Shown: piece after piece, positions 1 through 38,779 of the stretch
How positions within the stretch are numbered: position 1 is the first letter of the stretch
Layout of the letters: every line of letters starts with the position of its first letter
Virus record (IMG/VR): IMGVR_UViG_3300022745_000087
Span: 1 to 38,779 of that record
From: a virus
DNA: 38,779 nt
Strand: one strand, 5' to 3'
Notes under the pieces: model-generated
Database searches by the model: none
What the model was told of the DNA's origin: nothing
The model's input: the letters and a program-made list of their open reading frames with translations, nothing else
Program-made: the position numbers and the translations under genes

Positions 1-84
1 GGTAACGCGCCACCCCAAAGCATTTCTAGCGGGAAAATATTCTCAAATCGCCAGTAAATAGTGAATAAATAGCTATTTTCGCTG

Positions 85-99
85 TTGGCCGAAGGCCAA
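85..99. repeat. short perfect inverted repeat upstream of the small terminase gene
   Basis: TTGGCC and GGCCAA arms surround a 3-nt GAA loop. Read on the minus strand the loop becomes a stable C(UUCG)G type. No T-run follows on either strand, so this is not a convincing terminator. It lies in the 155-bp leader before the first gene. It could be a protein site or an mRNA structure, or part of the packaging region, but nothing in the sequence decides this. Confidence 0.5.
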
Positions 100-120
100 T
101 TGTACCAAATAGTTAGCAGA

Positions 121-149
121 TTGACTAAGTTTGTCCAGAACGCTAGAAA
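121..149 (+). promoter_or_regulatory. candidate sigma70-type promoter for the packaging/late operon
   Basis: TTGACT (121-126) and TAGAAA (144-149) are 17 nt apart, directly ahead of the first gene. A start about 7 nt downstream of the -10 would fall on the ATG at 156, where no clear Shine-Dalgarno is visible. A leaderless mRNA is therefore possible. The match is moderate and rests on consensus alone. Confidence 0.35.
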
Positions 150-155
150 ACAGGC

Positions 156-779
156 ATGGTAGCGACAACTCACAAGTTTGAGGACGGCAATTTCCTTCTG
201 TCTCAGAGAGAGGCAGCGGTACTGGCCGGTGTTACCGCTGTGACCTTATATAATTGGGATCAAGAGGAAAATCCGCCACCTAGGACACCGACCGGTGCCT
301 ATCCGGCCAGAGAATTCGGCGAGTGGATGCGCAAGCGCCAGATTACCAAGCGTGGTCGCGGATTCGGCGAGAATTATCCTTTTGCTCCAGAGGGTTGGCG
401 TCCCGGCCATGCCACAGCCAAGCCGATCAGACTGCCGGGATTACCGGGGCTTCCCGAACCGCAAGCTGACACAACCAAGACGGATACCGAGATCAGGGTG
501 AATACCGCCCGCGCTGAGAAGCTGGAAATGGAAAACATGGTGGCTGCCGGTCAACTAGTGCCTGTTGCCGATGTTGAAACCGGCCTCAGTCAAATGATCG
601 TGAGGGTAAAGAACCGACTCCTTCGCCTTCCGGTTGCGCTGGCGGCACTTGTTCTCGGTGACGACGATGTGTATTCGATCCAGAGCAAGCTGAAAGACGG
701 CATTTACGATGCTCTGTCAGAAGTTTCAGTGGATTGGAAATCAGCGGGGGCCGAGAATGATCCAACAGAAACCGACTGA
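156..779 (+). CDS. terS: terminase small subunit (Nu1-like)
   Basis: This is the DNA-recognition subunit of the packaging motor; it should bind the phage cos/pac site and recruit the large subunit. The N-terminus has a helix-turn-helix (about residues 15-36, LSQREAAVLAGVTAVTLYNW) as in lambda Nu1. The C-terminal half has the Nu1-type segment KLEMENMVAAGQLVPVADVE, with a helical stretch around VKNRLLRLP. Between them sits a proline-rich linker with PGLPGLP, a motif repeated in unrelated proteins of this phage. The length of 207 aa is slightly above lambda Nu1. It is the first gene and is followed, after small lysis genes, by a GpA-type large subunit. The start has a poor ribosome binding site and may be leaderless. 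Confidence 0.85.
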   Translation: MVATTHKFEDGNFLLSQREAAVLAGVTAVTLYNWDQEENPPPRTPTGAYPAREFGEWMRKRQITKRGRGFGENYPFAPEGWRPGHATAKPIRLPGLPGLPEPQADTTKTDTEIRVNTARAEKLEMENMVAAGQLVPVADVETGLSQMIVRVKNRLLRLPVALAALVLGDDDVYSIQSKLKDGIYDALSEVSVDWKSAGAENDPTETD

Positions 780-1074
780 ATACTGGATTGGCGTAATTGC
801 CGTGGCATTGTACGTTGTTACGCGCAACGCCGAGGCCGATCCTATCCTCAAGCGTATCGTCAAGACTGTCGTTTCAGGCGGGTTGACCGTATCCCTATCC
901 CCGACTATCGCTGACTATATCCATGCCAACGAAACATGGGCGGCTGTGATCATCATGGCTATCGGTTTCATGGTACTGGACGTTTTCACGATGACGGTCG
1001 GGAACCGCAAATTCCTGCAATCCATCATCCGCAACCGTATCGCAGGGGCAACGAAAGATGATGACAAATCTTAA
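757..1074 (+). CDS. putative holin
   Basis: The 105-aa protein starts at the internal ATG at 757, preceded by a G-rich stretch, and overlaps the end of the small terminase gene by 23 bp. It has two or three hydrophobic segments: WIGVIAVALYVV, a weaker one around VSGGLTVSLSPTIADY, and AAVIIMAIGFMVLDVFTM. The C-terminus is basic and then charged (DDDKS). This is the usual build of a small holin, which forms inner-membrane lesions to release the endolysin. The neighbours support this: another small membrane ORF and an M15 endolysin follow at once. Which of the three small membrane proteins here is the true holin cannot be settled from sequence. Confidence 0.65.
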   Translation: MIQQKPTEYWIGVIAVALYVVTRNAEADPILKRIVKTVVSGGLTVSLSPTIADYIHANETWAAVIIMAIGFMVLDVFTMTVGNRKFLQSIIRNRIAGATKDDDKS

Positions 1075-1207
1075 AATAGCGATCAAGCGGTCAGAGCCAC
1101 TTCTGGTGTTTGTCAGTTTTGCGCTATTGATGATCCTGTTGCAAAACCACTCAAACTGTCTCTTGGAGGGGCAAATCCATGACTTTTTCCTTCGGTTCCC
1201 GCACTGA
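1058..1207 (+). CDS. small single-TM protein of the lysis cassette
   Basis: The ORF encodes 49 aa beginning MMTNLKIAIK. AGGGG (1044-1048) lies 9 nt before the ATG at 1058. It overlaps the putative holin end and runs 29 bp into the endolysin gene in another frame. It shows a basic N-terminus, one strong hydrophobic helix (LLVFVSFALLMILL) and a short polar tail with one Cys. That would suit an antiholin, a second holin or an inner-membrane spanin-like protein. I do not recognise a family. Without it, the space between the holin and the endolysin would be an unexplained gap of about 100 bp, which together with the ribosome binding site is the main support. Confidence 0.5.
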   Translation: MMTNLKIAIKRSEPLLVFVSFALLMILLQNHSNCLLEGQIHDFFLRFPH

Positions 1208-1679
1208 GCGAAATATCCACGGCTTGAATCCCAAGTTGGTGGAGGTGATCCGCCAAGCCTTGACGATCACGCCGGTCGACTTCGGCGTTCTCGACCTCGG
1301 CGGCATCCGCAACGCGGCACAACAGCACAGCCTTTATGTGCAAGGGCGTTTCGGCAACCCCGGCAAAACCGTTACCGACAAAAGCGGTGCCCCCGGCGAT
1401 GAATCCGTCCATCAGTCTGGCAACGCCGTTGATCTGGTGCCGTTTATGAACGGGGCACCCACTTGGAATTGGGAATTTATTTTCCCGGTAATTCAATCGG
1501 TCGCACTTGCTGCCCGCGCCGAGGGAGTTTCGCTTCGCTGGGGCGGTGTTTGGGATCGTAAGTTGGAGGATTTGAACGCTGAAGACCTCCACGGCGAAGT
1601 CGCCGCCTACTGTCAGCGCCACCCCGGCCCCGATCACATTGACGGGCCACATATCGAATATTTGGGAGAAATCGAATGA
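1179..1679 (+). CDS. endolysin, peptidase M15 (VanY / L-Ala-D-Glu or D-Ala-D-Ala peptidase type)
   Basis: This is a zinc peptidase that cuts peptidoglycan cross-bridges or stem peptides at lysis. The fold signature is complete: GGIRNAAQQ (41-49), SVHQSGNAVD (77-86, with zinc ligands His78 and Asp85), LRWGGVWD (119-126) and the third His in DGPHIEY (about 155-161). The length of 166 aa is normal for stand-alone phage M15 endolysins such as that of T5. There is no signal peptide, so it depends on a holin. A strong GGAGGGG lies 8 nt before the ATG. The downstream gene begins 4 bp before its stop, so translation is probably coupled. Confidence 0.85.
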   Translation: MTFSFGSRTERNIHGLNPKLVEVIRQALTITPVDFGVLDLGGIRNAAQQHSLYVQGRFGNPGKTVTDKSGAPGDESVHQSGNAVDLVPFMNGAPTWNWEFIFPVIQSVALAARAEGVSLRWGGVWDRKLEDLNAEDLHGEVAAYCQRHPGPDHIDGPHIEYLGEIE

Positions 1680-1861
1680 ACCTCGACGGGTCCAAAACCT
1701 ACCTTGTTTCCGGCCTCGGCATTGCGCTGGCAGTTGCCGTCAACGTGTTTGGTGTGTCCATCCCCGGCGTTGCTGCCGATCCTTCGTGGATCAACCATCT
1801 GGTGCTGCCGTTGCTGCTGACGGTCACCGGGCGCTCCGCGCTGAAGAAACTCGGTGCCTAA
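1676..1861 (+). CDS. small membrane protein, holin-like
   Basis: The 61-aa protein starts in an ATGA overlap with the endolysin stop. It has two hydrophobic helices, YLVSGLGIALAVAVNVFGV and INHLVLPLLLTVTG, joined by a short loop, and ends in a basic tail (RSALKKLGA). The size, two-helix topology and place directly after the endolysin fit a holin or antiholin. No family motif is certain. The large terminase gene starts 8 bp before its stop. Confidence 0.55.
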   Translation: MNLDGSKTYLVSGLGIALAVAVNVFGVSIPGVAADPSWINHLVLPLLLTVTGRSALKKLGA

Positions 1862-3704
1862 GTTTGCCGACATAAACGCGGTCATTGAACGGGCGATGGA
1901 GTTATTTGCTCCACCGCCCGATCTCACTGTTTCTCAGTGGGCTGACAAATATCGTCGTCTATCCCCTGAGTCCTCGGCCAGCCCCGGTATCTATCGCACC
2001 GAACGCACTGAATACATGCGTGAGCCGATGGACATGATCGGTCGGCCCGGTGTCCGTATCGTATCCCTCATGGCGTCGGCACAGGTCGCTAAATCCACAT
2101 TCCTTGAAAATACTCTTGGCTATTTGATGCACCAAGACCCATGCCCGATCATGGTGGTGCAACCGACCATCGACTCAGTTAAAATGTTCTCAAAAGAACG
2201 TCTCGCCCCGATGCTCCGCGATACACCGGTATTGCGCGGGCTGGTGAAAGAGGCTCGTAGCCGCGATAGCGGTAACACCCTTATGGCTAAATCGTTCCCC
2301 GGTGGAACATTGGCGATGGTTGGTTCAAATGCTCCTGCCGGTCTGGCGTCGAGGCCGATCAGGGCAGTATTATTTGATGAAGTCGACCGATTTGAATTAT
2401 CTGCCGGTACCGAGGGTGATCCGATCAACCTTGCGATCAAGCGCACCACGACATTTTGGAACCGTATTATCGCTATGGTGTCGACGCCGGGCGATAAAGG
2501 CTCAAGCCGGATCGAAATGGCATTTGAGGCCGGTGACAAGCGCCGCTATTGGTGCCCGTGCCCTGACTGCAAGGAATATCAGACCCTCAAGTGGTCATCG
2601 GTGGTCTGGCAGGATGGTGATGCCGACACTGCCCGCTATATCTGTGAGCATTGCGGTAGCGTTTGGGATGATTCCCGCAGAAATATCGCCGTCCGTCGAG
2701 GTGAATGGCGGGCTGAGAAGCCCTTTAACGGTAACGTCAGTTATCACCTGAATCAGCTTTATTCCCCGTTTGCACCTCTGGCTGACGGTGTGCGAGACTT
2801 CCTCGCGGCCAAGGGTAACGCTAATTTGCTCAAGACTTGGGTAAATACGTTTCTCGGCGAGACTTGGGAGGACGTTGGTAAGCGCCTTGAATGGTCTGAC
2901 ATCATGGGTCACCGGGAAGAATACCCAAACAAGGTGCCGCCCGAAGTCACGCTAATTACTGGTGCAGTCGACACTCAGGATGATCGTTTCGAAGTTGAAT
3001 TTGTCGGCTGGGGCGATGATCACAAGTCGTGGTCGCTGGGATACCACAAGATTTACGGTGATTTGTCGACACCGGCACCGTGGCAGGAATTGCGATCTCT
3101 GCTGGGGCAGACATGGGTGCATCCGATATTTGGTGAAATGTCCTGCCGGATGACCTGCATGGACTCTGGTGGTCACTATACATCATCGGTCTATAAATTT
3201 ACTCAGTCGACAACCCGTGTCGCGGCTGTCAAAGGCGTCAGCGGTTTCGGTAAGCCGATGGTTGGTACAGCATCCCGAAATAACCTCGACGGGGCACAGG
3301 TATTTATGCTGGGTGTGGACACGATCAAGGAATTGGTTGTCGCACGACTGAAGGTCGCCAAAACAACCGAGGCCGGATACTGTGCCTTCCCTGAAGATCG
3401 GGAGGAAGAATATTTCCGAGGGCTGACGGCTGAAACGCTGATCACCAGATTGGTCAAGGGCTTCAAGAAACAGGAATGGGTCAAGATCAGGCCGAGGAAC
3501 GAACCTTTCGACTTGAGGGTATATGCCACGGCAGCCCTCGAAATGCTTCAGGTCGACCTTGGGGCACAGCGGCGGGCAGCATTGCGAATTGCACTTCGCC
3601 GTGTTACTAGGCAAGCTGAAGATCAGGCACCAGCGGCAAAGGCCAAGGCCAAGAAACAGTCGACCGGGCGCGATGATTGGGTCAACGGGTGGAAACATGA
3701 CTAG
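1854..3704 (+). CDS. terL: terminase large subunit (lambda GpA-like)
   Basis: This is the ATPase and nuclease of the packaging motor. The N-terminal ATPase domain has a degenerate Walker A around residues 74-82 (ASAQVAKST) and Walker B VLFDEVD (172-178), as in GpA rather than HK97-type terminases. A Cys cluster (CPCPDC, then CEHCG about 30 residues on) is also typical of GpA. The RNase-H-like nuclease half begins near GAVDTQDDRFEVEFVGWG. The length of 616 aa is usual for the family. The start is GTG at 1854, overlapping the upstream stop by 8 bp. A GpA-type subunit beside a Nu1-type small subunit argues for cos-type cutting, but I could not identify the cos site. Confidence 0.93.
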   Translation: MPKFADINAVIERAMELFAPPPDLTVSQWADKYRRLSPESSASPGIYRTERTEYMREPMDMIGRPGVRIVSLMASAQVAKSTFLENTLGYLMHQDPCPIMVVQPTIDSVKMFSKERLAPMLRDTPVLRGLVKEARSRDSGNTLMAKSFPGGTLAMVGSNAPAGLASRPIRAVLFDEVDRFELSAGTEGDPINLAIKRTTTFWNRIIAMVSTPGDKGSSRIEMAFEAGDKRRYWCPCPDCKEYQTLKWSSVVWQDGDADTARYICEHCGSVWDDSRRNIAVRRGEWRAEKPFNGNVSYHLNQLYSPFAPLADGVRDFLAAKGNANLLKTWVNTFLGETWEDVGKRLEWSDIMGHREEYPNKVPPEVTLITGAVDTQDDRFEVEFVGWGDDHKSWSLGYHKIYGDLSTPAPWQELRSLLGQTWVHPIFGEMSCRMTCMDSGGHYTSSVYKFTQSTTRVAAVKGVSGFGKPMVGTASRNNLDGAQVFMLGVDTIKELVVARLKVAKTTEAGYCAFPEDREEEYFRGLTAETLITRLVKGFKKQEWVKIRPRNEPFDLRVYATAALEMLQVDLGAQRRAALRIALRRVTRQAEDQAPAAKAKAKKQSTGRDDWVNGWKHD

Positions 3705-4242
3705 CAATCCTTTCGACGCTGCCGCCTCGCCAATCGGTAACCCTGTGACCATCATCGCCGGTTCCTATATCAACTGGCGGAAATCCTTCGACTATGATTC
3801 GGCGCTTTTCGTCGTCTATTGCTCTTTCCGTATGACCGGTGAACCGCTCCACAAGATTACCGGTGTTTACCAGAGTGGTGGATATTGGTCATTTGCAATC
3901 CCCTCGGTCACCTCGGCAAATTGGACGGTTGGGCAGTATGCAATTGACTACAGCGTCAAGCGTATTTCCGATTCCGAGGAAGCTATTGTTGAGTCGGGCC
4001 AGATTGAAATCACCTTGCCTGCAAGTGATCGCCGTATCCATGCGCAGATCATGCTGGCAAAGATCGAAAGCATCCTTGAAAATCGGGCTGACAATGATGT
4101 CGATTCTTATTCGATCTCGGGCCGGTCGATTTCCAAGATGCCGATCACCGAATTGCGCAAGTGGCGCGAATACTACAAATCTGAGATCGCCGAGAATTCG
4201 ACGGGCCGGAAAACCAATAAAGTGAAGGTGATGTTCGGATGA
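3697..4242 (+). CDS. gpW-like head-tail connector with an extra N-terminal beta domain
   Basis: The protein is 181 aa, starting at ATG 3697 after GGGTGGAAAC. About 65 C-terminal residues (RIHAQIMLAKIESILENRA, then SYSISGRSISKMPITELRKWREYY) match the pattern of gpW-type connectors, which sit between terminase and portal genes in lambda-like phages. The first 110 residues form a separate beta-rich unit resembling Ig-like or BppU-N-type virion domains. A gpW is normally about 70 aa, so this looks like a fusion. It ends 4 bp into the portal gene. The role in head completion is inferred from the C-terminal pattern and position. Confidence 0.6.
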   Translation: MTSNPFDAAASPIGNPVTIIAGSYINWRKSFDYDSALFVVYCSFRMTGEPLHKITGVYQSGGYWSFAIPSVTSANWTVGQYAIDYSVKRISDSEEAIVESGQIEITLPASDRRIHAQIMLAKIESILENRADNDVDSYSISGRSISKMPITELRKWREYYKSEIAENSTGRKTNKVKVMFG

Positions 4243-5756
4243 AATGGAATCCCTTTTCCCGCGCCCCGGCACCGGCAGTCGTGCGCCAAGAGCCAACTGT
4301 GGCCCGTCGCCGGTCCTATCAGGCCGCGCAGTCTGTGGCCCGCTACAGCGACTTCGACACCTCGGAAGGCTCCGCAGATACCGAGTTGTCCATCGGCCTT
4401 CAGAAGGTGCGCGCCAAGGCTCGGTCGCTGGGTCGCAATTCCTCGGCCATGAAGCGGTATATCCACCTGATGCAGGTCAACGTGGTTGGGCCGGGTGGCT
4501 TCCATTATCAGTGCCGGGTGCGCAAGCAAGATGCGACCTTGGACACATCGCTGAATTCCCGCGTCGAGAATGCTTGGTTTGCGTTCTGCCAATCGCCGAT
4601 GGCGAACAAGAAACACAAGATGCGTGATCTCGACCGGCTAGCAATGGCGTCGATTTGCCGCGATGGTGAATTCTTCGCAGAGTATATCTATGACCTGAGT
4701 TTCAGCAAATTTGCGGATGGAATTGCTGTTCATCCGATTGAAGCTGATATGTTGGATCACACCCTGAATACGATCAACACCGCCAACGGCAATCGGATCA
4801 AGCTGGGTGTTGAAATGGACGACCTGGATACGCCGGTTGCCTATTGGTTTTTCACTTCCCATCCCGGTGACTTCGGGTGGACGGTGAATAATGCCAAGAA
4901 TCGCCACCGGCGAATCCCTGCCGAACGAATCATTCACGTCTATGACGAATTGCGTGTCGGCCAGTCGCGTGGTGAACCTCCAACGTCATCGGTCGTCAAC
5001 ACGATCAAGATGCTTGATGGGTACCGTGAGGCCGAGGTGACCGGTCGCCGCGTCATGGCAGCACAGGGCGGCTTCATCGAAACAGAGATCGGTGCGGCTT
5101 CCAATATCGACGCTCTGGCCGATGGTACCGAGACTGATGATGAAGACTCTGATCTGGTGATGTCGCTTGAACCGGGTACCTATCGCAGCCTCAAGCCCGG
5201 TCAGAGTTTCAAGGTCGCAAATCCCGGCGGCTCCGTCACCGACTTTGCCGACTTCGACACCCAACTGAAAAAAGATATCAGCATGGGTGTGAACATCAGC
5301 AATATGTCGCTCGGTATGGAAGTGGGTGGCGTCAGCTATTCTGGCGGTCGGACGGTCACGATTGAGGACCGGGATACCTATAAATCCATGCAGGTATTTA
5401 TTATCGACAACCTGAAGGAACCGATATTTAAAGAGTGGCTGAAAATGCACCTCTTGCGTCCTGATGCGCAGATTCCGCCCTCCAAGGGTCCTGCAATCCT
5501 GTTTAACTCGACCTTCCGAGGCCGGGGCTGGGATTGGGTTGATCCTGCCAAGGATATCAAGGCCAACGCCGAGGCTTTGCGCACCCGTCAAACATCGCTG
5601 TCCAGAATTGCGGCGGATCGCGGAATGGACGTGACCGATTTGATCCTTGAGATCAAGTCAGATGAAGAATTGCTGAAGGCGGCTGGTTTGACACTGACCA
5701 CTGATGCTGTTACAACGCCCGTTAAACCGCCGAAGGGTTCAACAAATGCCGCCTGA
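4239..5756 (+). CDS. portal protein (lambda GpB-like)
   Basis: This forms the dodecameric ring at the unique capsid vertex through which DNA enters. Recognisable lambda-family features are a basic N-terminus with RVRAKARSLGRNSSAMKRY-like wording, VVGPGG shortly after, a central HPIEADMLD segment, INIS-type NISNMSLGMEVGGVSYS around the stem/clip region, and a C-terminal helical part. The length of 505 aa is normal for the family. The start overlaps the connector gene by 4 bp, and the stop lies 11 bp inside the next gene. That pattern suggests translational coupling along the whole head operon. Confidence 0.9.
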   Translation: MKWNPFSRAPAPAVVRQEPTVARRRSYQAAQSVARYSDFDTSEGSADTELSIGLQKVRAKARSLGRNSSAMKRYIHLMQVNVVGPGGFHYQCRVRKQDATLDTSLNSRVENAWFAFCQSPMANKKHKMRDLDRLAMASICRDGEFFAEYIYDLSFSKFADGIAVHPIEADMLDHTLNTINTANGNRIKLGVEMDDLDTPVAYWFFTSHPGDFGWTVNNAKNRHRRIPAERIIHVYDELRVGQSRGEPPTSSVVNTIKMLDGYREAEVTGRRVMAAQGGFIETEIGAASNIDALADGTETDDEDSDLVMSLEPGTYRSLKPGQSFKVANPGGSVTDFADFDTQLKKDISMGVNISNMSLGMEVGGVSYSGGRTVTIEDRDTYKSMQVFIIDNLKEPIFKEWLKMHLLRPDAQIPPSKGPAILFNSTFRGRGWDWVDPAKDIKANAEALRTRQTSLSRIAADRGMDVTDLILEIKSDEELLKAAGLTLTTDAVTTPVKPPKGSTNAA

Positions 5757-5763
5757 TCAAATC
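5740..5763 (+). repeat. 24-bp direct repeat, copy 1 (around the protease-capsid start codon)
   Basis: This stretch contains the start codon at 5746 and encodes MPPDQI. It is repeated base for base at 6256-6279, 516 bp downstream and in the same reading frame. Confidence 0.9.
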
Positions 5764-7638
5764 CACGCTGAGATTCGTTCGGATTTCATTGTCGCCGCAG
5801 AACGCAGCGCGGCTGATCCGAACGTCATCACCTTTCCGCTTTCTTCGGAAGCCCCGTTTCGGCGCTGGGATGGTTTTGAAATCCTCGACCATACCTCTGA
5901 GGCCGTCGACCTGTCATTCCTCAATTCCGGCAATGCTCCGCTCTTGGATAGCCATTGCCGCGATGAATTGGAGTGTCAGATCGGCGTGATCCAACGGGCT
6001 TGGCTCAAAGATGGGCGGCTTTACGTCGAGGTGCGCTTTTCCCGCAAGGAAGGTGCCCAAGAGATTCTGACTGACATCATGGACGGTATTATCCGTAACG
6101 TGTCGGTCGGTTATGATATTCTCGCTGTCGGGCCGCTGAGTCCTGATACGGGGGAATACCGCGTGACGCGGTGGAAGCCGACCGAGGCTTCTTTCGTCAC
6201 AGTCCCGGCTGATGCCACAGTTGGTATTGGACGCAACGCAACCGCTATGAGGGGCCAACAAATGCCGCCTGATCAAATCGAAACGACACCGGCTGCTGTT
6301 GCGCCGGTTGCCGCCGCTGCCGCGCCCGCACAGGTCGCCGCGCCGAACGCCGCCCCGGCACCTGTGAATCGTGGTGCCGAGATCGCTGACGCCACTCGCG
6401 AAATCTACGCGCTGGCCCGCAGCCACAACCAATTCGATCTGGCTGAAGGCCACATTGATGCGGCAATCCGTGCCGGTCAGGTTCCGTCGCTGGCAGCGTT
6501 CCGTGGTGTCCTGCGGGCCGCAATCCCTGCTGACGTGCCGCTGGTGAATCGCAATATCGGCCTGACCCAGCGCGAACAACAGTGCTTCTCTGTGCTGCGG
6601 CTCGCCTCGACGCTGGCTGATAATGCCACGGCTTCTGATCTGCGCCTGTCGCAGTTTGAACGGGAAGCCTGCGAGGCTGCCGCCCGCAATGCCGAGGTGT
6701 CGCGGTCTGGCTACATGCTGCCGATGGACCTGATGGATTCGTGGTCGAATTTCAGCATGGGTGGCGAACAGGTGCGCGGCGCTGGTGAGATGCAGCAACG
6801 GGCCGCTGTCTCGACCGGCGTTCAAACGCAGGTGCAATTTACCCAGCACCTCGGCGACCGGTTTATCGACAACCTGCGCAACGCTTCCTCGGTTTTGCAA
6901 GCCGGTGTGACCGTCCTCGGTGGCCTCGACGCCAACGTTGAAATCCCCGGTGGCAACGCAAATACTGCGGGCGCGTGGCTGGCGGCTGAAGATGCGAACG
7001 CGGCTGAAACCGTGCCGACCTTCCGCAAGATCACCCTCTCGCTGAAGGACGTGGCCGGTTATACCGATCTGACGCGCCGGATGATGATACAGTCGTCGAT
7101 TGACGTGGAAGCCTATATCCGCGCCCAACTGACTCGGTCGATGATTGAATCCATCGACCTCGCCGGTCTGGCCGGTTCCGGTGCCGCTGGTGTCCCGCTC
7201 GGCGTGAAAAACACCGCTGGTATCGGCGCTGTTTCCTACGCCGCCGTTGGCCCGCTGCCGATCTGGTCGGAAATCGTTGCGATGGAAACTGCCGTTGCCA
7301 ACGCCAACGCCCTCTTGGGTAATACCGCGTACATCGGCCCGACCTCGCTGCGCGGCTACCTGAAAACCACGGAAAAAGCGGCTTCCTCGGGTGCCCGCTT
7401 CATCATGGACTCCAACGATTCCGGCCTCAACGGCTACAAATACGTGGCGTCCAACCAAGTCATCGCCGCCGACCTCTATTTCGGCAATTGGTCTGACTTG
7501 CTGATGGGTATGTGGGGTGGCCTGAGCCTCGACCGTGACCTTGCCGCCAAATTCTTGTCTGGTGGTGTCCGTATCCGTGCAATCCAGTCGGTCGACTTCG
7601 CCGTCGCCCGTGTCGGCTCCTTCTGCATCGGCAACTGA
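5746..7638 (+). CDS. prohead protease fused to HK97-fold major capsid protein
   Basis: The protein is 630 aa from ATG 5746 (GAAGGG upstream). Residues 1-170 are an S78-type prohead protease: APLLDSH with His70, then LTDIMDGIIRNVSVGYDI with Ser120 as the likely nucleophile. An Ala/Pro-rich linker of about 30 residues follows residue 172. The rest is a coiled delta-like region and an HK97-fold capsid (residues about 260-630), with the usual GVPLGVKN and AYIGPTSLRGYLK segments. The protease should cut the scaffold-like linker during maturation. An internal ATG at 6262 repeats the gene's own start region exactly over 24 bp, so separate capsid protein may also be made. A terminator follows. Confidence 0.9.
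   Translation: MPPDQIHAEIRSDFIVAAERSAADPNVITFPLSSEAPFRRWDGFEILDHTSEAVDLSFLNSGNAPLLDSHCRDELECQIGVIQRAWLKDGRLYVEVRFSRKEGAQEILTDIMDGIIRNVSVGYDILAVGPLSPDTGEYRVTRWKPTEASFVTVPADATVGIGRNATAMRGQQMPPDQIETTPAAVAPVAAAAAPAQVAAPNAAPAPVNRGAEIADATREIYALARSHNQFDLAEGHIDAAIRAGQVPSLAAFRGVLRAAIPADVPLVNRNIGLTQREQQCFSVLRLASTLADNATASDLRLSQFEREACEAAARNAEVSRSGYMLPMDLMDSWSNFSMGGEQVRGAGEMQQRAAVSTGVQTQVQFTQHLGDRFIDNLRNASSVLQAGVTVLGGLDANVEIPGGNANTAGAWLAAEDANAAETVPTFRKITLSLKDVAGYTDLTRRMMIQSSIDVEAYIRAQLTRSMIESIDLAGLAGSGAAGVPLGVKNTAGIGAVSYAAVGPLPIWSEIVAMETAVANANALLGNTAYIGPTSLRGYLKTTEKAASSGARFIMDSNDSGLNGYKYVASNQVIAADLYFGNWSDLLMGMWGGLSLDRDLAAKFLSGGVRIRAIQSVDFAVARVGSFCIGN
6256..6279 (+). repeat. 24-bp direct repeat, copy 2, with an internal ATG and its own Shine-Dalgarno
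   Basis: Exact copy of 5740-5763. The ATG at 6262 is in frame with the fusion protein (Met173) and has GAGGGG (6249-6254) 7 nt upstream. It falls exactly between the protease and capsid parts. An independent start for the capsid portion is therefore plausible; the copy may also be a relic of the fusion event. Confidence 0.75.
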
Positions 7639-7653
7639 TCGCTGATCAACTAA

Positions 7654-7677
7654 GGGGCGGTATTAGCCGCCCCTTTT
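7654..7677 (+). terminator. intrinsic terminator after the capsid gene
   Basis: GGGGCGG (7654-7660) and CCGCCCC (7667-7673) form a perfect 7-bp GC stem with a 6-nt loop, followed by TTTT. It lies 15 bp after the capsid stop and before the next gene. It probably sets the ratio between head genes and the genes downstream by partial termination. It is the clearest rho-independent terminator in the window. Confidence 0.88.
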
Positions 7678-7696
7678 ATCCTCTGAGGGGAAAATC

Positions 7697-7930
7697 ATGG
7701 AAAACGACAAGCCGAACCTGAAGGTTCTGAATTGCATTGCGGTCAATGGTGTCCCGATGCTGGTAGGGCGAGTGTTTTCCAAGGATTTGATCGCCACCAC
7801 GGGCAACTGGTATGACTTGGTGACGATGGTACCCCATCCGCGACTTGAAGAAACCGATGAACCGGTCAATGACGATCTCTATGACGCAGAAACCGGCAGC
7901 CTGTTGCCACCTCAACCACCAACCGAATAA
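7697..7930 (+). CDS. small virion-associated protein, paralogue 1
   Basis: The 77-aa protein has GAGGGGAAAATC before its ATG. No function is recognised. It shares most of its length with the next gene: PNLKVL, then IAV-G-PML-GRVF-K-LI-T-G-W, RLE-TDE, ND-LYD-ETG-LLPP. The placement after the capsid gene and before head-tail joining genes suggests a head decoration, completion or connector-accessory role. There is no signal peptide or membrane segment, and the C-terminus is proline-rich. Confidence 0.7.
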   Translation: MENDKPNLKVLNCIAVNGVPMLVGRVFSKDLIATTGNWYDLVTMVPHPRLEETDEPVNDDLYDAETGSLLPPQPPTE

Positions 7931-7940
7931 GGACGCTATC

Positions 7941-8210
7941 ATGGCAAATTACGATGATCCGAAAAAACCGAACCTGAAGGTTCTTGTTCCCATCGCTGTT
8001 GGTGGCATTCCGATGCTGACCGGGCGCGTATTCCCCAAGAACCTGATCGGCACCAAAGGCGACTGGCAGGAATTGCTGGTGATGACGCCGCCCCGGTTGG
8101 AACAAACCGATGAACGCACCAATGACTATCTCTATGATTCGGAAACCGGCAAACTGCTGCCGCCCGAATCTGTTGAGAAGCCCGGTCGCGCTCCCAAGCT
8201 GCCCGCGTGA
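7941..8210 (+). CDS. small virion-associated protein, paralogue 2
   Basis: The 89-aa protein starts at ATG 7941 with AAGGAC upstream, 10 bp after the stop of its paralogue. It keeps the pattern KPNLKVL-PIAVGGIPMLTGRVFPKNLI, then RLEQTDE and NDYLYDSETGKLLPP, and adds a short Lys/Pro tail. The pair arose by tandem duplication. Function is unknown; a capsid-associated role is inferred only from position. Confidence 0.7.
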   Translation: MANYDDPKKPNLKVLVPIAVGGIPMLTGRVFPKNLIGTKGDWQELLVMTPPRLEQTDERTNDYLYDSETGKLLPPESVEKPGRAPKLPA

Positions 8211-8216
8211 TCTGAC

Positions 8217-8528
8217 ATGGTGATGTCGTGCCTCGACACCGATCTGGCGGCGCTATTTTCTTCGAAGGAATTCGGGGAGGATCGCGGCAGTGTGATCATC
8301 AATGGTGTCGAGGTACAGCAAGCCTTCTTTGACGATGAAGATGTCGAGGTGCCGGGTGCCGATGGTATCACGCGCCTTGCCCACGCCGCCTATGTGACGG
8401 CACCCACGGCGCTGCTGCCGGTGCTGGTACAGGGTCAGCCTGCGGTGATTCGCGGTGATCGCTACACTGTCCAATACTGGAAAAATGATGGGAACGGCGT
8501 GACAGTCGTTTATCTGGAGAAGGTCTAA
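8217..8528 (+). CDS. head-tail joining protein (gpFII-like)
   Basis: The 103-aa protein has a beta-rich C-terminal half (INGVEVQQAFF, then VLVQGQPAVIRGDRYTVQYWKNDGNGVTVVYLEKV). This is the usual wording of lambda FII / ATP-binding-sugar-transporter-like head-tail joining proteins, which form a ring where the tail docks. Its place, two genes before the tail tube, agrees. The start is weak: no Shine-Dalgarno is seen, and an ATG 6 bp on (8223) is an alternative. The 12-mer tgatctgacatg covering the upstream stop and this start recurs at the tail chaperone start (9377-9388). Confidence 0.6.
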   Translation: MVMSCLDTDLAALFSSKEFGEDRGSVIINGVEVQQAFFDDEDVEVPGADGITRLAHAAYVTAPTALLPVLVQGQPAVIRGDRYTVQYWKNDGNGVTVVYLEKV

Positions 8529-8529
8529 C

Positions 8530-8976
8530 ATGACCCATATCAGATCACGAATCCGCTCAACCATGAAGTCGGTATTGGTCGCCGCGCTACCATCCGGTAA
8601 ATATCAGGTATTTGCTTCGCGCAAATATAACCTAAACACTACGGCTCAAGCCACTATTGATATCGGGTTTCAGTCGGATGATACCGAATCGCAAATGATG
8701 GGTAAAACGCGGAAACACACCGCCACCCTATTCATCCGGTGCCAGCGGGTTGCGGCTGAGACTGCCGTTGATGATCTGCTCGACGCCGATGAAATCCTGA
8801 TCAATGCCGCAATCCAAGCCTATAGTTGGAGTGCGTTGCTTGAGGAACAGCCCGAATTGACGCGGACTGTTTTTGCTGATGATGCCTCGACCGGCACGGT
8901 AATCGCGGCCATTGTGCTGCAATATGATTTGGATTATCGTGCCGCCATAGATGACCTTGAAACCGTGAGGACCTGA
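8530..8976 (+). CDS. probable tail terminator (gpU-like)
   Basis: The 148-aa protein lies between the head-tail joining protein and the tail tube gene, where lambda-like phages place the tail terminator. Its length and predicted alpha/beta make-up fit: an N-terminal helix (RSRIRSTMKSVLVAAL), central strands (KHTATLFIRCQRVA), an acidic helix (AVDDLLDADEILINAAI), and a final strand (AAIVLQYDLDYRA). Sequence similarity to GpU is not obvious to me, so the call rests mostly on gene order. GAGAAGG gives a good ribosome binding site. Confidence 0.5.
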   Translation: MTHIRSRIRSTMKSVLVAALPSGKYQVFASRKYNLNTTAQATIDIGFQSDDTESQMMGKTRKHTATLFIRCQRVAAETAVDDLLDADEILINAAIQAYSWSALLEEQPELTRTVFADDASTGTVIAAIVLQYDLDYRAAIDDLETVRT

Positions 8977-8977
8977 C

Positions 8978-9379
8978 ATGTCAACTTTTAAAGGCCGCGA
9001 AGGCTCTGTCCGGTTCGCCGGAAACTTGGTCGGCGAAGTTACCAGCTTCGACTGCACGATCTCCGCTGCGACGACCGATTCGACTCGCATGGGCGACTAC
9101 TGGACCAAAGATGAAGCGGTTCACCAGTCGTGGGAAGGCAGTCTGGATTGCTTTTGGGACCCTGCGGATACCGGCCAGCTTGCCGCCGAGGTGGGTACCG
9201 ATATCGTCGGCTCCCGCATTGCCGTGATCCTTTATCCCAAAGGCTCGGCCAATGCTTCCTCAACCATCGCGGGCACTGTGACCATTACCGAGATCGGTGT
9301 GAAACAGGCACATGATGGGTTGGTGGCCCGTTCCATCAAATACAAGGGCTACGGTGCGCCCACTCTGACGGGGATTTGA
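8978..9379 (+). CDS. major tail tube protein
   Basis: The 133-aa protein has the beta-barrel tail-tube pattern: GREGSVRFAGNLVGEVTSFDCTISAATTDSTRMGD at the N-terminus (given here in outline only), then WEGSLDCFWDP, and AGTVTITEIGVKQAHDGLV near the end. Stacked hexamers of such proteins build the tail tube, with length set by the tape measure. It directly precedes the tail chaperone and tape-measure genes, the conserved siphovirus order. The length is at the short end for tube proteins, without an extra Ig-like domain. Confidence 0.82.
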   Translation: MSTFKGREGSVRFAGNLVGEVTSFDCTISAATTDSTRMGDYWTKDEAVHQSWEGSLDCFWDPADTGQLAAEVGTDIVGSRIAVILYPKGSANASSTIAGTVTITEIGVKQAHDGLVARSIKYKGYGAPTLTGI

Positions 9380-9385
9380 TCTGAC

Positions 9386-9754
9386 ATGGATATGATGGCG
9401 CTTCTGAAGGCACAGGTCGAGGCCGACTCTGATGCTCTTGCCACCTCCAAGGTTACGATTGGCGGTTCCGAAGTCACATTGATGGCTTCGGGGCTGACCG
9501 GTCAAGACATGGCGTTCGCCCGCAAGAAACAGGCCGACTTCATGTCGAATCCGTCCTTGGAGGCGATGGTTGACCTGATCATCCGCAAAGCCAAGACGCC
9601 GGACGGCAACGCCGCGTTTACGCTGGAACACAAGCCGGTGTTGGTGCGGCAGAAGGTCGCGCTGATCTCGACTATCTTCAGCGACTTGTTCGGTGATGCG
9701 TTGTCGGTGGAACAGACCGAGGATGAAGCCGAGGCCCGCAAGGGAAAATCTTAG
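9386..9754 (+). CDS. tail assembly chaperone (G-type product)
   Basis: The 122-aa protein is the short product of the tail chaperone pair that coats the tape measure before tube assembly. It is helical and acidic at the C-terminus (VEQTEDEAEARKGKS). The position between tube and tape-measure genes is diagnostic. Its last codons contain the slippery heptamer G GGA AAA, which gives a longer product (see the frameshift entry). Confidence 0.82.
   Translation: MDMMALLKAQVEADSDALATSKVTIGGSEVTLMASGLTGQDMAFARKKQADFMSNPSLEAMVDLIIRKAKTPDGNAAFTLEHKPVLVRQKVALISTIFSDLFGDALSVEQTEDEAEARKGKS
9742..9748 (+). promoter_or_regulatory. programmed -1 ribosomal frameshift site (GGGAAAA)
   Basis: The heptamer reads G GGA AAA in the zero frame, the canonical X XXY YYZ form, one base different from the lambda G/T site (GGGAAAG). 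It sits two codons before the zero-frame stop at 9752. The -1 frame then stays open for 47 codons and ends inside the tape-measure start. Confidence 0.88.
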
Positions 9755-9891
9755 GCGATTCGCTGACGCTGGCGTGTCTCATGCTGGCGGATCGCCTTCA
9801 CCTTTCCCCCGCTTCTGTCAGGTCATGGACCCTTGATGATATCAGGGACATGATCTGCTATTTCGAATTGAAGGAAAGCAAAGATGGCTGA
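9748..9891 (+). CDS. tail assembly chaperone T-part, made by -1 frameshift (GT fusion)
   Basis: After slippage, codons from 9748 add 47 residues (ILGDSLTLACLMLADRLHLS and onward to ELKESKDG, stop 9889-9891) to the 121 residues encoded before. The fusion is 168 aa. It has no plausible start codon of its own, and the open frame fits the slippery site exactly. The helix-rich T part (ADRLHLSPASVRSWTLDDIRD) is of the type that binds the tube protein in lambda-like phages. It overlaps the tape-measure start by 8 bp. Confidence 0.85.
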   Translation: MLGDSLTLACLMLADRLHLSPASVRSWTLDDIRDMICYFELKESKDG

Positions 9892-12052
9892 CCGGGCTGT
9901 GAATTTCAAGATTAGCGCCTCGGTCGCCGGTCAAGCGGCAGTCACCGGCATGTCTCGGGCGGTGTCTGGTATTTCGACCGCTGCCAATGCCGCCAAGGCG
10001 TCGTGGAATGCAATGGAAGCCGATATGGGGTCACTCATTCGGCAATTCAATCCGTTGCGGGCTGAGAAGGAAGCCCTGCTAGAAACGATGCGCCGCCTGA
10101 AGGTAGCACAGGCAATGGAGATCGTTACTGATGAAGAATATGAGCGGCAGCTTTACCAGCTTGAACGCGCTCTTGCTGCTGTAGGGCGAACGCAAAATGA
10201 AGTCGCCGCCAGCACCAACAATCTTGCCGGTCGGCAGGCTGCACAGCAACTCACCAGTCAAAGCTGGAACCGGGGCTTGAGTGCAAATAGGCGGGCGCTG
10301 CAACAGGCAGGTTTCCAAGTGGGTGACTTTGCTGTGCAGATCGCGGGCGGGCAAAATGCCATGCTTGCTTTTGTTCAACAGGGTGGTCAGATGCTCCAAT
10401 TCTTTGGGGTATTTGGTGCTGTCGCTGCCGGTGTACTGACGGTGGTCGGTACCATCGTTATTATTGGCATGAAAACCAAAGGTGTATTCAGCCAACTTGG
10501 TAATGTCGCCGGGGCCACTGGCGCATTGCTGGGGCCATTGGTCGAGGTGTTTAGGGCGCTGGGTCACGCGATGCTCTGGCTTGGCAATCTGATCGTCAAC
10601 CATATGGATATGATCCTGATCGCCGCCTCTCTGGTGGGCGGTTACATGGCGATTGGTTGGGTCGGATCGTGGCTCATGGCGACCAATGTGGTGCGGGCAT
10701 TTATGTTCACACTGATTACCCTCGGCCCGGTCGAGGCTGCCAGCGTGATCGGCACCTCTCTCCTGACCGGTGCGATGAACCTGCTGACTGTCGCCATGAA
10801 TCTAGTGCCGCTTGTCGCCATGATTGCGGCAGCCGTTTTGCTGATCAAATGGTTCTTGCAACTCGCCAAGGGTGCCGGTGGATTCGGCGCGGCTCTGTCG
10901 CTGTTAAAAGACGTAGCGGTTGAGGTGTTTGCTCGGATACGGATTGCAATGGGAATGCTTTCGCCCGCAGCCCAAATTGTTACTAGCGCAATTCAGATTT
11001 ATTTCGCAGATATGTGGAATGGTATCATGGCTGACGCAACCGCTCCGTTGCAATGGCTTCAGGATGGATTGCTTACGCTAGATGATTTCTTGAATGGTCC
11101 AAATAAAGGTCGAGGCACTGCAACCCCTGTGACTTTCACACCGGTTGATACAAAAGCTTTTGTTGCTAGTATGGGTGCCGCACAAACTGCCATTACAGAT
11201 TTGCGTGATAAGTTGTCTGCACCGATGGAGTCTGTCAACGCGCTAATGGCTGCCTTCGGAAAAGGTGCCAGCGGTGCGATTGATATTGCTGACTGGTTCA
11301 ATGGCATGGGTTCCAGCGTTAAAGAGGGCGGTGCGGCTCTGGCTAACATGGCCGAGGATTACAAGCGGCTGGTGCTTTCGCTGAATCCGGCAATCCTTGC
11401 CACTCAGCAATTTAAAGACGCCAATGAAAAGATGAAGGCGGCGTTGCTGACTGGTGACATGAACCATATCAAAGAAACCTTCGATCAGGTTAAGAAGGTT
11501 CTTGAGGATTTGCAGAAGTCTTACGAGGATATGGCGAAAACGATCTCTGGGTCCATGATGACCGAGTTTGACAAAATCCGCAAAGGTACCGAGTCGATCC
11601 TCGACGGTGTGATCAACATGTTCAACACCGTTATCGACAAGGCCATTGAATTGATGATGCAGCCGGTATTTGACGGTCTGGCAAATATGCTGACTGGCGG
11701 CATCTTCAGCTTCCTTGGGCTCGGGTCCATGCCCGCCATGCCGTCATTCGCTGGTGGCGGCAGCACCGGCAACGGCAGCCGTAGCGGTGGCCTCGACGGC
11801 ATGGGTGGCTTCCTTGCCATGATGCACCCGAAAGAAACGGTGACCGACCATACCCTCGGCAGCGCTGATGCTGGCGGCGGTGGTGGCTCTGCCCCTGTGA
11901 CCATCGTTGTCAACGTCAATGGCGCGACCGGTAATTCCGAGTTGCACGAGATCACGCAAAATGCAGTCACCTCGGCGCTGCGGGTGTATGACCAAAGCAT
12001 CTTGCCTCGGTCTATCAACCGGATCGTCAAACAGCCCCGGAGGAATAGCTGA
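9884..12052 (+). CDS. tail tape measure protein
   Basis: The 722-aa protein sets tail length and enters the host with the DNA. The N-terminal 100 residues are coiled-coil-like (LIRQFNPLRAEKEALLETMR). A hydrophobic central third has several membrane-like helices (GAVAAGVLTVVGTIVIIGM, MILIAASLVGGYMAIGW, LVAMIAAAVLLIKWFL). Helical stretches follow, then a Gly/Ser-rich tail (FAGGGSTGNGSRSGGLDGMG) and GFLAMMHPKETV, a common C-terminal tape-measure signature. At about 0.15 nm per residue the tail would be near 100 nm. AAGGAAAGCAAAG precedes the ATG. Confidence 0.9.
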   Translation: MADRAVNFKISASVAGQAAVTGMSRAVSGISTAANAAKASWNAMEADMGSLIRQFNPLRAEKEALLETMRRLKVAQAMEIVTDEEYERQLYQLERALAAVGRTQNEVAASTNNLAGRQAAQQLTSQSWNRGLSANRRALQQAGFQVGDFAVQIAGGQNAMLAFVQQGGQMLQFFGVFGAVAAGVLTVVGTIVIIGMKTKGVFSQLGNVAGATGALLGPLVEVFRALGHAMLWLGNLIVNHMDMILIAASLVGGYMAIGWVGSWLMATNVVRAFMFTLITLGPVEAASVIGTSLLTGAMNLLTVAMNLVPLVAMIAAAVLLIKWFLQLAKGAGGFGAALSLLKDVAVEVFARIRIAMGMLSPAAQIVTSAIQIYFADMWNGIMADATAPLQWLQDGLLTLDDFLNGPNKGRGTATPVTFTPVDTKAFVASMGAAQTAITDLRDKLSAPMESVNALMAAFGKGASGAIDIADWFNGMGSSVKEGGAALANMAEDYKRLVLSLNPAILATQQFKDANEKMKAALLTGDMNHIKETFDQVKKVLEDLQKSYEDMAKTISGSMMTEFDKIRKGTESILDGVINMFNTVIDKAIELMMQPVFDGLANMLTGGIFSFLGLGSMPAMPSFAGGGSTGNGSRSGGLDGMGGFLAMMHPKETVTDHTLGSADAGGGGGSAPVTIVVNVNGATGNSELHEITQNAVTSALRVYDQSILPRSINRIVKQPRRNS

Positions 12053-12720
12053 TGGCCCGTACATACCCTCTGTCGGTCGCCAGCTTTTGGGATTTGATCG
12101 TTGCTGATCTGGCAACGATTGACCAATTCAGCCTTGGCGAATCTCGGCAATTCAATGTTACTGGTGCCGGTCAAATTATCGACGCCAATCTTGGTACTCG
12201 GCTTTGGGCATCCGGTGTTGCACTGGTGCCCAAGTCGCACCACAGCATGTCTGAAATTGAGGCGCAGATTGAGGTGTTGCTTGAGGCTGGGGCCAGCTTC
12301 ATGGCCTATGACCCTCGCAAGCTATTTCCGGCCAAGGACGCCATAGGACGGGTGCTAGGGGCTGCCTCGGTCACCCTGTCGACCGTCAACGCGAACAACC
12401 GCGACATCGCTCTGGCGGGGCTGCCAAGCGGTTATGTGCTGACGGCTGGCGACATGTTCAGCTTCAGCTATCTATCCAGCCCGACGCGCTATGCGCTCCA
12501 CCGGGTTGTGGTAGGCGGGGCCGCGACAACGGGTGGTGTGGCATCGGTCGAGGTTACACCGCCCATCCGCGCCGGATACACGCTGGGGGCGGCTGTGGCC
12601 TTGTCCAAGCCTCAGATGCTTGCCAAGATCGTACCCGGTAGTTACCAGCCTTCCACCGGATCATCAGGTCGCCTGTCGAGTGGCCTGTCATTCAAGATCA
12701 CACAGAGTCTCCGCCCATGA
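12052..12720 (+). CDS. probable distal tail protein
   Basis: The 222-aa protein starts in a TGATG overlap with the tape-measure stop. It is beta-rich, with a conserved-looking start (TYPLSVASFWDLI). This is the first of four consecutive genes whose order (tape measure, distal tail, hub, NlpC-like peptidase, tip) matches gene transfer agents and many alphaproteobacterial siphophages. It would form the ring joining tube and tip. The call is mainly from order. Confidence 0.6.
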   Translation: MARTYPLSVASFWDLIVADLATIDQFSLGESRQFNVTGAGQIIDANLGTRLWASGVALVPKSHHSMSEIEAQIEVLLEAGASFMAYDPRKLFPAKDAIGRVLGAASVTLSTVNANNRDIALAGLPSGYVLTAGDMFSFSYLSSPTRYALHRVVVGGAATTGGVASVEVTPPIRAGYTLGAAVALSKPQMLAKIVPGSYQPSTGSSGRLSSGLSFKITQSLRP

Positions 12721-13313
12721 AAAGCTTTTCCGGCACCCTCACAACCTATCTGGCAACCGGCAACCTCATGTCGCGGGTCCTGTTTTGGATCACGGCAAAA
12801 GATCGGTCGACCGGCAGCCCGGTTACACTGGGATTCTGGAATGGCGACGACAACCGAAACTTCACGATCAATGCGGTTGCCCGTACTTATTACGGTGCCG
12901 GTGATCTCGCAAATCCGTCCTCACCGCTTGTTTATCAGGTCGGTGTGAAGCCGACCGATTTCGAATTAGTTTTGGCTCCGCTGTCGCAAGAGGTGGCCGA
13001 TGCAATTCGCCTGTACGATTGCCGCATGGCGGCTGTGGAAATCCACCGGGCATTCTTTGATCCTCTGACCGGTAATTTGGTCGAGGAACCGACGCGGGTT
13101 TTCAAGGGTCAGATTGAGGAAGCACCTCTGGTGACGCCTGAAGTCAACGGCACCTCGACCTGCACTCTGAAGCTGATTTCTTCTGCGGTGAACCTCACCC
13201 GGTCATTGGTTCTCACGCAATCTGATACCTATCAGCAATTGCGATCAAATGATCGGTTCCGTCGATATGTTGATGTCAGTGGTTCTGTTGATGTCGCATG
13301 GGGGCAGAAATGA
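12717..13313 (+). CDS. tail hub protein, DUF2163-like
   Basis: The 198-aa protein begins in an ATGA overlap. It has an N-terminal beta segment (LMSRVLFWITAKDRSTGSPV) and a central YQVGVKPTDFELVLAPLSQEV followed by RLYDCRMAAVEIHRAFFDP. It ends in FKGQIEEAPLV plus an SAVNLTRSLVLTQSD stretch (outline). This is the build of the hub-type proteins that precede the NlpC/P60-like gene in GTA-like tails. It probably binds the central tip protein. Its end overlaps the next ORF slightly. Confidence 0.6.
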   Translation: MKSFSGTLTTYLATGNLMSRVLFWITAKDRSTGSPVTLGFWNGDDNRNFTINAVARTYYGAGDLANPSSPLVYQVGVKPTDFELVLAPLSQEVADAIRLYDCRMAAVEIHRAFFDPLTGNLVEEPTRVFKGQIEEAPLVTPEVNGTSTCTLKLISSAVNLTRSLVLTQSDTYQQLRSNDRFRRYVDVSGSVDVAWGQK

Positions 13314-13705
13314 AAAAGCCGACTTGGAAACAAGACCTGATTGATTTCGTCAATTCGGTTGCAAGTGCCGATCTTGATTATGGCACCCATGACTGCGCCC
13401 TATTTGTTGCCGGTGCCGTTGATGTGCAAACCGGTAGCAATTTCCTTGCGGAATGGGTCGGTAAGTATTCCTCCCGCACCGAGGGCTTGATTCAATTGCG
13501 TCGTCTTGGCTTCGATGATCACATCGCAATTATCGCTTCCGAGTTGCCTGAAATACCGGTCGCCTTTGGTCAGGAAGGCGATATCGCTGCGATTGGTGAT
13601 GCACTTGGAATTGTGCAGGGCGCGGGCGTTTATGTCTTGCGCCAGCCTTCAGGTATTGGCACCGTGCCGCTGACAGATGCAACCAGAATGTTTAGGGTGG
13701 GATAA
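13310..13705 (+). CDS. NlpC/P60-like tail peptidase homologue (DUF6950-type)
   Basis: The 131-aa protein is read from ATG 13310, placed 5 nt after GGGGGC; an in-frame ATG at 13298 is the alternative. The N-terminal motif YGTHDCALFVAGAVDVQTG contains the Cys where NlpC/P60 tail peptidases have their nucleophile. GRY-like AEWVGKYSSRTEGLIQLRRLG follows. A clear catalytic His is not evident, so it may be a structural relative. In related tails this gene lies between hub and tip and may cut peptidoglycan at entry. It overlaps the neighbouring genes by 4 bp and 1 bp. Confidence 0.65.
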   Translation: MKKPTWKQDLIDFVNSVASADLDYGTHDCALFVAGAVDVQTGSNFLAEWVGKYSSRTEGLIQLRRLGFDDHIAIIASELPEIPVAFGQEGDIAAIGDALGIVQGAGVYVLRQPSGIGTVPLTDATRMFRVG

Positions 13706-16700
13706 TGCCACAGGTCGGTGCAGCAATCGTTTCTTTCTTCACTTCTGCCGCATTGGCAGCCGGTGCCAGCGCGGGATGGGCGACGTGGATTGGCGCGGCT
13801 GCTGCGCGGCTTTTAACCTCCCTCGCATTGACAGTGGTCGAGGTGCTGATCGCCAAGGCATCCCAAAAGAAGAATATCGGCGGTGGCATCAGAACCTCGG
13901 CGACTCAGACTGGCGGGATAAACCCGGTCGCATTTGTCATTGGTAAATCTGCGACTTCGGGAAGCATGGTTTGCCCGCCGATGTCGCACGGTAAATCCGG
14001 CAAAACGCAAAATGCCTATTTGACCTATGTCATTTCGATGTCGGATATTCGCGGGATGGCATTGTCGAGGCTGATGATTGACGGGGAATATGTCACCATT
14101 GGCGGTGCCTCGGCGACTGTCTATGGCAATGATCTCGGTGGCAAATGGGCGAATAAGGCGTGGATCAAATACTATGACGGCAGCCAAACGACTGCCGACG
14201 CTACGTTGATCTCGAAATACAGCGCGTATCCGTCGCGCCCATGGCAAAGTGACATGATCGGTCGGGACACCTGTTACGCGATTGTGACTTTCCTGTACAC
14301 CGCCACCCTGAATAAAAATTTCCCTGCGGTGCGTTTCGAGACTACCGGTATTCCGCTTTACGATCCTCGCTTCGACACCACTGTCGGTGGTTCTGGCAGC
14401 CAGCGGTGGGCGACTCCCTCGACTTGGGTTGCGTCAAGCAATCCGGCTGTCCAGTGCTATAATATCCTTCGCGGTATCAGCTTGGCTGACGGTAGCGTTT
14501 GGGGCGGTGGTGTTGCTGCTGCCGATCTGCCGCTTGCGGCTTGGTTTGCTGCAATGAATGCTTGCGATGTCGCCACGGCGCTGGGTGCCGGTGGTACCGA
14601 GGCTGCCTATCGTTCTGGTATTGAGATCAAGGTCAACGATCAACCTGCCGATATTCTGGACGAATTGACGAAAGCATGTTCCGGTCAATTGTTTGAGATT
14701 GGCGGTGTCTGGAAAATGGTTGTCGGTGCCGCTGCCATGCCTGTCATGGTGATCACCGATGACGATATTATCCGTTCGGCCAGTGAGCAATTCGATTCGT
14801 TCCCGTCCCTCGCTCAAACCTTCAATGGTGTCAGCGCCACCTATCCCGAACCAACCAGCCTCTATGAAAGCATATCGGCACCGGTGCGCCTGTCCAGCAC
14901 CTATGAGACTGAGGATGGTGGGCGGCGACTGGTGGCTGATCTCCAATTGCCTGCTGTGCCCTTCACTGAGCAAGTACAGCGCCTGATGGTAGCCTACCAG
15001 CTTGACGCTCGGCGCTTCCGTCGCCATGCGTTCACCCTCGGCCCATCCGCAATGATTCTTGAACCGACTGATACGATCTCTTGGACCTCGGCGGCAAATG
15101 GTTACACCACGAAACTATTCGAGGCTGCCTCGGTCAATGACGATCTGAATACCGGGCTTCAGGCTTTGGCCGTGCGCGAACGTGATCCGAACGATTATAC
15201 TTGGTCGACCGGTTCTCTGTTGCCGTCATCGCCCGCGCCCGGTGTGTTCATCCCCTCGACGCAAACCCCGCTGCGGTTGTTTGACAACCCGTTCAATATG
15301 TATCCTGATTTCGATATGGTGTTGGATGATTTCTATGCGACTTCCAATGGTGCCATTGCTACGCTAATTCCAACTGCCACTCAGGCCATTGGTCAGCAAT
15401 ATCTCCAGATCGCAGTAAATGCTGCGCTGCGCAGTATCACAACCGAATGGTTTTTGGTTGAGCCTGGCACTGATTATGTGATCGGTGCATCCGCGTGGCT
15501 GGCGACCGGGGCTGTGGGTGCAGGTACGGCCAAGGTCGAATTTGAAACGGCAAGTCTGGATGCTGCCGGGGCCACAACATCACTGACAGTGGTAACCATC
15601 GCCACGGCAACGGATACCGCATATACCGCTGGTGTTTCAGATCAATCGACACAGGTGACCACGGATACAAACGCCCGTCGCGCCAGATTTGTTTTGACGC
15701 GCTCTGCCGGTGGTACACAGGTCGCCGCCTTCGGTGGCTTAGAGGTGCTGAAGAAATCCACACGCACCCTGATCAGTGACAACGCTATTTTGAGTCAGCA
15801 CATCGCTGATGATGAAGTGCATTCCAAGCATTTGATCATTGACGAATTGCTTACGATCAATGCCCTGACTGCCGGTTTCTCAATGGGCAAGAGTAGCGCT
15901 TCAGACTTCGACACTGATGGTCTGTATATGGGCCGCACCTTGAAATCTGGCGGTGGTACCGGGTTTGGTTTCCTGATGGGCCAAACGACTCTGAGCGGCG
16001 TTCGCCGTTATATTCAGCACACCACTGATGATGGATTTTCCATCGTCAATGCCAACTTTGGATTGCTGGCAAATATCGTATCGCCGCCGGTCCAATACAC
16101 GACTTCTCAAACTGTCACGCTGAATCCGCTGATCAGCACTTTGAACCTTACGGTACTCGGCGGCGGTGGCGGTGGTGCAGGCTATACCGCGAACGGCTCC
16201 AATGGTGGCGATACTATTGTTCAGCTTTATGACGGCGTGACCTATGCCGGTGTTACTTGGACCTCGACCGGTGGTGCTGGTGGCTTGTTCACCAGTAGCG
16301 TCGTGGGCAACGGCGGTTCGGCCACACCATACGGTGTTGGTGGTTTGCAGCGCGGCAATAGCGGCTCACCCTGGACACAGGCCACGGCAGCGACTGGGTA
16401 CGGCTCTGGCGGCGGTGGTGGTGGTGCCAGTAACCCCCCGCACCAGTCAGGTGCCAAGTCGAATATACTGACGGTGGCCTATAATGTCGGTGCCCTCGGT
16501 CTGACGGCACCCAAGCTGGTGATCACAATCGGTGCCAAGGGTACCTGCCCCGATGTGGCATCGTCGAATTATCCCGGCAAAGACGGTTCACCGGGCATGG
16601 TCATCGTTGACCAAATTATCAGTAGTGTTGTTCCTGCTGGCGTTATCCCGCTCTATCCGACTGCGACCGGGACATTCACTAAAGCTGCCAACGCCACCGG

Positions 16701-16935
16701 CAATACCGTATTCCCTAATCTTGGCGCGGGAATGTGGGTTATTGCCGAAAATACTGGTGCGGTGATGGGCTTAAACAGCCTTCAGATCACCGATTCTTTG
16801 GGTGCTAGTCTGGCGCTAACTCTCACCAATGCGTTGACGGCAACGTTTGTGTCGAATACTCGACCAAATATTCTGACCGGTAATGGGACTGCCCGTACCA
16901 TTAAATACGCCTTCTACAAAATGCAGGTGACCTGA
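13705..16935 (+). CDS. central tail tip / host-specificity protein (J-like)
   Basis: The 1076-aa protein is the largest in the window and the last of the tail-tip group. The N-terminus has a short hydrophobic stretch (AALAAGASAGWATWIGAAAARLL) seen in J-like tips. Residues about 60-450 carry hub-type domains (GDLGG-like VYGNDLGGKWANKAW, ILDELTKACSGQLFEIGGVWKM). A fibronectin- or carbohydrate-binding-like part follows. The C-terminal 250 residues are Gly-rich (LGGGGGGAGYTANGSNGG and YGSGGGGGGASNPP), typical of receptor-binding ends. It should build the central spike and contact the host receptor. GGGTGGGATA precedes the ATG. Confidence 0.8.
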   Translation: MPQVGAAIVSFFTSAALAAGASAGWATWIGAAAARLLTSLALTVVEVLIAKASQKKNIGGGIRTSATQTGGINPVAFVIGKSATSGSMVCPPMSHGKSGKTQNAYLTYVISMSDIRGMALSRLMIDGEYVTIGGASATVYGNDLGGKWANKAWIKYYDGSQTTADATLISKYSAYPSRPWQSDMIGRDTCYAIVTFLYTATLNKNFPAVRFETTGIPLYDPRFDTTVGGSGSQRWATPSTWVASSNPAVQCYNILRGISLADGSVWGGGVAAADLPLAAWFAAMNACDVATALGAGGTEAAYRSGIEIKVNDQPADILDELTKACSGQLFEIGGVWKMVVGAAAMPVMVITDDDIIRSASEQFDSFPSLAQTFNGVSATYPEPTSLYESISAPVRLSSTYETEDGGRRLVADLQLPAVPFTEQVQRLMVAYQLDARRFRRHAFTLGPSAMILEPTDTISWTSAANGYTTKLFEAASVNDDLNTGLQALAVRERDPNDYTWSTGSLLPSSPAPGVFIPSTQTPLRLFDNPFNMYPDFDMVLDDFYATSNGAIATLIPTATQAIGQQYLQIAVNAALRSITTEWFLVEPGTDYVIGASAWLATGAVGAGTAKVEFETASLDAAGATTSLTVVTIATATDTAYTAGVSDQSTQVTTDTNARRARFVLTRSAGGTQVAAFGGLEVLKKSTRTLISDNAILSQHIADDEVHSKHLIIDELLTINALTAGFSMGKSSASDFDTDGLYMGRTLKSGGGTGFGFLMGQTTLSGVRRYIQHTTDDGFSIVNANFGLLANIVSPPVQYTTSQTVTLNPLISTLNLTVLGGGGGGAGYTANGSNGGDTIVQLYDGVTYAGVTWTSTGGAGGLFTSSVVGNGGSATPYGVGGLQRGNSGSPWTQATAATGYGSGGGGGGASNPPHQSGAKSNILTVAYNVGALGLTAPKLVITIGAKGTCPDVASSNYPGKDGSPGMVIVDQIISSVVPAGVIPLYPTATGTFTKAANATGNTVFPNLGAGMWVIAENTGAVMGLNSLQITDSLGASLALTLTNALTATFVSNTRPNILTGNGTARTIKYAFYKMQVT

Positions 16936-17480
16936 TGTATGTCTTTCACGATGAAAATGGTGATATCCTTTTCACGGCAACAGGCGGTGTGGACATCATC
17001 GTTGGCCGAAAAAACTGGATTGAGATACCGCAGACCGATCTCGGTGATCTGACGGCATGGCAAGTGCGCGATGGCGATTTGGTTCTGGTGACCCTCGACC
17101 CTGCCAAACGTGACGCTAAGGTGGCAGTCAACAATGCCATTGGTGCTGCCCGTGAAATGTACATGACCTCGCTTCCCGGCCAAGAAATGGTTTATTTGCG
17201 GAAAGAGCAAGAGGCGAGGAATTGGCTGGGGGCTGAAAACCCCGATCTTGTCGATTACCCATTGATGCAATCTGAGATCGGGATCACCGCCGATACACCT
17301 TACCAATTAGCGCAAGTTTGGCTCTATATGTCTCATGCTTGGATCGTCATTGCATCTGACATGGAAGGTCTGCGGATGGGTACGGCGGCCAAGATTGACG
17401 CGGCAACCGGTACCGATCAGATCGCCGAGGTGCTGGCGGCTTTCTACAAGGACATCGCCCTTTACGATAATCGACTCTGA
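16935..17480 (+). CDS. tail fibre assembly chaperone-like protein
   Basis: The 181-aa protein starts in a TGATG overlap with the tip gene. The middle has the chaperone-like pattern INAAREMYMTSLPGQEMVYLRKEQEARNW (outline), in which a GQEMVYL-K-EA-A helix is common to tail-fibre chaperones of the DUF4376/Tfa type. The N-terminal third is beta-rich, and a helical C-terminus ends the protein. It presumably folds the Gly-rich end of the tip protein or stays on the virion as an adaptor. Confidence 0.55.
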   Translation: MYVFHDENGDILFTATGGVDIIVGRKNWIEIPQTDLGDLTAWQVRDGDLVLVTLDPAKRDAKVAVNNAIGAAREMYMTSLPGQEMVYLRKEQEARNWLGAENPDLVDYPLMQSEIGITADTPYQLAQVWLYMSHAWIVIASDMEGLRMGTAAKIDAATGTDQIAEVLAAFYKDIALYDNRL

Positions 17481-17516
17481 TGCTATGACCACACCAACCC
17501 AAAGGGGAGAATTGAA

Positions 17517-18044
17517 ATGACTGTTACCGCCCAAGCCACCATCGCACTTGCGATCCAATCCTATCTGGCCGAGGCCGCGAACCTTGGCATCCCGGCCCAC
17601 AACCCCAACATCAAATCACTGGTGTCGCTGGCAGCCGGTACCGGTGTCGGCCAAGTCGATATCGCATGGGTCGGCCAGCGCAACATCGCCTCGGCAGGCA
17701 CCGACGCAATTGACCTCAACGGCACCCTCAAGGATGCTTTCGGCGTCAACATGGCAATCCTCACCCTTGTTGGTGTGATCATTATCAACGCGCCTTACGA
17801 CTCGACGCTGGCGGCAAACACGACCAACTTGACCATCGGTGCCGGTGCCACGCCGTTCCTCGGCCTGTTCGGTGTCGCCACCGGCTTCCTGACGCTTCGC
17901 CCCGGTGGTGTATTCTCGGCGGTCTGCGGCGGCTCTGGTGGCCTCGGTACGGTCACGCCCGGTACCGCCGATCTGATCAACATCATCAACGCTGCCGGTG
18001 CCGCAAACAACTATCAGATCGGTCTGCTGGGTCGCTCCACCTGA
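17517..18044 (+). CDS. virion-associated protein, conserved phage family
   Basis: The 175-aa protein has AGGGGAGAATTGAA before the ATG. It is rich in Ala/Thr/Gly/Leu and beta-strand-forming. It shows a pattern I have seen in late genes of several phages: ARG-like dipoles around DLNGTLKDAFGVNMAILTLVGVIII, then FLTLRPGGVFSAV and TPGTADLINIINAAGAANNYQI-LLG. This family sits near tail fibres and is probably a structural or receptor-related part. No enzyme motif is visible. Confidence 0.6.
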   Translation: MTVTAQATIALAIQSYLAEAANLGIPAHNPNIKSLVSLAAGTGVGQVDIAWVGQRNIASAGTDAIDLNGTLKDAFGVNMAILTLVGVIIINAPYDSTLAANTTNLTIGAGATPFLGLFGVATGFLTLRPGGVFSAVCGGSGGLGTVTPGTADLINIINAAGAANNYQIGLLGRST

Positions 18045-18071
18045 TATCAACCTCAACTGATGGGAATCGCC

Positions 18072-18410
18072 ATGTCTGTTAATGATGACCGGCTGGCGCA
18101 AATGCAGGCACTCGGCAGCACCCATGTCGAGATCAGGGGCAACTGCCAGAGTGCCTGTACTATGTATCTTGGCCTCCCCGATGTTTGTGTAGCACCGGGC
18201 GCTATTCTCGGATTCCACGGGCCACGCACCTCAATTCCCGGTATTCCTTTACCGCGCCGAGAATGGGACCGTGTGACCATGCTAATGGCCCGCGAATACC
18301 CACCTCAGATCGCCCGGTGGTTTCTAAAGATCGCCCGGTACCACATCAGCGATATGCTGATGATCACAGGGCGAGAGGCTATCAGGATGGGCGCTCGACC
18401 ATGCGACTGA
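18072..18410 (+). CDS. ClpP/crotonase-fold serine protease-like protein (COG3904-type)
   Basis: The 112-aa protein is read from ATG 18072 (GGGA 7 nt upstream); an ATG at 18060 is in frame. The motif RGNCQSACTMYL followed by VCVAPGAILGFHGPR matches the catalytic Ser-Ala-Cys and GxxLGFH wording of the ClpP-like periplasmic-protein family. Ser and the following His could be the catalytic pair. It lacks the first strands of a full domain, so it is truncated relative to host members. It is last in the late operon. Its 3' end overlaps the converging dNMP kinase gene by 29 bp. It might act in virion maturation or lysis; this is inference. Confidence 0.6.
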   Translation: MSVNDDRLAQMQALGSTHVEIRGNCQSACTMYLGLPDVCVAPGAILGFHGPRTSIPGIPLPRREWDRVTMLMAREYPPQIARWFLKIARYHISDMLMITGREAIRMGARPCD

Positions 18411-18924
18411 TCAGATCATCTAGTGCGATCTGCATATCTTTCGGGCTGCCATAATTCGGAAATACCTGATGGAACCGGCAGCCCTTTTCACTTTCATGGG
18501 TGCTGGTGGTATTTAGGCCGGGACGCTCCAACCGGATCACTTGCCCCTTGAGGCGGTCAATGGCGGTGAATTCGTTGTCGAATCGGCAGTCGTCCATCAC
18601 AACTTTCCGGTCCAGCATCAGATTATAGACGATCCGGTTGACGGTCAGATGCACCCACAGATCGGGGTTGATGCACTTGCGCCCCCACTCGGTACCAAGG
18701 GTCTGCATGGCGTGGCGCGGGGTGCAGCCCAAGAGCGGGTGAATCTTTTCTTTATAGTCGCCGTCAATCCACCGATCGGACTCACCCTCGACCTCAATCA
18801 GTGTCTTGATCATGGCCTTCAGTGGCTCGGCCCAACGCAACCTGACAAAGCCGTGGGCCTCGACAAGATGGCGGGCGGCGGTGGTTTTGCCGGAACCGGC
18901 AAGGCCAGAAAATGCAATCAGCAT
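18382..18924 (-). CDS. deoxynucleoside monophosphate kinase
   Basis: The 180-aa protein has a P-loop GLAGSGKTT (residues 7-15) and the dNMP-kinase signature TPRHAMQTLGTEWGR (about 68-82). This is the T4 gene 1-type enzyme that phosphorylates dNMPs from degraded host DNA. VVMDDCRFDNE holds the Walker B-like strand. AGAGGTGACCT precedes the ATG at 18924. It is the last gene of the leftward replication block and feeds the polymerase upstream in the same operon. Confidence 0.87.
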   Translation of the reverse strand: MLIAFSGLAGSGKTTAARHLVEAHGFVRLRWAEPLKAMIKTLIEVEGESDRWIDGDYKEKIHPLLGCTPRHAMQTLGTEWGRKCINPDLWVHLTVNRIVYNLMLDRKVVMDDCRFDNEFTAIDRLKGQVIRLERPGLNTTSTHESEKGCRFHQVFPNYGSPKDMQIALDDLISRMVERPS

Positions 18925-18927
18925 AGG

Positions 18928-19197
18928 TCACCTCTTGGGAAGGCCGGGAAGCCCCGGCAGGGTTGAAAGCCCCGGCAGACCGGGCAGCGTGGCAGGCTGG
19001 GGTGATCTCCCGGCACCGGCAGGCAGCTTGGCGGCAGCGGCAGCCAGAGCGGCTTCTGGCGTTGTCCCACGGCCACCTAGCACATCACCACGCAAGCCTT
19101 CGCCGCCGATGTGACAGTTGATACCGCCCGCGTTATAGGGCCACGGTGAGAAGCTGACATGCAGCCCACGGGCCAGAGCCTCGGCGAGTGTGATCAT
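18928..19197 (-). CDS. small protein with PGLPGL tail, unknown function (paralogue of next upstream gene)
   Basis: The 89-aa protein starts in an ATGA overlap with the stop of the gene before it. The front half is a small alpha/beta domain (VSFSPWPYNAGGINCHIGG). A TTPEAALAAAAAKLP helix follows, then a collagen-like tail with two PGLPGL copies. Length, the T-EAA-AAA-P helix and the tail match the upstream gene, so the pair looks duplicated. The domain order suggests a small nucleic-acid- or protein-binding module, but no family is recognised. Confidence 0.6.
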   Translation of the reverse strand: MITLAEALARGLHVSFSPWPYNAGGINCHIGGEGLRGDVLGGRGTTPEAALAAAAAKLPAGAGRSPQPATLPGLPGLSTLPGLPGLPKR

Positions 19198-19490
19198 GTC
19201 GGCAGCCCCGGCATACGAGTGCGGTGTCCCGGCAGCCCCGGCAGACCGGGAAGCGCGGCAGGCTGGGGAAGCCCCGGTATTTGGATCGTCACAGCGGGTT
19301 TGCGGGCGCTACCGGGCACTTGTGCCAGCGCGGCAGCATAGGCAGCCTCTACGGTCGGCCCGTGCCCTCGGAAGGTGCCGGATACGCCCTTGACGACGAT
19401 CCAGCATGAGAAGGGTACGCCGCGCAATAGCGAGACGAATTCAAGGTCCCGCCCTTCAATCAGCTTTTGGATATCGGCCAGCGTTGTCAT
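19194..19490 (-). CDS. small protein with PGLPGLP tail, unknown function
   Basis: The 98-aa protein starts at ATG 19490, which overlaps the polymerase stop (ATGA). The front domain (LADIQKLIEGRDLEFVSLL, then SCWIVVKGVSGTFRGHG) leads to a PTVEAAYAAALAQVPG helix. That helix resembles those in phage proteins of the type T-EEA-ALAAAL. The C-terminus is a run of PGLP units. It is translationally coupled to the polymerase and so may work near it. Function is unknown. Confidence 0.6.
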   Translation of the reverse strand: MTTLADIQKLIEGRDLEFVSLLRGVPFSCWIVVKGVSGTFRGHGPTVEAAYAAALAQVPGSARKPAVTIQIPGLPQPAALPGLPGLPGHRTRMPGLPT

Positions 19491-21391
19491 ATTAACAGCT
19501 TCCTTGCTTCCATGATGTAAAACAGCCAATTCACATTCTCCCATCGGAAATTATCGGTGGAATTAGCAAGGGTGACTGTCCAACCCTTTTGTACTTCAAA
19601 GTGCCGATCTGGTGGCATGATCTTGGTCATCTGGTAACCATCGGTCGACACATAATACCGGCAGACATTTTGCGTTTGCACGTCACCGTGCATCAGCCTC
19701 GACGTGCGCGGCACCTTGATCGAAAGCATGAAGTCGAAAGGATCGCGGTGACCCATGATGAATTGCTCCACCGGGATTCCCCGTACCAGTTGAGCCTCGG
19801 CAGCCATCGCCACCACGCGCATTGATTGATCCTTGTGCCAGACCAATTCCCGCGTGAAAGGATTTTCAAGGGCCGACTCATAGGCATAGGTACCAATGCG
19901 TTTGACCGAACCATCCTTCTTTTTGACGGCGATGTAATTGTTCACGTCCCTGATGTGCATCGCCGAGTAATCGACGGATTCGAGGGTCAACCCGGTGTGA
20001 ATTTCCCAAGCCTTGCAGACACCCTCGACATAGGGCCGCATGTCCTTGCGCACCCGCAGCGTGATACCATCGGTATTTGCTTGAATGATGGTCACACCGT
20101 CGAGGCGCTGACCGCCATAGTACAACAGGTTCTCGGCCAACATGCAGATCATAAGCTGCCCATTGATCGTGATCGCCATTGTATATTGGGCGTCGCGGAA
20201 CGGTGAAAAGTCATTATTGCTGTCGCCATAAACCCCGTTGAGGGCCAGCTTCAGCATGGCGTTCTCGGCAGTCTTTTTACCGTAAGTCTGTCTCAGATCG
20301 AAAAGGTCCTTATAGACCTTACAGAAATCGGCTGAGAGGTGGGCCGGGTAAAATCCATTTGTGATAGCAAGATTAGGATAATAACTAGCCACGTCAATAT
20401 CAATAATATCGAAATTGTCATCTGCTGTAACCGACTGACGCTCCAACGATCCATGAATGCCACCGGCACCAAAAACGAAATCGAAACCGTCAACGCAAGC
20501 CACCAATCCATTGAAAACCCCTTTGGTTTCGACCTTCTCGGCGAGGGCATCGGCGATCTGCGGTCGGGTGAGAATCTGTTGTTTCAACCAATTCAATACT
20601 CGCACAAACTCAGGATGCGTCAACATGACCTTGGGGCTGATCACCTCGGCAATGGCGATCTGCTGACGAACCGTTTGGTTGGTGATCTTGCGTTGCCCCT
20701 TGACGCGGGTGTAGCAGGAACCGGGCAGCCGTTGTTCTAATTCCCGCTCAAAGTATTTCTTGCCGACTTTGGTATCATTGAAATTCACAACGTCGCCGAG
20801 ATCGGGATACTTGGCCTTCAGGTCATCCCTGAATTTGATCTGATCGGCAGATAGCCAGTAGAACCGCAGAGTTTCATTTACGTCATGGCACATATACTCA
20901 ATCACATTGTCCATCTGGACAGGTGAGAGTGGTTCATGCGGGGAATAGGGGAGATCAATGACATCGTGCGCCCGCATGGCAATTTCCAGCTTTTTGAGGC
21001 TAGTGGATTTGCTGGGGTTGTCGAAGTGGTGAATCTTGAACAGGTCAACCTGTTTTACGATCCGGTCGGATTCCCAAATCGTCGTGGTGAAGCGCTGTGC
21101 ATTGATGATCTCTTGCCCGATCTGATAGGCATCTTCCTCGGTAAAATAACCATTGGCTCGAAACAGCTTCACCAAGCGATCAATGACTGTCCAGTCGAAG
21201 GCTTCGTTGTTGAAGCCGACCATGCGGGCACCAATGCTCTTGAACCAGAAGATGAATTCGACAAATTGCCGGGACTGGTTCCGGCGAGGCGATACCTCGA
21301 ATATCCACCGGGTTTTGGTGGCAGCATGGACAATCCCGCAGGAAAACAAATTCCGCATCGTTTCGATGTCATAGATGAAGTCGTTTTCCAT
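19487..21391 (-). CDS. DNA polymerase, divergent family-B type with 3'-5' exonuclease
   Basis: The 634-aa protein starts at ATG 21391; the reading frame is open further upstream, but that part overlaps the neighbouring gene and is Arg/Pro-rich noise. Exonuclease motifs are DIE (residues 8-10) and NNEAFDW (Exo II-like). Polymerase motif A is DIDVASYYPNLAI near residue 332, motif B KLALNGVYGDS near 379, and motif C ANTDG near 434, a departure from the usual YxDTDS. It is shorter than standard family-B enzymes, and no TPR2-type protein-priming insert is evident. It should be the replicative polymerase, together with the PriPol-helicase and SSB-like proteins. Confidence 0.85.
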   Translation of the reverse strand: MENDFIYDIETMRNLFSCGIVHAATKTRWIFEVSPRRNQSRQFVEFIFWFKSIGARMVGFNNEAFDWTVIDRLVKLFRANGYFTEEDAYQIGQEIINAQRFTTTIWESDRIVKQVDLFKIHHFDNPSKSTSLKKLEIAMRAHDVIDLPYSPHEPLSPVQMDNVIEYMCHDVNETLRFYWLSADQIKFRDDLKAKYPDLGDVVNFNDTKVGKKYFERELEQRLPGSCYTRVKGQRKITNQTVRQQIAIAEVISPKVMLTHPEFVRVLNWLKQQILTRPQIADALAEKVETKGVFNGLVACVDGFDFVFGAGGIHGSLERQSVTADDNFDIIDIDVASYYPNLAITNGFYPAHLSADFCKVYKDLFDLRQTYGKKTAENAMLKLALNGVYGDSNNDFSPFRDAQYTMAITINGQLMICMLAENLLYYGGQRLDGVTIIQANTDGITLRVRKDMRPYVEGVCKAWEIHTGLTLESVDYSAMHIRDVNNYIAVKKKDGSVKRIGTYAYESALENPFTRELVWHKDQSMRVVAMAAEAQLVRGIPVEQFIMGHRDPFDFMLSIKVPRTSRLMHGDVQTQNVCRYYVSTDGYQMTKIMPPDRHFEVQKGWTVTLANSTDNFRWENVNWLFYIMEARKLLI

Positions 21392-21410
21392 GCGGGATTG
21401 TCCGGTCAAA

Positions 21411-21683
21411 TCAGGAAGGAAGGCCGGGAAGGCCGGTTGGCAGCGTGGTCGCAGGTTCGGTGGCCTTGCGCAGCGCGGCAGGCACCTCACCCTTGGGCGG
21501 CAACTCGACCGAGGCGATAGCGGACTCTTTCCACCAGACCTCGACCAACCGACCATCGGCGGCGACAAGCCGAATCAGGTAGTCCTGTTTCGCTTCAGTG
21601 TATTCGGCACGACCGATGATCTGGCCGGATTCACCAGAACCGATCAGGGTCGCGGTTGCCTTCAGAGGGTATTTGAATGCCAT
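21411..21683 (-). CDS. small protein upstream of the DNA polymerase, unknown function
   Basis: The 90-aa protein starts at ATG 21683 after AGGAGATACCT, a strong site that decides the start. It is a compact beta-rich domain (PLKATATLIGSGESGQIIGRA, then AADGRLVEVWWKESAI) resembling small SH3-like folds, with a proline-rich tail containing GLPGLPS. It stops 20 bp before the polymerase start. No known family is recognised; an accessory role in replication is inferred from position only. Confidence 0.65.
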   Translation of the reverse strand: MAFKYPLKATATLIGSGESGQIIGRAEYTEAKQDYLIRLVAADGRLVEVWWKESAIASVELPPKGEVPAALRKATEPATTLPTGLPGLPS

Positions 21684-21708
21684 AGGTATCTCCTGTACTG
21701 GCGGGGTT

Positions 21709-21912
21709 TCAGACGTAGTATTCAACGCCGGTGCGTTCATCCCGATAGATGCTGCCCTTGGCCGACTGCCGTTCGGCAGCGCGGCGTTGCTGGCGGGTGA
21801 TCTGCGGGGCCGGGGCTTTCTTCAGCCGCTTGGCTGTGAATTTCCGGTGGGCGTCGAGATCGCGGGCGGCGATCTCCACACCGGTCGGCTTTTTCTTGGG
21901 TTTGCGGGCCAT
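21709..21912 (-). CDS. small very basic protein
   Basis: The 67-aa protein starts at ATG 21912 after AGGAAGGATGGAATC. It begins ARKPKKKPTGVEIAARDLDA, continues RKFTAKRLKKAPAP and ends in ITRQQRRAAERQSAKGSIYR with a VEYYV C-terminus (outline). The high Lys/Arg content suggests nucleic-acid binding or an unfolded adaptor. No family is recognised. It lies between the SSB-like and polymerase genes. Confidence 0.6.
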   Translation of the reverse strand: MARKPKKKPTGVEIAARDLDAHRKFTAKRLKKAPAPQITRQQRRAAERQSAKGSIYRDERTGVEYYV

Positions 21913-21935
21913 GATTCCATCCTTCCTGAGTTGGT

Positions 21936-21958
21936 GGGGCGACCGGTGAGATCGCCCC
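21936..21958 (-). other. intercistronic hairpin
   Basis: GGGGCGA and TCGCCCC arms (7 bp, 9-nt loop) lie between the SSB-like stop and the next start on the leftward transcript. No U-run follows on that strand, so it is more likely an mRNA-stabilising or processing structure than a terminator. Confidence 0.55.
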
Positions 21959-21965
21959 GTTGATA

Positions 21966-22958
21966 TTAGCGGACTGCGGGCTGCCAAGCGCCGTTGATCC
22001 ACCACATTTCACCCGGCGTACCAGCCGCATGGATATGCGTCGGGTCAAGCGGGCGCTGCGGGCCAACCGGGGGCGGCGGGGCCACGGGGGCGGGCGGTGT
22101 CAAGATCGCCGGATAGGGTGGTGCACCGGGGCTAGAAGGGGATGCAGTCGGGGGCAAGACACCGGGCATCCCCGGCATACCGCTGGCAGCGACCGGTGCG
22201 GTCGGGGCCGGGGCAAAGCCGGTCGGAGTGCCAGCCAAAGGGTAGCCGACTACCGGGGGCTGTACACCCGGCATGCCACCGGCGGGCGGGGCACCGGGAA
22301 GCATCCCGGCACCCGGCAAGGCACCGGCAGCGGTCGGCATCACTGTAGCACCGGGCGGCAGGCTGGCGGCTTGGCCTTTGAAGGCTTGCGAGGCCACGAC
22401 GCCGCTGGCAATGGCTTCACCGAAACCGAGGCGGCGAATCGCGTTCGGGTTGAGGTAAATACCAGCGGTATCGTCAAACTTGCCGTTGATTTGGGTCGAG
22501 AACATCACGTCGACGTAATCGCCCTTTTTGATGTCCTTGCGGGCGATGTCGATACCAGCATTGTCACAGGCCGAGATTTCGAATTGGGTCTTGAATTTGA
22601 AAATCCAGCAACCCTTCAGGTAATCCGGCATCGCCTTGGCGGCACCGGTCGCCTTGTCATAAACCGGTAGATCACCGTCTTGGATTTTCCAAGAGAAATC
22701 CTTGGCGGCGAGGCCCATGTTGATCTGAGCCATGACCAAGGGTGCTTGGGCATAGTCAGTCGCGGCCATTTGCCACAGGCGACCAATCAACTCATTCGCG
22801 CCGGGTGCCGACTTCGGAACCGCCACACCGAAGAAATACGCCTGTTTCTCGGGCGGAATCGGTTTGTTGTCCTGATCGGTGGTTGCCTTCTCGGTCAGGC
22901 TGCCCATGACCAACCGGCCACCGGGCGTGAAAAGATTGTCGAGTTTCGTATTTGCCAT
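21966..22958 (-). CDS. single-stranded DNA-binding-like protein (DUF2815 type) with Pro/Gly-rich tail
   Basis: The 330-aa protein starts at ATG 22958 after AGGAGATATCCA. The first 200 residues (LDNLFTPGGRLVMGSLTEKA, WKIQDGD, KGCWIFKFKTQ, KKGDYVDVMFSTQINGK) form an OB-fold-like region. Such proteins are typically paired with a DUF2800 nuclease, which lies two genes upstream here. About 115 residues of Pro/Gly/Ala-rich linker follow, with PGMPGV-type units. A final TPGEMWWINGAWQPA segment could be a partner-binding tip like the acidic tail of SSBs. The SSB role is from family pairing and layout. Confidence 0.65.
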   Translation of the reverse strand: MANTKLDNLFTPGGRLVMGSLTEKATTDQDNKPIPPEKQAYFFGVAVPKSAPGANELIGRLWQMAATDYAQAPLVMAQINMGLAAKDFSWKIQDGDLPVYDKATGAAKAMPDYLKGCWIFKFKTQFEISACDNAGIDIARKDIKKGDYVDVMFSTQINGKFDDTAGIYLNPNAIRRLGFGEAIASGVVASQAFKGQAASLPPGATVMPTAAGALPGAGMLPGAPPAGGMPGVQPPVVGYPLAGTPTGFAPAPTAPVAASGMPGMPGVLPPTASPSSPGAPPYPAILTPPAPVAPPPPVGPQRPLDPTHIHAAGTPGEMWWINGAWQPAVR

Positions 22959-22971
22959 TGGATATCTCCTA

Positions 22972-23217
22972 TCAGGCGGTGATGTGGCGGACGGCGCGCA
23001 TAACGGCATCCTCCAGATGGGTATTTGCCAGCGACAAGTCGCGGCTTGCAAAACGATCACCGGTTGGGCCGGTGCTCCCGATTTCATGCAAGAGGCTGAT
23101 GAACGCCGCACCGGCGTCTTTGACTGCCTGCATTTGCAACTTTTCCGTATCACTCAGGACACGGTAGGTGTGCCGAACAGCGTTATTTGCCGTGCGGGTG
23201 TCGTCAGTACTGTTCAT
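22972..23217 (-). CDS. Acb2/Tad1-like anti-CBASS/anti-Thoeris nucleotide sponge (predicted)
   Basis: The 81-aa protein starts in an ATGA overlap with the nuclease gene. It contains YRVLSDTEKLQMQAVKDAGA, then FISLLHEIG, a short loop, and SRDLSLANTHLEDAVMRAVRHIT (in outline). This two-helix hairpin with R-L-T/S-D-E-K near the front and S-A-T-L-E-A-MWA-like wording near the end matches the Acb2/Tad1 hairpin family as I know it. Those small oligomers bind cyclic di- or trinucleotides or gcADPR-type signals and so block CBASS or Thoeris. There is no catalytic motif, which fits a sponge. It lies in an early replication operon, a sensible time to be expressed. No search was run. Confidence 0.7.
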   Translation of the reverse strand: MNSTDDTRTANNAVRHTYRVLSDTEKLQMQAVKDAGAAFISLLHEIGSTGPTGDRFASRDLSLANTHLEDAVMRAVRHITA

Positions 23218-24317
23218 TTGCTTTCCTTTGCTTTGAACATGTTGGTGAAGTATCCCGGCGGGATGGGTTGCAGAGCGGGCTTGATCCGGGGAATTTCCGT
23301 CAGTTTCTCCACAATTTTCGGGTCGGCACCTCGACGCTCCAATTCAGCCGGTGTGACCATCTTTTTGTCGACCGGATCAATTCCACCGGTCAGCAATTTG
23401 ATCGTCGCGGCATCATACTTGAAGCGGCGGGCACCTCGGCGTTCGGCCATGTGCCAACCGGGAATGTGGGCGCCACGGGCGATTCTTGCCTCGGCTTCAG
23501 CGTACACGGCGGTTTCCCTGCCGTCCAGCATGGCTTTGGCCTTCATCAGGAATTCCAACTCCTGTTTCAATTCGTCATCGCGCATATGCCGCTGGGTGTC
23601 AGAGGTGATCTTGTCATACGTGCGATAATTAGCGTTTGCCAGCGCTGCACAGGTCGCGGCGGCGGGGCAGTATTCGCAATGCTCACCGGCCTTCAAGATC
23701 GGGCTGTCGGCTTGGGTTGCCGGAATAGCAGCTTCGATCTCGGCTACATACTGCATGAGATCGGCAGCCGATACCTGCCATGTCCGATAGCTGCCGGAAG
23801 GGTGCCAAGCCCGTGGCTGGTAAATGCCGATCTGGACGCTGGTGATGGTCACACCGCTTAACATAAGATCGCGGATGATAGAACCGACATAGATACTGAC
23901 TTGCGGGTTGCGGTAAGGCTCCACCGGCAAATAGCCATATTTCAGGTCATCGGCAAATAGCGTACCCTCGGCACTCAACACCGCATAGGCATCGGGCGTA
24001 CCCTCGACAAACTGGTTGAGCCTGACTTTCCGTTCGGTGTGAATTTGCCCGCCGTGCGACCTGACCATTTCGACATATCGGCGGATATGGGCAGCCATAT
24101 CGGGTGTCACCAGCCACCCATTCTCATGGGAAATACCGATCATGTCTGAGGTGGTCAGGCCATTCGTCGCTGTCAGCACCATTTCGGCCACCCAAGCGGC
24201 GCAGGTGCCCTCACGGGATGGGTCAGTCGGTTCGGGCTTGGGTACCCTCGACGCCATAACGGGCTGGCCGGGGCATTGGGTCCAGATATGGGCCGAGGAC
24301 GGGCGAAGGGCAATCAT
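23214..24317 (-). CDS. PD-(D/E)XK nuclease, DUF2800 / Cas4-RecB type
   Basis: The 367-aa protein starts at ATG 24317, in an ATGA overlap with the upstream stop. The nuclease core shows EGTPDAYAV followed by LFADDLKYGYLPV (D-x-K motif) and NPQVSIYVGS. A likely Fe-S cluster is formed by Cys in IWTQCPG near the N-terminus and the C-terminal CEYCPAAATC. This is the RecB/Cas4-like exonuclease of many phage replication modules, usually next to an SSB of the DUF2815 type. It probably processes ends for recombination or degrades host DNA. Confidence 0.82.
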   Translation of the reverse strand: MIALRPSSAHIWTQCPGQPVMASRVPKPEPTDPSREGTCAAWVAEMVLTATNGLTTSDMIGISHENGWLVTPDMAAHIRRYVEMVRSHGGQIHTERKVRLNQFVEGTPDAYAVLSAEGTLFADDLKYGYLPVEPYRNPQVSIYVGSIIRDLMLSGVTITSVQIGIYQPRAWHPSGSYRTWQVSAADLMQYVAEIEAAIPATQADSPILKAGEHCEYCPAAATCAALANANYRTYDKITSDTQRHMRDDELKQELEFLMKAKAMLDGRETAVYAEAEARIARGAHIPGWHMAERRGARRFKYDAATIKLLTGGIDPVDKKMVTPAELERRGADPKIVEKLTEIPRIKPALQPIPPGYFTNMFKAKESK

Positions 24318-24532
24318 ATCCGGGGCAACTCCCTGAGTTGCTGCACCAGCCACCAGTAAGACTTGCCGCCGATATCTTCTTTGTTCATCACCTCGACCAT
24401 ATCTTTCGACATGCCAACCCAATTACGGCGACCGGGTGTTGAGAATTGGAAGATACCGTTGATCTCGGTAACGTTGATTGACTGGACGCCGAGGGCCATC
24501 CGCAGAGCCACCAGCATTTCAGGACTGACCAT
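24314..24532 (-). CDS. small protein, unknown function
   Basis: The 72-aa protein starts at ATG 24532 after AAAGGGATAGAA. It has an N-terminal helix (SPEMLVALRMALGVQ), a small beta section (INGIFQFSTPGRRNW) and a helical tail. It is coupled to the nuclease gene by ATGA. I recognise no family, but the overlap and good ribosome binding site support a real gene. Confidence 0.6.
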   Translation of the reverse strand: MVSPEMLVALRMALGVQSINVTEINGIFQFSTPGRRNWVGMSKDMVEVMNKEDIGGKSYWWLVQQLRELPRI

Positions 24533-24551
24533 TTCTATCCCTTTCTTGGAA

Positions 24552-24577
24552 GCCCGGTGACACTGAAGCCACCGGGC
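24552..24577 (-). other. intercistronic hairpin
   Basis: Perfect 8-bp arms GCCCGGTG and CACCGGGC with a 10-nt loop lie between two genes of the leftward operon. Only a weak TTCC follows, so termination is unlikely to be strong; attenuation or mRNA processing is possible. Confidence 0.55.
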
Positions 24578-24585
24578 AGAGACCG

Positions 24586-25194
24586 TCAGTCGGGCTGTTT
24601 GGTCAACAGCACGTTGTAGAGGGCGCGGCGGGCGGTTTCGTTGGTTTCGAAAACCGAGGGGTCGGGATAGCCTGCTTGGGCGTACATGGCAACCACCGTT
24701 GGGCCGTCGACCACGCCGGTCGTCATCATGTTGGTGACCTTGGCGATCAGTTGTTCATAGCTGATCGGCGGCGGCAGGACCGGGGCGGCGACCGGCATCG
24801 TCGGCATGGCGGGGGCGGCGACCGGCATCGTCGGCATGGCAGCAACCGGGGCAGCCGGGATCACCGGAGCGGTCACAGCGCCACCCTTGGCAAGGAACGC
24901 AGCACGGGCTTTCTTGGCTTCCTCGGATTTGCCACGCTTGGAACGCCAAGTACCGTCATCGTTGAACGACTTCGGGTCACTGTGGTATTCCGCGTTCCAC
25001 GGCAGACCATCCTTGTCAACGGCATCGGTGATCACTTCGGCGGGCACTTCCACCGGAGCGGCGACGGGCGTTGCGACGGGGGCCACCAGCGTTGTGGTCG
25101 GTGCCGGGGCCGCAGCCTTGCCGGTGACCGATTGCAGATGGGCGATCAGTTGTTCCGGCGTATCAAAATTGTAGGTCAGTTGAAGCTTGGCCAT
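24586..25194 (-). CDS. Ala/Pro-rich phage protein with GLPWNAEYHS motif
   Basis: The 202-aa protein starts at ATG 25194 after AGAGGGAAAAC. It is the first gene of the leftward operon. A central DKDGLPWNAEYHS followed by DGTWRSKRG is a motif found in many phage replication-region proteins of unknown role. It is flanked by low-complexity Val/Ala/Pro linkers, including a tandem AAPAMPTMPV duplication with a near-perfect DNA repeat at about 24784-24840. The N- and C-terminal ends are helical. It probably binds DNA or a replication partner, but I cannot name the function. Confidence 0.65.
   Translation of the reverse strand: MAKLQLTYNFDTPEQLIAHLQSVTGKAAAPAPTTTLVAPVATPVAAPVEVPAEVITDAVDKDGLPWNAEYHSDPKSFNDDGTWRSKRGKSEEAKKARAAFLAKGGAVTAPVIPAAPVAAMPTMPVAAPAMPTMPVAAPVLPPPISYEQLIAKVTNMMTTGVVDGPTVVAMYAQAGYPDPSVFETNETARRALYNVLLTKQPD
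24784..24840 (-). repeat. tandem in-frame duplication inside the Ala/Pro-rich gene
   Basis: Two consecutive near-identical copies of about 30 bp encode repeated PAMPTMPVA units. This is typical slippage in a low-complexity linker. Confidence 0.75.
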
Positions 25195-25224
25195 GTTTTC
25201 CCTCTTGGTTGATGGCAGTTTGTC

Positions 25225-25268
25225 GGTTGACAACATGGACTAATATAGACTAACAAAATACCAGTCAA
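25225..25268. promoter_or_regulatory. divergent promoter region between the two replication blocks
   Basis: The 87-bp gap (25195-25281) separates the leftward and rightward operons. On the minus strand TTGACT (25263-25268) and TATTAG (25240-25245) are exactly 17 bp apart, a good sigma70-type match for the leftward operon. On the plus strand GGTTGACA (25225-25232) and TATAGA (25244-25249) offer -35 and -10 elements with imperfect spacing. GGTTGACA also occurs repeatedly in the other divergent region (36910-37247), so it may be a shared operator. Confidence 0.5.
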
Positions 25269-25281
25269 CAGGAAAATAGCG

Positions 25282-27753
25282 ATGAAGCTTCGGCCCTACC
25301 AAGAAAAACAGGTACTCGGCGTGTACGCGGAGTGGCAAGCGGGCCACCGCAACGTCTTGAATGTACTACCCACGGGCGGCGGAAAAACCGTTGAAATGGG
25401 CAAGATAGCGGCTGACCTTCAAGTGCCCGGTGTGGCTATCGCTCACCGGAAAGAGTTGATCGGCCAGATCAGTCGTGCAATGGCAGCCTTCGGACTGCGA
25501 CACAATATCATCGCGGCTGATGGTACCGTGCGCGCCTGTATCCAGTCGCATGTCGAGAAGTTTGGTCGCAGCTACTATGATTCGCGGGCCAAGTTCACCG
25601 TGTCCTCTGTCGACACGTTGGCGGTGCGGGCGGATACCTTGATCCAGTGGGCAAACACTGTGGGCTGCTGGCTGATTGACGAATGTTTCCCGGCAGGAAC
25701 AATGGTTGATGGTCGACCAATTGAAACACTCAGTATCGGTGATATGGTCACAGCCTTTGATGAAACATCAGGTGATCTGACCATCAAACCCATCACTCGA
25801 CTATTTAAAAACCCCATGCCCGATCAGATGATCCGACTTGCATGGGCGCACCATGTTCTGTACGTTACAGGTGGGCATCCAATCTGGACGCGCAGAGGAT
25901 GGATGAATGCGAAAGACCTTACCACCAGTGATGAAGTGCTTGATGTGCAACTCGCCAGTCAACCGACCAAGTGCGAGCATGGCACTGTATCGTCGGAATG
26001 GTCGACCATTTTGCAGCATGACGTGCAGCACGAAATACAGATCAACAATTTCATCGGTGACGATGGCTGCGACCAACAGGCGACTAGCATCAGCGAGAAT
26101 GAAATCAAACAACCCGATGAAATCGGAAACGTCCCGATTGAAAATGGCGTCGACGCTGAAGGTAATTGGGCACGCACCGCCCATTCGTGGTGGGAACGGA
26201 AAACCGCCGACCAAAGCCGAAATGATGCTGATGTTGCTACTGGCTCCGATGGGATTTGTGGAGCAATTTGTATTTCGCACGACATTCCCGAAAGGAACGG
26301 GGCCGATGCATTACAAAATAGATTGTGCCCATCCGACATTGAAAATAGCAGTAGAGGCAGACGGGACAAGTCACACCGGAAAGCGTCGGATATCCGATCA
26401 GCGGAAGGATGCATTTCTGAGTGGGTGCGGTTGGAAAGTGTTACGGTTCTCCAACGAAACAATTCTGACTTCCCCGCTGGCGACTCAGTTTATAATATTG
26501 AAGTTGCTGACCTCCATACCTACACGGCTGCCGGGATTGTAGTACACAATTGTCACCACTGTCTGCCGGATAACAAGTGGGGTCGGGCGATCTCGCTATT
26601 CCCGAACGCTTACGGTATCGGCTTTACGGCCACACCTGTCAGGGCAGATCGGCGTTCGCTGGGTCGGGCACAGAACGGGCTGTTTGATGCTATGGTGATC
26701 GGCCCGCCAATGCGGGAATTGATCGACTCTGGCAGCCTGTGCGACTACCGTATTTTTGCACCGCCCGCGTCAATCCATCGGGAAGATATCGAGATCGGTT
26801 CCACTGGTGATTTTTCGGCACCGTCACTCAGGAAGGTGATGCATGAGTCTAAAATTGTTGGCGATGTCGTTGCAAGCTACATCAGGTTCGCCAAAGGAAG
26901 GCGCGGTATTACTTTCGTTGTTGATGTGGATCAGGCCACCGATGTCGCTCTTGCCTATCAAGCCCAAGGAATAAGGGCCGAGGCGGTCAGCGCCAAAACA
27001 CCTGAATTGGTGCGCGAAGGGTTGATGCGCAAATTTGAGCGCGGCGACCTCGACCAATTGGTAAACGTCGACCTATTCGGCGAGGGTCTGGACGTGCCTG
27101 CGGTCGAGGTGGTCAGCATGGCGCGACCAACTGAATCCTATGGTCTCTATGTCCAGCAATTCGGTCGGGCGCTGCGGTTGCTGCCGGGAAAGTCACACGG
27201 CATCATCATTGATCATGTCGGCAATGTACGCCGCCACGGGCTGCCAGATGCGCCTCGCAAATGGTCGCTGTTTGATGAACAAGCTGGTAAGCGCCGGTTG
27301 CGTGATCCTGATGTAGAGCCTGTCTCGACCTGTACCTCCTGTTTCCTCGCATATTCGGGCTTCCTGAAAATATGCCCGCACTGTGGATTTCAATCCGTTC
27401 CTGCCGGTCGGAAATTGCCGGAGCAAGTTGCTGGTGACCTTGAGGAATTGGACCCTGAAATTCTGGCGGCAATGCGAGGTGAGATCGCTCGTATTGACGG
27501 TTCGCCTTTGATACCTGCCGGTGTCAGCGATATTGTCGCCAAGGCGATCAGCAACAATTGGCGGAACCGGCAGGCCGCCCAGAACGATCTGCGGGCGGCA
27601 ATCGCCCAATGGGCCGGTAACCTGAAGCACATCGGCCAGACTGACTCTCAAATCTATCGGCGCTTTTACCACAATTACGGTGTCGATATTGCAACCGCCC
27701 AAACTCTCAACGCAGCCGATGCTGCTAAACTGATGGAGAAGATATCAGAATGA
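25282..27753 (+). CDS. SF2 DEAD/DEAH-type helicase interrupted by an intein
   Basis: The 823-codon ORF encodes a phage helicase of about 534 aa after removal of the 289-residue intein. Motif I is LPTGGGKTVEMG (residues 29-40). Motif II is DE-CHH, split by the intein between Glu134 and Cys424. Motif III is GFTATPVRAD, and motif VI is QQFGRALRLLPGK. A zinc ribbon CTSC-CPHCG lies in the C-terminal third, and the last 100 residues are helical (NNWRNRQAAQNDLRAA). The helicase can act only after splicing restores the box. It probably unwinds replication or recombination intermediates. It is the first gene of the rightward block and overlaps the next by 4 bp. Confidence 0.9.
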   Translation: MKLRPYQEKQVLGVYAEWQAGHRNVLNVLPTGGGKTVEMGKIAADLQVPGVAIAHRKELIGQISRAMAAFGLRHNIIAADGTVRACIQSHVEKFGRSYYDSRAKFTVSSVDTLAVRADTLIQWANTVGCWLIDECFPAGTMVDGRPIETLSIGDMVTAFDETSGDLTIKPITRLFKNPMPDQMIRLAWAHHVLYVTGGHPIWTRRGWMNAKDLTTSDEVLDVQLASQPTKCEHGTVSSEWSTILQHDVQHEIQINNFIGDDGCDQQATSISENEIKQPDEIGNVPIENGVDAEGNWARTAHSWWERKTADQSRNDADVATGSDGICGAICISHDIPERNGADALQNRLCPSDIENSSRGRRDKSHRKASDIRSAEGCISEWVRLESVTVLQRNNSDFPAGDSVYNIEVADLHTYTAAGIVVHNCHHCLPDNKWGRAISLFPNAYGIGFTATPVRADRRSLGRAQNGLFDAMVIGPPMRELIDSGSLCDYRIFAPPASIHREDIEIGSTGDFSAPSLRKVMHESKIVGDVVASYIRFAKGRRGITFVVDVDQATDVALAYQAQGIRAEAVSAKTPELVREGLMRKFERGDLDQLVNVDLFGEGLDVPAVEVVSMARPTESYGLYVQQFGRALRLLPGKSHGIIIDHVGNVRRHGLPDAPRKWSLFDEQAGKRRLRDPDVEPVSTCTSCFLAYSGFLKICPHCGFQSVPAGRKLPEQVAGDLEELDPEILAAMRGEIARIDGSPLIPAGVSDIVAKAISNNWRNRQAAQNDLRAAIAQWAGNLKHIGQTDSQIYRRFYHNYGVDIATAQTLNAADAAKLMEKISE
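25684..26550 (+). other. intein inside the helicase DE-CHH box
   Basis: Block A begins CFPAGTMVDG (Cys135, first residue). Block B is VTGGHPIW (Thr196, His199), and the N-domain ends near KDLTTSDEVLDVQ. Block F is VYNIEVADLHTYTAAG and block G IVVHN-C (His422, Asn423, extein Cys424). All splicing residues of a class 1 intein are present. Between about residues 210 and 398 the intein frame shows no LAGLIDADG or HNH domain; it is polar (Asn/Asp/Arg/Ser) and reads like a linker. The DNA of that part encodes an endonuclease in another frame. Confidence 0.92.
25907..26542 (+). CDS. Vsr-like (EDxHD-type) homing endonuclease, nested in the intein in another reading frame
   Basis: The 211-codon ORF is in frame 2; the intein is in frame 1. 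AGAGGA (25894-25899) lies 7 nt before the ATG. A zinc-binding module has Cys11, Cys14, Cys36 and Cys40 (CLMC, then CSMTC). SNNPMKS and PIRGGNGKPPTK follow, wording I know from free-standing phage homing nucleases. The nuclease core is HYKIDCAHPTLKIAVEADG with SH, DQRKDAFLSGCGW, then VLRFSN (outline). Likely active residues are Asp139, Glu150, Asp152, His156 and Asp164. The stop is 8 bp before the intein end. The core ends near 26465, so C-terminal splicing blocks overlap only its tail. It should cut intein-free helicase alleles. Confidence 0.88.
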   Translation: MRKTLPPVMKCLMCNSPVNRPSASMALYRRNGRPFCSMTCSTKYRSTISSVTMAATNRRLASARMKSNNPMKSETSRLKMASTLKVIGHAPPIRGGNGKPPTKAEMMLMLLLAPMGFVEQFVFRTTFPKGTGPMHYKIDCAHPTLKIAVEADGTSHTGKRRISDQRKDAFLSGCGWKVLRFSNETILTSPLATQFIILKLLTSIPTRLPGL

Positions 27754-28298
27754 CGATTTTGACACCCGCCCGTATTCGCGCAATGGGGAACATCAGCCGG
27801 TGGGGCGGCTGGGTATCCTCGCCGTGGTCGGTTCTGGATCATACCATCACCGGTGCAATCCTGATGCAGCACAAGCGGCGACCGGCAGCCGAGATCAGGG
27901 ATTGGTTGATCCATGATGTCGAGGAAACCGCCTTCATGGGTGATGTACCTACACCGCATAAAGAGCGGTATTGCAATGACTTGTACCGCGCCGAGGTGGA
28001 GGAATTCAACACGGCTCTGCGGGTCGAGGTTGGCTTGCCGCCTGTCCCTCACCTAGGCGTCAAGGTGGTTGACGAGATCATGTTGCGGGCAGAATATGCC
28101 ACGGTGAGTCTGAAAGTGGACCCCGTTCCTCGGATGGATTTTGATGTCGTCAATGCGATAGCGATCATCAATCATGCCCTGATCTCTCCGAGTGACCGGC
28201 CCGCTCTGTTTTGGCAACTGTGGGTGCAACATGATCCTGACGCGAACCGAGGCGATGCTGGCGGAATGGGGTACTCTCGACCGGGCTACTCTCAGTAA
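27750..28298 (+). CDS. HD-domain phosphohydrolase (YfbR-like)
   Basis: The 182-aa protein starts in an ATGA overlap with the helicase stop. The metal site is made of His31 (SVLDHT), His55-Asp56 (WLIHDVEETAFMGDVPTPHK) and an Asp in the later helix (LRAEYATV region is structural). This is the pattern of phage HD hydrolases that act on dNMPs or related nucleotides and adjust pools. It works logically with the dNMP kinase of the opposite block. The C-terminal tail is Gly/Asp-rich and overlaps the next ORF. Confidence 0.75.
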   Translation: MTILTPARIRAMGNISRWGGWVSSPWSVLDHTITGAILMQHKRRPAAEIRDWLIHDVEETAFMGDVPTPHKERYCNDLYRAEVEEFNTALRVEVGLPPVPHLGVKVVDEIMLRAEYATVSLKVDPVPRMDFDVVNAIAIINHALISPSDRPALFWQLWVQHDPDANRGDAGGMGYSRPGYSQ

Positions 28299-28449
28299 GG
28301 TTCTCGGCGATTGTGACAATGAAATCAACGCACTAATTGCCAAGCGCAAGGTGCAGGAAACACCTGAAGGACTCGCACTATGTCAGACCACACTATCTTC
28401 TCTTGGGCCGCGAAACACGGAATCTCGACAGTTGCGCTTATGGACCTGA
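28231..28449 (+). CDS. small helical protein, uncertain
   Basis: The 72-aa ORF starts at ATG 28231 (GGGTGCAAC upstream). It overlaps the end of the HD hydrolase gene by 68 bp and the start of the VRR-NUC gene by 70 bp in a third frame. The sequence TRTEAMLAEWGTLDRATLSK, then NEINALIAKRKVQET, is amphipathic and looks coding. Without it, 81 bp between neighbours would be empty. No family is recognised. Confidence 0.5.
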   Translation: MILTRTEAMLAEWGTLDRATLSKVLGDCDNEINALIAKRKVQETPEGLALCQTTLSSLGPRNTESRQLRLWT

Positions 28450-28874
28450 TGGACCTGTTGGACCCTACGCGGGGTCTGCCGGTGCCTGATACGAAAGTCG
28501 GCTCCGAGGCTGTGGTGCAGTCGGCGATCCGGCTCCGTGCTGCTGCTGCGGGCATCCCCTTGTGGCGGAACAACTCTGGCGCGTACAAGGATGACACCGG
28601 GCGCATGGTGCGCTATGGGTTGGGGAACGACTCGGCCAAGTTGTCGGAACACTGGAAATCTTCCGACCTGATCGGGATACTGCCGAACGAGATCAAGGAA
28701 GCTGATGTGGGTAAGGTGTGGGGCAGATTCTTTGCGGTCGAGGTGAAGCGCCCCGGCTGGAAGGCACCGACCGATGACCGGGAACGGGCACAGTCGGCCT
28801 TCCTGACCAATGTCCGCGCCCTCGGTGGCGTCGGGTTGTTTGCGCAGTCGGTTGAGGACGTGTTTGGCAAATGA
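28380..28874 (+). CDS. VRR-NUC domain nuclease
   Basis: The 164-aa protein shows the VRR-NUC layout: RNNSGAYKDDTGRMVRYGL (63-81), SSDLIGI (94-100, Asp96), FAVEVKRPGW (118-127, Glu121 and Lys123), and RERAQSAFLTNVRALGGVGLFA. These PD-(D/E)XK-like proteins resolve branched DNA in phages and act in recombination. The N-terminal 40 residues are an extra helical part. It ends in an ATGA overlap with the next gene. Confidence 0.82.
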   Translation: MSDHTIFSWAAKHGISTVALMDLMDLLDPTRGLPVPDTKVGSEAVVQSAIRLRAAAAGIPLWRNNSGAYKDDTGRMVRYGLGNDSAKLSEHWKSSDLIGILPNEIKEADVGKVWGRFFAVEVKRPGWKAPTDDRERAQSAFLTNVRALGGVGLFAQSVEDVFGK

Positions 28875-29101
28875 GACTCGACCCTCACACTCGCCGCACT
28901 GTGATCATCACAGCCGCAGTCAGTATCGCCAAAGATACGGGGCTGCATACGGTAACTCATGGTGCGGTGGCAAAACGCTGCACCATTGAAACCTCCAAAA
29001 AGACTGTGCAGCATTATTTCAAAACTCAGGTCGATCTCTGGCGTGGGGTGATGGATCGTGCGCCTGAATTCACCACACAAGGAAAGGAATTGGGATTGTG
29101 A
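28871..29101 (+). CDS. TetR-like helix-turn-helix mini-protein
   Basis: The 76-aa protein has the DNA-binding part of a TetR repressor: IITAAVSIAKDTGLHTVTHG, then AVAKRCTIETSKKTVQHYF. It ends soon after the recognition helix (FKTQVDLWRGVMD). The ligand-binding C-terminal domain of full TetR proteins (about 200 aa) is missing, which is usual for phage mini-versions. It may regulate early genes. It is coupled to both neighbours (ATGA upstream, GTGA downstream). Confidence 0.7.
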   Translation: MRLDPHTRRTVIITAAVSIAKDTGLHTVTHGAVAKRCTIETSKKTVQHYFKTQVDLWRGVMDRAPEFTTQGKELGL

Positions 29102-29340
29102 AGAAACGCCTCAATCTGGTGCCCGATGTTCGGGCTGTACCTGCAATTCCCGTCAAGATTTGCTGCTATCCCGGCTGCTTTAAGGAATTGGGTGAGCGCA
29201 ATATCAGTGCTGTCTGCGCAAAGCATATTCACAAGCATCCGTATTGCGATTGTGGTAATTGTCCCGATAACGTGAGTCGTACTCGGTCCAAAATCAGGAC
29301 GCGGGAAGAAATGGTGAAGCTGGGGTTATTGCCGAAATGA
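29098..29340 (+). CDS. small Cys/His-rich zinc-binding protein
   Basis: The 80-aa protein starts at GTG 29098, overlapping the preceding stop. Cys pairs CCYPGC (23-28), VCAKHIHKH and CDCGNC in the middle can bind one or two zinc ions. The tail is basic (VSRTRSKIRTREEMVKLGLLPK, outline). No family is recognised. Its place next to DNA methyltransferases suggests a nucleic-acid-binding accessory. Confidence 0.6.
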   Translation: MKKRLNLVPDVRAVPAIPVKICCYPGCFKELGERNISAVCAKHIHKHPYCDCGNCPDNVSRTRSKIRTREEMVKLGLLPK

Positions 29341-30257
29341 ATTACTACAATGAGATTGATCCTGGCGCTGTAGCTGTCTTGAGACAGTTGATCGTTGAAG
29401 GCTTAATTGCACCCGGAATCGTGGATGATCGGAGTATTGAAGATGTCAAACCTTCTGACCTTGCCGGGTTTACCCAATGCCATTTCTTTGCCGGATTTGG
29501 CATCTGGTCACTCGCTCTGCGTCAGGCAGGTTGGTCTGACAATCGTAAAATCTGGACTGCATCATGCCCGTGTCAACCTTTCAGCACGGCAGGCAAAGGA
29601 ATTGGGTTTGATGACGAGCGGCACCTATGGCCATCCCTCTATTGGCTCATTGAACAGTGTTGTCCTGACACAATCGTTGGGGAACAAGTTGCAGGAAAGG
29701 ATGGCCTCATTTGGCTCGACCTTGTATCAACTGATCTGGAAAACTCAGGTTACGCCGTTGGGGCGGCTAATCTATGTGCTGCGGGGGTCGGCTCACCGCA
29801 ACTCAGACAGAGGCTTTACTGGTTGGCCGACTCCGGCAGCATCGGACGAAAAATGGCGATACACCAGTCTGGAAACAGTATTGAGGCGCACGGAGAAGAA
29901 AAAACAAATAGGTTCGGAGGGTGCAGCCCACTTTTGCGGTTGGCCAGCACCATCGGCATCGGATACTCGGCAATACAGCGAGAAAGCAATTCTGGAATGG
30001 GTTGCAGGAACAACAAAGAACGGTCACGGTTTGGACTTGAATCTGGCAGCGCAGTTGCAAACACCGATTCGCTGGAAAACTTCTGGCGAGATTGTGACTG
30101 GCTCCTTGGCAGAGATGGGAGGTGGCGGTGCGTTGAATCCGGCACATTCCCGCTGGCTCATGGGGCTGCCGAAAGAATGGGACGATTGCGTGGTTACGGC
30201 AATGCAATCGTTGGACCGCTTGCGAAAACCTTCATTCAAACGGTGATGTCACTATGA
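29337..30257 (+). CDS. DNA cytosine-5 methyltransferase
   Basis: The 306-aa protein starts in an ATGA overlap. Motif I is HFFAGFGIW (49-57), motif IV CPCQPFS (77-83, catalytic Cys79), motif VI GEQVAGKDG (115-123), motif VIII QLRQRLYW, and motif X GYGNAIVGPLA near the end. ADSGSIGRKM to SAVANTD is the target-recognition region, which is short. All core motifs are intact, so it should be active, probably shielding phage DNA from restriction. The DNA also carries a long ORF in another frame (29407-30246, next entry). Confidence 0.88.
   Translation: MNYYNEIDPGAVAVLRQLIVEGLIAPGIVDDRSIEDVKPSDLAGFTQCHFFAGFGIWSLALRQAGWSDNRKIWTASCPCQPFSTAGKGIGFDDERHLWPSLYWLIEQCCPDTIVGEQVAGKDGLIWLDLVSTDLENSGYAVGAANLCAAGVGSPQLRQRLYWLADSGSIGRKMAIHQSGNSIEAHGEEKTNRFGGCSPLLRLASTIGIGYSAIQRESNSGMGCRNNKERSRFGLESGSAVANTDSLENFWRDCDWLLGRDGRWRCVESGTFPLAHGAAERMGRLRGYGNAIVGPLAKTFIQTVMSL
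29407..30246 (+). other. long alternative-frame ORF nested in the cytosine methyltransferase gene
   Basis: A 279-codon ORF in frame 1 lies almost wholly inside the methyltransferase gene (frame 3). It shows ordered wording: LSARQAKELGLMTSGTYG, GSTLYQLIWK, GWPTPAASD (and a second copy, GWPAPSASD), LNLAAQL, and ALNPAHSRWLMGLPKEWDDC. I recall these motifs from phage and prophage proteins annotated as hypothetical or as methyltransferase-related, also overlapping a C5 methyltransferase. Two readings are possible. It may be a true overlapping gene. Or it may be a mirror image of methyltransferase conservation. No clear Shine-Dalgarno was found for the first ATG. Confidence 0.45.
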
Positions 30258-30922
30258 AACTCATTCTCGGTAACGCCCTTGACCTCAAGCTGCTGCCTGA
30301 ATCGGTCGACATGGTATTCCTTGACCCTCCCTATCGGGTGATCTCTGGCGGGAATGGCCCATCGTCTTGGATGCACGGGCAAGGTGGTATTCTTGCAGCC
30401 AACGATGGCAAGATATTCCGCCACAACGATATCGAATTCTCCGACTACCTACCGATGCTCTATCGGGTGATGAAGCAATCCGCTCATATTTATCTGATGA
30501 CCAACTTTGACAATCTATTCGAGGCGCGAAATGAGTTGGTTAATGCAGGATTCAGCCTGCATAATCTGCTGATCTGGAAAAAGCAGAATTGCACACCGAA
30601 CCGCTGGTACATGAAGGATTGCGAATACGTGATCTTTGGTAGGAAAGGGAAAGCCAAGACAATCAATCATCCCGGCTCCAAGACAGTGATGGAATTCACC
30701 AATCCGACCGGTGGTAAATCGCACCCGACCGAGAAACCGGTTGAATTGATCAGGCACCTTATCAGGAATTCCACACTGCCCGGTCAGCTTGTCCTTGATC
30801 CGTTTATGGGGTCCGGTGCCGCAGCGGTGGCAGCTAAGGCTGAGGGGCGACGGTTCATCGGGGTCGAGATTGACCCTGAATACTATTCTGTAGCGCAAAA
30901 AAGGGTCGAGTCATGCAACTAA
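30254..30922 (+). CDS. DNA adenine-N6 / cytosine-N4 methyltransferase 1
   Basis: The 222-aa protein starts in an ATGA overlap. It has the beta-class order: catalytic DPPY (24-27) first, then LVLDPFMGSGAAAVAAKAEG for AdoMet binding, and GVEIDPEYY at the end. SHPTEKPVELIRHLI is the usual linker before the AdoMet motif. The recognition part lies between (HNDIEF to CEYVIFGRKG). It should methylate adenine or N4-cytosine in a specific sequence that cannot be read from the gene. Confidence 0.87.
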   Translation: MKLILGNALDLKLLPESVDMVFLDPPYRVISGGNGPSSWMHGQGGILAANDGKIFRHNDIEFSDYLPMLYRVMKQSAHIYLMTNFDNLFEARNELVNAGFSLHNLLIWKKQNCTPNRWYMKDCEYVIFGRKGKAKTINHPGSKTVMEFTNPTGGKSHPTEKPVELIRHLIRNSTLPGQLVLDPFMGSGAAAVAAKAEGRRFIGVEIDPEYYSVAQKRVESCN

Positions 30923-31683
30923 TTCACGGAGACTGCGTAGAAGCAATAGCGACTCTGAATTCGGGTTCTGTTGACCTTGTACTGACAGACCCTCCCTATG
31001 GAACAACGGCTTGCGCGTGGGATAGCGTCATTCCGTTTGAGCCAATGTGGGCGCAAGTGCGGCGGGTGTTGAAGCGAAACGGGGCAGCGGTGTTATTTGG
31101 ACAAGAACCTTTCAGTAGTTTGCTGCGGGCCAGCAATCTCACCATGTTCAAATATGATTGGTATTGGCGTAAATCTCGCCCTAGTGGTTTTACCAACGCA
31201 AAGTTGAAACCACTGAAAGATATTGAAGTAATTAGCGTATTTTCCGAAGGGATGACGGCCAATGGCTCCAAGGTGAATATGCCCTATTTTCCTCAAGGGT
31301 TGAAACAGGTGGATAAAGATTGGTCACGCCCAAAGAATTATATTAAATCTGATGGTACAACTCCGGCGCGTGACTCTCACCAACTTGACCGTAAAATAAC
31401 AGCGGAAGGTTACCCGAGGCAAATACTAGATTTTTCCAACCCGAACGATGAAGTCTTTCATCCCACGCAAAAGCCCGTCGCGCTAATGGAATACCTGATC
31501 CGCACCTACACCAACGAAGGCGAGACGGTGCTGGATTTCACGATGGGAAGCGGCACGACCGGCGTTGCCTGCCAGAACACGGGGCGGCGGTTCATCGGCA
31601 TTGAAAAAGATCAGGACTACTACTCTAAGGCATGTCTGAGAATGGGAGTGCTACCGTATGCGCGTACCAGAAATACAGACTGA
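30913..31683 (+). CDS. DNA adenine-N6 / cytosine-N4 methyltransferase 2
   Basis: The 256-aa protein overlaps the first enzyme by 10 bp. DPPYGTT is at residues 26-32 and VLDFTMGSGTTGVACQNTG near the end, with FHPTQKPVALMEYLIRTY before it. The middle (YDWYWRKSRPSGFTNAKLKP) differs from enzyme 1, so its target is probably different. It shares the last 26 bp with the HNH gene. Two back-to-back enzymes plus a C5 enzyme imply protection against several restriction systems. Confidence 0.87.
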   Translation: MQLIHGDCVEAIATLNSGSVDLVLTDPPYGTTACAWDSVIPFEPMWAQVRRVLKRNGAAVLFGQEPFSSLLRASNLTMFKYDWYWRKSRPSGFTNAKLKPLKDIEVISVFSEGMTANGSKVNMPYFPQGLKQVDKDWSRPKNYIKSDGTTPARDSHQLDRKITAEGYPRQILDFSNPNDEVFHPTQKPVALMEYLIRTYTNEGETVLDFTMGSGTTGVACQNTGRRFIGIEKDQDYYSKACLRMGVLPYARTRNTD

Positions 31684-31936
31684 CAACGGTTTCGCTATTT
31701 CAAAGTGGGAAGCGCGGCGAATCATCGGACGCGAACAAAATAACAAATGCTGCTTTTGTGGCAATACGCTGACGTGGGACATGAAAAAAATACCTCTAGC
31801 AAAAACGTGCGCAACGCTTGAACATGTCCGGCCCAAATCAAAGGGTGGTCACGATCATATGCGGAACCTGAAGGTATCCTGTCTGGGTTGCAATGAACGC
31901 CGGGGCGATCTGCCGTTCGGGGAGTTTCGGAAATGA
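31658..31936 (+). CDS. HNH endonuclease
   Basis: The 92-aa protein has a complete HNH domain: CCFC (31-34), LEHVRPKSKGG (54-64, His56 in LEHV), HDHMRNLKVSC (Asn70) and CLGCNERRGD (75-84). Zinc is held by the two Cys pairs. The Glu-His in place of the usual Asp-His at the first His is tolerated in the family. It overlaps both neighbours and so belongs to the operon. It may be a mobile free-standing nuclease or a packaging/recombination helper. Confidence 0.8.
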   Translation: MRVPEIQTDNGFAISKWEARRIIGREQNNKCCFCGNTLTWDMKKIPLAKTCATLEHVRPKSKGGHDHMRNLKVSCLGCNERRGDLPFGEFRK

Positions 31937-34158
31937 TTCCCCCTCTCCCCCCGCGCTTCATTAACTGGAAAGCCGTCCAGAGCGGTGATAGGACAGAGAA
32001 GCTGCCCTGTGACCCTCATGGCAACACGATAGACGCCCATGATCAGCGGTTCCACCTGACCCATGCTGCTGCGGCAGCCACGGGGTTACCGGTGGCCTAT
32101 GCTATGCGGGATGAAGATAATTGGTTCTTTCTCGACCTCGACAAATGCCTTCAGGATGACGGTCAGTGGCGGGCCGAGGCGCTGGCGATCTGGCAGTCAT
32201 TCCCCGGCTGCTGGGGCGAGGTGTCGCAGTCTGGCCGTGGCCTTCACATCATGGGCCGGTGTGACGCCAGTAAATTGAAGGACCGGAAACACCGCTGGGA
32301 TGGCTGGCTGGAATTCTACACTGGTGGGCGATTCATTGCCTTCGGGCCGACCGGCTGGCAGCCCGTAGGTGGGCAAGCTGCGGAATATGACTGGACAGGC
32401 CAGCTTCTCAAGATCGTGCCACAGAAGACCGTTCTAGGCGATCTGCCGGTGGGTGTTGATCCAACCTATACCGGGCCATCCGATGATGCTGAATTGATCA
32501 GGAAGGCACTGGCGGCGGCTGGCAGCGCGGGTTCGGCGTTCGGTCTGAAGGCCAGCTTTGCTGATCTGTGGGAAGCGCGGGTCGAGACGCTGGCGAAGGT
32601 CTATCCGGGGGCGGTTGAGGGCACCTTCGATCATAGTGCCGCTGATGCTGCGCTGCTGACCCATCTGGCCTTCTGGACAGGTAAGGATATGCCTCGCATG
32701 GACCGGCTGTTTCGGCAGTCTGGCCTGATGCGGGACAAATACCGAGATCGGGCAGACTATAGGACTGAATCGGTTGGCAATGCCGCAAGGCTCTGCAAGA
32801 AAGTCTATGACACACCGGCACGGGCGGCAGGGTTGCCGGGGATGCCGACTGCCAGCGGTGACGACGCCGGTCAATTCTATATGACCACAACTGAGCAAGT
32901 CACCCACTTTGCCGGCCATGTCTACATCAGCGATCTCCACCGGATCATGGGGCCGACCGGTAAAATAATGAAGCCGGAGGTATTCAATGTCGAAAAAGGC
33001 GGGTTCATCTTCCAAATGCAAGCGAACGGCAACGGTCCAAGCAAGAAAGCCTTCGAGGCATTCACGGAAAACAGAGCGGTTCGGTTTCCGAAAGTATCAC
33101 ACATCACATTTGATCCGAAACGGGCAGGCGGCGAGATTATCGGTGATTCGGTCAATGTCTATTTCGATCCGAAGGTCGATAAAACGCCGGGTGACATTTC
33201 ACCATTTATTTATCTTGTCGGGAAGTTACTGCCGAACGATACTGATCGTGCTATTCTCCTGAATTATATGGCGGCGGTGGTGCAAAAGCCCGGTGTGAAA
33301 TTCCAGTGGGCACCGGTATTGCAGGGGTGCGAGGGTAACGGCAAGACTGCACTATTCTCCTGTGTCGCCTATGCTGTCGGCCAGCAATACACCCACATGC
33401 CCAAGGCTTCCCAACTGACCGAGAAATATAACGGTTACGTCGAGGCCAAGGTATTTATCCTGATCGAAGAAATCCATATGCGTGGAAAGTATGAGATACT
33501 GGACGAAATGAAACCATTGATCACCAACCGAAACCTTGAGATCAGGCCGATGGGTGGCGAGAAGCGGATGATTCAAAACTTCGCTAATTTCGGACTCTGC
33601 ACCAACTTCAAAGACGCTGTTATTAAATCAGTGGGTGACCGTCGATACGCTATTTTCTACACGGCACAACAGTCACCTGCCGATCTGGTGAGGGATGGGT
33701 TGAGCGGTCCATTCTTCCCGACATTTTGGAAGTGGCTGGATAAGCAAGGCGGATACGCGGCTGTGGCTCACTACCTGTCAACCTTCCCGATTGATCCGGC
33801 CTATGATCCTTCTGGTGATGTTCACAGGGCACCGGCCACCTCTAGCACCCTTGAGGCAATGCGCCGCACCACGGGGCCTATTGAGGCGGATATCCTTGAG
33901 GCTGCCGCTGATAATACGCCGGGATTTAGGGGCGGATGGGCATCGTCGTGGGCGGTGGATCAACTTATGCAGCGGCGGCGGCATGGCGTAAACCGCAACA
34001 AACAGGTCGAGATACTGGAAGCCCTCGGCTACATCGCTTGGGGGCGGGCACCACGGGGAATACTGGCCGAGGAAGGCAAACGCCCGATGCTGTTTAGGCT
34101 ACCGGGCGTCGAGGGTACTTTCGATGACTACTGTCGGGCGCAGAATTATTCGGGCTAA
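31933..34158 (+). CDS. primase-polymerase fused to SF3 helicase (NrS-1 / D5-like)
   Basis: The 741-aa protein starts in an ATGA overlap. The N-terminal PriPol (AEP) domain has FFLDLD (65-70), SQSGRGLHIMG (98-108) and WLEFYTGGRFIAFGP (125-139). DHSAADAALLTHLAFWTG to ADYRTESVGNAARL is the helix-bundle domain of NrS-1-type proteins. The helicase begins near residue 440 and has Walker A GCEGNGKTA (Lys471) and FILIEEIHM as Walker B. The C-terminus is a winged-helix-like part. It should prime and unwind at the origin, with the family-B-like enzyme elongating. The stop overlaps the converging gene by 4 bp. Confidence 0.87.
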   Translation: MIPPLPPRFINWKAVQSGDRTEKLPCDPHGNTIDAHDQRFHLTHAAAAATGLPVAYAMRDEDNWFFLDLDKCLQDDGQWRAEALAIWQSFPGCWGEVSQSGRGLHIMGRCDASKLKDRKHRWDGWLEFYTGGRFIAFGPTGWQPVGGQAAEYDWTGQLLKIVPQKTVLGDLPVGVDPTYTGPSDDAELIRKALAAAGSAGSAFGLKASFADLWEARVETLAKVYPGAVEGTFDHSAADAALLTHLAFWTGKDMPRMDRLFRQSGLMRDKYRDRADYRTESVGNAARLCKKVYDTPARAAGLPGMPTASGDDAGQFYMTTTEQVTHFAGHVYISDLHRIMGPTGKIMKPEVFNVEKGGFIFQMQANGNGPSKKAFEAFTENRAVRFPKVSHITFDPKRAGGEIIGDSVNVYFDPKVDKTPGDISPFIYLVGKLLPNDTDRAILLNYMAAVVQKPGVKFQWAPVLQGCEGNGKTALFSCVAYAVGQQYTHMPKASQLTEKYNGYVEAKVFILIEEIHMRGKYEILDEMKPLITNRNLEIRPMGGEKRMIQNFANFGLCTNFKDAVIKSVGDRRYAIFYTAQQSPADLVRDGLSGPFFPTFWKWLDKQGGYAAVAHYLSTFPIDPAYDPSGDVHRAPATSSTLEAMRRTTGPIEADILEAAADNTPGFRGGWASSWAVDQLMQRRRHGVNRNKQVEILEALGYIAWGRAPRGILAEEGKRPMLFRLPGVEGTFDDYCRAQNYSG

Positions 34159-34460
34159 CGCACCCTCCACCCTTCAATATTATAGTCGCGTATCAGGTCG
34201 CCCATGACACGATAAATGTGGGCGATACCGCCGATCTCGGGGTGCCGTGTGATCATCATGGCGGTATCAGGGTTGAAGTGCAGCCGGAAATACACATCGC
34301 ACAGGATATTTCCGGTGGTGACCTGTGGCCTGATCTTGCGGGCCAGTCGGTCGAATTGTTCATCGGTCATCACCGGATCATCGGCGATCTGGTAGGCATA
34401 GGCTGCCACGGCCCACTTGATCCGATTGCGGCGTTCGATCTCACGGTCGTTCATGGTCAT
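34155..34460 (-). CDS. small protein with NAD-ligase-like N-terminal helix pattern, unknown function
   Basis: The 101-aa protein starts at ATG 34460 after AAGGAG, 8 nt away. The segment AYAYQIADDPVMTDEQFDRLARKI looks like the first helices of bacterial DNA ligases (YY-L-D-P-ISDAEYD), but the adenylation domain is absent. This wording recurs in short phage proteins of unknown role. It converges on the PriPol gene with a 4-bp overlap. Confidence 0.6.
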   Translation of the reverse strand: MTMNDREIERRNRIKWAVAAYAYQIADDPVMTDEQFDRLARKIRPQVTTGNILCDVYFRLHFNPDTAMMITRHPEIGGIAHIYRVMGDLIRDYNIEGWRVR

Positions 34461-35182
34461 GTGCGCGGCTCCTTGATGAGGGCGAGGCTTTCCATGATAT
34501 TGCGGATCAACTCGCGGTCCAGTTTGTCTTTGCCTTCGATGCAGGCGACTGCTGCGGCGATTTCTGCGAGGGCGGCTTCTAATTTTTCTTCACGAGCATA
34601 GGCCGCGTCAAGCAGGGCGTAGACCATGTCATCCGATGCGTGTAGTTCATAGTTAGACGGCTCCACTGCGTCACTCATGGTCTGTTCTCCTTTCAGTGCA
34701 GCGAGGGCGTCGCGCAGATTGCCCATCTGAAAACCATTCATCCATCCATGATAAAAGTATGTCCCCGCCGCTCTTTGCCCTGCATCCGCCAACGCCTTCA
34801 CCTCCGGCAGTTGCAGGGCCTCGGCCAGCAACTGCGCGGGCGTGGGGGTATCCGCGGCGAAAGAGCCGTATGGGCGAGGGCCATTTACTGCGTCACGCAG
34901 GGCTTCGACGCGTGGGCCTATCAAGTCAGGCCGTGATACCTCAAACCAGCGCCAAACATCGTAGGCCGCTTGGTGCAGATGCAGATAATTCATCCACGCG
35001 TTGTGCAGGCGATCATCAATATCGGCCCCCGGCGCGGGGGCAGGCTCGGGCTGGACGGTGGGCAGGGCGCGGATCGTGAGAATGTCCAAGCCAATCTGCG
35101 CCCACGTTGTGCTTTCTTCGCGGTAGTTGGACTGCCGTTCAGTCAGCGCAGCAATTGCCGCGTCTAGATCAATCAGCGGCAT
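34457..35182 (-). CDS. accessory protein, possible fusion of two small genes
   Basis: The 241-aa protein starts at ATG 35182 after GGGGAGG. The front part is helical with several Trp/His-rich pieces (NYLHLHQAAYDVWRWFEV). Around residue 169 the wording changes at GEQTMSDAVEPSNYE. The Met there (ATG 34678) has AAGGAG 8 nt upstream, so a 73-aa product could also start at that point. The last part is a coiled helix (EEKLEAALAEIAAAVACIEG). No function is recognised. The DNA of the front part is more GC-rich than its surroundings. Confidence 0.6.
   Translation of the reverse strand: MPLIDLDAAIAALTERQSNYREESTTWAQIGLDILTIRALPTVQPEPAPAPGADIDDRLHNAWMNYLHLHQAAYDVWRWFEVSRPDLIGPRVEALRDAVNGPRPYGSFAADTPTPAQLLAEALQLPEVKALADAGQRAAGTYFYHGWMNGFQMGNLRDALAALKGEQTMSDAVEPSNYELHASDDMVYALLDAAYAREEKLEAALAEIAAAVACIEGKDKLDRELIRNIMESLALIKEPRT
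34678..34691 (-). promoter_or_regulatory. internal in-frame Shine-Dalgarno and start inside the accessory gene
   Basis: On the leftward strand AAGGAG stands 8 nt before the in-frame ATG whose first base is 34678. This is as strong as any true start in the operon. It would yield the C-terminal 73 residues on their own. Confidence 0.6.
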
Positions 35183-35804
35183 GGCTGGCCTCCCCGATGG
35201 CGCGGAGGGCGGTTGCAGCCATACTGAATTGGCTGGTGTATTTCGCCGGATCACGGCCTTTGCCCGTCATGTAGTCGCTGTGGGCGAGGTCCATCGCGTT
35301 GATGGCCGTCTCGCGCCAATCGCGCAGAGTCAGCCCGCGATTAGCCAACTGGACGGCAACAAAGCGGGCATCCGCCCCATTAAGGCCGCAGATCATCAAC
35401 TCGTCGCCCATAGGCGGCATTGGCCTACCATCGCCAGCGTCGGGGAATGAACGGTGCAGCGCCGCCTCCGCCACCGGGTCAGCCGGGGCCGCAGCCCGCA
35501 ACGCCCGTAGCATCGCCGCCGCGTGACGGGGCCGCGAACCCGGCTCGCCCATGTGATCCAGCGTCCACGCCATGTCGTCCACCGCCTCTTGGCTCAGGTC
35601 GATTGGGGCGGACGGGTCAGCCTCCCGCAGCCGCGCCACCTGCGCCTCAAGCGCCAGAATATGCGCGTCCTGATCGTGGATGATCCCGGCGCGGCGGTTG
35701 TTCTCCGCCTCAAGCGCGGCGATGCGGTCGGCGGCTTCGTGAATATCGGCAGCACGGATGACTGCCGTATCCCGCAGCCGCTTGATCAGATCAATCGTCG
35801 GCAT
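35169..35804 (-). CDS. coiled-coil accessory protein, unknown function
   Basis: The 211-aa protein starts at ATG 35804 (GGAGGAATTGG upstream). The N-terminal third is a heptad-type coiled coil (ADRIAALEAENNRRAGIIHD, then ILALEAQVARLREAD). The rest is Ala/Arg-rich and ends in a small domain with LTLRDWRETAINAMDLAHSDYM. Similar N-terminal coils occur in phage ead-like proteins. Its DNA is distinctly GC-rich and may have come from another source. It overlaps both neighbours by 14 bp. Confidence 0.6.
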   Translation of the reverse strand: MPTIDLIKRLRDTAVIRAADIHEAADRIAALEAENNRRAGIIHDQDAHILALEAQVARLREADPSAPIDLSQEAVDDMAWTLDHMGEPGSRPRHAAAMLRALRAAAPADPVAEAALHRSFPDAGDGRPMPPMGDELMICGLNGADARFVAVQLANRGLTLRDWRETAINAMDLAHSDYMTGKGRDPAKYTSQFSMAATALRAIGEASHAAD

Positions 35805-36117
35805 TTTCCAATTCCTCCATCAGTGCGTTGATTGTTTCATTGTCGCTGCTGTCACTGATCACGTCCTCGCCATTACCGTGGATCAACAGGATGAAGCCTC
35901 GGGCACCATCGGCATCGTAAATGTCGAGGCACGTTTCACCGGTCGCGGCAACCTCGGCTTCGATCAAGGTGCGGTTATTGGTTGGCTCCATTGGTTCATC
36001 ACCATCGCCATAGGCATCGCGCACGTCGATAAAATAGCCAGCCGAAAGGATGGTATCCAGCAATTTGCTGATGATCACACGCTCGGTGGGATCAAGGTGA
36101 TCGGGGAAGTGAGTCAT
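35791..36117 (-). CDS. small acidic protein, unknown function
   Basis: The 108-aa protein shows a strongly acidic make-up (DGDEPMEP, ENADD end). A helix after the N-terminus (TERVIISKLLDTILSAGYFI) is followed by strands (TLIEAEVAATGETCLDIYDADG, then FILLIHGNGEDVI). It resembles small phage proteins with a regulator-like or DNA-mimic look, but I do not recognise a family. It is coupled by ATGA to the upstream gene. Confidence 0.55.
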   Translation of the reverse strand: MTHFPDHLDPTERVIISKLLDTILSAGYFIDVRDAYGDGDEPMEPTNNRTLIEAEVAATGETCLDIYDADGARGFILLIHGNGEDVISDSSDNETINALMEELENADD

Positions 36118-36341
36118 TCGCCGGTCACCTCCTGAATAGCCTTGTGAAGCTGGGTGATCTGACGGGTCATGCGGAGATCGTCCTCATATCCGGTGGCCCA
36201 CAGGTCGCAGGTGTCTTGGGCGACGGCAGCGAGGGCTTCGACACGCAATGCACGGTCGAGACGCTTCCAATGGCCGAGGGCAGCCCACAGGATGAAGGCG
36301 GCGGTGCTGGTAGCCATGCCGGTAATGTATGCGATAAGCAT
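36114..36341 (-). CDS. small membrane protein
   Basis: The 75-aa protein has one N-terminal hydrophobic helix (LIAYITGMATSTAAFILWAAL), then a soluble helical tail (RALRVEALAAVAQDTCDLW). It could be an inner-membrane anchored accessory. No family is recognised, and it stops 4 bp inside the next gene. Confidence 0.55.
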   Translation of the reverse strand: MLIAYITGMATSTAAFILWAALGHWKRLDRALRVEALAAVAQDTCDLWATGYEDDLRMTRQITQLHKAIQEVTGE

Positions 36342-36343
36342 GC

Positions 36344-36583
36344 TTATTTTGTCCTATAAATGCGCAGAGCGCCGTTGGGTTGCTTTCGGATGCGGTAGAC
36401 GTGGCCGGGTGGGGTTTGGGCGCTGACATGGGCGCGGACGGCATTGCTGAATACCACGGAGCCTGAGAGATCGCGGACGGATTCGATGTCGGTGTGACCA
36501 TGCAGGGGAATAGTGGCGAGCAATTCAGCAATAGCGCCCGATGTGGAAAACCGGGCGCTGGCGGAGGCGTAGATCGTGATCAT
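36344..36583 (-). CDS. small protein, unknown function
   Basis: The 79-aa protein has a short beta-rich domain (ITIYASASARFSTSGAIAEL, then VYRIRKQPNGALRIYRTK at the end) and starts in an ATGA overlap with the upstream gene. The basic C-terminal half (YRIRKQPNGALRIYRTK) could bind nucleic acid. No family is recognised. Confidence 0.5.
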   Translation of the reverse strand: MITIYASASARFSTSGAIAELLATIPLHGHTDIESVRDLSGSVVFSNAVRAHVSAQTPPGHVYRIRKQPNGALRIYRTK

Positions 36584-36909
36584 TGCTCAGTCACCTTCAG
36601 ATCGGTGGTCACCGTCCAGATGCGGGTGACAATCATTTTGCGGCGGATCACAACACCGTCGCAAACATAGATACCATCAGCAAATTCGATGCGCTGCACC
36701 TGATAGATGCTATTGGTTTCGGTGTTGCTGTCCATGATGGCCTGAGCAACCTCATAGAAGGTCGGGTGGTTGGCGGTGTTGAGGTAATCTTTGATCGCCT
36801 CGGCAAGTTTGTCAGTTGCCAGACCGTAGCTATTTTGCAGTCCGGTCTGACTGATGAATTCTTGCAGCTTGGTGGTCAGATTGTGCGCAGTTTTGTGGAA
36901 GTCAGCCAT
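36580..36909 (-). CDS. first gene of the leftward accessory operon, unknown function
   Basis: The 109-aa protein starts at ATG 36909 after GGAGAATCACT. The N-terminus is helical (DFHKTAHNLTTKLQEFISQ); the C-terminus is beta-rich (EFADGIYVCDGVVIRRKMIV, then WTVTTDLKVTEQ). It is probably early expressed from the promoter in the divergent region. No family is recognised. Confidence 0.6.
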   Translation of the reverse strand: MADFHKTAHNLTTKLQEFISQTGLQNSYGLATDKLAEAIKDYLNTANHPTFYEVAQAIMDSNTETNSIYQVQRIEFADGIYVCDGVVIRRKMIVTRIWTVTTDLKVTEQ

Positions 36910-37247
36910 AGTGATTCTCCGTTGTGTAAGCACTAGATACACTAGACTTGCAAGGGTTGCAAGCCCCAAAGTGGTTGACAGAACCGTCAACCGCCTCTGT
37001 CAGTCTCGGCAACCGGTGGTCAAGCGGTGGTTGACAGAAATTTTGTAATGATCACAGGGGCTTATAGGCTCTGTCAACCTTGTCAATCTCTTTATCTATT
37101 TCAGGGGGGGTAGTAGTAAGATATGTAAGAAAGAGGAAGAATAGTATATATTGTGTAACAGTTGAACAGAAGACAAATATATGGTAACGAACATAACACA
37201 GTAGCCGAGAGTACGTGCGCGGGTGGCGCGGTTGACGGGGGATTTTC
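36910..37247. promoter_or_regulatory. 338-bp divergent regulatory region with repeated GGTTGACAG sites
   Basis: This is the longest gene-free stretch inside the genome. GGTTGACAG occurs at 36973-36981 and 37029-37037. Its inverse CTGTCAACC is at 37071-37079, and shortened forms are at 36986-36992 and 37230-37238. 36973-36992 and 37029-37079 are inverted-repeat pairs (6-nt and 33-nt spacers). Since TTGACA is also a -35 consensus, promoter and operator roles may overlap. The right part (37095-37200) is AT-rich with no gene. It could hold the rightward promoter or a replication start. I see no ORF of note. Confidence 0.6.
36934..36962 (-). promoter_or_regulatory. candidate promoter for the leftward accessory operon
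   Basis: Read leftward, TTGCAA (36957-36962) and TATCTA (36934-36939) are 17 bp apart, ending 24 bp before the start codon at 36909. The -10 area carries two copies of cactaga in tandem (36931-36937 and 36940-36946), a possible operator. Confidence 0.45.
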
Positions 37248-37814
37248 ATGTCGAGACTGAGTACACTGAAAAGAATAGCTGAGGGTGGGTGTATCCGCAC
37301 CGCTGATCGTATTTTGAATATGCGAACCGGCGCTGTGATCATCCCCCGTGGTGCGCAGAAATTATTTGATGACGATCATGTTTTGATCGGGGGTGACGGC
37401 TTCCTGTGGCTGACTGCTATCGGCTGGCATTATGTCGATAATACCGTCGAGGTGTCGGCACCGGCAACGATCAAGCGGGTGCTGAAGGTCATCGCAGCAA
37501 ATCCAGACGGTGTCATGGTGAACAACACGTTCCGAGATCGCCGGATGCAACCGCTGGGGCCTCAACGGGCCTCACTGGAAGCGATGGAGCGTCAAGGCTA
37601 CCTACGCCTGACCCAAGATGGTAGTGTGCGCCTCACGACGCTTGGCAGAAGCAAGGTGGAGCCTATGATGACCGTCAAGGTGTTTGCCGATGAATGGAGG
37701 ATGATAGATGCCCTTAGAAATCGACCTGACGAACGAGATCGGCAAGCTGGAAGCGATGCTGGGGGACATGCTGTCGAAACAATTACCGTTCGCGGCCTCC
37801 CGCGCCTTAAATGA
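37248..37814 (+). CDS. winged-helix-like regulator
   Basis: The 188-aa protein starts at ATG 37248 after GGGGGATTTTC. The first 65 residues are beta-rich (GGCIRTADRILNMRTGAVIIP). Residues about 70-140 (TIKRVLKVIAANPDGVMVNN, then RASLEAMERQGYLRLTQDGSVRLTTLGRSKV) are a winged helix as in transcription regulators. The last 40 residues overlap the next gene by 107 bp in another frame and may be less constrained. Sitting next to the GGTTGACAG sites, it is the best candidate for their binding protein. Confidence 0.6.
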   Translation: MSRLSTLKRIAEGGCIRTADRILNMRTGAVIIPRGAQKLFDDDHVLIGGDGFLWLTAIGWHYVDNTVEVSAPATIKRVLKVIAANPDGVMVNNTFRDRRMQPLGPQRASLEAMERQGYLRLTQDGSVRLTTLGRSKVEPMMTVKVFADEWRMIDALRNRPDERDRQAGSDAGGHAVETITVRGLPRLK

Positions 37815-38328
37815 CACGGCTTTTGATGTGCGCAAGAGGATCGTCGGTTCGACGTGGCCGAAGGCGTTCAAGGTCAAAAATACAAGATTTGCTGGCCGTA
37901 CTTTTAAGGTACTGGTTCGGGCAGATAAATACAACTTGGCTACCGTGGTCGGCGGCGAATTCACCTATCCCTGGGTGGAAGCGTGGGTGGCACGTCAAAT
38001 AGCTGGTGGGGACAAACGCTCTGTGAAAGGCGGACTTGTGGCTATCCCTGTCAACCCAGAACGCAATGCAGGTGGTTCCATCCCAAAATCGCAGAAGCCC
38101 CTCAACCTCAAGGGTAGCTTTATTCGCAACACAAAGGGTGGGAACAAGGTCATCGTGAAGCGAGATCGGATCACCAAGGAAACCACGGTAAAATACGTGC
38201 TGGTGCCCAAGGCGCACATCGCTCCGGCTTTCCGGTTCTATCAGGACGCCGAGGATACCGTGCTGCGCACCTTCATCGGTCACCTCGACTTCCGCATCGC
38301 TTCAGCGGTTTTTTCCGGGGTCCCCTGA
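37708..38328 (+). CDS. virion-structural-like protein (minor tail type)
   Basis: The 206-aa protein starts at ATG 37708 (GGAGG upstream). QLPFAASRALNDTAFDVRKRI near residue 30 is wording I know from phage minor-tail or virion-morphogenesis proteins. A beta-rich middle (TFKVLVRADKYNLATVVGG) and a late VLVPKAHIAPAFRFYQDA follow. The location is odd: it is far from the tail operon and behind a regulator. If the molecule is circular or permuted, however, it would lie directly upstream of the packaging genes. The stop lies in the first copy of a 22-bp repeat. Confidence 0.6.
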   Translation: MPLEIDLTNEIGKLEAMLGDMLSKQLPFAASRALNDTAFDVRKRIVGSTWPKAFKVKNTRFAGRTFKVLVRADKYNLATVVGGEFTYPWVEAWVARQIAGGDKRSVKGGLVAIPVNPERNAGGSIPKSQKPLNLKGSFIRNTKGGNKVIVKRDRITKETTVKYVLVPKAHIAPAFRFYQDAEDTVLRTFIGHLDFRIASAVFSGVP

Positions 38329-38351
38329 TGGTTTTTTCCGGGGTCCCCTGA
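38307..38351 (+). repeat. 22-bp direct repeat, two copies, spanning a stop codon
   Basis: Exact 22-bp copies at 38307-38328 and 38330-38351 contain a run of T, then CCGGGG TCCCC, and end in TGA. The first copy supplies the end of the structural-like gene; the second is outside it. Confidence 0.9.
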
Positions 38352-38422
38352 GAACAAAATTCCGGTGCCGCGATGCAGAATTTCGGTCCAGCCTCGGTTG
38401 TGCCGCACCGCAGAAAAATAAA

Positions 38423-38660
38423 CGACCGGCTGAGTCGTGTATTTTCGGACGTGGTAAATCGGCAACATAAACCACGACCGACCGAGTCGTGTTTCCGAAA
38501 GTTTATACGACCGACCGAGTCGTGTTTCCGAAAGTTTATACGACCGACCGAGTCGTGTTTCCGAAAGTTTATACGACCGACCGAGTCGTGATTCATTGGC
38601 GATAATATCAACCGGCTTTGTCGTGATTCATTGGCGATAATATCAACCGGCTTTGTCGTG
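38423..38660 (+). repeat. seven iteron-like copies at about 33-35-bp spacing (candidate origin)
   Basis: The 17-bp core CGACCGACCGAGTCGTG occurs exactly at 38475-38491, 38508-38524, 38541-38557 and 38574-38590. A 15/17 copy is at 38423-38439, and 12/17 copies (CAACCGGCTTTGTCGTG) are at 38609-38625 and 38644-38660. Steps between cores are 52, 33, 33, 33, 35 and 35 bp, about three helical turns. Each core holds CGAC/GTCG arms. A-rich and T-rich spacers separate them. Graded divergence argues for real repeats rather than pure assembly noise. Confidence 0.75.
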
Positions 38661-38670
38661 ATTCCTCTTT

Positions 38671-38779
38671 GCCCGATCTCCTGCCCGATCTCCTGCCCGA
38701 TCTCCTGCCCGATCTCCTGCCCGATCTCCTGCCCGATCTCCTGCCCGATCTCCTGCCCGATCTCCTGCCCGATCTCCTG
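38671..38779 (+). repeat. tandem 12-mer array running into the window end
   Basis: Nine exact copies of gcccgatctcct plus one base lie at the end. It contains no gene. It continues up to the last base, so its true length is unknown, and the assembly may have stopped in the repeat. Confidence 0.85.

Follow-up and report, generated by a model that had tools for sequence, protein, structure and literature searches.

How can an intein carry a homing nuclease that is written in a reading frame other than its own? Canonical bifunctional inteins hold an in-frame LAGLIDADG or HNH nuclease. The question is raised by the DNA analyzed here, an IMG/VR virus record of 38,779 bases (the window), which encodes a portal protein, a major head protein, a tape measure, a tail fibre, a primase and a methyltransferase. 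An ORF of 823 codons at positions 25282-27753 of the forward strand, on which the window's features described below are located unless stated otherwise, encodes a superfamily II (DEAH/RadD-like) phage DNA helicase (PHROG 16 DNA helicase, 6e-83; ResIII, 2e-14; Helicase_C, 9e-13). This ORF is one unbroken frame, not the two ORFs of a fractured gene, and it is read through an insert of 289 codons (25684-26550) at helicase motif II (LIDE/CHH; the slash marks the insertion point). Inside the insert, in the +1 frame, lies a second ORF of 211 codons (25907-26542). Just upstream of the helicase and divergent from it there is a 216-codon ORF with Ala/Pro-rich near-repeats (PTMPVAAPV...; 24586-25236, reverse strand).

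The insert was identified as an intein by matches to PT-HINT (9e-10), PF14890 (1e-4) and the intein C-terminus profile TIGR01443 (2e-5). Cys135, Thr196/His199, His422-Asn423 and the extein Cys424 are all present, and the splicing residues together with blocks A, B, F and G are kept across 35 aligned inteins. AlphaFold predicted a Hint fold, which Foldseek matched to BIL domains and to the Mtu RecA and DnaB inteins. The fold is confident in two parts. The N-terminal half, with blocks A and B, comprises intein residues 1-93 (25684-25962; pLDDT 95-98) and is conserved in the 35 aligned sequences; the C-terminal half comprises residues 241-289 (26404-26550; pLDDT 85-96), shows excess conservation and consists of a strand, W.RV.SVEV, followed by blocks F and G and the terminal His-Asn. 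Residues 94-240 between them (25963-26403) are predicted to be a disordered linker (pLDDT 34-46), all of which is covered by the nuclease gene and which is no more conserved than that gene imposes. An RNA intron was rejected as the type of insert: there was no Rfam match at 25200-27800 with E up to 1, and no group I or group II intron RNA fold was found there.

The second ORF encodes an EDxHD (Vsr-like/DUF559) nuclease; the match to DUF559 (2e-11) is shared by 20 out of 20 relatives. The catalytic residues Asp139, Glu150, Asp152, His156 and Asp164 (26321-26398) are invariant in 20 sequences (alignment A1). They are preceded by a four-Cys zinc module (25937-26026), of which Cys11 and Cys14 are invariant and Cys36 and Cys40 at least 90% conserved (alignment A5). 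The model is confident throughout (pLDDT 91); its top structural match is I-Bth0305I (3r3p; 7.9e-4, prob 1.00), with 3hrl next (2.7e-3) and a weak match to Vsr itself (1vsr; 0.08). The endonuclease, being in the +1 frame, is not continuous with the intein polypeptide. These data support reading the insert as an intein with a putative homing nuclease that has its own gene, in a different frame. This had been proposed in the initial annotation, and its intein coordinates, catalytic residues and both frames were found to be as given when frames and residues were rechecked. Hint/intein and DUF559 profiles matched the respective frames, and relatives keep both the frame-2 protein, at about 30-50% identity, and the open intein frame.

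A direct scan with the intein protein as a query found no relatives, because most of the search peptides fall in the fast-changing linker. The nuclease profile was used instead and succeeded. The first relatives came from an IMG/VR scan with the nuclease and from tblastn against phage genomes, which yielded 21 contigs and eight isolate loci. In 29 out of 29 of these the host ORF, a helicase or another gene, is open through the nuclease, which lies in its +1 frame. Phages with the dual locus include Vibrio 159E43-1b and the isolates Vibrio CP-T1, K391 and 1.088.O, Pseudomonas MR14 and Corynebacterium phi673; the isolate records annotate the long helicase only and not the nuclease. Further loci were collected by profile scans of viral contigs and GTDB genomes, and Hint-N/Hint-C profiles built in this analysis were found in the matching frame at 135 loci. 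Only one locus, L133, has Hint-N in the +1 phase with a broken linker; it is a fractured gene, and all other loci with Hint-N in this phase keep the intein frame open. A bias of the search toward dual loci was considered. It is countered by a scan that started from six free-standing nucleases plus the fractured L133, since 76 of its 80 loci were still dual and the other four were the free viral seeds. The total came to 211 dual loci (some contigs being counted more than once across scans), 33 of them from bacterial genome contigs, and the dual-locus nucleases form 120 clusters at 80% identity and 101 at 60%. DNA searches found no plasmid relatives. It is near certain that the dual-frame architecture is real and widespread.

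The host genes are not uniform. Four dual-frame inteins (L021, L136, L149 and L151) are in a separate host group, whose motif (e.g. YILDE/CHMLS) resembles DnaX clamp-loader ATPases and not a helicase. One host ORF of 1391 codons (L015:614-4786) matches the Hint C-terminal profile once more at 4499-4561, far downstream, and perhaps contains a second intein.

Among the loci scanned no +2-phase case was seen, and only one nuclease (L146) is in frame with its intein. The genetic code offers a possible reason for the fixed phase. In the +1 phase an intein-frame stop needs a nuclease codon that ends in T before AA, AG or GA. NNT and NNC codons are always synonymous, and therefore any protein can shed such stops silently; because each stop-forming NNT codon has this silent alternative, the overlap can persist. 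In the +2 phase Met followed by an A-starting codon makes an unavoidable TGA, and at the protein level such a pair is present in 95 of 103 dual nucleases. The predicted signature is seen in the codons. None of 6304 T-ending codons in dual-locus nuclease genes precede AA, AG or GA, against 22.8% elsewhere, whereas 153 of 506 do so in the free-standing and fractured relatives. Similarly, the near-invariant Tyr136-Lys137 pair has TAC in all dual loci that possess it, while non-dual relatives use both TAC and TAT. The absence of stops was part of the definition of a dual locus, so the zero count is partly true by definition; it is nevertheless meaningful, because the search for Hint flanks took no account of stops and L133 was the single exception. 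Avoidable stops, together with a strand shared by the two proteins, would explain the fixed +1 phase.

The shared strand lies at the 3′ end of the overlap. From residue 241 of the intein (26404) onward the Hint fold is present again, and the last strand and helix of the nuclease extend to about 26515. Here one set of bases encodes both the nuclease-invariant GWKVLRFSN and, in the intein frame, the Hint strand W.RV.SVEV. In the dual-coded core (26420-26455), where the nuclease reads SGCGWKVLRFSN and the intein frame W.R[VL].SV, excess intein-frame conservation coincides with biased synonymous codons in the nuclease. The codon of Gly175 is GGG in 84 of 100 dual loci, while among other glycines it is used in 353 of 1047 (P = 6e-23). 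For Leu179 the share of TTR is 82 of 89 against 354 of 893, and for Arg180 that of AGR is 77 of 102 against 398 of 1275. On this codon evidence, the nuclease's silent choices at G175, L179 and R180 reflect the demand of the intein strand. Some 35-40 codons at this end are dual-coded in the full sense, with real structure in both proteins, and the earlier statement that the two functions scarcely overlap has to be corrected to that extent. Nuclease-free mini-inteins occupy the same helicase site in Vibrio phages K389 and K453 (L030:1906-2355 and L031:1906-2355); their RVKS/RIKS strand resembles the dual-coded one.

How the nuclease is translated bears on whether it is a separate protein at all. 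In the window a Shine-Dalgarno-like AGAGGA (25894-25899; anti-SD pairing -8.2 kcal/mol) is located 7 nt before the ATG at 25907, in the bases that encode the conserved Arg-Gly-Trp of the intein. In L133 (near 3981) the nuclease ribosome-binding site is likewise within the Arg-Gly-Trp codons, and in other relatives a GAGGT site precedes the nuclease ATG near Asp-Glu-Val codons. Candidate nuclease ATGs were compared with control ATGs from the nuclease body, from the host ORF and from the other two frames of the same interval. Pairing was stronger than in all three sets (P = 2e-5, 6e-5 and 3e-7), and 25% of candidates, against 10-11% of controls, reached -6 kcal/mol or lower.

The best-surviving alternative is a programmed +1 ribosomal frameshift inside the intein, which would give a fusion of N-extein, Hint-N and nuclease in place of a separate protein. 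A fixed shift calls for a constant phase, and in the dual loci that phase is always +1. A few loci, moreover, are without a clear start: some have no good SD, and L098 has no start codon before Cys36. However, at 91 of 91 loci a stop within the intein closes the nuclease frame, and an in-frame ATG is present between that upstream stop and Cys36 at 87 of 91. The enrichment of SD-like pairing before candidate ATGs also speaks against a shift, as does the free-standing L115 nuclease, which has its own ATG, and the constancy of phase can otherwise be accounted for by the code and the shared strand. We therefore regard frameshifting as improbable and favour internal initiation of the putative nuclease gene.

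A second alternative is that the intein-frame stretch over the nuclease is a functional domain and more than a linker. Mean intein-frame identity does slightly exceed expectation (0.240 vs 0.209). A column-wise test against synonymous shuffles placed this excess, which is 0.00 at residues 90-238, only from about residue 244 on, where it is far higher, and AlphaFold gives no structure to the linker. In close Vibrio phage pairs the overlap substitutions at nuclease third positions numbered 29 against 5, 26 against 2, 18 against 6 and 8 against 3; the nucleases are 96.5-98.6% identical, and the intein frame loses 9-29 residues. Purifying selection therefore acts on the conserved nuclease, whereas the intein-frame residues change freely and the linker does no more than stay open. 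A functional domain, rejected by the per-column test, is very unlikely, and the role of linker first assigned to the intein frame is borne out. A further observation concerns the Vibrio phages L023 and L032, in which third positions differ at 3 of 90 sites in the intein and at 165 of 403 in the C-extein; this hints at recent horizontal spread, with the overlap constraint contributing.

The nuclease family is also found in other states. In L115, L057, L060 and L072 it is a free gene immediately 5′ of an intein-less DEAH helicase, whose start it overlaps; these free nucleases are placed like a homing gene beside its target. The suspected link to fractured genes is supported by L133, in which the helicase gene is fractured and this nuclease has kept its phase. 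It consists of a Hint-N half (3466-4038), the nuclease (3935-4699) and a Hint-C half (4579-5745); its linker is riddled with stops, but the dual-coded strand is intact. L146 is a conventional intein, the only in-frame member of this nuclease family. In the nuclease tree, the deep branches of which are weak, free, fractured and in-frame members are scattered among dual loci. Free relatives in L069 and L140 stand beside genes other than the DEAH helicase.

Insertion is almost always at DE/CH of motif II/Walker B in P-loop enzymes. The search for an intein-free allele was also successful: phage PEAT2 has an intein-less helicase with the contiguous, uninterrupted site LWILDE/AHHLLKNNKWGK. Homing would take place at the DE/CH site. 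In L072 (4870-4980) the helicase beside the free nuclease has its frame broken exactly at the insertion site (IDE, a 1-nt shift, GHHAAAPTY), possibly a scar of error-prone repair at a homing site, or else a sequencing error.

The architecture, its conservation, the selection on each frame, the codon signature and the empty alleles are read from sequence comparison; internal initiation, splicing, cleavage and homing are what we infer from them. The helicase would be made as one precursor, for which frame-1 ribosomes translate the two Hint halves and, between them, about 150 residues of disordered linker; the intein would then splice itself out. On the same mRNA a new start at the internal Shine-Dalgarno/ATG would yield, in the +1 frame, a separate EDxHD nuclease with its zinc module. 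This nuclease would cut intein-less helicase genes at the conserved motif II DNA (DE-H), and repair would copy the whole intein into the cut gene. Separate translation, splicing and homing is the likely mechanism, and a dual-frame intein with a separately translated nuclease that homes and an intein that splices is, in our judgment, a highly probable description of the locus.

It could be argued that the intein has lost splicing and that activity is confined to the nuclease, as has been suggested for the ShiLan element, which shows that an out-of-frame nuclease can persist without splicing (PMC11855218). The conservation of all splicing residues and blocks across the 35 inteins, the high-confidence predicted Hint fold and the fact that an unspliced insert would split helicase motif II make loss of splicing hardly probable.

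Chance was assessed by shuffling synonymous codons, with the protein sequence of the nuclease and its codon set left unchanged. For the window locus 5.2 intein-frame stops were expected and none seen (P = 0.0019), so that the 4 in 100,000 of the initial annotation is too small for the window alone; the reverse test, of an open nuclease frame given the intein protein, gave P = 0.05. The window locus by itself is suggestive, and it is the relatives that decide against chance: each of 20 loci has 0 intein-frame stops where 4.7-15.5 are expected. A frame open by chance, an indel in the assembly, or an intein reading across a nuclease in decay is scarcely credible. Although the window value is modest and reverse-strand ORFs nearby are likewise open, chance or assembly error is ruled out by recurrence in isolate phages, in three separately deposited CP-T1 relatives and in 120 clusters. 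Purifying selection on the nuclease argues against decay.

Besides in-frame fusion and gene fracture, these loci show a third arrangement, also stable, by which inteins carry nucleases, and they explain how two unrelated proteins share DNA with little conflict. We put at about even the chance that they form a widespread, undescribed class of intein. Every member would have its homing nuclease overprinted in +1 and two folded elements truly dual-coded, the universal NNT/NNC synonymy would keep the frame open, and the class would be one of the paths connecting free homing genes, in-frame inteins and the fractured genes from which split inteins come. The natural series of free, dual-frame, fractured and in-frame states is material for testing the origin of split inteins, and the clean phase-specific codon signature can be used to find more cases of a homing-nuclease family overlooked by annotation, being inside annotated helicases. 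If active, its members would be compact natural EDxHD nucleases aimed at motif II of P-loop enzymes.

With canonical inteins these elements share the Hint domain, the endonuclease between blocks B and F and the homing logic; they differ in that the nuclease is outside the intein polypeptide, L146 alone having it in frame. Fractured genes with split inteins and EDxHD nucleases were reportedly described by Dassa and colleagues in 2009. They have the same kind of nuclease, an intein and phage replication genes in common with the present loci, and L133 is such a gene; in the window, by contrast, the host gene is unbroken, one ORF running through the out-of-frame nuclease. I-Bth0305I (PDB 3R3P), the top structural match, has the same catalytic fold and motif but is described as a group I intron homing endonuclease (PMC3943268), whereas the nuclease here is inside an intein. 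The ShiLan domain and the Pacc40 gp60 insertion, reported by Arsenault, Gosselin and Gogarten in 2025 (PMC11855218), are mobile insertions in phage genes. Like the loci here, they leave the host frame open while hiding an endonuclease out of frame, their host-frame product is poorly ordered and free relatives are next to the same host gene. ShiLan differs in not being an intein, with no splicing found, and in having an HNH enzyme where an EDxHD one lies inside a complete Hint domain here; its nuclease is described in the third frame, no ribosome-binding site was found for it, and it is limited to a few mycobacteriophages. The same paper (PMC11855218) cites a preprint by Gosselin et al. 2025 (10.1101/2025.01.02.630785), on actinobacteriophage inteins of non-canonical architecture, and Gorbalenya 1998 for overlapping frames. 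The inteins of Gosselin et al. may have out-of-frame nucleases and be related to these, but they are from actinophages, and the dual loci here are mostly not. The closest precedent found for a dual-frame intein is the hidden HNH endonuclease of ShiLan, which lies in an element other than an intein.
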